A program made the position numbers and the translations under genes. Of a stretch of 64,000 bases of DNA, positions 1 through 64,000 are shown piece by piece; positions within the stretch are counted from its first letter, which is position 1; each line of letters begins with the position of its first letter. The notes beneath the pieces were generated by a model. The model searched no databases and was not told the DNA's origin. It saw nothing but the letters and a program-made list of their open reading frames with translations. This stretch comes from Candidatus Thiodiazotropha endoloripes (GTDB taxonomy: Bacteria; Pseudomonadota; Gammaproteobacteria; Chromatiales; Chromatiaceae), in the NCBI RefSeq assembly GCF_001708965.1, contig NZ_LVJW01000003.1:992001-1056000 (forward strand), in the 5' to 3' direction.

Positions 1-78
1 TTGGTGGACACTGATCCGCTATGTTTCACCGTTTGCTGTCGTGGTGGTTTTCTTACACGCAATTGGATTGTTTTAACA

Positions 79-510
79 GTGCCGGTCGTCAGAAAGAGCG
101 CGCTGGTAGCCCATTCAGCGCATGAGATGTTTCAATTGGTATGTGCATTTGAAGCCTACCCTGAGTTTCTACCCTGGTGCAGCGACAGTCGCCTGATCTC
201 CCGTACGCCTGAGGAGATCTGCGGTGAACTGGAGGTGTCACGGGTTGGGATCAGGCAGCGGTTTTCCACCTGCAACAAGCTGGTCAAAGACGAGAGAATG
301 GATATTCAGCTGCGGGATGGGCCATTTCAGAAGTTACACGGCAGCTGGCATTTCATCCCTTTGAAGGAGGATGCCTGTAAAGTTGAGCTGGTGCTTGAGT
401 TTGAGTTTGCCGGTCGATTGATCGATGCGGCGTTCGGGCGGGTGTTCAGTCAGATCGCGAATACCCTGGTCGATGCATTTTGTAAACGTGCGGATGAAGT
501 ATACAGGTAG
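79..510 (+). CDS. ratA: RatA/COQ10-like START-domain protein
   Basis: A 143-residue SRPBCC (START-like) protein of the RatA/Coq10 family. These proteins bind ubiquinone-type lipids in respiration; in E. coli RatA was also described as a ribosome anti-association factor. The typical N-terminus (start, two residues, RKSALV, then AFEAYPEFLPWC) is visible, with the C-terminal helix after GRVFSQIANTL. The frame is open to the window edge, but the GTG at 79 aligns with the family start, so the upstream residues are probably untranslated. It lies 8 bp before rnfH, the usual ratA-rnfH pair. Family call is strong; the exact physiological role is uncertain. Confidence 0.9.
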   Translation: MPVVRKSALVAHSAHEMFQLVCAFEAYPEFLPWCSDSRLISRTPEEICGELEVSRVGIRQRFSTCNKLVKDERMDIQLRDGPFQKLHGSWHFIPLKEDACKVELVLEFEFAGRLIDAAFGRVFSQIANTLVDAFCKRADEVYR

Positions 511-518
511 GTCAGTGG

Positions 519-809
519 ATGAAATTTGAAGTCGCTTATGGGAAGTTGGATGAGCAGGTACTGTTGGTTGTGGAGTCCAGTGAACCCCTCACGGTAGAGC
601 AGGCAATCGAGCAGTCTGGCATTCTGCAGCTTTTTCCTGAGATCGACCTGAAAGTCAATAAAACCGGCATTTTTGGCAAAGCGGCCAAATTGGATGCGAT
701 ACTCAATGAGGGTGACCGGGTGGAGATCTACCGGCCGCTGATTGCCGATCCCAAAGAGGCCAGAAAAAAGCGTGCTGCAGAGGGCAAGCCGATGAAAAAG
801 GGCGGTTGA
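519..809 (+). CDS. rnfH: RnfH family ubiquitin-like protein (RatB)
   Basis: A 96-residue member of the RnfH/UPF0125 family, a small beta-grasp (ubiquitin-like) fold. The core shows VEQAIEQSGIL, then DLKVNKTGIFGK and GDRVEIYRPLIADPKEARKK, the family signature. It follows ratA by 8 bp and is probably co-transcribed. The biochemical role is not established in the family; the rnf name comes from co-occurrence with the Rnf electron-transport complex. The lysine-rich tail (KKRAAEGKPMKKGG) is typical. Confidence 0.92.
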   Translation: MKFEVAYGKLDEQVLLVVESSEPLTVEQAIEQSGILQLFPEIDLKVNKTGIFGKAAKLDAILNEGDRVEIYRPLIADPKEARKKRAAEGKPMKKGG

Positions 810-819
810 GCGTCCGGAT

Positions 820-1269
820 CTATTCCGGCTCACCCAGGCCCAGTGAGTACCAAAGTCTCTCCAGAATCCCGAAATCCCCATCGTAATCGGGTACGCTGGC
901 TACCAGCTCACGCTTCTCCTGTTTGGTTTCCACGTTCTCTGCCGCTTTGATATCTCCCTGATAGTGACTCAGCAGATCATGATCAAAAAAGACACTAAAT
1001 CTTTTAATTTCAACGGCTTGGTTTCGGCGTTTGATCGATAGCAGATAGTCCCAGCGGGTGCCGTGAAAGACATCGATCAGCATCGGGGAGCCCAAGGCAA
1101 AACGGACCTGTCTCTGGGTCATGCCGGGTTGCAGCAGAGCAACCATTTCCGGTGTGATGATATTACCCTGCTCAATGTCAGGTGAATGGACCAATGAGAG
1201 CTCCTCCCATGAGGAGCAGGCATTCAACAGGGGAATGATTAACAAAATGAGGATGAGTTTCTTTTTCAT
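820..1269 (-). CDS. bamE: Outer membrane protein assembly factor BamE
   Basis: A 149-residue lipoprotein of the SmpA/OmlA (BamE) family, part of the BAM complex that inserts beta-barrel proteins into the outer membrane. A signal peptide ends in the lipobox LLNAC with Cys18 as the lipidated residue. The BamE core follows: QGNIITPEMVALLQPGMTQRQV, FALGSPMLIDVFHGTRWDYL. It is convergent with rnfH (10 bp apart) and divergent from fur, a common gammaproteobacterial arrangement. The C-terminal tail (about residues 108-149) is acidic and longer than the core domain needs. Confidence 0.95.
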   Translation of the reverse strand: MKKKLILILLIIPLLNACSSWEELSLVHSPDIEQGNIITPEMVALLQPGMTQRQVRFALGSPMLIDVFHGTRWDYLLSIKRRNQAVEIKRFSVFFDHDLLSHYQGDIKAAENVETKQEKRELVASVPDYDGDFGILERLWYSLGLGEPE

Positions 1270-1345
1270 TACAAGTACAATCTATTGACTGCCATCATAA
1301 TAGCGCATTCCAAATCCAAGAAACACTCGTTGGAGATATGTCTGG

Positions 1346-1765
1346 ATGGACAACCAGGATATTCGAAAAGCCGGGCTCAAAGTTACCCTGCCCAGGGTGA
1401 AAATACTCGAGTTACTGGAGAGTAGTGCCCAGCGTCATGTGAGTGCTGAAGATGTCTACAAGATGTTGCTGGAAAAGGGCGAAGAGATTGGCCTGGCAAC
1501 CGTCTATCGTGTGCTAACCCAGTTTGAGTCTGCAGGCCTGGTGACACGGCACAATTTCGAGGGTGGGCATGCGGTATTCGAGCTTGAACGTGGCAACCAT
1601 CATGACCATCTTGTCTGCGTGGTTTGTGGCAAGGTGGAGGAGTTTGTCGACAGCACGATCGAAAACCGGCAAAAGGAGATTGCCAAAGATCATGGTTTTG
1701 AAATTGTGGATCACTCACTGATCATCTATGGTCACTGTGGCAATCCCAAGTGCAATGTAAACTGA
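1346..1765 (+). CDS. fur: Ferric uptake regulator Fur
   Basis: A 139-residue Fur protein, the Fe(II)-responsive repressor of iron uptake. The N-terminal winged helix contains GLKVTLPRVKILELL and the recognition helix ATVYRVLTQFESAGLV. The metal-binding region GNHHDHLVCVVCGKVEEF carries the His-rich sensor site and the first Cys pair; HCGNPKC near the C-terminus carries the second. The start matches the usual MDNQDIRKAGLK N-terminus. It is divergent from bamE over a 76-bp spacer and convergent with recN. Confidence 0.97.
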   Translation: MDNQDIRKAGLKVTLPRVKILELLESSAQRHVSAEDVYKMLLEKGEEIGLATVYRVLTQFESAGLVTRHNFEGGHAVFELERGNHHDHLVCVVCGKVEEFVDSTIENRQKEIAKDHGFEIVDHSLIIYGHCGNPKCNVN

Positions 1766-1797
1766 CGCTGTAGTACCCCCAACCCGCACAAACAGCC

Positions 1798-3471
1798 CTA
1801 CGCATCAGCGGCCAATGTCACCATCTCCTGTGCATGGGCGAGCGTCTGTTCAGTAATTGTTATGCCGCCCAGCATACGGGCAATCTCCTGAATCCGCTGA
1901 TCTTCATCCAACCTGGCGATATCGGTGCTGGTGCTCTTCTGTTGGGTAGTCTTCTGCACTTGGAAATGGTGCATTGCCTGGGCCGCAACCTGGGGCAGGT
2001 GGGTCACGCACAAAATCTGTCGGTTTGAGGAGAGCTTACGCAGCATCTGACCGACAATCTCCGCAACACCACCACCAATACCCACATCAACCTCATCGAA
2101 AATCAGCGTCGGTGTGGTGCCGCACTCGATGGTTGCCACCTGGATGGCGAGACTGATACGGGAGAGTTCACCGCCTGAAGCCACCTTGCTGAGCAGGTCC
2201 AGAGGCAGCCCGGGATTGGCTGAGACCTGGAAATCCACCTGCTCCAGACCGTTTGCCCCGGCCTCTAACGCTTCCAGTGGGGTCAGCAGTACATTGAACT
2301 TGCCACCGGGCATACCCAGTGTCTGCATCGCTTCGCTAATCACCCGGCTCAACCGTTTCGCCGAGGTACGGCGCTTCTTGGAGAGTTGCTCGCCCAGCTT
2401 CAGATAGGCGGCATGTCCGGCCTCAACCTGGTTGGTGAGTTCCGAGAGGGTTTCATCCGCCCCTTCAAGGGTGCTGATTTCGGATTGGATCTGTTGCAGC
2501 TTTTCAGGTAACTGCAGGGGTTTCACCCGGTATTTTCTTGAGGCGTCATGCAGCAGGCCGAGTCGTTCTTCCAGTTGCTGCAGGCCACTCGGATCCAGCG
2601 CAATGTCGTTCAGATAGTTGCGCAGAAAGGCCAGTGCTTCATCGACTTGGATCAGCGCGCTGTCGATCATCTCTCTGGGGTCTTTCAGGCTGCCATCCAG
2701 TTGTTCCATCTCTCTGACCAACTCAAGTGAACGGGAGAGCTGGCTGCGCAGGGAGTGCTGCTCCCCATCCAATCCTGTGAGAATCTCGTTGCAGCTGGTT
2801 CTGATCTGCTCCAGGTGGCTGAGTCGGGTGTGTTCTTTTTCGATTGTGGCGAGCTCATCCGCTGAAACATCGAGTGCGGCAAGCTCCTCGGCCTGATAAC
2901 GGAGCAGGTCCAACCGTGATGCCCGCTCTTCTGTTTCGGCGGTGAGGAGTTGCAGGCGCTTCAGATCCTTCTGGTAGCTTTTATACTGCAGGGCAAGCTG
3001 ATGGCTGAGTTCTGTATGGCCGGCATAGGCGTCCAGCAGTCGCCTTTGGTGATTGGCCTTGAGCAGGGACTGGTGTGCGTGTTGTCCGTGAATTTCAACC
3101 AGCAGATCCCCCAGCTCCTGGAGTTGTTGCATGGGAACACTGCGACCATTGATATAGCAGCGGGAGCGACCCTCTCGGTTGAGACTGCGCCGCAGAATGC
3201 ACTCATCCCCCTCATCCAGATCGTTTTGGCGTAACCAGTGGCCCGCTTCGGGAGTAGTATTGATATCGAACTGTGCTGTAACTTCTGCCCGATCGGCACC
3301 TGAGCGAATCAGACTGTTGTCCGCTTTTTCACCCAGTGCCAGCCCAAGTGCGTCGATGAGGATCGATTTACCTGCGCCGGTTTCACCGGTCAAAGCCGTC
3401 AAACCCCCGAGCAGTTCCAGCGCCATACCGGAGACTACGGCAAGATTATGGATCTGCAGCTGAACTAGCAT
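1798..3471 (-). CDS. recN: DNA repair protein RecN
   Basis: A 557-residue SMC-like ATPase that acts in double-strand-break repair. The Walker A motif TGETGAGKSILIDALGL is near residue 30. A long coiled-coil region follows, then the ABC signature VASGGELSRISLAIQ and Walker B PTLIFDEVDVGIGG near the C-terminus. The frame is open to 3498, but MLVQLQIHNLAVV at 3471 matches the family start. This start overlaps the end of nadK by 7 bp, so the two genes are translationally linked (nadK-recN, a classic pair). Confidence 0.97.
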   Translation of the reverse strand: MLVQLQIHNLAVVSGMALELLGGLTALTGETGAGKSILIDALGLALGEKADNSLIRSGADRAEVTAQFDINTTPEAGHWLRQNDLDEGDECILRRSLNREGRSRCYINGRSVPMQQLQELGDLLVEIHGQHAHQSLLKANHQRRLLDAYAGHTELSHQLALQYKSYQKDLKRLQLLTAETEERASRLDLLRYQAEELAALDVSADELATIEKEHTRLSHLEQIRTSCNEILTGLDGEQHSLRSQLSRSLELVREMEQLDGSLKDPREMIDSALIQVDEALAFLRNYLNDIALDPSGLQQLEERLGLLHDASRKYRVKPLQLPEKLQQIQSEISTLEGADETLSELTNQVEAGHAAYLKLGEQLSKKRRTSAKRLSRVISEAMQTLGMPGGKFNVLLTPLEALEAGANGLEQVDFQVSANPGLPLDLLSKVASGGELSRISLAIQVATIECGTTPTLIFDEVDVGIGGGVAEIVGQMLRKLSSNRQILCVTHLPQVAAQAMHHFQVQKTTQQKSTSTDIARLDEDQRIQEIARMLGGITITEQTLAHAQEMVTLAADA

Positions 3472-4358
3472 CGGTTCTTTTTTGGGTTTTCCGCCCACCC
3501 GAGCTTGGCCCTGAGTATGCTGTAGTAGTCGTATCCGGTGGGGTGGATCAGCCGGACCTGATGTTCTGCCTTGCGAATGCGGATCACCTCTCCCGGCATG
3601 GCGGGAATGGTGGCCTGTCCATCACAGGTGATCTGAACATCCTCTGTATGATCGGGGTGAAGTCGGATCTCGATCAAACTGTCACCATCCACAACAATCG
3701 GGCGATTACTCAGAGTGTGGGGGCAGATCGGAACCAACGCGATCGCATTCAATGATGGGTGCAGCAGGGGGCCACCGCCGGAGAGTGCGTAGGCGGTCGA
3801 GCCGGTGGGCGTGGAGACGATCAATCCGTCGGAGCGTTGGTCGTTGACCAGCTGATCATCCACATAGGTTTCGAACTCAATCATCCGGGCGATATTCCAT
3901 TTGTGCAGCACCACATCATTGAAGGCCAGGATATTCTGATTTTCCGAAGATTCATCACCCATACTGACCTCGAGCAGAAAGCGGACCTCCTGTTCATATT
4001 TTCCGTTGAGGATCGCTGTCAGCTGCTGGGTCATCTCTTCTGGTGAGATATCCACCAGAAAACCCAATCGACCGAGGTTTATGCCCAATAAGGGAATATT
4101 CTGCTGGGAGAGTACCCGCGCCGCATGCAGCAGGGTGCCGTCGCCGCCAACCACAATCACCAGGTCACTGTGTTTGGGCAGGTCGATCTCAGGGACGCTG
4201 GAGACCGGATTGTTGTTGAGCATCCGGCAGGTCTCCTCCTCAATGACCACCTCGTGCTGATGTTCAATCAGGTAGTCGTAGAGTCGCAGGAGAGTCTGTT
4301 TGACTATCGGGTCACCATGTTTTCCAATCAGTCCGATTTGCTGAAACCGCTTGTGCAT
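3465..4358 (-). CDS. nadK: NAD kinase
   Basis: A 297-residue ATP-NAD kinase that makes NADP+ from NAD+ in the cytoplasm. The diagnostic GGDGT motif is at about residues 71-75 within VIVVGGDGTLLHAARVL. The NAD-binding segment SDGLIVSTPTGSTAYALSGG comes later, and LAFNDVVLHK contributes the conserved ND pair. Length fits the family. It is divergent from hrcA and overlaps recN downstream by 7 bp. Confidence 0.97.
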   Translation of the reverse strand: MHKRFQQIGLIGKHGDPIVKQTLLRLYDYLIEHQHEVVIEEETCRMLNNNPVSSVPEIDLPKHSDLVIVVGGDGTLLHAARVLSQQNIPLLGINLGRLGFLVDISPEEMTQQLTAILNGKYEQEVRFLLEVSMGDESSENQNILAFNDVVLHKWNIARMIEFETYVDDQLVNDQRSDGLIVSTPTGSTAYALSGGGPLLHPSLNAIALVPICPHTLSNRPIVVDGDSLIEIRLHPDHTEDVQITCDGQATIPAMPGEVIRIRKAEHQVRLIHPTGYDYYSILRAKLGWAENPKKNRC

Positions 4359-4476
4359 ACCTGGTGCTAGGCTCGTGGCTGGGGTCTAAGATTAAATGCT
4401 TGAAAAAGCGCCATTCCTCAACGTTAGCATGGTGCCATGGGCAATCCAAGAGGGGAGTGCCCGGGAAGCGGAATGC

Positions 4477-4540
4477 TTGACTAGGTGAATTTGAATTGCT
4501 AGCTTTCCATACATTGGCACTCGTTAGGAATGAGTGCTAA
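4477..4540 (+). promoter_or_regulatory. hrcA promoter with CIRCE operator
   Basis: A CIRCE element occupies 4514-4540: TTGGCACTC, a 9-bp spacer, then GAGTGCTAA. This matches the HrcA operator consensus TTAGCACTC-N9-GAGTGCTAA with one substitution. A sigma-70-like -35 (TTGACT, 4477-4482) with a 17-bp spacer and a weak -10 (TAGCTT, 4500-4505) would start transcription around 4512, just before the operator. HrcA bound here would block its own transcription. The operator is seen directly; the promoter boxes are inference. Confidence 0.9.
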
Positions 4541-4560
4541 TCATCATCCCGGAGACTCCC

Positions 4561-5619
4561 TTGTCAGAGAACAAATCGGTCAATGAAACCGTGGTCAGTG
4601 AGCGCGCGCAGCATTTCCTGAAAGCGCTGATTGAACGCTATATCAAAGAAGGACAGCCTGTGGGTTCGCGTACCCTGGCAAAAGACACCGGTCTGGATCT
4701 CAGTCCTGCCACGGTACGGAATGTCCTGGCCGACCTGGAGGACCTGGGACTGGTCTCTTCACCCCATACCTCGGCCGGCCGGGTACCCACCATCACCGGT
4801 TACCGGATGTTCATCGATTCCCTGCTGACCGTGCAGGATCTGAAAAAGGCGGAAGTGGAGAAGATCCGTTCTGAATTGATCATGGGGGGCGAGGAGAGCA
4901 AAGCACTGCTCGCATCGGCCTCCCGTCTGCTCTCCGGTGTGACCCACATGGCGGGTGTGGTGACCCTGCCAAGGCGTGAGAAGACCACCTTCCGTCAAAT
5001 CGAGTTTCTGCCTCTCTCTGAACATCGGGTTCTGGGTATTCTGGTGACCGATGCGGGCGAGGTCCACAACCGGATTCTGCACACCCACAGGGATTTCGAG
5101 CGGATTGAGCTGGAGCAGGCGGCCAATTTCCTCACCAACTCCTTTGCCGGGCGCGATATGGATCTGGTGCGCCAGCGTCTGCTGCAGGAGCTGAATGATG
5201 CCCGGGATCACTTCGATCAGATGATGACCCAGGCCCTCAGCATGGCCGGCGAGGTGGTCAATGCCAGTGAGTCGGAAGAGGACTGCATGATTGCAGGACA
5301 GACCAATTTAATGGAATTTGCTGAACTTTCCGGGCTGGATCAGCTGCGCAAGCTGTTCGATGCCTTTACTGAGAAACGCGAGATTCTGCATCTGCTGGAT
5401 CAGTTTCAGAACGCCGACGGGGTACAGATCTTCATCGGTGAGGAGTCTGGATATCAACTGCTCAACGGCTGCTCTATCGTCACCGCTCCCTACCAGGTTA
5501 ATGAAGAGATGGTCGGTATGCTGGGTGTGATCGGACCAACCCGTATGAACTACGAGCGGGTCATACCGGTGGTCGATATCACCGCAAAAATTCTCAGTGC
5601 AGCCTTGAAAAAAAATTAA
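4561..5619 (+). CDS. hrcA: Heat-inducible transcription repressor HrcA
   Basis: A 352-residue HrcA, the repressor that binds CIRCE and is titrated by chaperonin status. The N-terminal winged helix shows ERYIKEGQPVGSRTLAK, then ATVRNVLADLEDLGLVSSPH and TSAGRVPTITGYR. The GAF-like dimerisation and sensor part follows. The frame stays open upstream to a GTG at 4534, but that lies inside the CIRCE operator. I chose the TTG at 4561, which has GGAG six bases upstream and gives the standard length. It heads the hrcA-grpE-dnaK-dnaJ cluster. Confidence 0.95.
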   Translation: MSENKSVNETVVSERAQHFLKALIERYIKEGQPVGSRTLAKDTGLDLSPATVRNVLADLEDLGLVSSPHTSAGRVPTITGYRMFIDSLLTVQDLKKAEVEKIRSELIMGGEESKALLASASRLLSGVTHMAGVVTLPRREKTTFRQIEFLPLSEHRVLGILVTDAGEVHNRILHTHRDFERIELEQAANFLTNSFAGRDMDLVRQRLLQELNDARDHFDQMMTQALSMAGEVVNASESEEDCMIAGQTNLMEFAELSGLDQLRKLFDAFTEKREILHLLDQFQNADGVQIFIGEESGYQLLNGCSIVTAPYQVNEEMVGMLGVIGPTRMNYERVIPVVDITAKILSAALKKN

Positions 5620-5642
5620 TCATCCCAATCTGACAAAAGATT

Positions 5643-5659
5643 GCCCCGAAAATCGGGGC
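5643..5659 (+). terminator. hrcA-grpE intergenic hairpin
   Basis: A perfect 7-bp stem GCCCCGA/TCGGGGC with an AAA loop lies 24 bp after the hrcA stop and 38 bp before the grpE start. The downstream tract (TCTATATGTCGTTCT) is T-rich but interrupted, so it may be a leaky attenuator or an mRNA processing/stability hairpin. Confidence 0.5.
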
Positions 5660-5696
5660 TCTATATGTCGTTCTAATTTAGTTGAGGTCAAACCAA

Positions 5697-6314
5697 GTGA
5701 TAGATAAGGATCAACCACAAGATTCGGCAGAGAATGTGGAAGAACCACAGGCCCAGGTGGAAGAGCCTGTTGCCGAGAATGAGGTGATTGAGGAGGCGGC
5801 TGCTTCTGATCAGGACCATCAGGAGCTGACCAAGTTGCTCGAAGATGCCCGCTCAAAGGCGGATGAGCACTGGGATCAGGTGATGCGGATGCGGGCTGAA
5901 ATGGACAATCTGCGCAAACGCAGCCAGCGGGACCTGGAAAATGCCCATAAATTCGCCTTGGATAAGATCTCACAAGATATGCTGCAGGTGTGGGACAGTC
6001 TGGAGCTTGGCTATCAGGCCTCCCTGGACGATAGCGCGGATATCGACAAGATCCGTGAAGGAACCGAGCTGACCCTGAAACTGCTGGTGGATGTGATGAA
6101 TCGCCACGGGATCGAGCAGGTGGACCCTGAGGGTGAGGCCTTCAATCCTGAGTTCCATCAGGCGATGTCGATGCAGGAGCGTGATGATGTGGAGCCCAAC
6201 ACCGTCGTGGCGGTTGTACAGAAGGGCTATCTGCTCAATGGACGGCTGCTGAGACCGGCGATGGTGATGGTCTCCAAGGCCTCATCAGGCGCATCGATCG
6301 ATGAGCAGGCTTGA
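5697..6314 (+). CDS. grpE: Nucleotide exchange factor GrpE
   Basis: A 205-residue GrpE, the exchange factor that releases ADP from DnaK. The N-terminus is acidic and disordered, followed by the long coiled-coil helix (DHWDQVMRMRAEMDNLRKR-like region) and the beta-wing domain with GIEQVDPEGEAFNPEFHQAM and the terminal RPAMVMVSK. The frame opens with TTG at 5682, but GTG at 5697 has GAGG nine bases upstream and is preferred. It lies between hrcA and dnaK; its stop codon overlaps the -35 box of a putative sigma-32 promoter for dnaK. Confidence 0.95.
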   Translation: MIDKDQPQDSAENVEEPQAQVEEPVAENEVIEEAAASDQDHQELTKLLEDARSKADEHWDQVMRMRAEMDNLRKRSQRDLENAHKFALDKISQDMLQVWDSLELGYQASLDDSADIDKIREGTELTLKLLVDVMNRHGIEQVDPEGEAFNPEFHQAMSMQERDDVEPNTVVAVVQKGYLLNGRLLRPAMVMVSKASSGASIDEQA

Positions 6315-6338
6315 AACCCGCACAGATGACCCCACATT
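6310..6338 (+). promoter_or_regulatory. Sigma-32 heat-shock promoter for dnaK
   Basis: CTTGAA at 6310-6315 and CCCCACAT at 6330-6337 are separated by 14 bp. This fits the RpoH consensus CTTGAA-N11-16-CCCCATNT well. The -35 overlaps the grpE stop codon and transcription would begin about 50 bp before the dnaK ATG. It implies that dnaK can be transcribed separately from hrcA-grpE, under heat-shock sigma control. Seen in sequence; activity is inferred. Confidence 0.8.
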
Positions 6339-6395
6339 AGGGACAGTCATCAAGAAATATTACTTATTTATAAAGATTTCGGAGAGTTAAACATC

Positions 6396-8339
6396 ATGGG
6401 CAAGATCATCGGTATCGACCTGGGAACCACCAATTCCTGTGTTGCTGTCATGGAAGGGAGTGCTACCAAGGTCATTGAAAACAGTGAGGGCGATCGTACG
6501 ACCCCATCGATTATCGCCTATAGCAACGACGGTGAGATTCTGGTTGGCCAGTCCGCCAAACGCCAGGCCGTTACCAATCCTCAGAACACCCTGTTCGCCA
6601 TCAAACGCCTGATTGGCCGCATGTTCAAAGACAAAGTGGTTCAGCGGGATGCCGACATGGTGCCATATAAAATCGTCCAGGCGGACAATGGTGATGCCTG
6701 GGTAGAAGTGAATGGCAAAAAGATGGCGCCGCCGGAGATCTCAGCGAAGATCCTGCAGAAGATGAAAAAGACTGCAGAAGACTATCTGGGTGAGACGGTC
6801 AGCGAGGCTGTGATCACGGTTCCGGCTTACTTCAACGACTCCCAGCGTCAGGCCACCAAGGATGCCGGGCGCATCGCCGGTCTCGATGTGAAGCGGATCA
6901 TCAATGAGCCGACCGCAGCCGCTTTGGCCTACGGTATGGACAAAAAGCGCGGTGACCAGACTCTGGCGGTATACGACCTGGGTGGTGGTACCTTCGATAT
7001 CTCGATCATCGAAATCGCCGAGATTGATGGCGAGCACCAGTTTGAAGTGCTCTCAACCAACGGCGACACCTTCCTCGGTGGTGAAGACTTTGATTTGCGC
7101 ATCATCGACCACCTGGTGGATGAGTTCAAAAAGGATCAGGGTTTCGACCTGCGCAACGATCCGTTGGCGCTGCAACGTCTGAAAGAGGGGGCCGAGAAGG
7201 CGAAAATCGAGCTCTCATCGAGTCAGCAGACCGACATCAATCTGCCCTATATCACCGCAGATGCCAGTGGTCCGAAACATCTGAACCTGAAACTGACCCG
7301 CTCCAAACTGGAATCCCTGGTCGACGACCTGGTCAGTCGAACCATCGAGCCCTGTAAAGTGGCGCTGAAGGATGCCGGTGTTGATGCCTCCAAGATCGAT
7401 GAGATCATCCTGGTGGGTGGTCAGAGCCGTATGCCCAAAGTACAGGAAGCGGTTAAAGCGTTCTTCGGTAAGGACCCGCGTAAGGATGTCAATCCCGATG
7501 AGGCCGTGGCGATCGGTGCCGCGATCCAGGGCGGTGTCCTGGGTGGTGAGGTTAAAGATGTTCTGTTGCTGGATGTCACACCACTCTCCCTGGGTATCGA
7601 AACCCTCGGTGGGGTGATGACCAAGCTGATCGAGAAGAACACCACGATCCCGACTACGGCTTCGCAGGTCTTTTCCACGGCGGATGACAACCAGACGGCG
7701 GTGACCGTGCATGTACTGCAGGGTGAGCGTGAACAGGCCGGGGCCAACAAATCCCTGGGTCGTTTCGACCTCAGCGACATCCCGCCGGCACCTCGCGGCG
7801 TACCTCAGATCGAGGTCAGCTTCGACATCGATGCCAACGGTATCCTGAATGTCTCAGCCAAAGACAAGGCAACCGGCAAGGAGCAGTCGATCGTGATCAA
7901 GGCCTCTTCCGGTCTGAGTGACGATGAGATCGACCGTATGGTCAACGATGCGGAAGCCCATGCCGATGAGGATCGCAAGTTCCATGAATTGGTCGCAGCA
8001 CGCAATCAAGCCGATTCCATGATCCACGCCACCAAGAAGTCGATGGAAGAGCTGGGTGAGGATAAGCTGGAAGCGGGTGAAAAAGAGGCCATCGAAGGTG
8101 CCATCAAGGATCTTGAGGCGGTGATGAGTGGCGATGACAAAGAGGTTATCGAAGAGAAAACCAAGGCTTTGGCCGAGGCCTCAGGTAAAATGGCTGAACG
8201 CCTCTACGCTCAGAAGGGAGCTGACGCCGGAGAAGGCACAGCGCCTGGTGCGGAAGCGGAGCCGGAAGGCACTGCTGGTGCGGCGGATGACGATGTGGTC
8301 GATGCCGAGTTCGAAGAGGTCAAAGACAACAAGAATTAG
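6396..8339 (+). CDS. dnaK: Molecular chaperone DnaK (Hsp70)
   Basis: A 647-residue Hsp70. The ATPase domain has [16 protein letters not shown] at the N-terminus, [17 protein letters not shown], and the phosphate-2 motif [12 protein letters not shown]. The substrate-binding domain starts after [20 protein letters not shown]. The helical lid ends in the acidic tail [14 protein letters not shown], which is typical of DnaK. A GGAGAG ribosome-binding site precedes the ATG. It is expected to be transcribed from the sigma-32 promoter overlapping the end of grpE and partly terminated before dnaJ. Confidence 0.99.
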
Positions 8340-8358
8340 TCTGTCTTTGTCGCCATTG

Positions 8359-8392
8359 AACCGTACATCGGCTCGCCCGGTGTACGGTTTTT
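8359..8392 (+). terminator. Terminator between dnaK and dnaJ
   Basis: AACCGTACA (8359-8367) pairs with TGTACGGTT (8381-8389); further pairs (CGG/CCG) form inside. The stem runs into TTTTT (8388-8392). It is a good intrinsic terminator about 20 bp after the dnaK stop, so dnaJ would be made by read-through or from its own promoter. Confidence 0.8.
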
Positions 8393-8497
8393 GGCGTTAT
8401 ACCGAAGCCTGAAAAACAGGGTGGGATTGCGGTAAAACAGCTGTTTGAAGTGATCTCTAATTAACAGAACACAGATAGTTTGCAGACAGAAGCAACC

Positions 8498-9634
8498 ATG
8501 GCGAAAAGAGATTATTACGAAGTATTGGGCGTTAACAAGAACGCCAGTGAGGCCGAAATCAAAAAGGCCTATCGCCGGTTGGCCATGAAACATCATCCGG
8601 ATCGCAATACCGGTGATGCGGCTGCCTCTGCCGAGAAGAGTTTCAAAGAGGCCAAAGAGGCCTATGAGATCCTCTCGGATGCACAGAAACGTGCCGCCTA
8701 TGACCAGTTTGGTCATGCGGGTGTCGATCAGACCATGGGTGGTGGATTCGGTGGTGGTGATGCCAGCTTTTCCGACATCTTTGGAGATGTGTTTGGCGAT
8801 ATCTTCGGTGGTGCGCGTGGTGGTGGCGGTTCCCGTGTGCATCGGGGCGCCGATCTGCGCTACAACCTGCAACTCTCCCTGGAAGATGCGGTTGCGGGAA
8901 CCACCGTCAAGATTCGCGTGCCTACCCTGGTGAAGTGCGAAACCTGTGGCGGCAGTGGTGCCAAGAAAGGTTCCACTCCCAAGACCTGTGATACTTGCGC
9001 CGGTCATGGCCAGGTCAGAATGCAGCAGGGATTCTTCTCGGTTCAGCAGACCTGTCCGCGTTGTCACGGCAAAGGCACCGTAATCGACAATCCCTGTCCC
9101 AAGTGTCAGGGGCAAGGTCGGATTCAAGAGCATAAAACCCTCTCTGTGAAGGTGCCGCCGGGTGTCGATTCCGGGGATCGGATTCGCCTGGCCGGAGAAG
9201 GCGAAGCGGGCGAGAGCGGTGGACCTCCCGGGGATCTCTATGTTCAGGTCGCCGTCAAACCCCACTCCATATTCAGTCGGGAAGACAACCATCTGTTCTG
9301 CGAGGTGCCGATCAGTTTTGTGATTGCCGCCCTGGGTGGCGAGTTGGAAGTGCCGACACTGGACGGCAAAGTGATGCTGAAAATTCCTGCCGGTACCCAG
9401 ACCGGACGTCTGTTCCGGATGCGTGGTAAAGGCGTCAAGCCAGTGCGTGGTGGACCGGTTGGTGACCTGATGTGTCGGGTTCTGGTTGAAACACCGGTGA
9501 AACTGACCAATGAGCAGGAAGAGCTGCTACAGCGCTTTGATGAAACCATGAAGCGTGGCGGGGCAAAACACAGCCCACACTCCACCAGCTGGGTGGATGG
9601 GGTGAAGAAGTTCTTTGAGAATATGGGTTTCTGA
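8498..9634 (+). CDS. dnaJ: Chaperone protein DnaJ
   Basis: A 378-residue type I DnaJ (Hsp40) that delivers substrates to DnaK and stimulates its ATPase. The J-domain begins [12 protein letters not shown] and carries HPD in [11 protein letters not shown] Gly/Phe-rich linker follows ([22 protein letters not shown]). Four CxxCxGxG zinc repeats are present ([32 protein letters not shown]), then the C-terminal client-binding domains. The frame opens at 8480, but the conserved start is the ATG at 8498. Confidence 0.98.
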
Positions 9635-9775
9635 AGTTTTACGCTCAATCACAATGAACCGAGCTGCGCTCAATACGGCGACAAACCGAAGTGCTGTTGC
9701 GATTTAATATTCGCTCACTCTGTTAGCCGGGTGCATAAACAGCAGGCCGATTGATTTCGTGTGAATAGATCCTAG

Positions 9776-10588
<813 letters not shown>

Positions 10589-10658
10589 TTACCGGCTGCA
10601 GCCGTTGAATGTCGTAACCGATTTATAGCAAGGATTTTGTGCATTCTATTTGCATGAT

Positions 10659-10702
10659 TACCAACCAGACCATCACTGTTAATAGGATTGGTCTGGTTGG
10701 TA
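10659..10702. terminator. Long perfect hairpin after dapB
   Basis: TACCAACCAGACCA and TGGTCTGGTTGGTA form a 14-bp perfect stem with a 16-base loop, about 70 bp after dapB. No T-run follows on either strand, so this may be a Rho-assisted terminator, an mRNA-protecting hairpin or a protein-binding palindrome rather than a classic intrinsic terminator. Confidence 0.45.
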
Positions 10703-10764
10703 TCTGATACATGTTGGTGCTCCGGTGCGGTGAGTCCGTACCCTCTCTAGCTGGGGTGATTGAA

Positions 10765-11238
10765 ATGCAGAGACTCTTCTCACTCTTTTTCATCCTGCTG
10801 CTGGCCCAAGGAATCTGGGGCTGCAGCGATGATCCACTATCTGCCGATGAGCAACTGCGCAGCACCATCCGTGAAGCTGAAACCTACATTCAGGCCCGTG
10901 ATCTGTCGGCAACCCTGGAGTTTGTGCATGCGGATTACCGGGACAATAACGGCTTCGACCTGCGCCAGTTGAGAGCCATGCTGGCCGGCTATTTTTTACG
11001 CCACAAGTCGATCCATATTCTCACCACCATAGACAACATCGAGGTGCAGGAGAACGGTCAAGCCCAGGTATTGATCTATGCCGGTTTGGCCGGATCGCCT
11101 CAGGACCGGGAGAGATCACTAAGCCAGTGGCGGGGAGACCTGCTGCGTCTTGAATTGACCTTTCTGCAACAGGATGACGATTGGCTCGTGTCCGAAGCGG
11201 ATTGGCGTCGGGCTACGCCCCAGGACTTTATGCACTGA
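10765..11238 (+). CDS. Putative lipoprotein of unknown function
   Basis: A 157-residue protein with a clear lipoprotein signal: a hydrophobic stretch (LFSLFFILLLAQGIW) followed by a lipobox-like GIWGC with Cys20. The mature part (helical EQLRSTIREAETYIQARD, then RQLRAMLAGYFLRHKSIHIL and a beta-rich half ending DDDWLVSEADWRR) resembles an NTF2/SnoaL-like cone fold. That resemblance is inference. The frame opens at 10711, but the ATG at 10765 is preceded by GGGGTGA and starts the signal peptide. It lies upstream of a FliK-like gene. Confidence 0.75.
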   Translation: MQRLFSLFFILLLAQGIWGCSDDPLSADEQLRSTIREAETYIQARDLSATLEFVHADYRDNNGFDLRQLRAMLAGYFLRHKSIHILTTIDNIEVQENGQAQVLIYAGLAGSPQDRERSLSQWRGDLLRLELTFLQQDDDWLVSEADWRRATPQDFMH

Positions 11239-11297
11239 GTTTGGCCCGGAACCTGCTTGTTATCTGTCGACAGGAGACCACACTGACAGGTAATGCC

Positions 11298-12314
11298 ATG
11301 GCTCAGATACCCTTTATGTCCCAAATTACTGGGGGCAACACAACTTCAACAACAACCGGTGAAGCTGACTTAGGGCTGTTCAGTCTCTCTGCAGAGAGCT
11401 TGTCTACCGGTGTTCCGTTTGATCTGGCACTGCAAGAGCTGCTCGCCTCAGAGCACAGTGAAGAGGCTCTACAACTGTTCAGTTTGCAGATGCCGATTGA
11501 TACTGAAACTCGGCCAATGACCAATCCAATGCTGACACAGGACGGCAAGCTGTTGCCGCTCACCCCCCAGCTGAACGGCCAGGCTTTGCCGCAGCTCAGT
11601 GAGCCGTCGCAGCTACCAATGGCCGCGAAGCGTGCGGAGCTGATGCCGGCACTCACCCTGACACTGCCGCAGAAGGTTCAGACGGACGCCGTCATGCCTA
11701 AACTGACCAGTCTGGTGACCACCGACCGGCCGGTTGAGATGATGTCTCTGATCAGTGCGGATATGGCGGGGGACAGACCCCAGGCTGAGGTCTCCCGTAC
11801 CGCGGATACCAGCAGCCAGTTCTCACTCAACGCGCTCAGCCAGTCAGCCACTTCGCCGGTCGGTAGTCGCGCCTCTATCGTATTGCCTCTGAATACCCCG
11901 GTTGGACAACCCGGGTGGGATCAGGCGGTAGGCGAGCGGATCCAGTGGATGGTGAATCAGAATATCCAACAGGCAGAGATCAAATTGACGCCGCCCAATC
12001 TGGGGCCTTTGGAGATCAAGATATCGGTGCAGAACGATCAAACCAATGTCACTTTCATTGCGGCTCAGGCGCCAACCCGAGAAGCACTGGAATCATCCAT
12101 TCCCCGCCTGCGGGAGATGTTTGGTGAAATCAATTTGAATCTGGCGAATGTGGATGTGGGACATCAACAGGCTGGTGAGCCTGGTCGTGAGGGCGCTGCA
12201 GAAAGTCGAGGTAAAGGAGGATCATCCGATCCTGATTCATCACAAGGCTGGTCGGCAGACGCTGGAGGCGTTCAGATCCGTAGCGGAGACGGATTGTTGG
12301 ATACCTATGCCTGA
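11298..12314 (+). CDS. FliK-like flagellar hook-length control protein
   Basis: A 338-residue protein with a variable, Ser/Thr/Gln-rich N-terminal two-thirds and a conserved C-terminal Flg_hook (FliK_C) domain at about residues 200-295. The domain shows QAVGERIQWMVNQNIQQAEI, then LTPPNLGPLEIKI, FIAAQAPTREALESSIPRLR and FGEINLNLANVDV. FliK measures hook length and switches export specificity of the flagellar secretion system. No other flagellar gene is in the window, so it is an orphan copy. It could serve a second hook/type III-like role. The ATG at 11298 is chosen because upstream codons overlap the lipoprotein gene. Confidence 0.8.
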   Translation: MAQIPFMSQITGGNTTSTTTGEADLGLFSLSAESLSTGVPFDLALQELLASEHSEEALQLFSLQMPIDTETRPMTNPMLTQDGKLLPLTPQLNGQALPQLSEPSQLPMAAKRAELMPALTLTLPQKVQTDAVMPKLTSLVTTDRPVEMMSLISADMAGDRPQAEVSRTADTSSQFSLNALSQSATSPVGSRASIVLPLNTPVGQPGWDQAVGERIQWMVNQNIQQAEIKLTPPNLGPLEIKISVQNDQTNVTFIAAQAPTREALESSIPRLREMFGEINLNLANVDVGHQQAGEPGREGAAESRGKGGSSDPDSSQGWSADAGGVQIRSGDGLLDTYA

Positions 12315-12722
12315 CACCTGCTTGGGCTTGTAAACACTCATCCAATCGGCCCTGTTGCAGGGCCGGGATTACCATTCGATCGACTCCAACTCGACATGGG
12401 TCTCAGCCAAAGGCCCATGCACGCTTCTGCGAAGCGGTTTTCAGCGTGCCCCTGTCCATTGCATGATCTGTTGTACTTATTGAACTGAGCAAATGTGGTG
12501 GAATTGTCATCTTGGCTGTTTTCAGGCTCTAACTCACTGGCAAGCAACAGATTCTTTCCCTCAAATAGCGATTTTATCTTTGTCATTGGGAATGGGATTA
12601 TTTTTTGAGTCCCTATCCAGGCAGTAAACATATAAACTGTTGTCAGAAATTTAATCCATTTGGATGAAATATCCTGCCCAGTAAGCGAAAATGCATAGTG
12701 CGATAGACATTTGGAATGGCTG
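12315..12722. other. Intergenic region upstream of lapA
   Basis: About 400 bp without a convincing gene. A perfect 8-bp hairpin CGGCCCTG-TTG-CAGGGCCG (12347-12365) lies 33 bp after the FliK-like gene and probably ends its transcript, although no T-run follows. The rest is AT-richer and presumably holds the lapA promoter. The ihfB gene often found before lapA is absent. Confidence 0.5.
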
Positions 12723-13007
12723 ATGCGATTCATAAAACTCCTTTTTTTGATCTTGGTGATGATGTTCGGTGCTGTATTTGCGGTACTCAACTCTGACTCG
12801 GTACCCGTAAACTACTACTTCGGCAGCCGTGATCTACCGCTCTCCCTGGTATTGACTCTGGTACTTGGAGTCGGTGTTCTGTTGGGTCTTTTTTCCGGCA
12901 TGGGACGTATCGTCGGACTGAAAAGAGAGATTCAAACGCTGAAAAGACGTAGCGAAATGGTTAGCAAAGAGGTGAATAATCTCCGTGCACTGCCATTGAA
13001 AGAGTAA
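12723..13007 (+). CDS. lapA: Lipopolysaccharide assembly protein LapA
   Basis: A 94-residue inner-membrane protein of the LapA/DUF1049 family. Two transmembrane helices are visible (residues about 2-20 and 38-60), separated by the family signature NSDSVPVNYYFG. A short coiled coil follows (RIVGLKREIQTLKRRSEM). LapA works with LapB in controlling LPS synthesis by way of LpxC turnover. The frame opens with TTG at 12711; the ATG at 12723 starts the first membrane helix. It is followed by lapB, the standard pair. Confidence 0.92.
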   Translation: MRFIKLLFLILVMMFGAVFAVLNSDSVPVNYYFGSRDLPLSLVLTLVLGVGVLLGLFSGMGRIVGLKREIQTLKRRSEMVSKEVNNLRALPLKE

Positions 13008-13110
13008 CTTGTGTTCAACGTTATGAAGATCTGTTCAACCACAGACAAGCCGAAACGCCAGCTGTTGCTGACGGCGGGTCTTGTGTCACCCTGCAGCGAG
13101 GATCGTGCCG

Positions 13111-14286
13111 ATGTATGAGGCACTGCTGTTGTTGCTTCCTGTCGCGGCGGCCTCCGGGTGGTTCGCGGCAAGGCGGGGTGTGGCGGTAAAGAGCCAGAAA
13201 CAGCCGCAAGAGATCTCTCCGGTCTACTTCAAAGGTCTCAACTACCTGTTGAATGAACAGCCGGATAAGGCGATCGATCTGTTCATCAAGCTGTTGGATG
13301 TGGACAGCGATACGGTGGAGACCCATTTGGCTCTGGGCAATCTGTTCCGGCGGCGTGGCGAGGTGGAGCGGGCGATTCGCATTCACCAGAATCTGATTGC
13401 CCGACCAAGTCTGAGTCGGGAGCAGCGGGCTCAGGCACTGCTCGAACTGGGGCAGGACTATATGCGGGCCGGGCTGTTCGATCGGGCGGAAAATCTGTTT
13501 ATCGAATTGACAGAGCTGAAGCTGCATAACGAACAGGCCAATATCTATCTGCTGGAAATCTACCAGCAGGAGAAGGATTGGAAGCGCTGTCTGGAGGTGG
13601 CGGACAGAATTACGGTCTCCCACTATCCAGCGCTGCACAACGCCATTGCCCACTTCTATTGTGAATTGGCGGAACAGCAGTTGCGTCAGCAGAACATGGC
13701 GGCCGCAGAGAGTTTTCTGAAGCGTGCCCAGCATATGAAGCGCAGTAATGTCCGGGTATTGATCCTGCAGGCTGAAATCGAATATACCCGGGGTGATTGC
13801 CGTTCAGTGATACGACTGTTACGACAGGTAGAAGGGAGTGATCCGGCCTATCTGTCAGAGACCCTGCCACGTACCATCGAGTGTTATCGCAAGCTCGGAC
13901 AGCATCAGGAGCTCTATGACTACCTGGAGCAACTCTATCAGCGTCACCACTGTACCGAAGCCATGTTGATCCTGGCGGATATGATTGCCGAAAGCCAGGG
14001 TGAAGGGGCTGCTGTGGAGGCGATACTCAAACACCTCTCCGACAAACCGGATCTGAAAGGTCTGGAACGTCTGGTCAGATTGAATCTGCAACGTAGTGAA
14101 GAGAGTCCCAGGGAGACCCTGGAAGTACTCTTGAGTTCCGTTTCAAAATTACTCGATAAGGAACCGGCCTATCAGTGCGAGCATTGTGGATTCACGGCCA
14201 AGAAAATCCATTGGCACTGCCCGAGTTGTAAAACCTGGGGGGCGATCAAGCCGATCCAGGGTCTTGGCAGAAACATCAAGGGTTAA
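13111..14286 (+). CDS. lapB: Lipopolysaccharide assembly protein LapB (YciM)
   Basis: A 391-residue LapB. A single N-terminal membrane helix (YEALLLLLPVAAASGWFAA) anchors a cytoplasmic TPR array (about nine helix pairs, beginning KGLNYLLNEQPDKAIDLF). The C-terminal rubredoxin-like zinc knuckle has the pairs CEHC and CPSC. It regulates FtsH-mediated degradation of LpxC and so balances LPS and phospholipid synthesis. The ATG at 13111 gives the canonical MYEALLLLLP start; upstream codons are not conserved. Confidence 0.96.
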   Translation: MYEALLLLLPVAAASGWFAARRGVAVKSQKQPQEISPVYFKGLNYLLNEQPDKAIDLFIKLLDVDSDTVETHLALGNLFRRRGEVERAIRIHQNLIARPSLSREQRAQALLELGQDYMRAGLFDRAENLFIELTELKLHNEQANIYLLEIYQQEKDWKRCLEVADRITVSHYPALHNAIAHFYCELAEQQLRQQNMAAAESFLKRAQHMKRSNVRVLILQAEIEYTRGDCRSVIRLLRQVEGSDPAYLSETLPRTIECYRKLGQHQELYDYLEQLYQRHHCTEAMLILADMIAESQGEGAAVEAILKHLSDKPDLKGLERLVRLNLQRSEESPRETLEVLLSSVSKLLDKEPAYQCEHCGFTAKKIHWHCPSCKTWGAIKPIQGLGRNIKG

Positions 14287-14343
14287 TAACAGGCCCTAAA
14301 AATTCCTTACCATCAACACCAATCCTGATAAGGAGCATGCAAT

Positions 14344-15054
14344 ATGAATGGGACAGACTCTAAGGTCATTGTCGCTTTAGATTTTCCGCAACAGCAACAG
14401 GCCTTGGATCTGGTTGAACGCCTCGATCCGTCACTCTGTCGACTGAAGGTGGGTAAAGAGATGTTCACCCGACTGGGTCCGCAGTTTGTCGAGCAGCTGA
14501 GCAATCGGGGATATGACATATTTCTGGATCTGAAATTTCATGACATTCCCAACACCGTCGCGGCGGCCTGTGATGCGGCCGCTGATCTGGGGGTATGGAT
14601 GATAAATCTGCACGCCTCCGGTGGACGGAGAATGATGATGGCGGCAAGAGAGCGCCTGGAGCAACGCAGTGAACGCCCATTGCTGGTCGCAGTAACCATT
14701 CTTACCAGCCTGGGTGTCGAGGATATTGCCGAGGTCGGTTATCAAGGTGAACCGGCGGAGAATGTCTTGAGGCTGGCAAAACTGACCGATGAGTCGGGAC
14801 TGGACGGGGTGGTCTGCTCACCAAGAGAGGCGAGTGAGATACGCCGGCAACTGGGTCAGGATTTTCTGCTTGTGACTCCAGGGGTCAGGCCCAGTAGCGC
14901 TGCCAAGGACGATCAGCGCAGAGTGATGACGCCAGCTGACGCAATGGTTGCCGGGTCGAGTTATCTGGTGGTAGGCAGGCCGATCACGGCCGCTGATGAT
15001 CCGATTAAGGCATTGCAGGCGATCAATGCTGAGGTGTCGGAGTCTCTGGCTTGA
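14344..15054 (+). CDS. pyrF: Orotidine 5'-phosphate decarboxylase
   Basis: A 236-residue PyrF TIM barrel that makes UMP from OMP, the last step of de novo pyrimidine synthesis. The catalytic DxKxxDI motif is seen as [13 protein letters not shown]. Phosphate-binding [18 protein letters not shown] and [12 protein letters not shown] are conserved. It starts 57 bp after lapB with AAGGAG upstream of the ATG, and belongs to the common lapAB-pyrF arrangement. Confidence 0.97.
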
Positions 15055-15193
15055 GCAGCCGTTTGTATTTTAGGTCTGTACCCAAATAGTTCATTGACAG
15101 TCCAAACCTCTCCCCATAGGCTTGTGGCTTAAATATGTGTGAACAGGCCCTAACAGGTCAAGTTACTGCGATATAGGTTGTTTCTAAGGAGAT

Positions 15194-16081
15194 ATGATGG
15201 TGAAGAAGATTCGCAAGGCGGTATTCCCGGTTGCCGGTATGGGAACACGCTTTCTTCCGGCAACGAAAGCTAATCCCAAGGAGATGCTGCCTGTTGTGGA
15301 CAAACCGTTGATTCAATACGCTGCAGAGGAGGCAGAGGAAGCCGGAGTCAGCTCCCTGGTGTTTGTAACCGGTCGAAACAAACGCTCAATTCCGGATCAT
15401 TTCGATAAGGCCTATGAATTGGAGAGTGAGCTGAAAGAGGCTGGTAAAACAGCGTTGCTTGAAAAGGTACAGAATGTCCTGCCTGAAGATGTCAGCTGCA
15501 TCTATCTGCGTCAGTCTGAAGCTTTGGGGCTGGGTCATGCCGTGCTCTGTGCCGAACCGGTGGTTGCCGATGAGCCTTTTGCGGTAATCCTGGCAGATGA
15601 TCTGATTCGTGGTGATGGGGGAGTCGGTGCACTGGAACAGATGGCGCAGATCTATGAGCGTTATCAGTGCAGCGTGATACTGGTTGAAGAGGTGCCCCAG
15701 GAAGAGACCAGCAAATACGGTATCGTTGAGGTTGAGGACGATGATGGGGAGACAGCCACCATTACCTCAATTGTGGAAAAACCCAAACCTGAAGATGCCC
15801 CTTCCAATCTGGGTGTGGTGGGCCGCTATATTCTGACTCCCAGAATCTTCTCCCTGATCAAGGAGACCGGCCGTGGCGCCGGTGGTGAGATTCAGCTGAC
15901 CGATGCGATTGCCGAACTGCTCAAATATGAAAAAGTCAGGGCCTATCGTGTCAAGGGTAAACGTTACGACTGTGGTAGTAAGCTCGGTTATCTGGAAGCC
16001 ACCGTCGAGTTAGGCCTGGCCCATGAGGAGCTGGGGGACAGCTTTAAAAACTATCTCAAGGAAATGGCTGAAAAGCTCTAG
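15194..16081 (+). CDS. galU: UTP--glucose-1-phosphate uridylyltransferase
   Basis: A 295-residue GalU that makes UDP-glucose from UTP and glucose-1-phosphate, feeding LPS and exopolysaccharide synthesis. The nucleotidyltransferase signature [20 protein letters not shown] is at residues 10-29. [12 protein letters not shown] carries the metal-binding Asp, and [19 protein letters not shown] is typical. A perfect AAGGAGAT ribosome-binding site lies before the ATG. It is a single-gene transcript, ended by the strong hairpin at 16104-16131. Confidence 0.97.
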
Positions 16082-16103
16082 AGAAAATGGGATAGCCAAA
16101 CGA

Positions 16104-16131
16104 AATACGGCCGCATTTATGCGGCCGTATT
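16104..16131. terminator. Terminator after galU
   Basis: A 13-bp perfect inverted repeat (AATACGGCCGCAT and its complement) with a TT centre starts 22 bp after the galU stop. Short A and T tracts flank it, so it may work in both directions, for galU and for the convergent tRNA gene. Confidence 0.85.
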
Positions 16132-16135
16132 GGAT

Positions 16136-16210
16136 TGGTACTCCCTAGGGGACTCGAACCCCTGTTACCGGCGTGAGAGGCCAGCGTCCTAACCACTAGA
16201 CGAAGGGAGC
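16136..16210 (-). tRNA. tRNA-Glu (anticodon CTC)
   Basis: Read on the minus strand, the cloverleaf is complete. It has acceptor GCTCCCT/AGGGAGT (G-T at the first pair), a D-arm GTC/GAC, an anticodon stem CTGGC/GCCGG around the loop CTCTCAC (anticodon CTC), a T-arm AGGGG-TTCGAGT-CCCCT, and an encoded CCA. It reads GAG codons. Length is 75 nt with CCA. Confidence 0.95.
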
Positions 16211-16291
16211 AGCATCTTGCGAAAGCCGGTATTATACTGACTTGGTTGCCAGGCTCAATGACCTGGCGAAAATTCTTTGGTGATTTAACTC

Positions 16292-17671
16292 TTGAAACAA
16301 GCTGCCAAATGGCTCAAAAAGAAGTTTTCCGGATTGGTTAATGGTCAGATCCAGGCAACTGGACTGAACAGCGGAGATTCTGTGTCCGCCATACAGATAC
16401 CGAGAAACGAACACAATATTTCCCGCGCCAACATCAGTAACAACGCCATCAAGGTGCTCACCCGGCTGAGTAAGTCCGGATATGAGGCCTACCTGGTGGG
16501 TGGTGGTGTGCGTGATCTGCTGCTTGGTCGTGAGCCAAAAGATTTTGATGTGGCTACCAATGCCCGGCCGGAAGAGGTCAAGCAAGTCTTCAACAACTGT
16601 CGCCTGATCGGCCGGCGTTTCCGCCTGGCCCATGTCCATTTTGGCCGTGAAATTATAGAGGTAGCCACCTTTCGAAGTAATCAAAAGACCACTGAGGCGG
16701 GGGATCGCCAGGTGGAAAACGGCATGATACTCAGGGATAACGTCTACGGCACCCTGGAAGAGGATGCTCAGCGACGGGATTTCACCATCAATGCCCTCTA
16801 CTACAATATCGATGATTTTTCGGTGGTCGATTTCGCCAACGGCATGGTCGACCTTCAGCAGGGCGTCATCCGGTTGTTGGGAGATGTGGAGAGTCGCTAC
16901 CGGGAGGATCCGGTACGCCTGCTGAGGGCGATCCGCTTCGCCGCAAAACTTGGTTTTGTGATTGAGCCTGCCACTGAAGCGCCGATCGCCAGGTTTGCTC
17001 CGCTGTTGGGTGAAGTTCCTTCAGCACGGCTCTATGAAGAGGTGTTGAAGCTGTTTCTTGGTGGGGCGGCGCTGGAGAGCTTTGAAAAGCTGCGCCATTA
17101 TGAGCTGTTCGGACAGCTCTTTCCCGCCACCGAAGAAGCGCTCTCCCATGAGGATCATGAATTCCCCATCACCTTTGTCAATCGGGGCATGGCGAATACC
17201 GATGACCGTCTGAGCCAGGGTAAATCAGTGACTCCGGCCTTCCTGTTTGCGGTTCTGTTGTGGGAACCGGTCAGGTTGCGAGCTGAGAGGTTTGAAGCGG
17301 AGGGTGCACATCCTCTTGAGGCACTGCAGAATGCGGCGGCTGAAGTATTAAGTGAGCAGGCCAAGCATGTTTCGATACCGAAACGCTTCAGCTACCCGAT
17401 GCGTGACATCTGGCAACTGCAGGCGCGTTTCACCCAGCGGCAGGGCAAACGTCCACAACGGCTGGCCAGCCATCCCAAATTCCGCGCCGCCTACGATTTT
17501 CTGTTATTACGCGCTGAGTCGGGTGAGGTCGATCAGGAGTTGGCCGATTGGTGGACTCTCTATCAACACGCCAATGGAGAGGAGAAGGTGTCGATGACCG
17601 AGCAGGGAAGGCGCGGTCGGGGCAGACGTCGCAGAAAGCGCCGGAAAAAGACTCAAACCGTTGATGAATGA
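16292..17671 (+). CDS. pcnB: Poly(A) polymerase I
   Basis: A 459-residue PcnB that adds 3' poly(A) tails to RNAs and targets them for decay. The nucleotidyltransferase core shows YLVGGGVRDLLLGREPKDFD with the catalytic Asp pair. CRLIGRRFRLAHVHFG distinguishes it from CCA-adding enzymes, and REDPVRLLRAIRFAAKLGF is conserved. The C-terminus is strongly basic (RGRRGRGRRRRKRRKK), as usual for PcnB. The start is TTG at 16292; no better ATG or GTG lies before the conserved core. It overlaps folK by 8 bp. Confidence 0.94.
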   Translation: MKQAAKWLKKKFSGLVNGQIQATGLNSGDSVSAIQIPRNEHNISRANISNNAIKVLTRLSKSGYEAYLVGGGVRDLLLGREPKDFDVATNARPEEVKQVFNNCRLIGRRFRLAHVHFGREIIEVATFRSNQKTTEAGDRQVENGMILRDNVYGTLEEDAQRRDFTINALYYNIDDFSVVDFANGMVDLQQGVIRLLGDVESRYREDPVRLLRAIRFAAKLGFVIEPATEAPIARFAPLLGEVPSARLYEEVLKLFLGGAALESFEKLRHYELFGQLFPATEEALSHEDHEFPITFVNRGMANTDDRLSQGKSVTPAFLFAVLLWEPVRLRAERFEAEGAHPLEALQNAAAEVLSEQAKHVSIPKRFSYPMRDIWQLQARFTQRQGKRPQRLASHPKFRAAYDFLLLRAESGEVDQELADWWTLYQHANGEEKVSMTEQGRRGRGRRRRKRRKKTQTVDE

Positions 17672-18161
17672 TCCAGCGTCGGTCGCTGTCTATATCGGTC
17701 TGGGCAGTAATCTTCAAAACCCGAAATGGCAAGTGGAGAGCGCACTGGCAGAGCTTGCGCAGTTACCGGACAGCATGATGGTGAGCCACTCATCCCTCTA
17801 TCGGAGTCGTCCGCTCGGGCCTCAGGATCAAGACGATTTCATCAATGCTGCTGCCCACCTCACCACCACATTGGCAGCCGACTCTCTGCTCGACGCCTTA
17901 CAGCTGCTTGAGCAGCAACACCACCGGGTGCGGGAGCGTCGCTGGGGACCTCGTAGCCTCGATCTGGATCTGCTGCTGTATGGTGATCAGACAATCGATA
18001 CGCCACGCTTGATTGTCCCTCATCCAGAGATCGCCAAACGGAGTTTTGTCGTGCTGCCGCTGCTTGAAATTGCTCCCGCTGATCTGAGGATTCCCGGTCT
18101 GGGCTCACTGCAGACGTTGTCCACTGGCATAGAGAGGCGTGATATTGAACGACTTGCCTGA
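17664..18161 (+). CDS. folK: 2-amino-4-hydroxy-6-hydroxymethyldihydropteridine pyrophosphokinase
   Basis: A 165-residue HPPK that transfers pyrophosphate from ATP to hydroxymethyl-dihydropterin in folate synthesis. VYIGLGSNLQNP is the family start. The signature RRWGPRSLDLDLLLYG contains the metal-binding DLD, and VPHPEIAKRSFVVLPLLEI is the C-terminal conserved block. The ATG at 17664 overlaps the pcnB stop region by 8 bp, so translation is likely coupled (pcnB-folK pair). Confidence 0.96.
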   Translation: MNDPASVAVYIGLGSNLQNPKWQVESALAELAQLPDSMMVSHSSLYRSRPLGPQDQDDFINAAAHLTTTLAADSLLDALQLLEQQHHRVRERRWGPRSLDLDLLLYGDQTIDTPRLIVPHPEIAKRSFVVLPLLEIAPADLRIPGLGSLQTLSTGIERRDIERLA

Positions 18162-18798
18162 GATGCCCCGGTTTTTAGTTGTGGAGGGGCCGATCGGCGT
18201 GGGTAAGACCAGCCTGGTGCGGCGTCTGGCCAACCACTTCCAGAGTGAGATGTTACTGGAAGGTGCGGAGGAGAATCCGTTTCTACAGCGCTTCTATGAG
18301 AACCCCAGAGAGGCGGCACTACCGGCTCAGCTGTTTTTTCTGTTTCAGCGCAGCAGACAGTGGAACGGGCTTGTCCAGGATGATCTGTTTCGTCAGCAAT
18401 TGATTGCCGATTTTATGCTTGAGAAGGATCGTCTGTTTGCCCAGATCAATCTCGATAAGGATGAGCTGGCGCTCTATGAACAGGTCTATCAACAGTTGAC
18501 CTTGCAGGCACCTCCACCCGATTTAGTGGTCTATCTACAAGCGCCGGTGGACACGCTTATGAAACGGATAAAAAAGCGTGCCCGTCCACAGGAGAAGACC
18601 ATCGAGGCGGACTATCTGAAAAAACTCTGTGATGCCTATACAGACTTTTTTTACTATTATGATCGATCGCCTCTACTGATCATCAATGCGGCAGAGATCA
18701 ATCCGTTGGAACGGCAACGGGATTTTGATCTGTTGATTGAGCATATCAGCAGCGAAGGTCCTGACCGGCGGTATCTCAATCCAACCATGTCACTCTGA
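18145..18798 (+). CDS. Deoxynucleoside kinase family protein
   Basis: About 217 residues, dNK/deoxyadenosine-deoxyguanosine kinase type, a nucleotide-salvage enzyme. The P-loop is EGPIGVGKTSLVRRL. The substrate-site ENPFLQRFYENP and FQRSRQ (the ERS-like motif), then YLQAPVDTLMKRIKKRARPQE (lid region with arginines), fit the family. The start is unsettled. TTG at 18145 has AGAGAGG seven bases upstream; GTG at 18139 and ATG at 18163 are alternatives in the same frame. It overlaps the folK end and precedes panB by 14 bp, so it is probably one pcnB-folK-kinase-panBC operon. Confidence 0.88.
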   Translation: MNDLPEMPRFLVVEGPIGVGKTSLVRRLANHFQSEMLLEGAEENPFLQRFYENPREAALPAQLFFLFQRSRQWNGLVQDDLFRQQLIADFMLEKDRLFAQINLDKDELALYEQVYQQLTLQAPPPDLVVYLQAPVDTLMKRIKKRARPQEKTIEADYLKKLCDAYTDFFYYYDRSPLLIINAAEINPLERQRDFDLLIEHISSEGPDRRYLNPTMSL

Positions 18799-18812
18799 AT
18801 GAGTGGAGTCAT

Positions 18813-19613
18813 ATGAGCAGAAAGAACATTACAATCAGAAGCCTGGTGGAAATGAAATCGGCGGGTGAAAAAATCTCCGTATTGACCAGCTATGATGCCA
18901 GTTTCACCCAGCTGATCGAGTCGGCAGGTGTCGATGTAATCCTGGTGGGAGATTCCCTGGGGATGGTGATCCAGGGACAGGAGAGCACACTGCCGGTAAC
19001 CCTCGATGAGATGATCTACCACACTCGCAATGTAGCCCGTGCCAGAAACCATGCCCTGTTGGTCTCCGATATGCCTTTCATGAGTTATCGCTCCCCTGAA
19101 CTGGCACTGGAATCGGCCGGACGGTTGATGAAAGAGGGGGGCGCTCAGATGGTGAAACTGGAGGGTGGTGCGATTCATTTGCAGACCATTCGTCAACTGT
19201 CTGGCCAGGGCATCCCGGTTTGCGGTCATCTGGGTCTGCTGCCCCAGTCGGTACATAAGCTGGGTGGCTACCGGGTACAGGGCCGAGGTGAGCGGGATGC
19301 TGAGCAGATCCTGGATGATGCGGTTGCCCTCGAAGAGGCGGGAATCGATCTGCTGGTTCTGGAGTGTGTTCCGGATCAACTGGCGGCCAGGATCAGTCGG
19401 AAATTAACCATTCCGGTGATTGGTATTGGTGCAGGAGTGGATTGTGACGGACAGGTGTTGGTGCTCTACGACATGCTGGGAATCAATCCACATCCACCCA
19501 GTTTCGTGGAGAATTTTCTCCACTCCGGCCGAACCATAGAAGAGGCGATCAAGGCCTATTCCACAGCCGTCAAGCAAGCTGATTTCCCCACCAAGGAGCA
19601 CAGTTTTTCATGA
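18813..19613 (+). CDS. panB: 3-methyl-2-oxobutanoate hydroxymethyltransferase
   Basis: A 266-residue PanB that makes ketopantoate from alpha-ketoisovalerate and methylene-THF. [20 protein letters not shown] and [13 protein letters not shown] start the barrel and supply metal and substrate ligands. VKLEGG and [16 protein letters not shown] are conserved, and [20 protein letters not shown] ends the core. Its ATGA stop overlaps the start of panC, so the two are translationally coupled. Confidence 0.97.
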
Positions 19614-20467
19614 GTGGTTCACTGCTGACCTACGACCAGATAGCCCCCTTGCGCCAGATGGTTCACAGCTGGCGATCACATGGCGAGAAGATCGGTTTTG
19701 TACCCACCATGGGCAATCTTCACTCGGGTCATCTGGCCCTGGTGACTGAAGCCAAAAGGCGTGCCCAGAGAGTGGTGGTCAGTATTTTCGTCAATCCTTT
19801 GCAGTTTGGCGCCGGAGAGGATTTCGAGGATTATCCCCGCACCCTGGATGCCGACAAGCAGCAACTGCTCGAGGCGGGCGTCGATCTGCTGTTTGCACCG
19901 ACACCGGAGGTCGTCTACCCCGCAGGCCAGGCACAACAGACCCGTGTGGAAGTACCGGAAATCTCCGATGTGCTGTGTGGCGCCAGTCGCCCCGGCCATT
20001 TTGTGGGTGTCGCTACCGTGGTATGCAAACTCTTCAATATGGTGCAGCCGGATCTTGCCGTGTTCGGTGAGAAGGATTTCCAGCAGTTGATGGTGATTCG
20101 CCGGATGGTGGAAGATCTCTGCCTTCCGGTTGATATCCTCGGTCTGAAAACGGTACGTGAGGAGGATGGTCTGGCAAAGAGTTCCCGCAATGGCTATCTC
20201 AACGAGGAACAGCGGCAGATAGCACCTCAGCTTTTCCGGATAATGCAACAGACAGCCCAGGCCCTGGCCGGGGGGCAGCGGGATTTTACCCGTGTCGAGT
20301 CCGAGGCCCGGGAGAAACTCCTCGCTGCCGGGTTCCAGCCTGATTACTATGTGATTCGTAATGCGGATGACCTGGCTCTGCCCGCTGAAGCTGATCCTCG
20401 GCTGGTGATTCTCGCCGCCGCCCACCTGGGGACGACCCGACTGATCGACAATCTGCTGGTCGAATAG
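19610..20467 (+). CDS. panC: Pantothenate synthetase
   Basis: A 285-residue PanC that ligates pantoate and beta-alanine through a pantoyl-adenylate. The ATP-binding [16 protein letters not shown] contains the HxGH-like motif. [20 protein letters not shown] and [15 protein letters not shown] are conserved. KSSRNGYL carries the KMSKS-like loop. It overlaps panB by 4 bp (ATGA). Confidence 0.98.
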
Positions 20468-20795
20468 CACCAATTTGGCTCAAATTGTTACAGATTGTTT
20501 AATCTTTCTGTAAATTATAATAGAATTGGAAATCATAATAGCTTTAGTTAATACTTAATTGACTCATGGTAAGTATCAGATAAAACAAAGAAATTAGACT
20601 TAATAGCCTGTGAGAGAAGGGTTTTTCAGAGCTGGAATCACCCATAAAAGAATAAAATGCTGCATAGCAGCATTTGTTATTGATAGCTGAGTCATAATCG
20701 CGGATAATTACCGGCCAGTTACAGTCTAAACTTGGGATCTATGCCCGGTTTGGGTTGGCTAGATTTAAAATTTTCACCATAAAGGTCATGAATCC
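20468..20795. other. panC-panD intergenic region
   Basis: A 328-bp AT-rich gap with no ORF. It contains the hairpin AAATGCTGC-ATA-GCAGCATTT (20655-20675), a 9-bp perfect stem followed by GTTATTG. This would terminate the panBC transcript, with panD then expressed from its own promoter in the remaining 120 bp. No riboswitch was recognised. Confidence 0.5.
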
Positions 20796-21176
20796 ATGCA
20801 GCTGACATTACTCAAGTGCAAGCTACACAGGGCATGTGTCACCCACTCAGAATTGGACTACGAAGGCTCATGTGCCATTGATGCCGAGCTGATGCAGCTG
20901 GCAGGCATCCATGAGTACGAACAGATCCAAATCTATAACGTGACCAACGGTGAAAGGTTCACAACCTACGCCATTCTGGCCGAGGCGGGTTCTCGGGTAA
21001 TTTCCGTCAATGGCGCTGCGGCGCACAAAGCCAATCCGGGCGATCGCGTGATTATTTGTGCCTATGCCGGTCTGGATGCGGATGAGATGAAAGGATTCAA
21101 ACCAAGCCTGGTCTATCTGAACGAAGAGAATCAGGTGCTTCGTACCGGTGACGCCATTCCGATTCAGGCAGCCTGA
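20796..21176 (+). CDS. panD: Aspartate 1-decarboxylase
   Basis: A 126-residue PanD proenzyme that makes beta-alanine from aspartate. Self-cleavage between Gly24 and Ser25 in DYEGSCAID creates the pyruvoyl cofactor. Catalytic-site residues in [12 protein letters not shown] and the NGAAAH segment are present. It supplies panC with beta-alanine but is separated from it by a 328-bp gap, so it is probably a separate transcript. Confidence 0.97.
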
Positions 21177-21273
21177 GCGGGATATCACTCAGCCCAACCA
21201 CCACCTCTTTAGCGAGTGACGAAATAGTTCACTTTCAGGGCTTCAATCCTGCTCTTGGTCAAGCTGTGGCTAA

Positions 21274-22728
21274 TCAGAGACCAGGATCGTCGATCGATGT
21301 CTGGTAAAGTTCAAGGTAGTGCTGCGCACTGGCCTCCCAACTCAGATCCTGCTGCATGCCGGTCATGGCAAGTATATCCCAGTCACTGCCTGAGCGTCGG
21401 TAGAAATTGATGGCGTGTTCAATCGCGCCCCATAGGCTGCTGCCGTCGGCGTTATCAAAGACAAAACCCGTGGCAGTGCCATTCGCCAGTGTGTGCGGTG
21501 TGACATCGACGACACTATCCGCCAATCCGCCGGTACGCCGGACAATCGGCACAGTGCCATATCTCAGGCTGTACATCTGGTTCAAGCCGCAAGGTTCGAA
21601 TCGGGAAGGCATCAGAAAACAGTCGCTGCCGGCCTCGATACGATGGGAGAGTCCCTCATCGTAACCGATGGTGATACCCACCCGGCTATGGTATCGGTTA
21701 CTGATCTTTTCCAGTGCGCTTTGCAGGCTATGGTCCCCGGATCCCAGCAGTACCAGCTGAGCTCCTGAGTCCATGAGCCCCGGCAGAACCTGCAGGATCA
21801 GGTCGACACCCTTCTGATCCACCAGCCGACCGACATATCCGAACAAGGGAATATACTCATCCTCAGGCAGTCCGAACTCCCGTTGCAGCGCCAGTTTGTT
21901 ATTGCGTTTGGCCGGGAAGCTGTCGATGGAGTAGGGGGTGTCGATGTGGGGATCGTTGAGTGGATCCCACTGATGGTAGTCGATGCCGTTGAGGACGCCG
22001 CTGAAATGGCTGGCGCGGTATTGCAGCAAGCCCTCCAGGCCATAGCCGAACTCAGCGGTTTTGATCTCTTCCGCATAGGTGGGACTGACCGTATTGACCC
22101 GGTCGGACAGAGCAATCCCCCCTTTGATGAATGAGAGTTGGTCATGGAACTCCAGGGCGTGATGGGTCCAGAGCGATTTATCGAGACCGAGTCGAAGAAA
22201 GGTCGCCCAGTCAAACAGGCCCTGATAGGCCAGGTTGTGTATGGTGAACAGGGTGGCTGGACGCTGCTCCTCAGGCTGCAGCAGGGGGGCGATCAAGCCG
22301 GTCTGCCAATCGTTGGCATGAACAACTTCCGGCTGCCAGTCGAGGCCGGCCCTGTCCAGAGCAACCAAGACGGCCACCTGACAAAAGAGCATGAACCGGT
22401 CAGCATTGTCGGGCCAGTTATAGCCCTCCGGCGTGAGATAGGGATTGCCTGGGCGATCGAACCATCTGGGTGCATCGACTACATACATCGGTACCTGATG
22501 GGGGCCACACTCCCCCTGGAGCAGCGTGACCGTACTGCCATCGACTTGCAGCTCAGACACCTTTTGCAGATTATCCGCTTTGGCGAGTACCTGGGGATAG
22601 CCTGGAACGATCAGGCGGCAGTCCATGCCAATATGGTTCAGCGCAGCGGGCAGACTGCCGGCTACGTCAGCCAAGCCGCCAGTCTTGATGAGAGGTGCCA
22701 CTTCGCTGCTGGCATAGAGGATCTTCAT
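21274..22728 (-). CDS. glgA: Glycogen synthase (ADP-glucose)
   Basis: A 484-residue GT5 glycogen synthase that transfers glucose from ADP-glucose to the glycogen chain. The ADP-glucose-binding KTGGLADVAGSLP is at residues 16-28. HANDWQTGLIAPLL and TIHNLAYQG lie in the N-terminal half. The GT-B C-terminal domain has GYVGRLVDQKGVDLI and the catalytic PSRFEPCGLNQMYSLRYGT. It is divergent from pgi and belongs to the glycogen island extending to malQ. Confidence 0.97.
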   Translation of the reverse strand: MKILYASSEVAPLIKTGGLADVAGSLPAALNHIGMDCRLIVPGYPQVLAKADNLQKVSELQVDGSTVTLLQGECGPHQVPMYVVDAPRWFDRPGNPYLTPEGYNWPDNADRFMLFCQVAVLVALDRAGLDWQPEVVHANDWQTGLIAPLLQPEEQRPATLFTIHNLAYQGLFDWATFLRLGLDKSLWTHHALEFHDQLSFIKGGIALSDRVNTVSPTYAEEIKTAEFGYGLEGLLQYRASHFSGVLNGIDYHQWDPLNDPHIDTPYSIDSFPAKRNNKLALQREFGLPEDEYIPLFGYVGRLVDQKGVDLILQVLPGLMDSGAQLVLLGSGDHSLQSALEKISNRYHSRVGITIGYDEGLSHRIEAGSDCFLMPSRFEPCGLNQMYSLRYGTVPIVRRTGGLADSVVDVTPHTLANGTATGFVFDNADGSSLWGAIEHAINFYRRSGSDWDILAMTGMQQDLSWEASAQHYLELYQTSIDDPGL

Positions 22729-23005
22729 CGTTAGTTGCTATTCCACACTGTTTTCGATTAAAAGAACCAATGTAAGCATTATTTCAATTCTCAACGCAAC
22801 CATTATTCTGTTGCAGATTGATTCTGTGCCTCCGGATTGGGGTGTATGGGCTAGTGCAGTGACCTCGGATAGAATAGTCAGTGTGTCGATGGAGTATGGT
22901 GCAATCGTTTTGCCCTCCTTGCACTGATGCGGGTATCTTCATACTATCTCGCACAATCCGGTCCTCAAATCTGAAGGCCAAACATAATATAAGAAAAGAG
23001 CGATC
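22729..23005. promoter_or_regulatory. glgA/pgi divergent intergenic region
   Basis: A 277-bp spacer between divergently transcribed glgA and pgi. It must hold both promoters. No operator or hairpin stands out beyond general AT-richness near glgA. Confidence 0.4.
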
Positions 23006-24658
23006 ATGACAGAGATACATCAGACGGATGAGTGGCGCGCACTAGAGTCGCATTGGCAGGATATGGAATCGGTCCAGATGCGCGAACTGTTTCAACAGGG
23101 GCCTGAACGCTCCGAGCAGCTGTCGATCAGGCAGTGCGGCATACTGCTCGACTATTCGAAGAATCGCATCACCAGCCAGACCATGAAGCTGTTACTGGCG
23201 TTGGCCAACAGTATCGACCTGGACGGCTGGCGTCGCCGGATGTTTTCTGGAGAGCGCATCAATATCACGGAAGACAGGGCGGTACTGCATGTCGCACTGA
23301 GGAATCGCAGTAATCAACCGATCTGGTTCGATGCCGAGGATGTAATGCCCGGCGTCAACGCCATCCTGGAGAAGATGGCTTCATTCACTGAGCAGGTACG
23401 CTCCGGAGATTGGAAAGGCTACAGCGGCAAGTCCATTACCGATGTGGTCAATATCGGTATTGGCGGCTCCAATCTCGGGCCATTGATGGTCTGTGAGGCG
23501 TTGAAGCCCTATCAGCGGGATGATCTGCGTCTCCATTTCGTATCCAATGTGGATGCCAGCCATATTCACGATACCCTCAGTGGGCTGAATCCGGAGACCA
23601 CCCTGTTCGTGGTGGCATCCAAGACCTTCACCACTCAAGAGACCCTGACCAATGCGGCCACGGCCAGAGCATGGCTATTGGATAGTCTCAAGGATCAGGC
23701 GGCTGTAGCCCGCCACTTCGTTGCGGTCTCCACCAACGCCGAAAAGGTCGCTGAGTTCGGTATCGATACTCAGAACATGTTCGAATTCTGGGATTGGGTG
23801 GGTGGACGCTACTCCCTTTGGTCTGCGATTGGACTGCCGATCGCCATCGCCATTGGTATGCCACGCTTCTATGAGCTGTTGGAGGGTGCCCATGAGATGG
23901 ACCAGCACTTTCTGCATGCGGATCTGTCTCAGAACATGCCGGTCATCATGGCCCTGCTGGGTATCTGGTATGTCAACTTTGCCGGCTTTCACAGTCATGC
24001 CATACTCCCCTACGATCAGTTCATGAGGTATCTGCCGGACTATCTCCAGCAGGCGGACATGGAGAGCAATGGTAAACGGGTGACCCGTTTTGGCAGACCG
24101 GTGGAGTACGCAACCGGGCCGGTTATCTGGGGGGCTGCCGGCACCGATGGTCAGCATGCCTTCTATCAGCTGATTCATCAGGGCACCCAGATCATCCCTT
24201 GCGATTTTATCATTCCGGTGAACAGTCAGAATGAATCCACCGACCATCATCAGAAACTGTTTGCCAACTGCCTGGCTCAAACAGAGGCCCTGATGAGAGG
24301 TAAGAACCGTACCGAGGCACGTGAGGAGATGGAGCAGGCGGGTATGTCGCCGGAGCAGATTGTCGATCTGCTGCCGCACAAGATTTTCCCAGGCAATCGC
24401 CCCAGCAACACCCTGCTGATCGACAAGATCACCCCATCTCGTTTGGGTTCGTTGATCGCCCTGTATGAGCACAAGATTTTTGTGCAGGGCATGATCTGGC
24501 AGGTCAACTCATTCGATCAATGGGGGGTCGAGCTGGGTAAACAGCTGGCGGGTGTCATCCAGCCGGAACTGCTGCAAGAGCAGGCCGAGCTGAAACATGA
24601 CAGCTCAACCAATGGATTGATCAACTATTTCCACCGGCATCGGTTGCCGACCCGGTGA
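23006..24658 (+). CDS. pgi: Glucose-6-phosphate isomerase
   Basis: A 550-residue Pgi that interconverts glucose-6-P and fructose-6-P. Signatures are [29 protein letters not shown], the [15 protein letters not shown] block, and the C-terminal [15 protein letters not shown]. Its position inside the glycogen cluster suggests it channels gluconeogenic fructose-6-P toward glucose-1-P and ADP-glucose, or the reverse on glycogen breakdown. It is convergent with glgB. Confidence 0.98.
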
Positions 24659-24704
24659 CCAAACAGGTCAATTTCAGGGGCTGTTGGATTGGTGTTAACA
24701 GGCC

Positions 24705-26888
24705 CTAGTGACTTCCTTTGAGGATGATTGCGCCCAATGGGGGCAGGGTGAGGATGATTGAATGATCCCTACCCATCCAGGAGACTTTCTCAGTATCCAG
24801 CGGTTTGCCATTGCCCATGTTGGAACCGCCGTAAAACTCGGAATCGGAGTTCATGATCTCCTGGTACTGTCCAGGCCGATTGACACCGATCCGATAGTTG
24901 TCCCTGGGCACCGGTGTGAAGTTGAGTACGATCAGTAACTCATTGCCGTCCCGGTCCTTGCGTGCGTAACTGAGAATCGACTGGGAACTGTCGTGACAGT
25001 CGATCCACTCAAAACCGGAGAATTCGAACTCATTCTGATGCAGGCTGGGGGACTCCCGGTATAATCTGTTCAGATCGGTCAGCAGGGTTGTGATTCCCCG
25101 GTGGTGAGGATAATCCTGAAGATACCAATCCAGGGCGTCATCATCATTCCACTCCCGCCCCTGGGCAAATTCACTGCCCATGAAGAGCAGCTTTTTACCG
25201 GGATAGGTAAACATGTAGGTATAGAGCAGCCGTAGATTGGCAAATCTTTGCCAGTCATCCCCAGGCATTTTGTCGATCATCGAGCCCTTGCCGTGAACCA
25301 CCTCATCATGGGAGAAAGGCAAGACAAAATTCTCAGTGAAGGCATAGAGCAGGCCGAAGGTCAGCAGGTCGTGGTGATAGTGGCGATAGATCGGATCCTG
25401 TGACATGTAGGAGAGGCTGTCATGCATCCAGCCCATGTTCCATTTCATGCTGAATCCCAATCCACCCAGCCAAGTGGGTCGTGAGACCTGAGGCCAGGCG
25501 GTGGACTCTTCAGCGATCATCATGGTGCCCGGGTGAAGATCGTGTGTAACACTGTTCAGCTCACGCAGGAAATCGACGGCTTCCAGGTTCTCCCGGCCGC
25601 CATATTGATTGGGCACCCAGTCCCCCGGCTCCCTGGAGTAGTCCAGATAGAGCATGGAGGCAACCGCATCGACCCGCAGACCGTCGAGATGAAACTCTTC
25701 AAGCCAGTAGATGGCGCTGGAGATGAGAAAATTTCTGACTTCGTTGCGTCCGAAATTGAAGATCAGGGTGCCCCAGTCCCGGTGTTCACCCTTGCGGGGA
25801 TCTTCATGTTCGTAGAGCGCGGTGCCGTCAAACTCCGCCAGTGCATGGCGATCTTTGGGGAAGTGGGCCGGCACCCAGTCGAGTAGAACGCCTATCCCGT
25901 TCTGATGCAGATGATCGATGAAATAGCGAAAATCGTCCGGCGTACCGAAGCGACTGGTCGGAGCGAAATAGCCGGTTGTCTGATACCCCCAGGAGCCGTC
26001 AAAGGGGTGTTCGGTGATGGGTAACAGCTCGATATGGGTAAAACCGACGGCCTTGACATGATCACAGAGCTGATGGGCAAGATCCCGGTAGTTGAGAAAA
26101 TCACCCTGTTCATCCCGGCGCCATGAGCCGAGATGGACTTCATAGACCGACATGGGCTGTTGCTGCCAATTCGTGGTGGCCCGGGTGTTGATCCACTCTT
26201 CATCCTGCCAGCTGTAGTGATCATCGGCGATCACCACGGCGGCCGTTTCCGGTCGGCGCTGAAAATAGTTGCCATAGGGGTCGGTCCTCAAAGAGACATG
26301 ACCCTCCTGGGTGCGGATTTCGAACTTGTAGAGAGAGCCGGGTTTGAGTTCAGGTATGAACAGCTCCCATACCCCGGAACCGCCCCGGGAACGCATCGGA
26401 TGAATACGGCCATCCCATTGATTGAAATTCCCGACCACCGAAACACGGGTGGCATTCGGTGCCCATACCGCGAACAGCACCCCATCGATACCCTCTGCCT
26501 GATGGCTATGGGAACCGAAAAAGCGGTAGACATGGCGATGTTTGCCCTCATTGAACAGATGCATGTCGAATTCCGGCAACTGGGCGGAAAAGCTGTAGGG
26601 GTCGTGATTACTGTGGCTCTGGCCGAATTTATCCTGCCAATTCAGCAGATAGTGATCACCGACCTGATCAGCCGGCAATGACAGGGAGAAAAAATCAGTA
26701 CCGCTGACCCGAGGAATCTGCTGCCCCGACTCAGCCAGGCTGACCTTTTCCGCATGGGGTAAAAACAGGTTGATCTGACAAACACCTGCATTGACATGAC
26801 ACCCTAAAACCTCAAACGGGTCATGGTGGCATGCATCGATAATGCGTTGCATGGCTTCGCTGATTGTGTTTGTCTTTTGGCTTTTCAT
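24705..26888 (-). CDS. glgB: 1,4-alpha-glucan branching enzyme
   Basis: A 727-residue GlgB that introduces alpha-1,6 branches into glycogen. It has a short N1 domain, then CBM48 ([23 protein letters not shown]). The GH13 barrel shows [39 protein letters not shown] with the nucleophile Asp, and [11 protein letters not shown] with the acid Glu. [16 protein letters not shown] carries the HD pair. It is divergent from glgC over a 350-bp region with inverted repeats, and convergent with pgi. Confidence 0.98.
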
Positions 26889-26949
26889 AGTTAAGAAAAC
26901 CTGCTTCTTGGAGTACGCCTTGAAGGGAACATGATGTTACCATAGTCTG

Positions 26950-27152
26950 GTGTAGTGTCTCATACTAATGCGCTTTTGTAGTGTAACGCCAAGACATTGG
27001 CCGCCAGGCAGGTGACGCAGGGAGTGGCACCCCCCTTCATGTCAGGCAATGGTGCGTACGATGAGTTGTTATCCCGCCCGGATGCAGCTTCGCAGCGGCT
27101 CCAACTCTGCGCTGCATCATAATTAAGCGTGCATTAGTATGAGACACTACAC
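26950..27152. repeat. 22-bp inverted repeat pair between glgB and glgC
   Basis: A 22-bp sequence at 26950-26971 recurs as an exact reverse complement at 27131-27152; with a 2-base gap the match extends inward by GCTT. The arms are 159 bp apart and each lies 60-90 bp upstream of a gene: 62 bp from the glgB ATG and 87 bp from the glgC ATG, both oriented toward their gene. Each arm contains an imperfect palindrome, TAGT-N7-ACTA. Either they are twin operator sites for one regulator of both genes, or terminal repeats of a 203-bp MITE-like element. No target-site duplication is evident. Confidence 0.7.
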
Positions 27153-27238
27153 AAGATCCTGGCTCGTAAATGAGTGAACCAGGGAAAGACTTAAAAACGG
27201 CAGTTATTGTTGGCCTAACGGCTATGGAGGAACTCTCG

Positions 27239-28504
27239 ATGATAGACCAGAGCCAGCGCTTTGTCAGTCTGTTGACAAGAAATACCCTTGCGCTGATCCT
27301 AGCAGGTGGACGTGGTTCCAGACTCAAGCATCTGACCAAGTGGCGCTCCAAGCCGGCGGTTCCCTTCGGTGGGAAGTTTCGAATTGTCGATTTTCCCCTA
27401 TCCAACTGCATCAACTCAGGGATACGCCGAGTTGGTGTACTTACCCAATACAAAGCCCACTCCCTGCTGCTGCATATCCAGCGTGGTTGGAACTTCCTGC
27501 GTGGGGAGTTCGGAGAATTTGTCGAGTTATTGCCGGCGCAACAGCGGATTGAGAGCAGTTGGTATGAGGGTACGGCAGATGCGGTCTACCAGAATCTGGA
27601 TATCCTGCGCAGCCACAATCCGGACTATGTGCTGATTCTGGCGGGCGACCATATCTATAAAATGGACTATGGCACCATGATCGCCGAGCATGTTGAATCC
27701 GGTGCCGACATGACCGTAGGTTGCCTGACGGTGGATTTGGAAAGTGCCAAGGAGTTTGGCGTGATGACCGTGGACTCTGATAACTGGGTCAGTGAATTCA
27801 GTGAAAAACCGGCCGACCCCAAACCGATTCCGGGACATGATAATCTGGCTCTGGCCTCTATGGGGATCTACGTATTCAACCGCAAGTTTCTGTTTGAACA
27901 ACTGATCCGGGATGCGGATATGCCGCAATCCTCTCACGATTTCGGTAAGGACATCATTCCCCAGGTGATCGAAAAATACCGGGTGCTGGCCTATCCGTTC
28001 ACCGACTCTACCAGTGGCAAACAGGCCTATTGGCGTGATGTGGGTACCATCGATGCATTCTGGACCGCCAATCTGGAGCTGATCGGTGTCACACCGCCAC
28101 TCAATCTCTACGATCGCAGCTGGCCCATCTGGACCTATCAGGAGCAACTGCCCCCCGCCAAGTTCGTGTTTGATGATGAAGAGCGGCGCGGCATGGCGGT
28201 GGACTCCATGGTCTCGGGGGGGTGTGTGATCTCCGGCGCCAAGGTGACCAATTCTCTGCTGTTTTCCAATGTGCGGGTCAACTCTTACAGTAGTGTGAAT
28301 CAGACCGTGGTGCTGCCTGATGTCAATATCGGGCGTAACTGCAGAATCAACAAAGCGGTGATCGATCGGGGTTGTGATATCCCGGAAGGTACGATTATCG
28401 GCGAAGACCCCGCTGCGGATGCGGAGCGATTCTATGTCAGTGAAAAGGGCGTTGTCCTGGTGACGCCGGAAATGTTGGGTCAGGTTCTACACCATGTCAG
28501 ATAG
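27239..28504 (+). CDS. glgC: Glucose-1-phosphate adenylyltransferase
   Basis: A 421-residue GlgC that makes ADP-glucose, the committed step of glycogen synthesis. The nucleotidyltransferase start is [20 protein letters not shown] with [32 protein letters not shown] and [11 protein letters not shown] are conserved, and a left-handed beta-helix forms the C-terminus ([19 protein letters not shown]). The frame opens at 27170, but the ATG at 27239 has a perfect GGAGGA eight bases upstream and gives the family start. It overlaps the GH57 gene by 11 bp. Confidence 0.97.
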
Positions 28505-30209
28505 CGAACATCAAGATAACCGCCTGCAGGTGGTTTTCTGCTGGCATATGCATCAGCCCTACTACAAAGGGCCGGAGGGCAGTGATTATCTGCTGCCCTG
28601 GGTCTATCTGCATGGGCTGAAGGACTACTCTGATATGGCGGCCCATCTTGAACATGTGCCGGATGCCAAGGCGGTGGTGAATTTCGCCCCCGTACTGCTT
28701 GAACAGATCGATGACTACAGTGAGCAGATTGCAGCCTGGCTGAAAACGGGGCAGTTGATCAAGGATCCTCTGCTGGCCGCCCTGGCCGGTCCTGGACTGC
28801 CGGTGGATGAGGCCTACCGCAAAGAATTGATCAGTGCCTGTATGCGGGCCAATGAACATCGTCTGATCAGCCGCTTCAAACACTTCAATGAGCTGGCCGA
28901 CCTGGTCAAGCACACACTGGAAAACGACCGCATGGTCGGCTATCTCAACGATCAGTGTCTGGTCGACCTGCTGGTCTGGTACCACCTGGCCTGGGTGGGT
29001 GAGTGTCAGCGGGTCAACGACCTGCGTGTCAGATCGCTGCAGGCCAAGGGTCGGGGATTCAATTCCGATGATCGCCGGCGCTTGATGGAGTTGATCGGGG
29101 AAGTGCTGCAGGGTTTACCCGGCCGCTATACCGATTTGGCAAAATCGGGCCAGGTGGAACTCTCGGTCACCCCCTATGCCCATCCCATCGTGCCGTTGAT
29201 GATCGATATGGATTCAGCCAAGGACGCCTTGCCTTCGATTCATATGCCCGATCTGGAGCAGTACCCGGGCGGCGAGTCCCGTGCGAGATGGCATATGCGC
29301 AAGGGATTGGAGGTATTTGAAAAACATTTCGGCTTTCGACCCAAAGGGTGCTGGCCATCAGAAGGTGGTGTCAGTGAAGCCACCCTGAAAATGTTGGAAG
29401 AGGAGGGATTCAACTGGGCGGCCACCGGACAACAGGTGTTGAGTAACAGCCTGATGGCTGGAGGCGGGGATTCCCAGCTGCCCGATAACTGGGTGCACTC
29501 CGCATACCACGTCCAGGAGGGGCACCTCAACATGTTCTTTCGCGATGACGGCCTGTCGGATCTGATTGGATTCACCTATGGTGAGTGGCATGCCGATGAT
29601 GCGGTCGGGGATCTGATCAATCACCTGGTCAATATCGCCGACTCCTGTAAAGGGGATCCGGATGCGGTGGTATCAATCATCATGGATGGAGAAAATGCCT
29701 GGGAATACTACCCTTACAACGGCAGCTACTTTCTCAATGCCATGTATGAAAGGTTGTCGCAGCATCCCCGCTTGAGACTGACCACCTTTTCCGAAGTGTT
29801 GGATCGACAGAAGAAACTCTCGCCAAGACTCTCCAAGCTGGTGGCCGGTAGCTGGGTTTATGGCACCTTTACCACCTGGATCGGTGATCGCGATAAGAAT
29901 CGCGCCTGGGATATGTTGGGTGAGGCTAAAAAGGTTTATGACCAGGTCCTGGACACCAAGAATTTTTCCGATGACCAGCTGAGGGAAATTGAAAAGCAGT
30001 TGGCAATCTGTGAAGGTTCCGATTGGTTTTGGTGGTTCGGTGACTACAATCCCGAGTCCACCGTAAGCGATTTTGAACAACTGTTCCGCAGCCAGCTCTC
30101 TCATCTGTTCGAGCTGCTGGGTGAGGCAGTACCGGACTATCTTTCCGAAGTTTTTGCCGTAGGCAGCGGAGCGCCGGTGCAGGGCGGAGTGATGAAAAAG
30201 AATGATTAA
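28494..30209 (+). CDS. Glycoside hydrolase family 57 protein (alpha-glucan active)
   Basis: A 571-residue GH57 enzyme. The conserved regions seen are WHMHQPYY (region 1), [12 protein letters not shown] with the nucleophile Glu (region 3), and [10 protein letters not shown] with the acid Asp (region 4). The family contains alpha-amylases, 4-alpha-glucanotransferases, branching enzymes and amylopullulanases; I cannot separate these by eye. It overlaps glgC by 11 bp and precedes malQ by 51 bp, so it very likely trims or remodels glycogen. No signal peptide is present, so it acts in the cytoplasm. Confidence 0.9.
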
Positions 30210-30260
30210 CACCAATACGAACTTGCGCAACAGTTCGCCGTCCATTGCCGGGAATGACCT

Positions 30261-31751
30261 ATGAATGAGGCGGCCGACCCGCAGCTTCAACCTGTTCACA
30301 GCCTGTTGAAACGTCGCCGGGCCGGTGTACTGCTCCATGTCACCTCACTGCCAGGGCCTGCGACTGTAGGGGATCTGGGCAGCAATGCCTATCGCTTTGT
30401 CGATTTTCTGGTGGCCTCCGGGATGACCGTTTGGCAGATATTGCCAATTGGCCCAACCATGCATGATAACTCGCCCTATCAGAGCAGTTCAGTCTATGCG
30501 GGGAACCCCCGATTGATCAGCCTGGAGATGCTGCTTGAGCGGGGCTGGCTGGATGAGATGCCGGAAGCGCCGATCTCTGACGAGGAAAAGACCAACGCGA
30601 TACATAACGCCGGCAAACGATTTCATGAGTCCGCCAGTGATGAGGAGCGCCATGATTATCAGCGCTTTATCGCCGAACAGAAACACTGGCTTGAAGATTA
30701 CGCACTGTTCCAGGCTTTGAAACAGGAAGAGAGTGCCTGCTGGTGGGATTGGCATGTCACCCTACGGGATCGGAAACCACAGGCACTGGCTATGGCCAGA
30801 GCCAGACTCAAGTCGGTAATCCAGACGGTTTGTTTCGAACAGTATCTGTTCTACACCCAGTGGATGTGTCTCAAACAGTATGCCAACGAGCGGGGGATTC
30901 TGCTGTTTGGTGATGTGCCGATCTTCGTTGCGCACGACAGCGCCGAGGTGTGGGCCCATCGGGAGATTTTTGATCTGTTGGAGGATGGACATCCGCGGGT
31001 TGTTGCCGGTGTACCTCCGGACTATTTCTCTGAGACTGGACAGCGCTGGGGTAATCCCCTCTATTGCTGGGATAAGCTTTCTGAAGACAATTTCAGTTTC
31101 TGGGTGAATCGACTCAAAGCCCAATCCACCCTGTTTGATCTGCTGCGGATTGACCATTTCCGGGGATTTGAAGCCTATTGGGAAATACCCGCCGAGGAAG
31201 AGACCGCGGTGAACGGCCATTGGGTGGAGGCGCCGGGAGAGGAGCTGTTCGGGGTACTCTACCGGGAATTGCCTGAGCTGGAGCTGGTTGCAGAAGACCT
31301 GGGTGTCATCACCCCTGAGGTTGAAGCCTTACGCAAGGCCTGTGATCTACCCGGCATGAAGATTCTGCAGTTCGCCTTCTCCGGTGGCGCGGACAATCCC
31401 TATCTGCCTTTCCACCATACCAAGGATGCGGTGGTCTATACCGGAACCCACGATAACGATACCACCTTGGGCTGGTATACCGGCCTGGATGATCAATCCC
31501 GGGAATTTGTCGACGACTATCTGGGTAAACCAAGGGAGATCATGCCCTGGCCGATGATCCGTTCAGCTCTGGCGTCCCGGGCAAATCTGGCGATCATCCC
31601 GTTGCAGGATATACTGGGTCTCGACGGCAGCCATCGTATGAATACTCCGGGTACAACCGAAGGCAACTGGGATTGGCGATTCGATTGGGATATGGTCAAG
31701 CCGGAAACGGAATCCCGTTTAATGCATCGGGTAAAGATGTACGGCCGCTAA
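30261..31751 (+). CDS. malQ: 4-alpha-glucanotransferase (amylomaltase)
   Basis: A 496-residue GH77 enzyme that transfers maltodextrin segments between alpha-glucans. It has the typical start (RRRAGVLLHVTSLPGP), YQSSSVYAGNPRLIS, LLFGDVPIFVAHDSAEVW, and LLRIDHFRGFEAYWEIPA with the nucleophile Asp. ELVAEDLGVITPEV carries the acid Glu and YTGTHDNDTTLGWY completes the site. It is the last gene of the glgC-GH57-malQ operon and likely handles linear dextrins from glycogen turnover. Confidence 0.97.
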   Translation: MNEAADPQLQPVHSLLKRRRAGVLLHVTSLPGPATVGDLGSNAYRFVDFLVASGMTVWQILPIGPTMHDNSPYQSSSVYAGNPRLISLEMLLERGWLDEMPEAPISDEEKTNAIHNAGKRFHESASDEERHDYQRFIAEQKHWLEDYALFQALKQEESACWWDWHVTLRDRKPQALAMARARLKSVIQTVCFEQYLFYTQWMCLKQYANERGILLFGDVPIFVAHDSAEVWAHREIFDLLEDGHPRVVAGVPPDYFSETGQRWGNPLYCWDKLSEDNFSFWVNRLKAQSTLFDLLRIDHFRGFEAYWEIPAEEETAVNGHWVEAPGEELFGVLYRELPELELVAEDLGVITPEVEALRKACDLPGMKILQFAFSGGADNPYLPFHHTKDAVVYTGTHDNDTTLGWYTGLDDQSREFVDDYLGKPREIMPWPMIRSALASRANLAIIPLQDILGLDGSHRMNTPGTTEGNWDWRFDWDMVKPETESRLMHRVKMYGR

Positions 31752-31806
31752 TTGCTATAACCTATGCAGCACTTAGGCTTCAGACCTCAGGCTGTTCAGT
31801 ACGGGC

Positions 31807-31840
31807 AAAAAAAAACCGCTTCGTCATTTCGTCGAAGCGG
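31807..31840 (-). terminator. Minus-strand intrinsic terminator without an assigned gene
   Basis: On the minus strand CCGCTTCG pairs with CGAAGCGG (8 bp, 9-base loop) and is followed at once by nine T residues (A9 on plus, 31807-31815). On the plus strand no T-run follows, so it does not serve malQ well. It must end a minus-strand transcript that starts in the malQ-purL gap. Confidence 0.8.
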
Positions 31841-31893
31841 CTATACCAAAGGAGGATGGAGGAGATAAGCCACCAGAAAACGTGTTCTGGCTG
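31807..31893 (-). ncRNA. Candidate small RNA upstream of the minus-strand terminator
   Basis: Read on the minus strand there is a small hairpin (CCAGAA/TTCTGG arms at 31873-31890). A C/U-rich unpaired stretch with two anti-Shine-Dalgarno-like CCTCC motifs (31851-31864) follows, then the terminator with nine Ts. That order (hairpin, seed, terminator) is typical of trans-acting sRNAs. The 5' end is not known and could lie further right. TCTCCTCCAT in the seed is complementary to ATGGAGGAGA at 32399-32408, and CCTCCAT matches the glgC ribosome-binding region. Inference only. Confidence 0.35.
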
Positions 31894-32131
31894 ACTTGAT
31901 CATATTTCAACATTGCTACAGCTGGCTTTCATTGAGAAAAATCAATATAGGTGAAAATTCGCCTTCAGCGTGATCCAGTTCTCATTAATTGGCTGGGCCT
32001 GCATTTTCCCTTTTGATGAGTCAGTTGGCAGCTTTGATCCTCAGTGAATCTGGGGTAGCCTATCGGCAGTCACACTGATGATGACATGGATAAAACGGAT
32101 TTTGTCAGAGAGGGAATTCGATCTGCGATCA

Positions 32132-32275
32132 CTATTGGGCCGCTCTCCATGGCGCTCCTTCGCACTCCCTTTCATACCATTTCAAAAAGCGCCTTAGTGC
32201 ACTGAAGAGATTGTCGTTCAACGCTTCGGCCTGATTGATACGACAGATTCGCGAGACGAATCGTTTGGCATCCAC
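32132..32275 (-). CDS. Possible 47-residue small protein
   Basis: A short minus-strand frame with GTG start at 32275, AAAGG nine bases upstream, and a TAG stop at 32132. The predicted protein (starting MDAKRFVSRICRINQAEAL, ending LKWYERECEGAPWRAAQ) has a plausible amphipathic, Arg-rich composition but matches no family I know. It lies about 290 bp upstream of the orphan minus-strand terminator, which would fit one small transcript. It could also be a decayed gene remnant. Confidence 0.3.
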   Translation of the reverse strand: MDAKRFVSRICRINQAEALNDNLFSALRRFLKWYERECEGAPWRAAQ

Positions 32276-32411
32276 CTGTTCAAGCCTTTCGAAGCGTGGT
32301 GCTGTTTAAAGGACGAGCGCAGCGGTATTCTCAATGGGTTAATCGATAGTGTCTTAGGCAATTAAAAAGGTTGATATAGCCCCTGTTTACGAATCTCTAT
32401 GGAGGAGAACT

Positions 32412-32477
32412 TTCGGCAGTTGCCGAATCATGGTAGTCCATTGTTTCGCTTGAGAAGTGATGGACTACCTTTTTTTT
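32412..32477 (+). terminator. Plus-strand two-hairpin terminator (possible sRNA 3' end)
   Basis: Hairpin one is TTCGGCA-GT-TGCCGAA (32412-32427). Hairpin two is a perfect 10-bp stem, GGTAGTCCAT (32432-32441) with ATGGACTACC (32460-32469), followed by T8 (32470-32477). It is a textbook intrinsic terminator but lies 660 bp after malQ and 200 bp before purL, so it ends an unannotated short plus-strand transcript or the purL leader. A -35-like TTGATA at 32371 is the only promoter hint. Confidence 0.8.
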
Positions 32478-32675
32478 GCCTGGAATTTTCCTACCGGCCC
32501 GGCCACTCGAACAGATTGGGTCTGTTTGCTGCGGATGGCCTTACCAATGATTTTCAGAAATCCGCTTGATCCCAGCCGCTGGCATCACCACAACCAATCC
32601 AGCTATGAAGTCTGTGGGTGAGGGGCTTTTTCGAGTATCATTACCCCTTTCCAAATCTAAGACATAGGCTTGACG

Positions 32676-35600
32676 ATGTTGATTCTCCGTGGCGCCCCAG
32701 CACTTTCCGATTTTCGCCTGCAAAAACTGACCAAACGGCTTTCGGAGCAACTTGGTGTTGCGGTGGATCTGGTATCTGAATATCTCCATTTTGCCAATGT
32801 GGAGCAGTCCCTGGAGACTGAAGAGAAGGCGGTTTTGGAGACAATTCTGCGCTATGGTCCGTCACTGCCTGCCAGAACACCGAGTGGCACCCTGTTACTG
32901 GTCGTACCCCGGCCGGGTACCCTCTCTCCCTGGTCATCCAAGGCGACCGATATCGCTCACCATTGTGGCCTGGAGAAGGTGCAAAGGATCGAACGCGGTA
33001 TTGGCCACTATCTGAGTATCGAAGGAGAGCCGCTCAACAGTGAGCAGTTTATGCAGGCCGCTGCACTGCTGCATGACCGTATGACAGAGAGTGTGCTGTC
33101 GGATGCGGAGGATGCCACCTGCCTGTTCCAGCAGGCAGAACCAGCTGAGTACAAACAGGTGGATGTCATCAAAGGCGGACTGGATGCCCTGAAGCGTGCC
33201 AATCAGAGTCTGGGGCTGGCCCTGTCAGAGGATGAGATTGAGTACCTGGTTGAGAGTTTTCAGTCGCTGCAGCGCAATCCAACGGATGTCGAGCTGATGA
33301 TGTTTGCCCAGGCGAATTCAGAGCACTGTCGACATAAGATCTTCAATGCTGACTGGGTGATCGACGGCGAGTCCCAGCCCCACTCTCTGTTCAAGATGAT
33401 TCGCAATACCACTCAGGTCTCCCCCACGGGTGTGCTTTCGGCCTATAAAGACAATGCGGCGGTAATACAGGGGCCGGATGCGGAACGCTTTGTGCTCGAC
33501 CCGGAAAGCCTCAACTACGGTTATGGGCAGGAGGAGATCAACATTCTGATGAAAGTTGAGACCCATAATCACCCGACTGCTATCTCGCCGGATCCAGGTG
33601 CGGCAACCGGTTCCGGCGGTGAGATCCGTGATGAAGGTGCAACGGGTAAGGGCTCCAAACCCAAAGCCGGTCTGTGTGGGTTCTCCGTCTCCAATCTGAA
33701 ACTTCCCGATGCCGAGATGCCCTGGGAGGTGGAATACGGCAAACCGGGACGCATCGTTTCGGCGCTGGATATCATGCTGGAGGGACCGATCGGCGCTGCG
33801 TCATTCAATAATGAATTCGGACGCCCCAATCTGTGCGGCTATTTTCGAACTTACGAGGCTGAAGTGCCTGGTCCTGATGGGGCAGAAGTTCGCGGTTACC
33901 ACAAACCGATCATGCTGGCAGGCGGGGTGGGCAACATCCGAAAGGAGCATATTGAAAAACACTCATTCCCCAGCGGCTCTCCGCTGATTGTGCTGGGTGG
34001 ACCGGCGATGCTGATCGGGCTGGGTGGTGGCGCCGCTTCCAGTATGGCCAGCGGTACCTCGGCTGAGGATCTCGATTTTGCTTCGGTACAGCGTTCGAAT
34101 CCGGAGATGGAGCGTCGTTGTCAGGAAGTGATCGATGCCTGTTGGGCCCGGGGTGAGGAGAATCCCATCCTGTTTATTCACGATGTGGGTGCCGGGGGGC
34201 TCTCCAACGCCTTGCCTGAGCTGGTCCATGATGCCGGGCTGGGTGGGCAGTTTGAGCTGCGGGCCGTACCCAATGACGACCTGGGCATGTCACCGATGGA
34301 GATCTGGTGTAACGAATCCCAGGAACGCTATGTGATGGCGGTCGATGTGAACAAGCTGGAAGCGTTCAAGGCGATCTGTGAGCGGGAGCGATGCCCCTAT
34401 GCCGTGGTGGGAGAGGCCGTTGATGAACAGCAGCTGATCCTCGGCGATGCCCATTTCGACAACAATCCCATCGATATCCCGATGAATCTGCTGTTTGGCA
34501 AACCGCCGCGTATGCTTAAGGATGTTCGTCGCAAGACGTTTCAAAAACCCGAACTCGATTTTACCGATATCGATCTGAACGAGGCGGCTCTGCGGGTGTT
34601 GCAACTACCGACCGTGGCCAACAAGACCTTTCTGATCACTATCGGTGATCGTTCGATCACCGGCATGGTGACCCGTGATCAGATGGTTGGACCCTGGCAG
34701 GTGCCGGTAGCGGATGTGGCGGTCACCACCTCCGGTCTGATGGGTTACACCGGTGAGGCGATGGCGATGGGCGAGCGAACGCCACTGGCGCTGCTGGATG
34801 CACCGGCCTCCGGACGCATGGCCATCGGCGAGGCGATTACCAATATCGCCGCATCGGCCATCGCCCAGCTGTCCGACATCAAACTCTCAGCCAACTGGAT
34901 GGCGCCCGCCGGCCATCCCGGTGAGGATGCGAAGCTGTATGACACGGTCAAGGCTGTCGGCATGGAACTCTGTCCCGCACTGGGCATTGCCATACCGGTC
35001 GGTAAGGACTCCATGTCGATGAAAACCGTCTGGCAGGAGCAGGGTGAGGAGCGGGCCGTAACCGCACCGATCTCGTTGATCATTTCTGCCTTTGCACCGG
35101 TTACCGATGTGCGTCGCACTCTTACACCCCAGTTACGCAGCGACCTCGGTGATACCGATCTGATTCTGATCGATCTGGGTAAGGGGATGAATCGGTTGGG
35201 TGCCTCGGCGCTGGCACAGGTCTATCAACAGATTGGTCACCATGGTGCGGACCTGGATGATCCTGCCGCCATGCAGCGATTTTTCAATCTGATTCAGGAG
35301 CTGAACCAGAGCAACCTGCTACTGGCCTACCATGATCGCTCCGATGGCGGTCTGTTTGCTCTGGTTTGTGAAATGGCGTTTGCCGGCCATTGCGGGGTGA
35401 GCATCGATATCGATGATCTGGGAGAGGAGGATTGCGCGGTTCTGTTCAACGAGGAACTTGGCGCAGTTATCCAGGTACGCCACAACGATACCGATGATGT
35501 CCTGAAAATGCTCAGCGATGCGGGACTGGGGCGCTGCAGCCATGTGATCGGCACCCTCAACAGCGATGATCGGATTGAATTCAATCGATCGGGCAGTCCG

Positions 35601-36563
35601 GTCGTGGCGGATCAGCGCAAGGTCTTTCAACAGGCCTGGTCGGAAACCAGCCGCCGGATGCAGGCCTTGCGGGACAACCCCGAGTGTGCGGATGAGGAGT
35701 ATCAACGACTTGAGGAGGCGGATCCAGGTATTCAGGTCAGCCTCAGCTTTGATCCGGAAGAGGATGTGGCCGCACCGATGATCGCCAGTGGAGTCAGACC
35801 GGCGATGGCCATCCTGCGGGAGCAGGGGGTCAATGGTCAGCTGGAGATGGCGGCCGCCTTTTACCGCGCAGGCTTCGAATGTGTGGATGTGCATATGTCC
35901 GATATCATCGAAGGCCGAAGTCGACTCGATCAGTTCAAAGGTCTGGTGGCCTGTGGTGGATTCTCCTACGGTGATGTGCTCGGCGCCGGTGAGGGTTGGG
36001 CCAAATCGGTACTGTTCAACGAGCGGGCGAGGGAGACCTTTGCGGATTTCTTCAACCGTTCCGACAGCTTTGCACTGGGGGTCTGTAACGGCTGCCAGAT
36101 GCTATCCAATCTGCATGAGCTGATTCCGGGTACCGAGCATTGGCCCCACTTCGTGCGAAATCGATCCGAACAGTTTGAAGCCAGATTTGTCACCGTTGAA
36201 GTGACTGAATCACCCTCTATCCTGTTGGCCGGCATGCAGGGCTCCCGTCTGCCGATCGCGGTGGCACATGGTGAGGGGCGGGCCGAGTTCCGCAGTCAGG
36301 AACAGTTGTCACAGGCCCGTGAGCTGATGGCCCTGCGCTATCTGGAGAACAGTGGTGATGTGGCGAGCCGATATCCGGCCAATCCGAATGGATCCCCTGA
36401 AGGCATGACCGGTTTTTGCAGCCGGGATGGTCGGGTCACCATCATGATGCCCCATCCGGAGCGGGTAACCCGAACGGTTCAGCACTCCTGGCATCCGGAT
36501 GGGTGGGGAGAGGATGCCCCCTGGCTGCGCCTGTTCCGAAACGCCCGCCGCTGGGTGGAGTGA
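32676..36563 (+). CDS. purL: Phosphoribosylformylglycinamidine synthase (large single-chain)
   Basis: A 1295-residue gammaproteobacterial-type PurL (FGAM synthase) of purine synthesis. It fuses an N-terminal PurS-like part, a linker, two AIRS-like halves ([34 protein letters not shown]) and a C-terminal class I glutaminase. The glutaminase shows [17 protein letters not shown], the nucleophile Cys in [12 protein letters not shown], and the His/Glu of [10 protein letters not shown]. The frame opens with TTG at 32670; the ATG at 32676 gives the usual [14 protein letters not shown] start. It is monocistronic. Confidence 0.98.
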
Positions 36564-36966
36564 TCAGCGGTTGGGCGGCTTGAGCCACTGACAATCACCA
36601 AGTCTTTGTCATTTCAACTCAGCAGGTTGCTGAAATACCAGCAAAAATCTGCTTGTTGATTGTGCTCTGGCCGGCAAAGCAGTCCTATATTTTGAAGCTG
36701 TTCAGTAACCAGCTCTTTGTTCAAAATGAGCTAAATCAATAGAGTTAGTAATGCTCTCCCGAGATGCTGGTAAGCTGTTCATAAACAAAGTAAAGTAACA
36801 TCGCTCGATGCCACTGCATTGAGCCCGAAGAATTTAAAAACAAGCCATCAAGGATGACATCGCAGGATCATTGGGATGTGGTCGTTACAGCTTGAGATAA
36901 GCGCTGATTTGATCGACGTCATCGACCTTATCTAAACTTATCGAGTCAACACTCTGAAGGAACATC
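36564..36966. other. purL-halogenase intergenic region
   Basis: About 400 bp, AT-rich, with no credible ORF. A weak direct repeat (CTTATCTAAACTTATCGAG, 36927-36945) precedes the halogenase-like gene, whose ribosome-binding site is GAAGGA. It presumably contains that gene's promoter; I see no clear operator or terminator. Confidence 0.4.
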
Positions 36967-38205
36967 ATGAAGACATACGATACAGATGTACTGATTATTG
37001 GCGCCGGGCCGGCCGGTGCCACGGCTGCCGCGCTGATTCACAAAGCTGGATTCAACTGCATGATGGTTGAGAAGCAGCGGTTTCCACGGTTTGTGATCGG
37101 TGAGAGCCTTTTGCCTCACTGCATGGATCTGCTCGAAGAGGCTGACCTGCTTGGAGTTGTTCAGGATCAGAAATTCATGGTTAAGGATGGCGCGGTTTTC
37201 AAACGCGGTGATGAGACCTGTACCTTCCAGTTCTCACAACAGTTCACCCAAGGCTGGAAGTATACCTATCAGGTACCTCGTGAGGATTTTGATAAGGTGT
37301 TGGCCGAAAGTGTCGAAGCCCGTGGTGTTCCTGTGCTCTGGGGCCACGGTGTCACCGACGTGAACTTCGCTGATGATGGCAGCTCCACCACGATGCTGGA
37401 GGATGAGCAGGGTGAACAGGCCAGTATAACGGCCCGGTTTATTCTGGATGGCAGCGGCTATGGCCGGGTACTGCCCCGTCTGCTGGATCTCGATGAGAAC
37501 TCCATGCTACCGCTGCGTGAGTCCTACTTTACCCATGTCACCGGTGACATTCGCCCGGAAGGGGACGGGGAGGGCCGGATCTGGATCTGTTCCCTGGACG
37601 ATCCGGATAACGCCTGGATGTGGATCATCCCGTTTTCAAATGGTAAAACCTCGGTTGGCGTGGTCGCCAAGCCAGACTTTCTGGCCCGCTATCCAGAGGA
37701 TCCGGATGAGAAGCTGCGGGCGATCATCGACGATAACAAGAATACCAGAGGGCGTCTGAAAGACGCCGAGTTCACCTTTCCGGTAAGGCGAATCAATGGC
37801 TATTCCATATCCGCCAAAAAGCTGCATGGCAAAGGTTTTGCGTTGATGGGTAATGCCACCGAATTCCTCGATCCGGTCTTTTCATCCGGCGTCACTCTGG
37901 CGCTGGAGTCATCCAATCGGGCAGCAAAGACCCTGATCCGTCAACTCCAGGGCGAAAGTGTGGATTGGCAGACAGACTATGCGGATCACCTGATGATGGG
38001 TGTGGATACCTTCAGGACCTTTGTCACCGCCTGGTACGACAATCGCCTGCCGACCATCTTCTACAGTGCCGTCAAACCGGATGAGTTGCAGGATCAGATC
38101 TGTTCAGTACTCGCCGGATATGTCTGGGATCACGACAATCCCTGTGTGCGGGACCATCAGCGGACCGTCACGGTGATTGCCAAGGCCTGCGCCCAGTACG
38201 GCTGA
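36967..38205 (+). CDS. Flavin-dependent halogenase-like oxidoreductase
   Basis: A 412-residue FAD enzyme of the tryptophan-halogenase/geranylgeranyl-reductase superfamily. The Rossmann motif IIGAGPAGATAA is at residues 10-21 and GESLLP at 45-50. Lys73 (FMVKDGAVFKRG) matches the position of the catalytic lysine of halogenases. The diagnostic W-x-W-x-I-P motif is present as WMWIIP (217-222), and DPVFSSGVTLAL is the flavin-site block. It lies beside the aryl-polyene cluster on the opposite strand, as halogenases do near xanthomonadin genes, so it may halogenate the aryl head group. Some relatives are dehydrogenases, so halogenation is inference. Confidence 0.75.
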   Translation: MKTYDTDVLIIGAGPAGATAAALIHKAGFNCMMVEKQRFPRFVIGESLLPHCMDLLEEADLLGVVQDQKFMVKDGAVFKRGDETCTFQFSQQFTQGWKYTYQVPREDFDKVLAESVEARGVPVLWGHGVTDVNFADDGSSTTMLEDEQGEQASITARFILDGSGYGRVLPRLLDLDENSMLPLRESYFTHVTGDIRPEGDGEGRIWICSLDDPDNAWMWIIPFSNGKTSVGVVAKPDFLARYPEDPDEKLRAIIDDNKNTRGRLKDAEFTFPVRRINGYSISAKKLHGKGFALMGNATEFLDPVFSSGVTLALESSNRAAKTLIRQLQGESVDWQTDYADHLMMGVDTFRTFVTAWYDNRLPTIFYSAVKPDELQDQICSVLAGYVWDHDNPCVRDHQRTVTVIAKACAQYG

Positions 38206-38213
38206 GCTAAGCC

Positions 38214-38241
38214 ACCCGGTATGCCGTTCGGCATACCGGGT
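38214..38241. terminator. Perfect 13-bp hairpin after the halogenase gene
   Basis: ACCCGGTATGCCG and its complement with a TT centre, 9 bp after the halogenase stop and about 100 bp before the end of the convergent DUF218 gene. There is no T-run, but its position and stability suggest a bidirectional terminator. Confidence 0.65.
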
Positions 38242-38340
38242 AGAATCCAACAAACACGATACATACCGACACGGATTTCTACCCGGGTCGAACCGTGCTA
38301 TGGCACTCTCTGCCACGTCTTCTGAAATAGCTTCCTGGTT

Positions 38341-39012
38341 TTATGTGACGCGATTGAGCATGCGCTGGCTGCGAATCAGTCTGGACCAGCTCTTACCGGT
38401 ATTGAACCAGAGGATATACCAAGCTTCGATGATCATACGGGGCAGTAGCAGCGGACTGAACCTGAGTGCTGCTTCGCTGGCACAGAGTTGATGATTCAGG
38501 CTGAGGCTGGTGGCGATGGTACTGATACGTGCCAGATGATAGCGATTGCTGATCAACGCCACCGGATAGGCATCCTGCTGCGACAGCATGGTTCTGGCAT
38601 GCTGCAGATTTTCCAGGGTGTTCTGGGACTGTTGCTCCAAGCGCAGGCGTGACTCCCCGATGCCTTTGCCGATCAGATAATCCCGGCCGGCCTGTGCTTC
38701 AGTGAGATTCTCTCCCGGCGCGGCGCCTCCCACCAGCAGCAGGGTCGATTGCGGATTGTTCCGCATCAGCTCGAGGGTTTTTTCCAGTCGCAGGTGGTAA
38801 TCCTGGTCTATGCCCTGTTTGGTCAGTCGCTTACCGAAGACCAGGAGACTGTCACAATCGCACTCATTGGGTGCAGACTTTGCGGTGCGGTAGACATAGA
38901 TCAGGCTGATCAGCAGCGGGATACCGATACCGACGATCAGTAGTATCAGGGAGAGGCCGAAGGTCCAGAGTCCATCCCAATCGATTGCGCCCCGTTCAGG
39001 GTCGAATTGCAT
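38341..39012 (-). CDS. YdcF/SanA-like DUF218 membrane protein
   Basis: A 223-residue protein with one N-terminal membrane helix (LSLILLIVGIGIPLLISLIYV). A DUF218 domain follows: DSLLVFGKRLTKQG, TLLLVGGAAPGENLTEAQAG, LEQQSQNTLENLQHA, and ALISNRYHLARISTIA. DUF218 proteins act in envelope or polysaccharide metabolism in several bacteria (ElyC, SanA), but the reaction is unsettled. It lies at the distal end of the minus-strand pigment cluster, 71 bp after a lipoprotein gene; membership in the pathway is not clear. Confidence 0.85.
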   Translation of the reverse strand: MQFDPERGAIDWDGLWTFGLSLILLIVGIGIPLLISLIYVYRTAKSAPNECDCDSLLVFGKRLTKQGIDQDYHLRLEKTLELMRNNPQSTLLLVGGAAPGENLTEAQAGRDYLIGKGIGESRLRLEQQSQNTLENLQHARTMLSQQDAYPVALISNRYHLARISTIATSLSLNHQLCASEAALRFSPLLLPRMIIEAWYILWFNTGKSWSRLIRSQRMLNRVT

Positions 39013-39047
39013 GGCTTAGGCTGAGAGCTGTGTGCTATTGAATCCAT

Positions 39048-39071
39048 CCCCGTGCATTGGCATGCACGGGG
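39048..39071. terminator. Hairpin after the lipoprotein gene
   Basis: CCCCGTGCAT-TGGC-ATGCACGGGG, a perfect 10-bp stem, lies 13 bp beyond the stop of the minus-strand lipoprotein gene and 36 bp before the DUF218 start. It probably ends or protects the pigment-cluster transcript. No U-tract follows. Confidence 0.6.
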
Positions 39072-39083
39072 ACAGGGGACAAC

Positions 39084-39482
39084 TTACATCGCGATCAAGC
39101 GTTGTTGAATGGCGTTATCCAGATTAACGATCCACTTGTTGTACTGCTTGTTGATCTTGGAACCGTCATATTTCAGACCATTACTGCTTTTGTAAACAAT
39201 GCTGTAGGTCTTCTTGTTGAAGGGAATATCCACAGAAGCGGTGGTGCCGCGCAGCATGATGGATGCAACGATATGGCCTGGTTTCACCTCTTTCATGCGC
39301 CAACCAAGACCAGCACCGGCAGACATAATGGCTTTTTTGATGTTGGTGGAAGTGGTTTTGCCTATGGTGTTAACCGGAGAATCCTGCACATTGTAGATCG
39401 GCTCGGTACGACAGCCCATCAATCCGAGGGTGAATACCAGCAGCGAAATGAACAACAGGTTTTTTATAGAGACTTTTTTCAT
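39084..39482 (-). CDS. Putative lipoprotein
   Basis: A 132-residue protein with a lipoprotein signal (LLFISLLVFTLGLMGC, Cys24 in the lipobox). The mature domain is basic (TTSTNIKKAIMSAGAGLGWR; YNKWIVNLDNAIQQRL) and resembles small outer-membrane lipoproteins seen in or near other envelope-lipid clusters. I do not recognise a characterised family. It lies downstream of the GT2 gene on the same strand, separated by 115 bp. Confidence 0.7.
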   Translation of the reverse strand: MKKVSIKNLLFISLLVFTLGLMGCRTEPIYNVQDSPVNTIGKTTSTNIKKAIMSAGAGLGWRMKEVKPGHIVASIMLRGTTASVDIPFNKKTYSIVYKSSNGLKYDGSKINKQYNKWIVNLDNAIQQRLIAM

Positions 39483-39597
39483 ATCGGGACTCCCTTACGA
39501 CAGTGGTTTATTGCAATAGTATATAGAAAATCTTTGTATCTGTTCTCTACCTGAATTCATGGTTTCAGGTTGTTTTCAGGGCTGTAATCCATGTGCT

Positions 39598-40347
39598 CTA
39601 TTGAGCGGCATGTTTGCGTGGATCAGCCAGTATGCCGAGACTGCGGAATAGTCCCTGGAGGTATAACCCTCTTTTTATCAACCGCCAGGCAATCATTCGC
39701 ACTATACGCCAGGTGTCTGTCCAGGGTTTGTAGTGGCTTTGGCGTCTACCTACATGATAGATCGACTCGACAGGTACCGATACACTATAAAAGCTGTGGC
39801 TTGCCGCTTCAATGACAATTTCACTTTCAAAAACAAAACCTTTTTCTTTTGAGGTGTTTAGGCGTACATCCCTAAGTAAGTCAAAGGGGTAGAGACGAAA
39901 TCCTGACTGGGAATCGGTCACCGGGTAACCGGCTGCCCAGGAGACCCAGAAATCGGCAAAGCGGTTGGCGAACAGACGCAGTTTTGGCGCGTTGTGGCGC
40001 TGTTTCAAGCGGGCGGCAATGATGATGCTGTTTGGATTGGCGTGGGCCGCACCGATCAGTTGGGGAATCTCGGCCGGATTGTGTTGACCATCTCCATCCA
40101 GGGTGATGATCATCTCCGCATTGAGCTTGATGGCATGGTCGAAGCCGCTCTGCAGAGCTGTCGCTTTGCCCTGATTCTGTTCATGCCTCAGCAGATGGAC
40201 ATTGAGGCCTTCGAGCTGACTCTGGCTGTCATCTGAAGAGCCGTCATCGACAATGATCACATTTTCCGTCTGCTGCAGGGCCGCCATGGCCACATCCCGG
40301 ATGGTTGCGGATTCATTGTAGACTGGAATAACGACTGCGGTTTGCAT
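39598..40347 (-). CDS. Family 2 glycosyltransferase
   Basis: A 249-residue GT2 of the polyprenol-phosphate-mannosyltransferase-like type. AVVIPVYNESATIRDV starts the GT-A fold. VDDGSSDDS, then LDGDGQHNP (DxD-like metal site), and TDSQSGFRLYP (acceptor side) follow. No transmembrane domain is present. It is 15 bp downstream of the ketoreductase gene and part of the pigment operon. In related aryl-polyene clusters a GT2 (sometimes fused to an acyltransferase) is thought to modify or anchor the polyene; the exact substrate is unknown. Confidence 0.88.
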   Translation of the reverse strand: MQTAVVIPVYNESATIRDVAMAALQQTENVIIVDDGSSDDSQSQLEGLNVHLLRHEQNQGKATALQSGFDHAIKLNAEMIITLDGDGQHNPAEIPQLIGAAHANPNSIIIAARLKQRHNAPKLRLFANRFADFWVSWAAGYPVTDSQSGFRLYPFDLLRDVRLNTSKEKGFVFESEIVIEAASHSFYSVSVPVESIYHVGRRQSHYKPWTDTWRIVRMIAWRLIKRGLYLQGLFRSLGILADPRKHAAQ

Positions 40348-40362
40348 CTTGATAGGCCCTGA

Positions 40363-41082
40363 TCAGGCCATTGCCCCGTTGATTGAGATCACCTGGCCTG
40401 AAATATAGGCTGCCTCATCAGAGGCCAGAAAGCCTACCAGAGCGGCAACCTCATCGGGGGTACCGGCCCGTTTCATCGGTACGATCTGTTTGATGGTGTC
40501 AACATTGAAAGCGGATGATGTCATGCTGCCTTCAATAATGCCTGGGGCAACCGCATTGGCTGTAACCCCGCGAGAGGCCAACTCCAATGACAGGGATTTG
40601 ATTGCGCCATGCAGCCCGGCCTTGGCGGCTGCGTAGTTAGCCTGTCCCCGGTTGCCCATCACACCGGCAATCGAGGAGAGTGCAATCACTCTTCCCCAGC
40701 GGGTTGCCAGCATCGGTAATAACAGGGGTTGGGCAACATTGTAGAAGCCGCTGAGGGAGACATCGATCACCCGTTGCCACTGGTCCGGCTGCATGCCTGC
40801 CAGGGGGGCGTCGTCATGTATCCCCGCATTGTGAATGAGTGTCTGTATGGGGCCGGATTCGAGCAGCTTCTCCAGGGTTTGGCGAGCCGCCTCGCCGTCC
40901 CGGATGTCGAACACGCAGGTCTCCGCACTGCCGCCGGATTGACGAATCGATTCAACCACCGCCTCGGCTCGGTCGGGATTGCTGTTGGCATGCACGATGA
41001 CATGGGTTTCAGGCGAACTCAGCTGTCGACAGATTGCCGAACCGATATCCCCGCTGCCCCCTGTGACCAAGGCTCGCTTCAC
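40363..41082 (-). CDS. 3-oxoacyl-ACP reductase (FabG-like, aryl-polyene cluster)
   Basis: A 239-residue short-chain dehydrogenase. The cofactor motif is VTGGSGDIGSAICRQL. NAGIHDDAPL is the NAG motif. Catalytic Ser/Tyr/Lys appear as ALSSIAGVMGNRGQANYAAAKAG, and the C-terminal SGQVISINGAMA is typical FabG. It probably reduces the beta-keto group in each polyene extension cycle (role called ApeQ in characterised clusters). It overlaps the dehydratase gene by 4 bp. Confidence 0.92.
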   Translation of the reverse strand: MKRALVTGGSGDIGSAICRQLSSPETHVIVHANSNPDRAEAVVESIRQSGGSAETCVFDIRDGEAARQTLEKLLESGPIQTLIHNAGIHDDAPLAGMQPDQWQRVIDVSLSGFYNVAQPLLLPMLATRWGRVIALSSIAGVMGNRGQANYAAAKAGLHGAIKSLSLELASRGVTANAVAPGIIEGSMTSSAFNVDTIKQIVPMKRAGTPDEVAALVGFLASDEAAYISGQVISINGAMA

Positions 41083-41531
41083 TGATTTTGCTCCGAATGT
41101 ACGATCACCGCTGCTCTTCCCTCTGCTACCAGGACGGATTCAGTTTTGAGGACGAAATCATAGAGCATGTTGCCGCTGTCGGCCAGCAACTGTGTTGCCT
41201 GGATCTGGAGTGGGGCATCGAGCTCATCCAGATAGCGGATATGCAGTTTTACGCCACGCAAACTGACCAGATAGCCACCGGGTTGCTGTTGTCCCGATTG
41301 TCTGGCCAGCAGTCCGCCATGCAGGGCCATCGTTTGAGCACCATACTCGGCCGCATGCACCGCTGACAGTCGGCCGTTGCTGCGCAAGGGATTGTCACTG
41401 TTGCGATGGCTTGATGTTTGGCATTGGATCTTGGTTTCGTCCCAATCGACCACCTTCTCAATCAGCCGCATATCCCCCCCATGGGGAAGCAGGGTGTAGA
41501 GTTCGTCACCCTCAAGTGAGCGCGCTAGCAT
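41079..41531 (-). CDS. Hotdog-fold 3-hydroxyacyl-ACP dehydratase (ApeP-like)
   Basis: A 150-residue hotdog protein. The start DELYTLLPHGGDMRLIEKV is the hallmark of the ApeP-like dehydratase family (conserved PHxxxMxLI). SAVHAAEYGAQTMALHGGLL forms the central helix. It would dehydrate the hydroxyacyl-ACP intermediate to give the trans double bond. It overlaps neighbours on both sides by 4-7 bp, so it is tightly coupled in the operon. The other dehydratase is at 49790-50098; two are usual in these clusters. Confidence 0.88.
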   Translation of the reverse strand: MLARSLEGDELYTLLPHGGDMRLIEKVVDWDETKIQCQTSSHRNSDNPLRSNGRLSAVHAAEYGAQTMALHGGLLARQSGQQQPGGYLVSLRGVKLHIRYLDELDAPLQIQATQLLADSGNMLYDFVLKTESVLVAEGRAAVIVHSEQNQ

Positions 41532-42313
41532 GGAAGCAGTTCCGACTGCAGGTTCAAGCCTGGCAGGTAGGTTAGGGTGATGTTCGCAGCGTGACTCTGC
41601 GCAATGGCTTGCAGAATCGGCAGACTGCGGGCAGATGGAGCTGAAAGTCGGAGTGTTTCCAGCGCTGGTTTCGACATCCTGCTCTCTTCCCCATCCGGCA
41701 CAGTGCTCAGGTTGAGTCTGGCAATTCCTCTTTCGCTCTCTGCCGTCAGCAGCATGGCGATGGAAAAGGGTTCGCCAATGGGCATGAACGGTTGCAGCAG
41801 TTCCGGTGGTGGTTGGTCGTAACAGACCAGCAACACCGGCACCCGCTCTACCACGGCTTGTACAGCGGCTTCCATCAGACCGGCCGCAAAGCTGCCGTTC
41901 AAACCGCCCAGACTCGACGACCCCTGCCGGGAGCCTGCGCCGATCGACCAGTAACCTGCCGGTGCATTATGCACTGAGTTGTGGAACTGGGTCGGAGACA
42001 CCGGTCGTCCCTCCTCAGTCAGAGCAAGACAGATCTGATCGATGATGTCCAGGTCACCTTCTGAAGAGCTGAATACCGATGCCAGCGTCTCCGTGCCGGT
42101 GAGATCCTGCAGCGCCTCTTCAGCCGCCTGCAGGGCGATCTTGATCGTTCGCGTGGTACGGCGGCGCTCGTTGGGTTTCAGCATCGAGGGTTTGAGTGGG
42201 GGCAGTTCGCCACCCTGATAGTCTGCCTCACTCTGCAGCAGCGCAGTTGCCTCCTGCCAGTTGCCGATCCCCTGGGCCACGACGCCGATCTTCTTTATGG
42301 TTACGGAAATCAT
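41525..42313 (-). CDS. Ketosynthase-like protein lacking active-site Cys (CLF-like)
   Basis: A 262-residue protein of the beta-ketoacyl-synthase N-terminal-like family (PF13723 type). FSSSEGDLDIIDQICLAL and FHNSVHNAPAGYW match the family. The nucleophilic-elbow region reads AGSRQGSSSLGG, with no Cys. It therefore resembles a chain-length-factor partner for the true ketosynthase (ApeC role in aryl-polyene systems). It is much shorter than a full ketosynthase. It overlaps both neighbours by a few bases. Confidence 0.85.
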   Translation of the reverse strand: MISVTIKKIGVVAQGIGNWQEATALLQSEADYQGGELPPLKPSMLKPNERRRTTRTIKIALQAAEEALQDLTGTETLASVFSSSEGDLDIIDQICLALTEEGRPVSPTQFHNSVHNAPAGYWSIGAGSRQGSSSLGGLNGSFAAGLMEAAVQAVVERVPVLLVCYDQPPPELLQPFMPIGEPFSIAMLLTAESERGIARLNLSTVPDGEESRMSKPALETLRLSAPSARSLPILQAIAQSHAANITLTYLPGLNLQSELLPC

Positions 42314-43491
42314 GACGCCGCTCCGAAAATCAGGCTGCAGTTATTGCCACCGAAGCCAAACGAATTGCTCAGAACATGGCGTAACTCACGCTGCTCCGGA
42401 TTGAGCAGAATATTCGCCCCCAGGGAATCATCCTGTTGTCTGGTTTGCAGACTCTGTGGCAACAGACCATCCTGCAGACAGAGCAGGGCGAAGATAGACT
42501 CGGTGATTCCCGCCGCTCCCAGGGTATGGCCGGTGAATCCCTTGGTGGAGCTGCAGGGGGTCAGATTACCGAACAGTCCGCAGACAGCGTTATCCTCCGA
42601 AGCATCGTTACTCCGGGTGGCGGTGCCGTGCAGATTGATGTAGTCGATGTCGCCGATCTCGAGGCCAGCCCGCTGGAGAGCCTGTTGCATGGCATGGCGC
42701 GCCCCAGCGCCCTCTGGGTGGGGAGTCGACATATGGTGAGCGTCCGAGCTTTCACCATAGCCGATCAGGGACGGAGATGAATCGCCATCCTGTGGTTTTT
42801 CAAGCAGGGCGAAACCCGCACCCTCACCGATGTTGATGCCATTGCGCTGCCCATCCCAGGGACGGCAAGGCTCGGCCGAGACCAGATCAAGCGCATTGAA
42901 CCCGTAGAGGGTTGTCAGGCAGAGGGAATCGACACCGCCGACAATCGCTGCATCACAGACTCCGGCAGTCATATAGCGGTAAGCAGCGGCAAATACCTTG
43001 GCGCTGGAAGAGCAGGCTGTGGAGATGGCGATCGCCGTGCCATTCAGGCCCAGGTAGTCACGTATAAAGTGGCTCGATGAAGCAATATTATGGGTATATT
43101 GAGGTGTGAACTCGGCTGGTAAAGCGTCATTGATACGTGTCCGGTAGGCCGCTTCTGTGGTGGCAATACCGGAGGTGCTGGTGCCCATGAAAACGCCGAT
43201 ACGATCCGCGCCATATCGCTCCACTGCCTGTTTGACCGCCGGCAGGAAGTCGTCCTGCTGCAGGGCCAGCTGTGCCAGACGATTGTTGCGGCAATCGTAG
43301 TCCGACACGCGCTCCTCCAGTGGCATATCCTCCAGTCCGGAAACCCGTCCGATCCAGGTGGCGAGATCCACATTCTCCAGGTCACAGGGCTGCAGACCGC
43401 TTCTACCAGTGCGCAGTGCCTCCAGGGATGCTGTTTTGCCACACCCCAGCGCATTGGTCAGGGTAAAATGGGATATCGATAAGGGGGTCAT
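42310..43491 (-). CDS. Beta-ketoacyl-ACP synthase (aryl-polyene ketosynthase)
   Basis: A 393-residue FabF/FabB-type ketosynthase. The catalytic Cys160 is in ISTACSSSAKVF, His288 in NLHGTATRSND, Lys317 and His322 in STKGFTGHTLGAAG; SNSFGFGGNNCSLIF closes the fold. It condenses malonyl units onto the growing aryl-polyene, with the adjacent Cys-less protein as partner (ApeO role). It starts a second transcription block after a 395-bp gap that contains a good minus-strand promoter at 43757-43785. Confidence 0.93.
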   Translation of the reverse strand: MTPLSISHFTLTNALGCGKTASLEALRTGRSGLQPCDLENVDLATWIGRVSGLEDMPLEERVSDYDCRNNRLAQLALQQDDFLPAVKQAVERYGADRIGVFMGTSTSGIATTEAAYRTRINDALPAEFTPQYTHNIASSSHFIRDYLGLNGTAIAISTACSSSAKVFAAAYRYMTAGVCDAAIVGGVDSLCLTTLYGFNALDLVSAEPCRPWDGQRNGINIGEGAGFALLEKPQDGDSSPSLIGYGESSDAHHMSTPHPEGAGARHAMQQALQRAGLEIGDIDYINLHGTATRSNDASEDNAVCGLFGNLTPCSSTKGFTGHTLGAAGITESIFALLCLQDGLLPQSLQTRQQDDSLGANILLNPEQRELRHVLSNSFGFGGNNCSLIFGAAS

Positions 43492-43886
43492 TTTAGAGCC
43501 TGTAATCTATTTTGTTCATTTAATTCAGTCGTCTGTTCGGCAGTGAATCGCAGTCGTCGAATCTTTCAGCAACTATCCAATCCTGAAATCAAAGCAGATG
43601 CAGAGCAATTGTCTGTTGTGGTTTTTCTGCATCGACCAGGCTGTTCTTCTCGCGCCGCCAATGGCCCATACTCAGACGCACCAGGAGCCACAGAAATAGG
43701 CTGAATCGGCCCTTTCTAATGGTACTTTGTTCTGATGCCTTAAGTCGAAGCTAGCTATTATGCGAGCCGTGGCAAAATATGACAATGTTATATACATCCT
43801 GTAATTAACAAATATAGCCTTGTAATCCGTTGCCTTAGAGGCAGTTGTGTAAAGAAGTTATCGAAGCAGCTATCCAGTTTACTGGT
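43492..43886. other. Gap inside the pigment cluster
   Basis: A 395-bp region between the AMP-ligase and ketosynthase genes, both on the minus strand. It contains a strong-looking minus-strand promoter (43757-43785). It also has a 53-codon open frame on the minus strand (43589-43750) without a convincing start codon; its translation (FSLFLWLLVRLSMGHWRRE) resembles the end of a membrane protein. This may be the remnant of a deleted pigment gene. Confidence 0.45.
43757..43785 (-). promoter_or_regulatory. Sigma-70 promoter for the ketosynthase operon
   Basis: On the minus strand TTGTCA (43785-43780), a 17-bp spacer and CATAAT (43762-43757): five of six matches in each box. The start point would be near 43750, giving a 5' leader of about 260 bases before the ketosynthase ATG. 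Confidence 0.6.
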
Positions 43887-45239
43887 TCATTTGATCGCTT
43901 TCAGGAAATTGATCAACTGTTCTCGTGGCAATTTTCCGGTGGAGTTTCTCGGCAGTGACTCCACGAAATGGAGTGGTCTGGGTAGAAATGCCGCATCGAT
44001 CGATTGAGCAAGCTGATGGAGCACCTCCTGCTTGCTGAGTGATGGGGCCACCACCAGCGCGCTCAGCCGCTGTTTCTCATTGTTTGGATTCTCAGGAGGG
44101 ACGAAGACCCCATCGATCACTCCGGGTATGGCCAGCAGCTTCTGGTTCAGGTCGCCGAGCGAGGCCCGTTTGCCGGCGATCTTCAGCATATCGTTATTGC
44201 GCCCCAGCAGTCTGAAACGACCACTGGTGAGGATCTCGATATTGTCGTTGAGCACTACCGGGTGCGGGAGATGTCCCCCACTGGCATAGGTCTGGTTGCC
44301 CTGCTGTTCCATTTCGATGCCATCATAGAGGATCCAGCACTCATCCTTGAGGGTGTGCCGGCTGGCGATCGAGCCGGTTTCGGTGGAACCGTAGATCTCA
44401 TAGATCTCGGTTTGCAGTTGCTGCTCCGCCTCGGCGGCGAGCTCTCTGCTGAGCGGCGCCGTGGCTGAGATGATGAAGGAGATCTCCGGCCAGCTGATAC
44501 CGGCGTCCAGGCAGGCCCGCAGGTGGAGTGGCGTGGTGATCAGAACCCTCGGCGCTGAAGTGAGTGCCAGATCAGCCGCGATGTCCGCTGGAAACAGCGG
44601 TCGTCCGGTATGTACCGCGATACCCCCTTGCCAGGGGAAAAAGATCGATGTGGCCAGTCCATACATGTGTTGGGCAGGTACTGTCGCCACCAGTGATGAG
44701 ACAGAACGGGAGAGGAAGGGAAAGCGCTGCAATGCACTGTCGGCTTCCGCCTTCAGTTCTCCCCAGCTCTTGGGATTGGGTTTAGGTGTACCGGTAGAAC
44801 CTGAAGTATAGAGAATGGCAACCTGACGTTCCGCTTCAATCTGTTCCGGCAGGGCAATCGAGTCACTGTTCCGGGCGTTCAGCAGTTCTGTGTAGAGCAG
44901 TTGTCTGGCTTGTATACCCTGCTGCAATTGATCGGTCAGGCAGTAGCCGTCACGGCTCTTGATCAACAGACTGTTCACTGCCCCCGGGGTGTTGTTGGAT
45001 GGCATCAGGGTAACCTGCTGACGCACAATCGCGGCGGCAAAGCTGACCGCAAAGTGATAGCGGTCTTCACACAGATTCACCACCTCTCCGGCCTCAGGCA
45101 GCTGGGCTGCCAGCTTGGCCACATCCTGATAAAACTGGGCCGCCGAGATGCCGGCACCGCGGTGCCAGGCGGCGAGCTGCTGAGGATGGTGTGCCAGCAT
45201 GCTGCAATGAATTGGGCTGTTTAAAGCAGGCTGCGCCAT
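43887..45239 (-). CDS. AMP-dependent aryl/acyl ligase
   Basis: A 450-residue ANL-superfamily adenylating enzyme. The P-loop ILYTSGSTGTPKPNP is at residues 142-156. EIYGSTETGSIASR is the A5-like motif, RLLGRNNDMLKIAGKRASL the A8 hinge, and LPRNSTGKLPREQL carries the C-terminal catalytic lysine. It probably activates an aryl acid such as 4-hydroxybenzoate and loads it onto the ACP (ApeH/XanA2-like role). It overlaps the COG4648 gene by 19 bp. Confidence 0.88.
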   Translation of the reverse strand: MAQPALNSPIHCSMLAHHPQQLAAWHRGAGISAAQFYQDVAKLAAQLPEAGEVVNLCEDRYHFAVSFAAAIVRQQVTLMPSNNTPGAVNSLLIKSRDGYCLTDQLQQGIQARQLLYTELLNARNSDSIALPEQIEAERQVAILYTSGSTGTPKPNPKSWGELKAEADSALQRFPFLSRSVSSLVATVPAQHMYGLATSIFFPWQGGIAVHTGRPLFPADIAADLALTSAPRVLITTPLHLRACLDAGISWPEISFIISATAPLSRELAAEAEQQLQTEIYEIYGSTETGSIASRHTLKDECWILYDGIEMEQQGNQTYASGGHLPHPVVLNDNIEILTSGRFRLLGRNNDMLKIAGKRASLGDLNQKLLAIPGVIDGVFVPPENPNNEKQRLSALVVAPSLSKQEVLHQLAQSIDAAFLPRPLHFVESLPRNSTGKLPREQLINFLKAIK

Positions 45240-45886
45240 TCAATTCTCCGGACCAGTCGAACAAAATTCAAAAAACCGGGATGCTCAAGGTGGGGCAGTT
45301 TTCGCTCCCTAATACGATATTCGATGAGTAATCCCGCAATAACAAGTAGATAGTTTACAAAGTTGGTGAAAAGTGACCAGGTTTCTGAATCAGCAAAAAG
45401 CGCCAGAAGGGCACTCTCAACCGTCAAAAACGCAAACATGCCGGACCAGAACAGGGTGACACGCCGGGTGTATAAACGCTCATAGTCGTTCAACTCCCGC
45501 TCATCTTTGTGCAGCAACTCCGCAAAGCGGGTGATCAATGGCGTCTGTCCAGGCAGCAGGGTCATGGTAAACAGTGTAAACAGGCTACCGTTGATAGCTA
45601 TCGGCGGCAATTTCAAAAGTTGAATCGTGTCAGGCTGTATCAACAGTAACCAGGCGATACCGAGCAGAGCGATGGCGATGATCACCCAGCCAATAAGCCG
45701 GCCCTTGATCAGTTCGAGTCCACCCCAGTTTGCCAACAGCAGCAGCAGGATCAGGCTGGGGGCGATCAGGCTGTCACTGACGACACCGAAATGGAGCACC
45801 AGGGGATAGGCGATCGCCAGCAGCAACAAGCCGATATGGGCAAGTCTGCGCAACGGATCGTTCGATGTGGACTGGACTCCGTTCAT
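45221..45886 (-). CDS. COG4648-type polytopic membrane protein
   Basis: A 221-residue inner-membrane protein with about six hydrophobic helices (HIGLLLLAIAYPLVLHFGVV; VIIAIALLGIAWLLLI; FWSGMFAFLTVESALLALF; FVNYLLVIAGLLIEY). The conserved C-terminal YRIRERKLPHLEHPGFLNF identifies the COG4648 family found in aryl-polyene clusters. Function is unknown; a role in pigment assembly or transport at the membrane is inferred from the context. Confidence 0.82.
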   Translation of the reverse strand: MNGVQSTSNDPLRRLAHIGLLLLAIAYPLVLHFGVVSDSLIAPSLILLLLLANWGGLELIKGRLIGWVIIAIALLGIAWLLLIQPDTIQLLKLPPIAINGSLFTLFTMTLLPGQTPLITRFAELLHKDERELNDYERLYTRRVTLFWSGMFAFLTVESALLALFADSETWSLFTNFVNYLLVIAGLLIEYRIRERKLPHLEHPGFLNFVRLVRRIEWRSLL

Positions 45887-45954
45887 TATTTTTCGTAGCT
45901 CAGCCGCAGGCTTATGACACTATTTAGTCAAAACCTGAGCTTGGTCCTTTAACT

Positions 45955-48261
45955 CTATGAATTTATTCGGGACAAGGCGTAAGTGGCAAGATAGCTCATT
46001 ACAACGCCGATCGCGACTGTCAGGCCGATCGCGTGCAACACGGGAATCGAAGAACTGGCAAGGATCGCAAACACGCCGGCTGTGCTCAGGGCACAAACAC
46101 TCAAGGCATGCAGGGTCAAAAGTGCATCGCCCTGCTGCTGTTCACGACGGCCAAAAAACAGGCTGTAATCCAGACCAATGCCCAACACCAGCATCAGTGA
46201 GATCAGATGAAACAGGTTCAGGGCTTCACCCAACAAATGTAACACACCCACACTGGCCAGAATAGCCAGGGCGATGGGTATCAGGGTGGTCAGCGCCCGT
46301 TTCAACGAGCCCAGGCCAATCCACAACAGGATCAACATCAGACCACAGCCGAGGGCCACCCGCTGCAGGGTCTGTTGTCTGAAATCCCCCACCAGGCCAC
46401 TCACCTCCTGCTTCAGGTTCAGATAACTCACCTCAGGAAGGTTTGCCTCAACATAGGTCTTAATCTGCTCGGGATCGGCAACAGTTTGCAGGGGGATCAG
46501 AGCGAACCAGGCCGATTGACCCTCGCGGATCATGCTCTCCAGACGGGTTTTCAACTCGCTCGACATGGCCTCCGCATAGCTGAGGGGAGGCAGGTTGCGG
46601 CTCTGTTCGATCTCTGTGATAAACGGATCGAAGGCGGCCTTGCGAAACGGCAGTCCCTGCATGGCCTGCTGCAGATTGTCCGAGAGCCCGTGCCGATCGG
46701 GCAGTGATTGTTGCCTGACTCTCTGTTGCTGCACACTGGGGAGATAATCACTGGGGAGTGAGATGTCGATCAACGAAGCGCCTGCCGGATCCTGCTGCAG
46801 ATGCTGGCGTAGCGCTTCACTGCGCTGCAGCAGCTGTTGTGGATCCTCCCCTTGGATCAGCAACAGGTGGCTGGGATCGCTGGTGCTGAAATGTTGGCGA
46901 AGTTGCCGATCCTGCTCCAGCAATGCCTTGGGCAGTGGGGAGAAGGTGGCAATATCATCCTGCCAGAGCGGCTTCGAGGAGAGCAGCAGAGTGGTCAGGC
47001 TGATCACCGCTAATGCAAGCATCACCAGTGAGGGCCAGATCTTCCTTTTGAGCATCACACTGAGCAGCGTCATGCCTCTTGGCTGAGGCGGTGAGAAGGG
47101 CTGGGGAAAGACTCTCGGCAGCAGTAGGCGGCTGGTCAATGCGGCAGTCAGCAGACCGGTCAGGGTGAACAGGCCCAGTTGACGCAGCCCAATGAAATCG
47201 GTGGTCAACAGCACCAGATAGGCGATGCAGGTGGTGATGACCCCCAGGCGCAGGGTTCGCCAGATCGACAGCATGGTGCTGTTTACCGGCTCGGAGTGAC
47301 GAAGATGACTGAACAGATGGATCGGGTAGTCCAGTGTCACTCCAAGCAGAGTGATGCCGAATGCCAGGGTGATGCCGTGCAACTCACCAAACACAAGCTG
47401 ACAGACGATGGCTCCGACCAACAGGGCACTCAGCAGCGGCAGGGCGGCAAACAGCAGATAGGGGAGAAACCGGTAGGCACTGAACAACAGCAGGGCGATC
47501 AGTGCCGAGGCGACCATGCTGAGCGTCTGGGTCTCATAGTGGATGACAGCCCTGGATTGCACGCCGAAAACGCCAGGGCCGCTGATGATCAATTGATGTC
47601 CGGCATCGTTATCGAGACGGGCAAACTCATCCTGCAGATAGGCGAGAACCGCCTGCTGCTCATCGAGTTCGAGTCCCCCGGCCCGGGTCTGTACCAGCAG
47701 CAGGGCCATCTCCCCCTGCTTCGACTGCCAGACACCCTGTTCCCGGTGGATGCTCTGTTCGGCCAACCAACTGCGCAGCATGGTCTGGTAACTGCCCATC
47801 GGATCGGCTGCCAGAAGACCCTTGAATGGGGAGGGGAAGGGGGCTTTCAGCTCCTCCAGACGCTGCATCAGCGCTCTATTGAGGCTTTCCACGCTGAATG
47901 CCGAAGCCTCGATCCCGGGTGAGATCAGGTAACGGTATTTGAAAAGCAGCGGATCGATCTGCAATGCCCCTGGCGCACCGTTTTCAACCCGGCTGAGCAG
48001 GGGGCTGTTGCGTAAACGGGCTGTCAGTTGTTGACTGAGACTGGCGCGGGATGCCGCATCGCCTTGCGTGATCGCCAGCAATAGCAGCCGGTTGGCCGGA
48101 CCCTGATTGATCTCATTCAGCAGTATCCGCTGGTCTGCGGCTGTGCCCTCCGGCAGAAACAGGCTCATGTCGGTACGCAAGGAGACCTGACTGAACACCC
48201 ACCAACTGCAGAGTGCCAGTGCAGCAAGCCAGGCCAGCAGGGTGTCTATTCGGATGGTCAT
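45955..48261 (-). CDS. MMPL/RND-family exporter
   Basis: A 768-residue protein with the RND architecture: an N-terminal helix, a periplasmic loop, a first sterol-sensing-like block (GITLAFGITLLGVTLDYPIH), a second loop, and a second block (LILLWIGLGSLKRALTTLIP; LGIGLDYSLFFGRREQQQ). The DYP and DYS Asp residues are the conserved proton-relay positions. It probably exports the aryl-polyene lipid across the inner membrane, with the LolA-like gene product downstream acting in the periplasm. Confidence 0.9.
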   Translation of the reverse strand: MTIRIDTLLAWLAALALCSWWVFSQVSLRTDMSLFLPEGTAADQRILLNEINQGPANRLLLLAITQGDAASRASLSQQLTARLRNSPLLSRVENGAPGALQIDPLLFKYRYLISPGIEASAFSVESLNRALMQRLEELKAPFPSPFKGLLAADPMGSYQTMLRSWLAEQSIHREQGVWQSKQGEMALLLVQTRAGGLELDEQQAVLAYLQDEFARLDNDAGHQLIISGPGVFGVQSRAVIHYETQTLSMVASALIALLLFSAYRFLPYLLFAALPLLSALLVGAIVCQLVFGELHGITLAFGITLLGVTLDYPIHLFSHLRHSEPVNSTMLSIWRTLRLGVITTCIAYLVLLTTDFIGLRQLGLFTLTGLLTAALTSRLLLPRVFPQPFSPPQPRGMTLLSVMLKRKIWPSLVMLALAVISLTTLLLSSKPLWQDDIATFSPLPKALLEQDRQLRQHFSTSDPSHLLLIQGEDPQQLLQRSEALRQHLQQDPAGASLIDISLPSDYLPSVQQQRVRQQSLPDRHGLSDNLQQAMQGLPFRKAAFDPFITEIEQSRNLPPLSYAEAMSSELKTRLESMIREGQSAWFALIPLQTVADPEQIKTYVEANLPEVSYLNLKQEVSGLVGDFRQQTLQRVALGCGLMLILLWIGLGSLKRALTTLIPIALAILASVGVLHLLGEALNLFHLISLMLVLGIGLDYSLFFGRREQQQGDALLTLHALSVCALSTAGVFAILASSSIPVLHAIGLTVAIGVVMSYLATYALSRINS

Positions 48262-48307
48262 TATTGGCTCATGCTATCGTTAGGGCTTGCAGAGGACCAG
48301 TCGACAC

Positions 48308-48901
48308 TCATTCCCCGATGGGCATCAGTTGGGTGATGATCTGATCACCGTTGCTCTCGACCACCAGATAGCGTTCGATCTGCAGCGCTGTTCCTGAGAT
48401 CTCTATGCGGGTGATCTTGTTGTCCAGTGCCCCCTCTTTGGGCGTCAGATTCAGGCTCCAGGCATCCCGGCTACCGGTCAGTTCGGGCTTGAAGTAGCGT
48501 TCGAGTGTCTCCCGGTCGCCACCCAATACCGAGCGGAAGGAGGCGCTGAAAGCCAGCAGTTCCGGGATGTTGTCCAGCAGTAGAACCTGCTGCTGCTGGT
48601 TCCGCCACAGGGTCAGCCGATTTCCCTCGATCTCATATTTGGTGCTGCTCGGTGGTGCAAGGGTTCTGACCAATCGGTCGGGTGGCTGAAACAGCAGGGT
48701 GCCCTGTTGTTCGATCGGTTGATCGAGCAGGGTGAGTTGGCGTGTTTCGGTGAAACGGGCCTGCCGTTCGCCAGACGACTGCCACTGTTGCATCAGATAG
48801 TCCAAGGACCAGAGCGGTTCTTCGGCCGCTGCCGGTAAGCTCAGACTGAACAGCAGCAGAACGAGTGGCAGAGAGGTGATCCCAGACCTATTCAGAGGCA
48901 T
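48308..48901 (-). CDS. LolA-like outer membrane lipoprotein carrier
   Basis: A 197-residue secreted protein with a Sec signal (LPLVLLLFSLSLPAAAEE) and a LolA-like beta fold: QSSGERQARFTETRQLTLLD, GTLLFQPPDRLVRTLAPP and NRITLW-like strands. LolA proteins shuttle lipids or lipoproteins through the periplasm. The frame opens at 49027, but the upstream part overlaps the acyltransferase gene; the ATG at 48901 starts the signal peptide. It likely passes the aryl-polyene lipid to the outer membrane. Confidence 0.88.
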   Translation of the reverse strand: MPLNRSGITSLPLVLLLFSLSLPAAAEEPLWSLDYLMQQWQSSGERQARFTETRQLTLLDQPIEQQGTLLFQPPDRLVRTLAPPSSTKYEIEGNRLTLWRNQQQQVLLLDNIPELLAFSASFRSVLGGDRETLERYFKPELTGSRDAWSLNLTPKEGALDNKITRIEISGTALQIERYLVVESNGDQIITQLMPIGE

Positions 48902-49793
48902 CGTCACGCCCCCAGAAGTCGTAGAAATTAAACCAGTTGTAGGGTGCGTGACGGGCATAGTGCTCCAATCTGTCCGCATAGCGCTGGGTCCAGGATTGCA
49001 ACATCTCCTCCCGACGTCCCCGTTCAAGTTCCACCCGATCGGTAAAATGCTCCATACGGATCTGATAGCGGTTTCCCCCTAGGTAGAGTCCGAAGAAGAG
49101 AAATACCGGACACTTCATGATCGAGGCAAGCAGCATCGGGCCCTGGGGAAAGGTGGTCTCCCGGCCGAGAAACTGGCACTGCACGGTTTTGTTGGGATCG
49201 GTGACCCGGTCACCCAGCAGACCGAGGATGCCGCCCTGATCGACCACCTCCTGGGCTTTGATCAGGGTATCCGGTCGGCCCAGCTCGATGATGCTGTCGA
49301 CGAGCGATGGGTTCAGCTCGGAGAAGACCTGCATCATCATCTCGTTGTGTTGAGGATACATGAGGATCTTCAGCGGCAGTTCCCGTTTTGTGATGGCCGT
49401 GGCGCGAAGAATCTCAAAACTGCCAAGATGGGAGCCGAGCAGAATACAGCCCTGATTGGCGTCCAGATGTTGGGCGATCAGCTTGTGGTTGTGGATCTCC
49501 AGATCGAAGTAGTCATAGCGATCCGCCATCAGGAATACCCGGTCCAGGATGGTGGCTGAGAAGGTGTGTATGTGTTTGGCGTTATCGAGCAGGTTGGCAG
49601 GGCGGTCCAGGGTAAGATTGAGGTAATCGGTCGAGGCACGCCGCTGGGTGGATCCGGTGATCAGGAAGTAGAGGGTGATCGGGTAGAGAATCAGGCGAGC
49701 GGTGAATCTCCCCAGATTCAAGGCAATCCAGAGAATCAGATGGAGCGCACCTGTGGTGCCCCGTTCAACCTGTCCCTGCCATCGTCTGCTCAA
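48888..49793 (-). CDS. LpxL/HtrB-like acyltransferase
   Basis: A 301-residue lysophospholipid/lipid-A-type acyltransferase with an N-terminal membrane helix region (LILWIALNLGRFTARLILYP). The catalytic motif reads LGSHLGSFEILRA, that is H-x4-E rather than the usual H-x4-D. GLLGDRVTDP and VFLFFGLYLGGNRYQIRM are further conserved parts. Such an acyltransferase is a regular member of aryl-polyene clusters and probably esterifies the polyene to a lipid. It overlaps its neighbours by 4 and 14 bp. Confidence 0.88.
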   Translation of the reverse strand: MSRRWQGQVERGTTGALHLILWIALNLGRFTARLILYPITLYFLITGSTQRRASTDYLNLTLDRPANLLDNAKHIHTFSATILDRVFLMADRYDYFDLEIHNHKLIAQHLDANQGCILLGSHLGSFEILRATAITKRELPLKILMYPQHNEMMMQVFSELNPSLVDSIIELGRPDTLIKAQEVVDQGGILGLLGDRVTDPNKTVQCQFLGRETTFPQGPMLLASIMKCPVFLFFGLYLGGNRYQIRMEHFTDRVELERGRREEMLQSWTQRYADRLEHYARHAPYNWFNFYDFWGRDDASE

Positions 49794-50098
49794 AGATTTG
49801 ATCCACTCTCAATATAGGCCAGCTTGCCGGCTGTTATTGTTTGATCATCGACCACACACTCAAAGCTGATCTGGCCGGGTTTCACTCCAGCGCGTAGCTC
49901 AAAGCCCTGTTCAGGCAGCAACGGCTGCATGAATTTGGCCGTGATGATTTCATTGATGCTGAACTCGGGTAGATGGTGTTCAAGCAGCTCGATGACCCGG
50001 TCCAGGATCAAGGTTCCCGGAACGATGGGATTGCCTGGAAAATGGCCGGCCAGACAGGGGTGATCATTGGCAAAGGGTTCTGCTGTTTTGCACCACAC
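49790..50098 (-). CDS. FabZ/FabA-like dehydratase (ApeI-like)
   Basis: A 102-residue hotdog dehydratase. The active-site signature is DHPCLAGHFPGNPIVPGTL, with His in GHFPG. It is shorter than FabZ, as usual for the ApeI type. It follows the ACP gene by 2 bp and overlaps the acyltransferase gene by 4 bp. It probably works with the ApeP-like protein at 41079-41531 in the polyene cycle. Confidence 0.88.
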   Translation of the reverse strand: MWCKTAEPFANDHPCLAGHFPGNPIVPGTLILDRVIELLEHHLPEFSINEIITAKFMQPLLPEQGFELRAGVKPGQISFECVVDDQTITAGKLAYIESGSNL

Positions 50099-50100
50099 AG

Positions 50101-50364
50101 TCAGCGATTATCCACGATGTACTGGGTCAATTTGGATAGGGAAGAGAAGATTTCGGTCAGATTCTCATCGTCTGCTTTTAATTGAATGCCGTATTTCTGT
50201 TTGATACCCAGTGAAAGTTCCAGTGCGTCAATCGAGTCGAGTCCGAGGCCGTCTCTGAACAGGGGCGCTTCTGATTCAATCTCCTCAGCAGTTACGTCTT
50301 CCAGGTTGAGGGTCTCAACGATCAGCTGAGCAACTTCGAGTTCGGTTGGTGATGCACTTTCCAT
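50101..50364 (-). CDS. Acyl carrier protein (pigment cluster)
   Basis: An 87-residue ACP with the phosphopantetheine attachment Ser44 in GLGLDSIDALEL. The four-helix ACP pattern is clear. It is the first gene of the minus-strand cluster. Characterised aryl-polyene clusters normally have two ACPs; only this one is visible here. Confidence 0.93.
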   Translation of the reverse strand: MESASPTELEVAQLIVETLNLEDVTAEEIESEAPLFRDGLGLDSIDALELSLGIKQKYGIQLKADDENLTEIFSSLSKLTQYIVDNR

Positions 50365-50682
50365 CTATCTGTCTATCCGGTGAAATTAGCTAAAAAAGTT
50401 GTTGGCGGAGCAGTGTCTGCGGCAGCAGCCCCTTGAATTCCTATATATTACCGAAAAAACCCAGGATACAACCACTATTCTTTATGGAATCTCTCAATCA
50501 TTGCGAACCAAACAGTCAGTCGATTGGAATGTGGCAATGGAATTTCTTTAATCTGGGTTTTTCGTTTCTGCCGGATGGATACACTTTCAATCGGTTCGTC
50601 TGCACGGCATCTGGATCAGGCCATCCTCCCTTGTCGGGTTGATCCGCTTTACTGAACGCTTTTTTCTGGCACACTCTGTGCG
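50365..50682. promoter_or_regulatory. Divergent promoter region of the pigment cluster and speB
   Basis: A 318-bp AT-rich spacer. On the minus strand, TTGTAT near 50455 and a TATATA-like box about 18 bp further could drive the ACP gene; the match is weak. No operator, riboswitch or hairpin was recognised. speB starts without a good ribosome-binding site. Confidence 0.4.
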
Positions 50683-51591
50683 ATGAAATATCTTGATCTG
50701 CCAAACGCACCTGTTGAATCAGCCGATATCCTTATTCTGCCGGTTCCCTATGAGCGGACTGTCACCTACCAGGGAGGTACAGGCCAGGGACCCGCAGCGA
50801 TTCTCGATGCCAGCAGCCAACTGGAGTTTTATGAAGAGGATGCGGGCTGGTGTCCAAGCCGCCATCTCAAGTCCACGGTGCTGCCATCGGTATGCTTGGA
50901 TGCAGCAACGGAATCAGAGTTCCATCAACAGCTGTTCCAAACGGTGCAGGAGTTGCCACGGGAGAATCTTTTGATTGCGCTTGGCGGGGAGCACTCGATC
51001 ACCCCGGAGTTGGTCTATGCCCGGATGCCTGAGGGGGGCACCATCGTACAGATTGACGCCCATGCGGACCTGAGGCCGAGTTACCATGGCTCGGTCTATA
51101 ACCACGCCTGTCCCATGTACCGGCTCTGGCAGAAGGGTTACTCACTGTTGCAGATCGGTATCCGTTCGCTGCATGAGAGTGAAGCGGAGCTGATCGACAA
51201 ACAGAGCCGGATCACCAGCTATTTCGACCGACAGCTGTTGCAGTCGGAGGTCTGGCAGGAGCTGCTTGAGCGACTGGCATCGCTGCAAGGTCTGGTCTGG
51301 CTGACCATCGATCTGGATGGATTCGATCCGGGGCTGATATCCGGAGTCGGCACACCACAACCAGGGGGGCTGGGCTGGCACCAGGGTGTGACCATTCTGC
51401 AAACCCTGTTGAGCAACCCGTCAGTTGAGCTGGCCGGTATGGATATCGTCGAGCTGGTGCCGGAAGCGAACAGAGTCTCGGATATGCTGGCCGCCAAGCT
51501 GCTGCAGAAAGGTATCTCCTTCTGGGGTATCAGCCGAGGATTCAATCAACACCCTGAAACGGGTTCTCAGATCGGAGTGGTCGATGAGTAG
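50683..51591 (+). CDS. speB: Agmatinase (ureohydrolase)
   Basis: A 302-residue arginase/agmatinase-family Mn enzyme. ALGGEHSITPELVY, then IDAHADLRPSYHGSVYNHA and LTIDLDGFDPG carry the metal ligands (His, and the DAHAD and DLDGFDP aspartates). Position directly before speA supports agmatinase: agmatine to putrescine plus urea. The gene end overlaps the speA ATG by 8 bp, so the two are coupled. Confidence 0.95.
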   Translation: MKYLDLPNAPVESADILILPVPYERTVTYQGGTGQGPAAILDASSQLEFYEEDAGWCPSRHLKSTVLPSVCLDAATESEFHQQLFQTVQELPRENLLIALGGEHSITPELVYARMPEGGTIVQIDAHADLRPSYHGSVYNHACPMYRLWQKGYSLLQIGIRSLHESEAELIDKQSRITSYFDRQLLQSEVWQELLERLASLQGLVWLTIDLDGFDPGLISGVGTPQPGGLGWHQGVTILQTLLSNPSVELAGMDIVELVPEANRVSDMLAAKLLQKGISFWGISRGFNQHPETGSQIGVVDE

Positions 51592-53494
51592 TAACCATTG
51601 GCATCAGCAACAGGCGGAAGCGCTCTACCAGCTCAACCAGTGGGGGAGTGGCTTTTTCACTATTAACGATCAGGGCCACGCGGAGGCGATCACCGACGGT
51701 GTTCACCGGATCGATCTGAAAAAACTCTGTGAAGAGCTGGCGGAACAGCAGCTCAAGCCACCGTTGCTGTTACGCTTTTCGGATATGTTGAAACGGCGTA
51801 TGGATCAGATCAGTAAACGTTTCGATATCGCCATCAACCAGGCGGAATACAGCGGGCGATACTATGGGGTCTATCCGATTAAGGTGAATCAGCAGCGACA
51901 GGTCGTGGAGGAGATTGTCGAGTTCGGTGCGGACTACCATTGGGGCCTGGAAGCCGGCTCCAAACCCGAGCTGCACGCCACCCTGGCAATGCTCGAGGAT
52001 GTGGAGGGGCTGATCATCTGCAACGGCTACAAGGACCAGGAGTTTGTCGATCTGGCGATGATCGGTCTGAAGATGGGCAAGCGGGTCTTTGTGGTGGTGG
52101 AAAAGCCCAATGAGCTCGAACTGATTCTCGATGCGGCAGCCCGATTCGAGGTGAAGCCGCTGATCGGACTGCGCTGTCGGATGGCGACCACCAGTAATGG
52201 CTTGTGGCACGACTCCGGTGGTGATCACTCAAAGTTCGGCCTCTCACCCCGGGAACTGCTGGAGGCGGTCAGCCGACTCAAACAGCTCGATAAACTCGAT
52301 TCCCTGCGGCTGCTGCACTTCCACATCGGCAGCCAGGTGCCGCAGATCCGCTATATCAAGGAGGCGATGCAGGAGGCAGCCCGTTACTTTGTCGAAGTGC
52401 GCCAGTTGGGCGCGCCCATCGAGTTCATGGACGTGGGGGGTGGATTGGGCGTCAACTATGACGGCAACATCTCCGGCAGTAACTCCTCGGTTGACTACAG
52501 CCTGCAGGAGTACGCCAACGATGTGGTGATGGCGTTGAAAAACGTCTGCGATGAGTCGGACCTGCCCTATCCCCATATCATCTCGGAATCGGGTCGCGCC
52601 CTGGTGGCCCATCATGCGGTAATGATCGTCGACGTGATCGGCATCACCCGGCGCATAAACGACACCGCGCCGAGAGAGCCTGATGAGGGCAGCCCGGTTC
52701 AGCTCCGCCAGCTGTGGGATACCCTGGCCGGATTTGATGAGCTTCTGGCGCGGGAGGCGCTGCACGATGTGACCGCCTATCGGGAGGATATCAACAAGTT
52801 GTTTGCCCTGGGACATGCCACACTCTCGGATCGTGCCCATGCGGACGATCTCTATTGGCGGATCATCAGCAAAATCATGACAGCGTTGGATGAGTCGGAG
52901 CTGATTCAACTGGAACCCGGGTTGAACTCGAAGATGGCCGATCGCTACTTCTGCAATTTCTCCGTGTTTCAATCCCTGCCGGACAGCTGGGCGATCAATC
53001 AGGTGTTTCCGGTGATGCCGATCCACCGGCTCGACGAAGAGCCGGACCGCCAGGCGATACTGGTGGACATCACCTGCGATTCCGATGGCAAGATCGAGGA
53101 TTTTCCATTGCAAAACGGCATCTCCCCGACTCTGCCGCTACACACCGAGCGGCCCGGGGAGTCCTATCTGCTTGGGATCTTCCTCACCGGTGCCTACCAG
53201 GAGATCCTGGGTGATCTGCACAACCTGTTTGGCGATACCCATGCGGTGCATATCCGCATGGACGGTGATCACTATGAGCTTGAGCAGGTGGTGACGGGGG
53301 AGTCGGTGGCGGAAGTGCTCGACTATGTCCAGTTCCATGAAAAAGTGCTGCTCGACCGAATGCGTCGTCAACTCCAGGAGGCCCGCCTGCAGGGGCGCAT
53401 CTCGGCCCGTGAGGCGAACCGTTTTCTACGCTGCTATCAGGAGGGATTGCAGGGCTATACCTACCTGGAGGATGAGTCCCCCGGGGCGGTTTGA
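51584..53494 (+). CDS. speA: Biosynthetic arginine decarboxylase
   Basis: A 636-residue PLP-dependent arginine decarboxylase that makes agmatine. The lysine for PLP is in YYGVYPIKVNQQRQVVEEI. The glycine-rich MDVGGGLGVNYDG, substrate-site PHIISESGRALVAHHAV, and the C-terminal VHIRMDGDHYELEQVV are conserved. The frame opens at 51425 inside speB; the ATG at 51584 starts MSSNHWHQQQAEALYQ and matches family length. Confidence 0.97.
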   Translation: MSSNHWHQQQAEALYQLNQWGSGFFTINDQGHAEAITDGVHRIDLKKLCEELAEQQLKPPLLLRFSDMLKRRMDQISKRFDIAINQAEYSGRYYGVYPIKVNQQRQVVEEIVEFGADYHWGLEAGSKPELHATLAMLEDVEGLIICNGYKDQEFVDLAMIGLKMGKRVFVVVEKPNELELILDAAARFEVKPLIGLRCRMATTSNGLWHDSGGDHSKFGLSPRELLEAVSRLKQLDKLDSLRLLHFHIGSQVPQIRYIKEAMQEAARYFVEVRQLGAPIEFMDVGGGLGVNYDGNISGSNSSVDYSLQEYANDVVMALKNVCDESDLPYPHIISESGRALVAHHAVMIVDVIGITRRINDTAPREPDEGSPVQLRQLWDTLAGFDELLAREALHDVTAYREDINKLFALGHATLSDRAHADDLYWRIISKIMTALDESELIQLEPGLNSKMADRYFCNFSVFQSLPDSWAINQVFPVMPIHRLDEEPDRQAILVDITCDSDGKIEDFPLQNGISPTLPLHTERPGESYLLGIFLTGAYQEILGDLHNLFGDTHAVHIRMDGDHYELEQVVTGESVAEVLDYVQFHEKVLLDRMRRQLQEARLQGRISAREANRFLRCYQEGLQGYTYLEDESPGAV

Positions 53495-53549
53495 ACCCTC
53501 GCTGCAGGCAGGCTCAAGGCGGCGGAAAGTGAACTATTGGGTCGCCAGG

Positions 53550-54248
53550 TTAATGGTGACGCCGCTGGTGGGTGGCGGGTGAATGGTATGACCGCAGTTC
53601 GCAGGGGCGTTTCCTGCTCAGTTCCCGAACCTCTCTGTGGGTCAGGCCCGGGTGGTTTTTAAGCTGATAGCCTGCAAAATGGAGTTGCAGAATTGCTTCC
53701 TGAAGGCTGTTGCGCAGTGAGGAGTTGCTCGAGTCCATGTGTTGCGCCAGCTCTTTCAACGGGATCTCCACATGGCTGCCGCGTACGGCCACAGGCAGTT
53801 GCAGCCTTGAAGCCAGGTTCAGCAAGGGATCCAGAGGCGCCACATCCGCCATCTCATGGTGGTGAGCTTTGCCGCTGTAGACCAGTTCCACATCCTTGGG
53901 AATGACCTTCAACTGATCCTCGTAGTGGGATGTCAGCTCTTCACTGACATGGGACTCGCCGTTGATCACACCGCGGATGATCTGGGTGATATCCCGGGCA
54001 GTGCGACAGCAGGGTTTGTGGGCCAGGATTGCCGCCATCAACCGCCGCTGTTCATTGCTCAGATTCGCTGCCTGATAGCCTGACATATTGAACTGACGCT
54101 GGTCGGAGAGGTTACGCAACAGGGCTTCCGTATAGGCGCTATAGCGGGATGTATAGTGAAACAGCTCTTCCGCGCAGCCACCCCAGCCGGGATGACACTC
54201 GGGATAGAACAGCCCATCGACATATTTTGCCTGACTAATCATGGTCAT
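53550..54248 (-). CDS. Conserved-looking protein, unknown
   Basis: A 232-residue cytoplasmic protein that I do not recognise. The N-terminus has a Cys/Trp/Gly cluster (CHPGWGGCAEELFHY) and a CC pair in AHKPCCRTARDITQII. The middle part has a basic-acidic VIPKDVELVYSGKAHHHEM. The C-terminus is helix-rich and basic (LTHREVRELSRKRPCEL). The Cys/His content suggests possible metal binding. It is convergent with speA and divergent from the Wzz-like gene. The first of two nearby ATGs is used because GAGG lies ten bases upstream. Confidence 0.6.
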   Translation of the reverse strand: MTMISQAKYVDGLFYPECHPGWGGCAEELFHYTSRYSAYTEALLRNLSDQRQFNMSGYQAANLSNEQRRLMAAILAHKPCCRTARDITQIIRGVINGESHVSEELTSHYEDQLKVIPKDVELVYSGKAHHHEMADVAPLDPLLNLASRLQLPVAVRGSHVEIPLKELAQHMDSSNSSLRNSLQEAILQLHFAGYQLKNHPGLTHREVRELSRKRPCELRSYHSPATHQRRHH

Positions 54249-54761
54249 ACGTATAAGACCTCGATTGAAGTTAAGACTGTGGCAATTGCAATCACTTCTA
54301 ATGCAAGGATAGAAGGAAAAACAGGTTAGTTAAGGAAGAGTGAAAAACTCCAGTATGGAGAGAGAGTTAGAGTCGCTCTTGTACGCAAGATCCTGGCCAG
54401 ATCAGGGCAAACCGCAGGCTGTGAAATCCCTGGCAGGCGCCAGGCGCGGTGCAAAGTTTCGGCAGCGCTTCAGGTGAATTTGATAACTATATGATTTATA
54501 GTTAAGTTTTTATTTTTCATGGTCGGCTTTGCGGCGGGTGGCATGCACAGGGTGCGGTTGGCAGCACTTCCCGCTATGCCCGAGGTCAAAAAACTCATCG
54601 CAAATTGTCTGCCAAGTGAATATTAGGCTACTTTACTGAATGGATCTCCTTTAGAATGCCAGCTTCAGTCAGACAGTCATATCGGATCCGAAATCATTAT
54701 GAAAAGGATCGCTCATTTTCTGCAGTCACATGATCAGGACAAACTGTAGTAGCAGGGTTAG
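54249..54761. other. Long leader region before the XrtA-type Wzz gene
   Basis: A 513-bp spacer between divergent genes. At 54403-54456 it has a GEMM-like arrangement: CAGGGCAAACC, then ACCGC/GCGGT arms closing a GC-rich hairpin (CCTGGC-AGGC-GCCAGG), then GGTGCAAAG. The remainder is AT-rich (54480-54530) and has no ORF. See the findings for the riboswitch hypothesis. Confidence 0.4.
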
Positions 54762-56375
54762 ATGAACGAAATTATTTACAAGATAAAGAACTATATCCGC
54801 TCAGCCTGGCGTTTCCGCTGGCAGGCGATTGCCGTTTCCTGGATTGTGGCGCTGATCGGCTGGGCCGTGGTCTTTTCGATGCCCTCGAAATATGAGTCGG
54901 AAGCCAAGGTCTATGTGGATACGGAGAGCGTGCTGCGTCCGCTGCTGCAGGGATTGGCTGTACAGAACGACATGAACCAGCGTCTGCATCTGATGACCCG
55001 CACTCTGCTGAGTCATGAGAATCTGAAAAAGCTGCTGATGCTGACCGACATGGATCACAAGGCCTCTTCCCGTGAGGAGGAAGAGAAGCTGATCGACTGG
55101 TTGAGACAAACCATCGTGGTCGATGTCAATCGCCGCACCATTCCCGGCACCCGGGAGACAGAGAACTTCTACACCATTGCCTTCGAATACGACGACCGCT
55201 TCATGGCACAGCGGGTGGTGAAGGTGCTGCTGGATATCTTCGTTGAAAGCGCCCTGGGCGACACCCGCATCGAATCGGATGCGGCCCAGGATTTTTTGCA
55301 GAAACAGATCGTCGAGTATGAGTCCCGTCTGGTCGAAGCGGAAAACAAACTGACCGAATTCAAACGCAAAAACGTCGATACCCTGCCCAGGGAGAGTGGC
55401 GGCATCTTCGCCCGTCTGGAGTCCGCCCGGGCGGATCTGGAGACGGTTCAGCTGGAGTACAAAGAGGCGAGAATCCGACGGGATGAGCTGAAGAATCAAT
55501 ACAACACAACCCTGGCTGAGGAGCAGCGTCGCCAGGAGAGTCTGGGGCTTTCGGCGGCATCCTCATCACCAATGGGGCAGCGCCTGCTGGCGATGCAGAC
55601 CCGCCTGGATGAACTGCTGCTGCGCTATACGGATCAGCATCCGAATGTACAGGAGCTGAAATCGAAGATCGAAGAACTGAGAAAGCAGGCCGCCAGTCAA
55701 CCGGTGACCACGGTGGCTCCGATTTCCAACACCACACCTGGCGTCTCTTCCGCACTGGAAGAGCTGAAGCTTGCCTATCGTCAGTCTGAAGTCGACTTAA
55801 GGGCGATACGCCTGCGCAACGATGAGTATCAGGATCGGGTCGACGAGATCAGAAAGAAACTCGATACCCTGCCCAAGGTGGAAGCGGAGCTGACCCGTCT
55901 CAACCGCGACTACAACATCAACAAGACGAACTATCAGGAGCTGGTCCAGCGACTCGAATCGGCGAAGATGTCCGAGCGGGCCGACGAGGCGGGCGACAAT
56001 CTGAAGTTCCGCGTGGTCGAGCCGCCGAAAGTCCCCTTGCTGCCGGTAGGACCCAAACGGCTGCTGTTGACCATTGGCGTGCTGATCGCCGCACTCGGTA
56101 TCGGTGGCGCCCTGGCCTTCCTGCTGTCTCAGTTGAAACCGGTCTATTTCGACATGCGGACCCTCGGCACCGAGCTCGAGTTTCCGGTAGTGGGTCAGGT
56201 CTCAAGAGTTATGACCGATAAAGTGAAGACCAGACGGCGGGTGGCGATCAGTGGCTTCATAACCATGTTCGTCCTGTTGATCCTGCTGTTCATCGGCATT
56301 GTTGCCGTCTATATGTTCGGCTTGCGGGACGATATCCTGCTGATCCTCCAGCAGAGTGGACTGTTTGGCAATTAG
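54762..56375 (+). CDS. XrtA/PEP-CTERM system chain-length determinant (Wzz-like)
   Basis: A 537-residue polysaccharide co-polymerase. It has an N-terminal Wzz domain with a membrane helix (RWQAIAVSWIVALIGWAVVF), a long periplasmic coiled coil, a GNVR-type segment (LTRLNRDYNINKTNYQELVQ), a second helix (LLLTIGVLIAALGIGGALAF) and a third helix near the C-terminus (GFITMFVLLILLFIGIVAVY). The layout and extra C-terminal helix fit the XrtA-associated family. It controls exopolysaccharide chain length in such systems, but here no polymerase, tyrosine kinase or exosortase is adjacent. Confidence 0.85.
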   Translation: MNEIIYKIKNYIRSAWRFRWQAIAVSWIVALIGWAVVFSMPSKYESEAKVYVDTESVLRPLLQGLAVQNDMNQRLHLMTRTLLSHENLKKLLMLTDMDHKASSREEEEKLIDWLRQTIVVDVNRRTIPGTRETENFYTIAFEYDDRFMAQRVVKVLLDIFVESALGDTRIESDAAQDFLQKQIVEYESRLVEAENKLTEFKRKNVDTLPRESGGIFARLESARADLETVQLEYKEARIRRDELKNQYNTTLAEEQRRQESLGLSAASSSPMGQRLLAMQTRLDELLLRYTDQHPNVQELKSKIEELRKQAASQPVTTVAPISNTTPGVSSALEELKLAYRQSEVDLRAIRLRNDEYQDRVDEIRKKLDTLPKVEAELTRLNRDYNINKTNYQELVQRLESAKMSERADEAGDNLKFRVVEPPKVPLLPVGPKRLLLTIGVLIAALGIGGALAFLLSQLKPVYFDMRTLGTELEFPVVGQVSRVMTDKVKTRRRVAISGFITMFVLLILLFIGIVAVYMFGLRDDILLILQQSGLFGN

Positions 56376-56726
56376 TCGAGGTCCTCAGGCGTTCAATTCA
56401 GAGCCATAGCGGGCAGTGGATTGAGCGCCGGTTTGCAGCGAGCGAGCTGCAAAAGGATCGTCCCACCATTCCTTGATTAAAACGGGGATTTCAGGAGTAC
56501 TCCCAGGCAGGACTCAGAACCCGAACTTTGATATATTCCGCCTTTGCTCCACGGGTCAGCAGGATCGATCCGGAGCTTTGTGATCGAAGCGCTGTCAATG
56601 TCTGTTGCAGCAACCGATGGTGCCACGATTACGGAATCCCGTTGGTAGGATGCACAAATAAAGATAACACCATTAACAGAAGGTTTTCCGCCTGGGGCAA
56701 TCCAGAGCGCAGTAGAAGAGGGCGAT
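56376..56726. other. Wzz-glyA intergenic region
   Basis: A 351-bp gap. TTTGCAGC and GCTGCAAA form an 8-bp hairpin at 56432-56453 that may end the upstream transcript, although no T-run follows. The rest is the likely glyA promoter; a ribosome-binding AGAGGG precedes the glyA ATG. No riboswitch was recognised. Confidence 0.4.
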
Positions 56727-57983
56727 ATGTTCAATAAGAGTATGCAGATTCAAGGTTACGATGATGAACTTTGGGCAGCCATTGAGGCCGAAGAGCGTCG
56801 TCAGGAAGAGCACATCGAGCTGATAGCGTCTGAAAACTACACCAGCCCTCGGGTGATGCAGGCACAAGGCGGGGTGATGACCAACAAATACGCCGAAGGT
56901 TATCCCGCCAAACGTTACTACGGTGGCTGTGAAAATGTGGATGTTGCCGAGCAGCTGGCGATCGACCGGGCCAAAGCCCTGTTCGATGCCGACTATGCCA
57001 ATGTGCAACCCCACTCCGGCTCCCAGGCCAATGCGGCGGTCTATATGGCGCTTTGTCAGCCGGGGGATACCATCCTCGGTATGAGTCTGGCCCACGGTGG
57101 CCATCTGACCCACGGCGCCAAGCCCAACTTCTCCGGCAAGATCTACAACGCGGTGCAGTACGGCCTGAATCCGGAGACCGGCGAGATCGATTACGATGAA
57201 GTTGATCGTCTCGCCAGAGAGCACAAGCCGAAGATGATCGTGGCCGGTTTCTCCGCCTACTCACGGGTCGTCGACTGGAAACGATTCCGCGATATTGCCG
57301 ATGAAATCGGTGCCTATCTGTTTGTCGACATGGCCCATGTGGCCGGTCTGATCGCGGCAGGGCACTACCCCAGCCCGGTGCAGATCGCCGATGTCACTAC
57401 CACCACCACACATAAAACCCTGCGCGGTCCCCGCGGCGGTCTGATCCTGGCCAAGTCCAATCCAGAGATTGAGAAGAAGCTCAACTCGCTGGTCTTCCCC
57501 GGCATTCAGGGTGGTCCGCTGATGCATGTGATCGCTGCCAAGGCGGTGGCCTTCAAAGAGGCGATGGAGCCGGAGTACAAAACCTATCAGCGTCAGGTGA
57601 TCGACAATGCCCGCGCCATGGCCCAGGTCTTCATGGATCGGGGTTACGATGTGGTTTCCAAGGGCACCGACGACCATCTGTTCCTGGTCAGCTTCATCGA
57701 AGCGGGCCTGACCGGTAAGGATGTGGATGCCTGGCTTGGCGCGTCCAACATCACCGTGAATAAAAATGCGGTGCCCAACGATCCCCAGTCACCCTTTGTC
57801 ACCTCCGGCATTCGGGTCGGCACACCGGCGGTGACCACCCGCGGCTTCAACAAGTCCGAGTGTGTGGAGCTGGCCGGCTGGATGTGCGATGTGATCGATG
57901 GCCGGGGCGACGAAGCGGTGATCGAAGCGGTCAAGGCCAAAGTGCTGGACATCTGCGCCAAGCATCCGGTCTATGCCGACTGA
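56727..57983 (+). CDS. glyA: Serine hydroxymethyltransferase
   Basis: A 418-residue PLP enzyme that converts serine and THF to glycine and methylene-THF. [20 protein letters not shown] starts the conserved core. The PLP lysine is in [17 protein letters not shown], and [11 protein letters not shown] appears as [12 protein letters not shown]. It is followed by nrdR and ribD, the common glyA-nrdR-ribD order. Confidence 0.98.
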
Positions 57984-58047
57984 CCATCAATCCAAACGCA
58001 ACCGGGTGCTTAACAGGCGCCCGGACTGCCGCAACCGATAAAGAGCG

Positions 58048-58560
58048 ATGCGCTGTCCATTCTGTGGTGCCCAGGATACCAAGGTGATCGACTCCCGCCT
58101 GGCGGGAGAGGGTGACCAGATCCGCCGGCGCCGGGAGTGCACGGTCTGCAAAGAGCGCTTCACCACCTACGAAACCGCTGAACTCAATCTCCCCTGGGTC
58201 GTCAAGCAGGATGGCAGCCGGGTCCATTTCGATGGCCGCAAACTCCGCGCCGGTATGGATCGGGCTCTGGAGAAGCGGGCCGTCAGTGCCGATCAGGTCG
58301 ATGCGGCGATCAACCACATCACCCGCAAGCTGATGGCGGGCGGGGAGCGGGAGATCAACTCCCTGGCGATCGGTGAACTGGTGATGGAGGAGCTGAAGCA
58401 GCTCGACCAGGTGGCCTATGTGCGCTTCGCCTCGGTCTACCGCAAGTTCGAGGATGTCAACGCCTTCCGCGAAGAGATCGAGCGCCTCGAACAGCAACCC
58501 AGCCCGGAGACCCGGCGTCGCCAGATGGATCTGTTGCCTGATGAGGAAAAAAAGTCTTGA
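58048..58560 (+). CDS. nrdR: Transcriptional repressor NrdR
   Basis: A 170-residue NrdR that represses ribonucleotide reductase genes in response to dNTP/ATP. The zinc ribbon uses Cys3, Cys6, Cys31 and Cys34 ([30 protein letters not shown]). An ATP-cone domain follows ([35 protein letters not shown]). Its stop overlaps the ribD TTG start. Confidence 0.98.
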
Positions 58561-59702
58561 GCAGTGATCTCGACCATCGCTATATGGGGCGCGCCATCCA
58601 ACTGGCGAAGCGGGGCTGGTACACCACCCAGCCCAATCCCAGAGTGGGTTGTGTGCTGGTCAAGGATGGGGAGATCGTCGGTGAGGGCTACCATCGCCGG
58701 GCCGGAGAACTCCATGCGGAGCGCAACGCTCTGGCTGATGCGGGAGAGGCGGCCCGGGGCGCCACCGCCTATGTCACCCTGGAACCCTGTTGTCATCAGG
58801 GTCGGACTCCACCCTGTACCGAAGGTTTGATCGAGGCGGGGGTCAAACGGGTGGTGGCCGCCATGACCGATCCCAACCCCAAGGTGGCCGGCAAAGGATT
58901 CGAACAGTTGAAACAGGCCGGTATCGAGGTCGTCAGCGGCGTACTCGAAACCCAGGCTGCCGCCCTCAATCCCGGTTTCATCAAACGCATGCGACAGGGG
59001 CTGCCCTATGTGCGTTGTAAGATGGGCATGAGCCTGGATGGCCGAACCGCCATGGCCAATGGTGAGAGCCAGTGGATCACCTCCGCCGAGTCGCGGGTCG
59101 ATGTACACAAACTGCGTGCCGCCAGCAACGCCATCCTTACCGGCGTCGGTACCCTGCTCGCGGATGATCCCTCAATGAATGTGCGCATCAGCCACAGTGA
59201 ACTGGGCATCGATGAGGATCTGCAGATCCCCGGCCCGGTGCGGGTGGTACTCGATCCGCAGCTGCAAACCCCGGCCAGCGCCAGGATGCTGAACCTGCCT
59301 GGACAAACTCTGGTGGTCTGCAGCGATGACAATCCGACCCATGGCATCGCTCTGGAGGCGGCCGGGGCTCAGGTGGTTACCGTACCGGCGGTGGAGCAGG
59401 GTCTGGATCTGCACGAAGTGCTCCAATTTCTGGCCGACCAGGAGATCAACGAAATCCTGCTGGAGTCGGGAGCGACCCTGGCTGGCGCCATGCTCGAACA
59501 GGGACTGGTCGACGAACTGATCATCTACCAGGCACCGCACCTGATGGGCGACTCGGCCCGGGGACTGTTCAGGTTGCCCGGGATTCAGCAGATGTCACAG
59601 CGGCTGTCGCTCAACATCACTGATGTGCGACAGATCGGCCCAGATATCCGCATCACCGCCACCCCCCGGATCAACGAGGATAAACCTAGATTCCGCAGTT
59701 GA
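58557..59702 (+). CDS. ribD: Bifunctional riboflavin deaminase/reductase
   Basis: A 381-residue RibD. The N-terminal pyrimidine deaminase has the zinc site His53 and Glu55 in HAERNAL and the Cys pair in [12 protein letters not shown]. The C-terminal reductase has [19 protein letters not shown] and [20 protein letters not shown]. It catalyses two successive steps of riboflavin synthesis. The start is TTG, overlapping the nrdR stop, with GAGGAA upstream. Confidence 0.96.
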
Positions 59703-59786
59703 CCGCTAAAATCTGACGTAAGGTAATGATTTGCTATATTTATTTATGAATTTCATCATCACCCATCAGGTGAAGCCACTCACGCT

Positions 59787-59905
59787 ACATGGATTTGTGA
59801 AAAATCTCAGCGCACCCTGCTGCGTTGTCGTTCTTGTTAAGGGAATCGCCATTAACGGCGAACGACGCCTTGCCGGGTACGCTGAGATTCCACACAAATC
59901 CACGT
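59787..59905. repeat. 119-bp hairpin (MITE-like) element between ribD and ribE
   Basis: The ends ACATGGATTTGTG and CACAAATCCACGT are inverted repeats with one mismatch. The match continues as AATCTCAGCG/CGCTGAGATT, and inside again as CACCCTGCTGCGTTGTCGTTC against GAACGACGCCTTGCCGGGTA, so nearly the whole element folds into one long hairpin. It carries no gene; the small frame across it is a shadow. It looks like a dispersed MITE or REP-type repeat; only one copy is in the window. Confidence 0.7.
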
Positions 59906-59930
59906 TCAACTACGGATTCTAGGATTTAAG

Positions 59931-60596
59931 ATGTTTACCGGAATCATCCAGGCCATTGGCCATGTGCAGTCACTGGAGAGCCGGGGAGGGGATTTGCGCC
60001 TGACAATCGACAGCGGCAATCTTGAACTGGATGATGTGGCGCTGGGTGACAGTATTGCCACCAATGGCATCTGCCTGACCGTCATTGATCTCACTGGGCA
60101 GGGATTCAAAGCCGATGTCTCGCGGGAGACGATCAATCTGACCACCCTGCACAAACTCAAAGCGGGAAGCCCGGTCAATCTGGAGAAGGCGCTGACCCTC
60201 AATACCCGGCTTGGTGGGCATCTGGTGAGTGGTCATGTGGATGGGGTAGGGGAGATTGTGTCGCGTAGTGATGATGCTCGTTCCATTCGCTTCAGCGTTG
60301 CCGCACCCAAGGAACTGGCGAAGTATATCGCCCATAAGGGATCGATCTGTGTTGATGGGGTGAGTCTTACCGTCAATGGCGTTAATGGAGCCCAGTTTGA
60401 GCTCAATCTGGTGCCCCATACTCTGCAGGAGACCATTATGGATGGTTACCAGGCAGGGACTCAGGTGAACCTTGAGGTGGATCTGATTGCCCGTTATCTG
60501 GAGAGGTTGATGATGGGGGAGGCGGCGGCTGAGATGAATACTGCTGGTGTGACCGAAGCGCTGTTGATGGAGCGAGGGTTTATTAAAGGTCGTTAG
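59931..60596 (+). CDS. ribE: Riboflavin synthase alpha chain
   Basis: A 221-residue riboflavin synthase that dismutates lumazine to riboflavin. It has two lumazine-binding repeats: the first begins MFTGIIQAIGHVQSLE with GICLTVIDL, the second has GGHLVSGHVDGVGEIVS and GVSLTVNGVNG. It follows ribD after a 228-bp gap containing a hairpin element. The expected ribBA-ribH-nusB genes do not follow; an accessory region begins instead. Confidence 0.97.
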   Translation: MFTGIIQAIGHVQSLESRGGDLRLTIDSGNLELDDVALGDSIATNGICLTVIDLTGQGFKADVSRETINLTTLHKLKAGSPVNLEKALTLNTRLGGHLVSGHVDGVGEIVSRSDDARSIRFSVAAPKELAKYIAHKGSICVDGVSLTVNGVNGAQFELNLVPHTLQETIMDGYQAGTQVNLEVDLIARYLERLMMGEAAAEMNTAGVTEALLMERGFIKGR

Positions 60597-61186
60597 TAAA
60601 GCCGGCTTACTAATTTTCACCATCTGTTATTCCAACTCAACAATCCACACCCTTCCTCCAGGCGGATACAGGCTTCGGGAGTTACCCGCAGCCATCTCCC
60701 AAACTACACAGAAACAAAAATCTCCCCCCATCATCTCCTGATTAACAGGTGAACATATTAACTCTACACATGAAAAGAACGATACGGGATAAGAGCCAAT
60801 AAACAGAAGAATTACGCGATTTGTCTCAATCAGTGTTTAGTATTACATTTGGACATATACTCAAGAAAATTCTCAACTGATTGAGTGAAAAGGGAAATAA
60901 TCCAATAGACAGGGAGGTTGTTCTTAAGAAACCTCAACTTCCCAAAAATAGATATAAGGCCAACCAGCCCGGACGTTGTGTTGCATGTGTCCTGTTATTC
61001 CACGAATGTGGCAGGAAATAAGGCAGGTTGCCCGCATAATTGTGTGTTTAGGCGGATTAAATGGCAAGATACCTTGGGATAATCGTTAGTTGTACTAAAG
61101 GCGTCATAATACGTTATATGTGCCGTCCACATAATACATTTTATGAGCCGTCCACATAATCCACTGTTAGATTATCAGAAAGAGAA
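60597..61186. other. AT-rich transition region from core genome to cassette array
   Basis: About 590 bp with no credible ORF, and clearly lower GC than the preceding genes. It contains GTTAGTT (61085-61091) and GTTAGAT (61166-61172), both matching or close to the integron core site GTTRRRY. A tandem 25-bp repeat with identical GCCGTCCACATAAT cores lies at 61117-61165. The first may be the end of a long degenerate attC beginning near 60957; the second probably marks the left boundary of the first cassette. No integrase gene is present. Confidence 0.5.
61117..61165 (+). repeat. Tandem 25-bp repeat, two copies
   Basis: Copy one at 61117-61140 and copy two at 61142-61165 differ at a few positions and share the exact core GCCGTCCACATAAT. 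Copy one also contains the inverted repeat TATGTG-CCGTC-CACATA. It lies immediately before the first cassette boundary and may be part of an attI-like or promoter region. Confidence 0.8.
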
Positions 61187-61702
61187 ATGAGCGCCTCATT
61201 CAAATCAGATCTACAAAGCGCCCGAGCGTTTGGTAAAGGTGAATGGAAGAAAGTTATTGAAATTGAAACTGTTGCACTTTCTAAGGAAACGCACAAGCAG
61301 TTCAGATATGCAAAGATCGGAATGGCATATGAGAACCTAGAAGATATAAAAAATGCGAAGAAGAACTACGGGCTAGCTATTTCACACGATGAAAGATGCA
61401 TTCAAGCTCTAGAGGGGCTAGCGAGAGTTTATGTTAAAGAAAACAACCATGACCTTGCATATCAATATGTTCTAAAAGGGCTTCACCTCTCAAGAGACGA
61501 TGATTATCGAGTATCTAAAGTAGTTAAATATATATTGGCAATAATCATTAAGCTTTTTCGTCCTTCTAGACCATTTTCAAAGGTACTAAAAGAGGCAAAA
61601 GATATGGATCAATCTAGGAATAAATGGATTGATTGGGCATTGAAATATAAGGAATGGTATGAATCAAATAACGAACCTTCTAAATATGAATCGTTGCATT
61701 AA
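61187..61702 (+). CDS. Cassette-encoded TPR-like protein
   Basis: A 171-residue hypothetical protein, Lys/Glu/Tyr-rich and AT-biased. Two to three TPR-like helix pairs are visible (FRYAKIGMAYENLEDIKNAK; ALEGLARVYVKENNHDLAYQ), followed by a hydrophobic helix (VVKYILAIIIKLF) and a charged tail. The hydrophobic segment may anchor it to a membrane. It has no operon partner; it is the gene of the first visible cassette and ends one base before its attC. Function unknown. Confidence 0.7.
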   Translation: MSASFKSDLQSARAFGKGEWKKVIEIETVALSKETHKQFRYAKIGMAYENLEDIKNAKKNYGLAISHDERCIQALEGLARVYVKENNHDLAYQYVLKGLHLSRDDDYRVSKVVKYILAIIIKLFRPSRPFSKVLKEAKDMDQSRNKWIDWALKYKEWYESNNEPSKYESLH

Positions 61703-61768
61703 ATCTAACCAGGCCTTACAACGGACGCAGTCGCTGACGCTCCCGCTCCGCTGAAGGCAGCGTTAGAC
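61703..61768 (+). repeat. attC site 1
   Basis: R'' is ATCTAAC (61703-61709, fits RYYYAAC) and R' is GTTAGAC (61762-61768, fits GTTRRRY). The arms continue as complementary GCCTT and AAGGC (L''/L') with three-base spacers, and the centre has GC-rich imperfect symmetry. Length is 66 nt. The next gene's ATG follows at once. Confidence 0.88.
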
Positions 61769-62326
61769 ATGAAAATTAAAGTGTGTTCTTACAATGAAGA
61801 AACTGGGACATTGACCGTAGGGTTTCCTGGTGATATTGCGAATGACCGGACACATGAATTTTTCGATATACCTGAACACATATATCAATCCTTAATACAG
61901 GCATCTGATCCATTAGGGTTCTTTAATGCTAATATTTGGGGAAACCACTATGAAAAACGAGTACATTGGAAAAGCCTGGAGGATTTATTTAGGTACTGCG
62001 AAGAACATATAGGTATAGAAAATATTACAAATGTTAATAACCAGGCAGCAGATGGTGATTCACTACTTCATTTAGCAGCATATTGGGGTGATATCGGAGC
62101 CATACGTTTATTGTTGGAGAATGGAGCAGAAGTAAATACAAGAGGAGATATGGATTATACACCACTCTATGTAGCAATCAACTCAGGTCATCTTAGAAGC
62201 TTTAAATTGTTGTTGGAGGCTGGAGCCGACGTGAATGATACGAATGAATTTGGAACATCATCGTTAAAGCTTGCACTTACCGAAGGTAATGAGGAATTTG
62301 GTGAGTTGGTTCGTCAAAGTGTCTAA
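61769..62326 (+). CDS. Cassette-encoded KTSC-like/ankyrin-repeat protein
   Basis: A 185-residue protein. Residues about 6-60 (YNEETGTLTVGF, EFFDIPEHIYQSLIQA, FFNANIWGNHY) resemble a KTSC domain, a small domain found beside nucleases and in phage proteins. Residues about 95-180 contain ankyrin repeats (GDSLLHLAAYWGDIGAIRLL, DYTPLYVAINSGHLRSFKLL, GTSSLKLALTEGNEEF). The combination suggests a protein-interaction role, perhaps as an inhibitor or immunity factor; that is inference. Its stop lies within the R'' box of attC 2. Confidence 0.75.
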   Translation: MKIKVCSYNEETGTLTVGFPGDIANDRTHEFFDIPEHIYQSLIQASDPLGFFNANIWGNHYEKRVHWKSLEDLFRYCEEHIGIENITNVNNQAADGDSLLHLAAYWGDIGAIRLLLENGAEVNTRGDMDYTPLYVAINSGHLRSFKLLLEAGADVNDTNEFGTSSLKLALTEGNEEFGELVRQSV

Positions 62327-62395
62327 CAAAAACATCAACTTCGCGCCTGTGGCGCCGGATGCTCCTTCGTCGCACCGGTTATGTTAGCGTTATGT
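62321..62395 (+). repeat. attC site 2
   Basis: R'' is GTCTAAC (62321-62327), overlapping the stop codon of the ankyrin gene. R' is GTTATGT (62389-62395), one base off GTTRRRY. The inner part has GC-rich imperfect palindromes (CGCGCC/GGCGCC region and TAACCGG-type arms). Length is 75 nt; the next gene starts 10 bp later. Confidence 0.75.
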
Positions 62396-62405
62396 GTAAG
62401 AGAAA

Positions 62406-62717
62406 ATGGATATTCACTACGTAGGCGTGGGACTCTTATCAGTGGTACTTGCTTTAGTACTAATAAGGCTTCCATTTAAGAAATTGCTTAACAATTTATT
62501 TCTAGCCGTAATCTTGTTAATTGGTTTATTTGTATTAATTGAAATCTTTGCTGGGAATAGTACAGAAGCCGCAAAAATGGTAACCCCATCAAAATCAAGC
62601 AGTGCTTTTGCTTTAGCTCACTCATATCTTGTAGCTTGCGTAGTTAGTCTTGTATATAAATCAATCAGGATGGTAACTGAAACTAAATCTCATAATGAAA
62701 CTGATAGTCACACATAA
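62406..62717 (+). CDS. Cassette-encoded small membrane protein
   Basis: A 103-residue protein with three hydrophobic helices (about residues 6-22, 28-48 and 66-86: GVGLLSVVLALVLI; LFLAVILLIGLFVLIEIF; FALAHSYLVACVVSLVY), then a hydrophilic tail rich in Thr/Glu/Ser/His. No family recognised. Small multi-pass membrane proteins are common cassette products. Its stop codon lies inside the R'' box of attC 3. Confidence 0.65.
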   Translation: MDIHYVGVGLLSVVLALVLIRLPFKKLLNNLFLAVILLIGLFVLIEIFAGNSTEAAKMVTPSKSSSAFALAHSYLVACVVSLVYKSIRMVTETKSHNETDSHT

Positions 62718-62774
62718 CCAGGCGCTCGTGTTGGACGCTTGCTTCGCAAGCGCCCCACAGCTATAACGTTAGTT
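62712..62774 (+). repeat. attC site 3
   Basis: R'' is ACATAAC (62712-62718) and R' is GTTAGTT (62768-62774), both slightly off consensus. The centre contains a clean hairpin GCGCTTGC/GCAAGCG-type (GACGCTTGCTTCGCAAGCGCC). The trailing CGTTAGTTG is shared with the site near 61085. Length is 63 nt. Confidence 0.75.
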
Positions 62775-62803
62775 GCCACACTTATACAAGAATCGGAGAG
62801 CAC

Positions 62804-63130
62804 ATGGAGATCACTATCGAAACTGAAGTAAAAGCATCACCTTCCTCCGTATGGGAAGCGTGGGTTACTCCCGAAGACATTGTGAAATGGAATTTCGCTA
62901 TCGACGAATGGTGCTGCCCAAGGGCAGCAATAAATCTAGAAATTGGTGGAACCTTTAATTATCGAATGGAAGCAAAAGATGGCTCAATGGGTTTCGATTT
63001 TGAAGGCGTATTTACCAAGATCGTGCCAAACGACTCAATTCACTTTAAACTTGAAGATGAAAGAGTGGTCACAGTTGACTTCATAAACAAATACAAGGAC
63101 ACTCACCATTTGAAAAGATTATTCATGTGA
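62804..63130 (+). CDS. SRPBCC/AHSA1-like protein, 3'-truncated cassette gene
   Basis: A 108-residue protein with the AHSA1/START-like beginning (ITIETEVKASPSSVWEAWVT; NLEIGGTFNYRMEAKDGSMG; FDFEGVFTKIVPNDSIHF). Relatives usually have about 135-145 residues with a long C-terminal helix. Here the frame stops shortly after VVTVDFINKYKD, so the helix is missing. No attC follows; instead a transposase gene begins 50 bp later. A GGAGAG ribosome-binding site precedes the ATG. It is probably a broken cassette. Confidence 0.75.
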   Translation: MEITIETEVKASPSSVWEAWVTPEDIVKWNFAIDEWCCPRAAINLEIGGTFNYRMEAKDGSMGFDFEGVFTKIVPNDSIHFKLEDERVVTVDFINKYKDTHHLKRLFM

Positions 63131-63180
63131 GATAGAGTTAAAAAACATACACGGAATGTATAAAAGCCAAGGAGCCGGCA

Positions 63181-64000
63181 ATGACGATATCGCGCAAGCA
63201 ACAGATCTGTCTCGAAGAAACCCCCTATTATCATTGTATATCCCGCTGTGTTCGACGTGCCTTTCTTTGTGGAGAGGATGAGTTAACCGGCCGTAGCTTT
63301 GAACACCGTAGAGATTGGATAGTGGAGAAGCTCAAGCAACTTGACGGGGTATTCTCTATCTCTATCTGCGCCTATGCCGTGATGCACAACCACACCCATA
63401 CTGTTTTGAAAGTCGATCGAGAGTCTGCTTTAAATTGGTGTGATGATGAAGTGATATACCGATGGACCAAGCTCTACAAACCAAGCCCTATCGTTGATCG
63501 ATACCTGAATGGCGTAAAGCTAACAAAGGCCGAATTGGATGTGATTGCCAAAGATATTGAGAAGTGGCGGCACAGACTCTACGATATCAGCTGGTTCATG
63601 CGCAATCTCAATGAAGGTATCGCAAGGAAAGCCAATGAAGAGGATGGTTGTACTGGGAAGTTCTGGGAGGGTAGGTTCAAAAGCCAGGCTCTTCTCGACG
63701 ATGCGGCGCTATTAACCTGTATGAGTTATGTTGATCTTAACCCGATACGGGCAAACATAGCCGATAAACCCGAAGAATCAGATTTTACATCCATACAAGA
63801 TCGCATCAGACATTATCAAAAAGCACTTGAGCAAACAGGGAATCGTATTGAAGCAGCTATTTTAGCGCCAAAGCACTTAGAACCGTTAGTTGGTGGCGAG
63901 CATCAAAACAAAATGTCAGGCTTAAACTTTAGCCTGTCAGACTACCTTGAGCTAACCGATTGGGCAGGAAGAGCCATCAGAGAGGAGAAATCCGGTGCTA
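63181..64000 (+). CDS. HUH/Y1 transposase (IS200/RAYT-like), partial at window end
   Basis: Translating from the ATG at 63181 gives 273 residues with no stop before the window edge. AAGGAG lies six bases upstream. The start (SRKQQICLEETPYYHCISRC), the HUH motif AVMHNHTHTVL, and FWEGRFKSQALLDDAALL with YVDLNPIRANIADKPEESD are those of the REP-associated/IS200-like Y1_Tnp family. The expected catalytic-Tyr helix reads ISWFMRNLNEGIARKAN, where a Tyr is not obvious, so the nucleophile needs checking. These enzymes mobilise REP-like hairpins or IS200-type elements by single-strand chemistry. Confidence 0.85.
   Translation, partial: MTISRKQQICLEETPYYHCISRCVRRAFLCGEDELTGRSFEHRRDWIVEKLKQLDGVFSISICAYAVMHNHTHTVLKVDRESALNWCDDEVIYRWTKLYKPSPIVDRYLNGVKLTKAELDVIAKDIEKWRHRLYDISWFMRNLNEGIARKANEEDGCTGKFWEGRFKSQALLDDAALLTCMSYVDLNPIRANIADKPEESDFTSIQDRIRHYQKALEQTGNRIEAAILAPKHLEPLVGGEHQNKMSGLNFSLSDYLELTDWAGRAIREEKSGA

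Follow-up and report, generated by a model that had tools for sequence, protein, structure and literature searches.

A gene-cassette array located behind ribE is probably a satellite platform of a distributed integron, i.e. of a system in which one integrase serves many attI platforms and IntI would act on this array in trans; judging from the sequence comparisons, we give this reading a probability of roughly 0.78. The array lies in the window, which is the whole analysed stretch of 64,000 nucleotides (positions 992001-1056000 of contig C3 of the source genome G000; 4.46 Mb, 12 contigs). The source is probably a clam symbiont: in G007, another member of the genus (Candidatus Thiodiazotropha), the ribE locus has 100% identity over 3657 bp to NATW01000109.1, a record from a gammaproteobacterial symbiont of the clam Ctena orbiculata. 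The features of the array and its borders, in window positions, are:

59931..60596, + strand: ribE (riboflavin synthase alpha chain; Lum_binding 170 bits), the conserved neighbour left of the array
61091..61170, + strand: attI copy without integrase; 25-bp repeat present twice (GTGCCGTCCACATAAT at 61120 and GAGCCGTCCACATAAT at 61145), crossover GTT at 61166
61166..61762, + strand: cassette 1, box pair GTTAGAT/ATCTAAC
61187-61702, + strand: cassette 1 gene, TPR protein of 171 aa (TPR_8 27.7 bits, above the cut-off of 25.7)
61703..61768, + strand: attC1 (R1 57.6 bits, E 6.7e-13)
61762..62389, + strand: cassette 2, box pair GTTAGAC/GTCTAAC
61769-62326, + strand: cassette 2 gene, 185 aa, KTSC domain and ankyrin repeats (KTSC 36.4 bits, Ank_2 73.5 bits)
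62321..62395, + strand: attC2 (R1 34.6 bits, E 1e-6)
62389..62768, + strand: cassette 3, box pair GTTATGT/ACATAAC
62406-62717, + strand: cassette 3 gene, 103 aa, no Pfam match above cut-off
62712..62774, + strand: attC3 (R1 43.8 bits, E 3.5e-9)
62768..63130, + strand: cassette 4 (start only), a cut-off cassette without attC after it
62804-63130, + strand: cassette 4 gene, 108 aa, AHSA1 domain with the C-terminus cut short (profile positions 1-89 of 125)
63181..64000, continuing to about 64209, + strand: REP-associated tyrosine transposase-like gene (REP_Tyr_transpos 42.3 bits, below the cut-off of 80), right edge of the array

The attC sites were searched for with a purpose-built covariance model (R1; 67 positions, 17 pairs), trained on 22 attC sites from outside the window. 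This search, which covered the window and an overlapping stretch reaching 10 kb further downstream (L019, to window position 74000), gave exactly three matches with E<=5, namely attC1, attC2 and attC3, and so confirmed the three sites proposed in the first-pass annotation; the attC3 match is not fully independent, because the training set included the attC (L207:7617-7679) that ends a cassette with 87% identity to cassette 3 of the window. Moreover, attC1 is 88% identical over 60 bp to one attC of the G000 integron that adjoins intI. In the circle, the first seven bases of a cassette and its own R'' box are paired, and complementarity between them is therefore expected although the array places them at either end of the cassette. 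Such R''/R' boxes had been proposed at the cassette boundaries, and indeed all three attC-terminated window cassettes begin with a box that is the exact (7/7) complement of their own R'' box. Between cassettes, agreement of the boxes was found for 56 of 930 ordered pairs (6%), in a comparison that took in exact chains with attC shorter than 125 bp (n=31, window cassettes included). Greedy chaining of cassettes strays beyond true array ends (a long one-mismatch 'attC' was placed inside coding sequence), and past attC3 it picked GTTGCCA instead of GTTAGTT; the statement that no attC4 follows cassette 4 therefore rests on the R1 search of L019, to window position 74000.

The first-pass annotation set the start of the array at 61166, which is exactly the crossover GTT; it overlooked the attI at 61091-61170 and the cut-off fourth cassette from 62768. 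The toxin-antitoxin or anti-phage role that it had raised for the cassette genes gained no support, as the NCBIfam matches were all far under cut-off and PADLOC gave generic ankyrin/TPR-type matches or none. An Rfam scan of window positions 58000-64000 (E<=1) gave zero matches. Two other elements were observed in the neighbourhood of the array. REP-transposase-like genes that look alike by eye (window 63181-64000, L030:4848-5906 and L189:7397-8395) are placed near two G000 cassette arrays and in the post-ribE region of G009. Between ribD and ribE (window 59787-59905) there is a 119-bp palindromic element, 71-72% identical to its own reverse strand in G002 and G009.

Two matches were obtained between the sequence directly before cassette 1 and the attI that adjoins intI, one of 86% over 44 bp (E 6.6e-9) and another of 88% over 41 bp (E 2.3e-8). 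Exact copies of the 16-mer GTGCCGTCCACATAAT were found at four places in G000: in the window, at the intI locus, at C6:1115221 and at C6:1620590. With one mismatch allowed, this pattern gave 33 matches in 10 of the 22 genomes of the genus, compared with 1 match of the backwards control in all 22 genomes (0 in G000); the two-mismatch level is uninformative, because in G000 the backwards control gave 5 matches versus 7. A GAGAAC-type motif was found upstream, in the span searched, at 13 of 24 attI sites, the window attI not being one of them; at 8 of these 13 sites it lies 62 or 87 bases from GTT, the difference being one repeat. The exact 23-base attI core found zero matches in viral contigs, and carriage of attI by phages is thus unsupported. 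In G014 and G006, a common stretch, CTTACATGGACCCGTCCCGG..., stands in place of GTTA at three attI sites near contig ends (towards the ends of L214 and L215, and after attI on the reverse strand of L199); perhaps this stretch is an insertion element aimed at attI.

No intI was detected inside the window (best tblastn E 1.3), and no intI remnant was found upstream of the window attI, either by tblastn or with a profile built from seven long IntI proteins (best E 0.51), in agreement with the earlier claim that there is no integrase locally. Compared with a complete integron, the window array has attI at its start and attC-terminated cassettes with paired boxes, and lacks an intI adjoining this attI. 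The sole G000 IntI above the TIGR02249 cut-off (431 bits versus 265) is encoded at C6:1513120-1514043, i.e. on a contig other than that of the window, and is adjoined by its own attI and cassette array. Among solved structures, its best match is V. cholerae IntI4 (2a3v; residues 154-458, E 7e-92), and it keeps the stretches GTGMR, HTLRHSFATH and GHADV..IYTH, which we take to be the catalytic motif stretches. The IntI frame (468 aa; L018:8090-9493, - strand) has about 143 N-terminal residues without a Pfam match before its SAM-like and catalytic parts, and the similarity of this extension to the SAM-like domain of the same protein is weak (hhalign probability 17%). Four attI-model sites versus one IntI above the family cut-off were thus found in G000, an excess of attI over integrases being one mark of a distributed integron. 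Of the three sites other than that of the integrase, the window attI is without a detectable intI, that at C6:1115 lies beside a decayed intI (profile search upstream, E 3.8e-23) and that at C6:1620 shows no more than a trace (E 0.054). Of the four attI sites of G000, three are followed by attC and account for the 13 attC matches listed of 14.

A survey of the genus was carried out with a sequence-only attI model (R2), built from 24 sites; the window attI is among them and its R2 match is therefore not independent. R2 gave 108 matches, which merged into 91 sites and came from 21 of the 22 genomes; it misses sites, since it gave zero matches in G009 although an attI stretch of this genome was in the training set. 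G000 has 4 sites and the single-contig genome G008 has 5. The sites are most numerous in G013, G014 and G015 (15, 10 and 13, respectively), the other 18 genomes having any carrying 1-5. Among the attC matches listed (150 of 207), at least 33 of the 91 attI sites are followed within 4 kb by an attC on their own strand, and none has an attC upstream or on the opposite strand; the value of 33 is a lower bound because of this partial list, and random placement of the sites gave a mean of 4.8 and a maximum of 9 (1000 trials). For R2 sites of at least 30 bits the corresponding numbers, among the attC listed, are at least 26 of 58 downstream, 0 upstream and 0 on the other strand. No listed attC is present within 4 kb of 58 of the 91 attI sites. 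Typed intI matches, a list that leaves out weak fragments, were found within 2.3 kb of 16 of the 91 sites (6 of the 33 with attC), and 75 of 91 are without a listed intI nearby; with the profile, intI remnants were detected in 4 of the 17 upstream stretches tested. Contig ends do not account for the missing intI, because even at distances above 2.5 kb from the contig start 39 of 46 plus-strand attI sites are without a listed intI. In G008, 4 of 5 sites are without a listed intI, one of the four having a small remnant (E 7.1e-7). In other genera of the family, under stricter filters, attI-model matches were found in 3 of 55 genomes.

Among the listed genus matches above the IntI cut-off, 13 of 38 are long frames (>450 aa). 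An R2 attI site was found within 2.3 kb of 8 of these 13 versus 1 of the 25 other IntI (among the matches listed), and therefore this attI type is associated with the long IntI. The nearest IntI of G010 is split over two frames, either because the assembly is wrong there or because the gene is broken. A 297-aa recombinase frame, scoring about 100 bits to TIGR02249, was observed to start 120 bases downstream of an attI-like site at all three places where this pair was seen (G005:C1:22984-23674, G005:C1:3149940-3150632 and G001:C36:3233-3922).

The ribE locus was compared between species. RibE is present in 19 of the 22 genomes of the genus, its identity to that of G000 being 98% in G002, 96% in G010 and 94% in G009 and G021. 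The same attI is found past the RibE match in G002 and G010, at a distance of 527 and 528 bases, respectively (527 in G000). The flank from -400 to -60 relative to the crossover aligns with that of G000 without gaps (G002 336/340, 99%; G010 308/340, 91%), and the attI sites are identical to that of G000 at 63/64 (G002) and 61/64 (G010) positions. Past the crossover, the identity to G000 is 44% in G002 and 47% in G010, compared with 38-46% for ten unrelated pairs. No intI was detected by profile upstream of the post-ribE attI in G000, G002 or G010 (best E 0.51, 0.71 and 0.3). The gapless flank in three species and the lack of a detectable intI therefore point to an intI-less attI in their common ancestor, and, given the unrelated sequence past the crossover, to a change of cassettes since that ancestor. 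Cassettes common to these arrays further down are possible, because the G002 and G010 arrays continue to contig ends, and different excisions from one ancestral array, still requiring an integrase, would also fit the cassette differences. The break at the crossover GTT was seen also at loci B and C (both G000/G002) and D (G007, G008, G013 and G015; flanks 67-96%), loci E and F being weaker (flanks 57-77%). Over 386 alignment columns, cassette 3 shares 87% identity with the cassette that comes first at a G006 attI at which no intI was found; this close match, despite the RibE proteins of G006 and G000 being 73% identical, supports cassette traffic between attI sites.

The species comparison thus shows that cassettes have turned over at an attI lacking a local intI, a second mark of a distributed integron, and the simplest account of this turnover would be IntI acting in trans. 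IntI made elsewhere in the genome would recombine circular cassettes into and out of the window attI, the genes behind ribE would change while attI and its flank stay, and the window cassettes would be expressed from the window attI locus. No + strand promoter-like match was found near this attI (positions 60550-61250).

An unlikely alternative is that a complete integron behind ribE lost its intI and is now dead, the species differences predating the loss. The decayed intI genes at other attI loci and the cut-short cassette 4 fit such a relic, yet the gapless flank without detectable intI in three species implies an ancestor without intI, and the cassettes of these species nevertheless differ. 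Whole arrays might also have been swapped by homologous recombination among attI-bearing loci, without IntI, as described for class 1 integrons in PMC7056807; the near-identical attI stretches in G000 could seed such crossovers, but the common stretch is short (about 40-80 bp), no common right flank was seen and at each of the loci A, B, C and D the break coincides with the crossover GTT, which makes this explanation improbable. We rejected, as having very little chance, the insertion of cassettes at an unrelated attG-like genomic site (a plain CALIN): about half of Xanthomonas genomes, for example, are reported to carry CALINs at a distance from the integron locus (in part of PMC12444791), but such an insertion would give a left boundary unlike attI, and it is contradicted by the boundary found here, a near copy of the host attI with its repeats, which recurs at this position in two sister species. 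A normal operon whose hairpins arose by chance, which would agree with all genes being on one strand, was dismissed as practically ruled out by the R1 matches at three sites, the exact box pairs and the gene content changing between species at the crossover; the relatives do not carry the block as a normal operon.

The first-pass annotation also held that the array interrupts the order of the rib genes, which is true in part. The distance between ribE and ribH is about 2.2-2.3 kb in 14 of the 17 genus genomes with both genes on one contig and 24.4 kb in G000, but these genes are also split in G009 (19.7 kb) and G021 (21.6 kb), where the homology to the window ends with ribE, before attI, and resumes at about window position 71600. 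The array is therefore only part of the ribE/ribH separation. It is this loss of homology that indicates the lack of an attI after ribE in these two genomes, since R2 misses sites.

The name CALIN, given to the array in the first-pass annotation, agrees with the IntegronFinder definition (at least two attC without a nearby intI), as worded in passages of PMC9024848, since the array has three attC and no integrase nearby; it is incomplete, because the array, unlike a CALIN, keeps a copy of the host attI at its left end. The same passages describe integrons as consisting of an integrase and, typically, a single nearby attI, integrase-less arrays as degraded, and attI outside class 1 as not detected by IntegronFinder 2.0; attI at arrays such as this one would consequently be missed. 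The attI, the attC and the cassettes in one orientation are shared with sedentary chromosomal integrons, of which there is one in G000, whereas the window locus has no intI and there are several attI loci per genome. Xanthomonas CALINs likewise occupy conserved loci and are said to be mobilisable in trans (sections of PMC12444791). In the complex class 1 integron of SGI1, as portrayed in part of PMC7056807, there are two attI with a cassette at each, but both lie in one mobile element, whereas here attI sites are scattered over the chromosome and their place is kept between species. Delta-attI cassettes of mobile integrons, according to PMC12901181, also involve attI copies that join recombination away from intI; these are parts of attI inside cassettes of resistance arrays, in contrast to the whole attI at chromosomal loci found here. 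No earlier description of a distributed integron was found in the open-licence literature searched.

The distributed integron proposed here may, as a tentative extension that we hold at somewhat below even odds, form a genome-wide network. One long IntI would serve from 4 to about 15 attI platforms, mostly without integrase, some fixed across species and selected for capture and expression of cassettes; its N-terminal residues (about 140) may read the 25-bp repeats, and attI would spread within the genome.

Two sister species thus keep the same docking site, attI, filled with different genes: the integrase-less arrays described here sit on a kept attI, and no local integrase accompanies the change in their content. 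Should IntI work in trans, a single enzyme could operate several points of capture, and among the CALINs of other genomes some may be functional platforms with an unrecognised attI. Orthologous attI loci make a direct measurement of cassette turnover possible.
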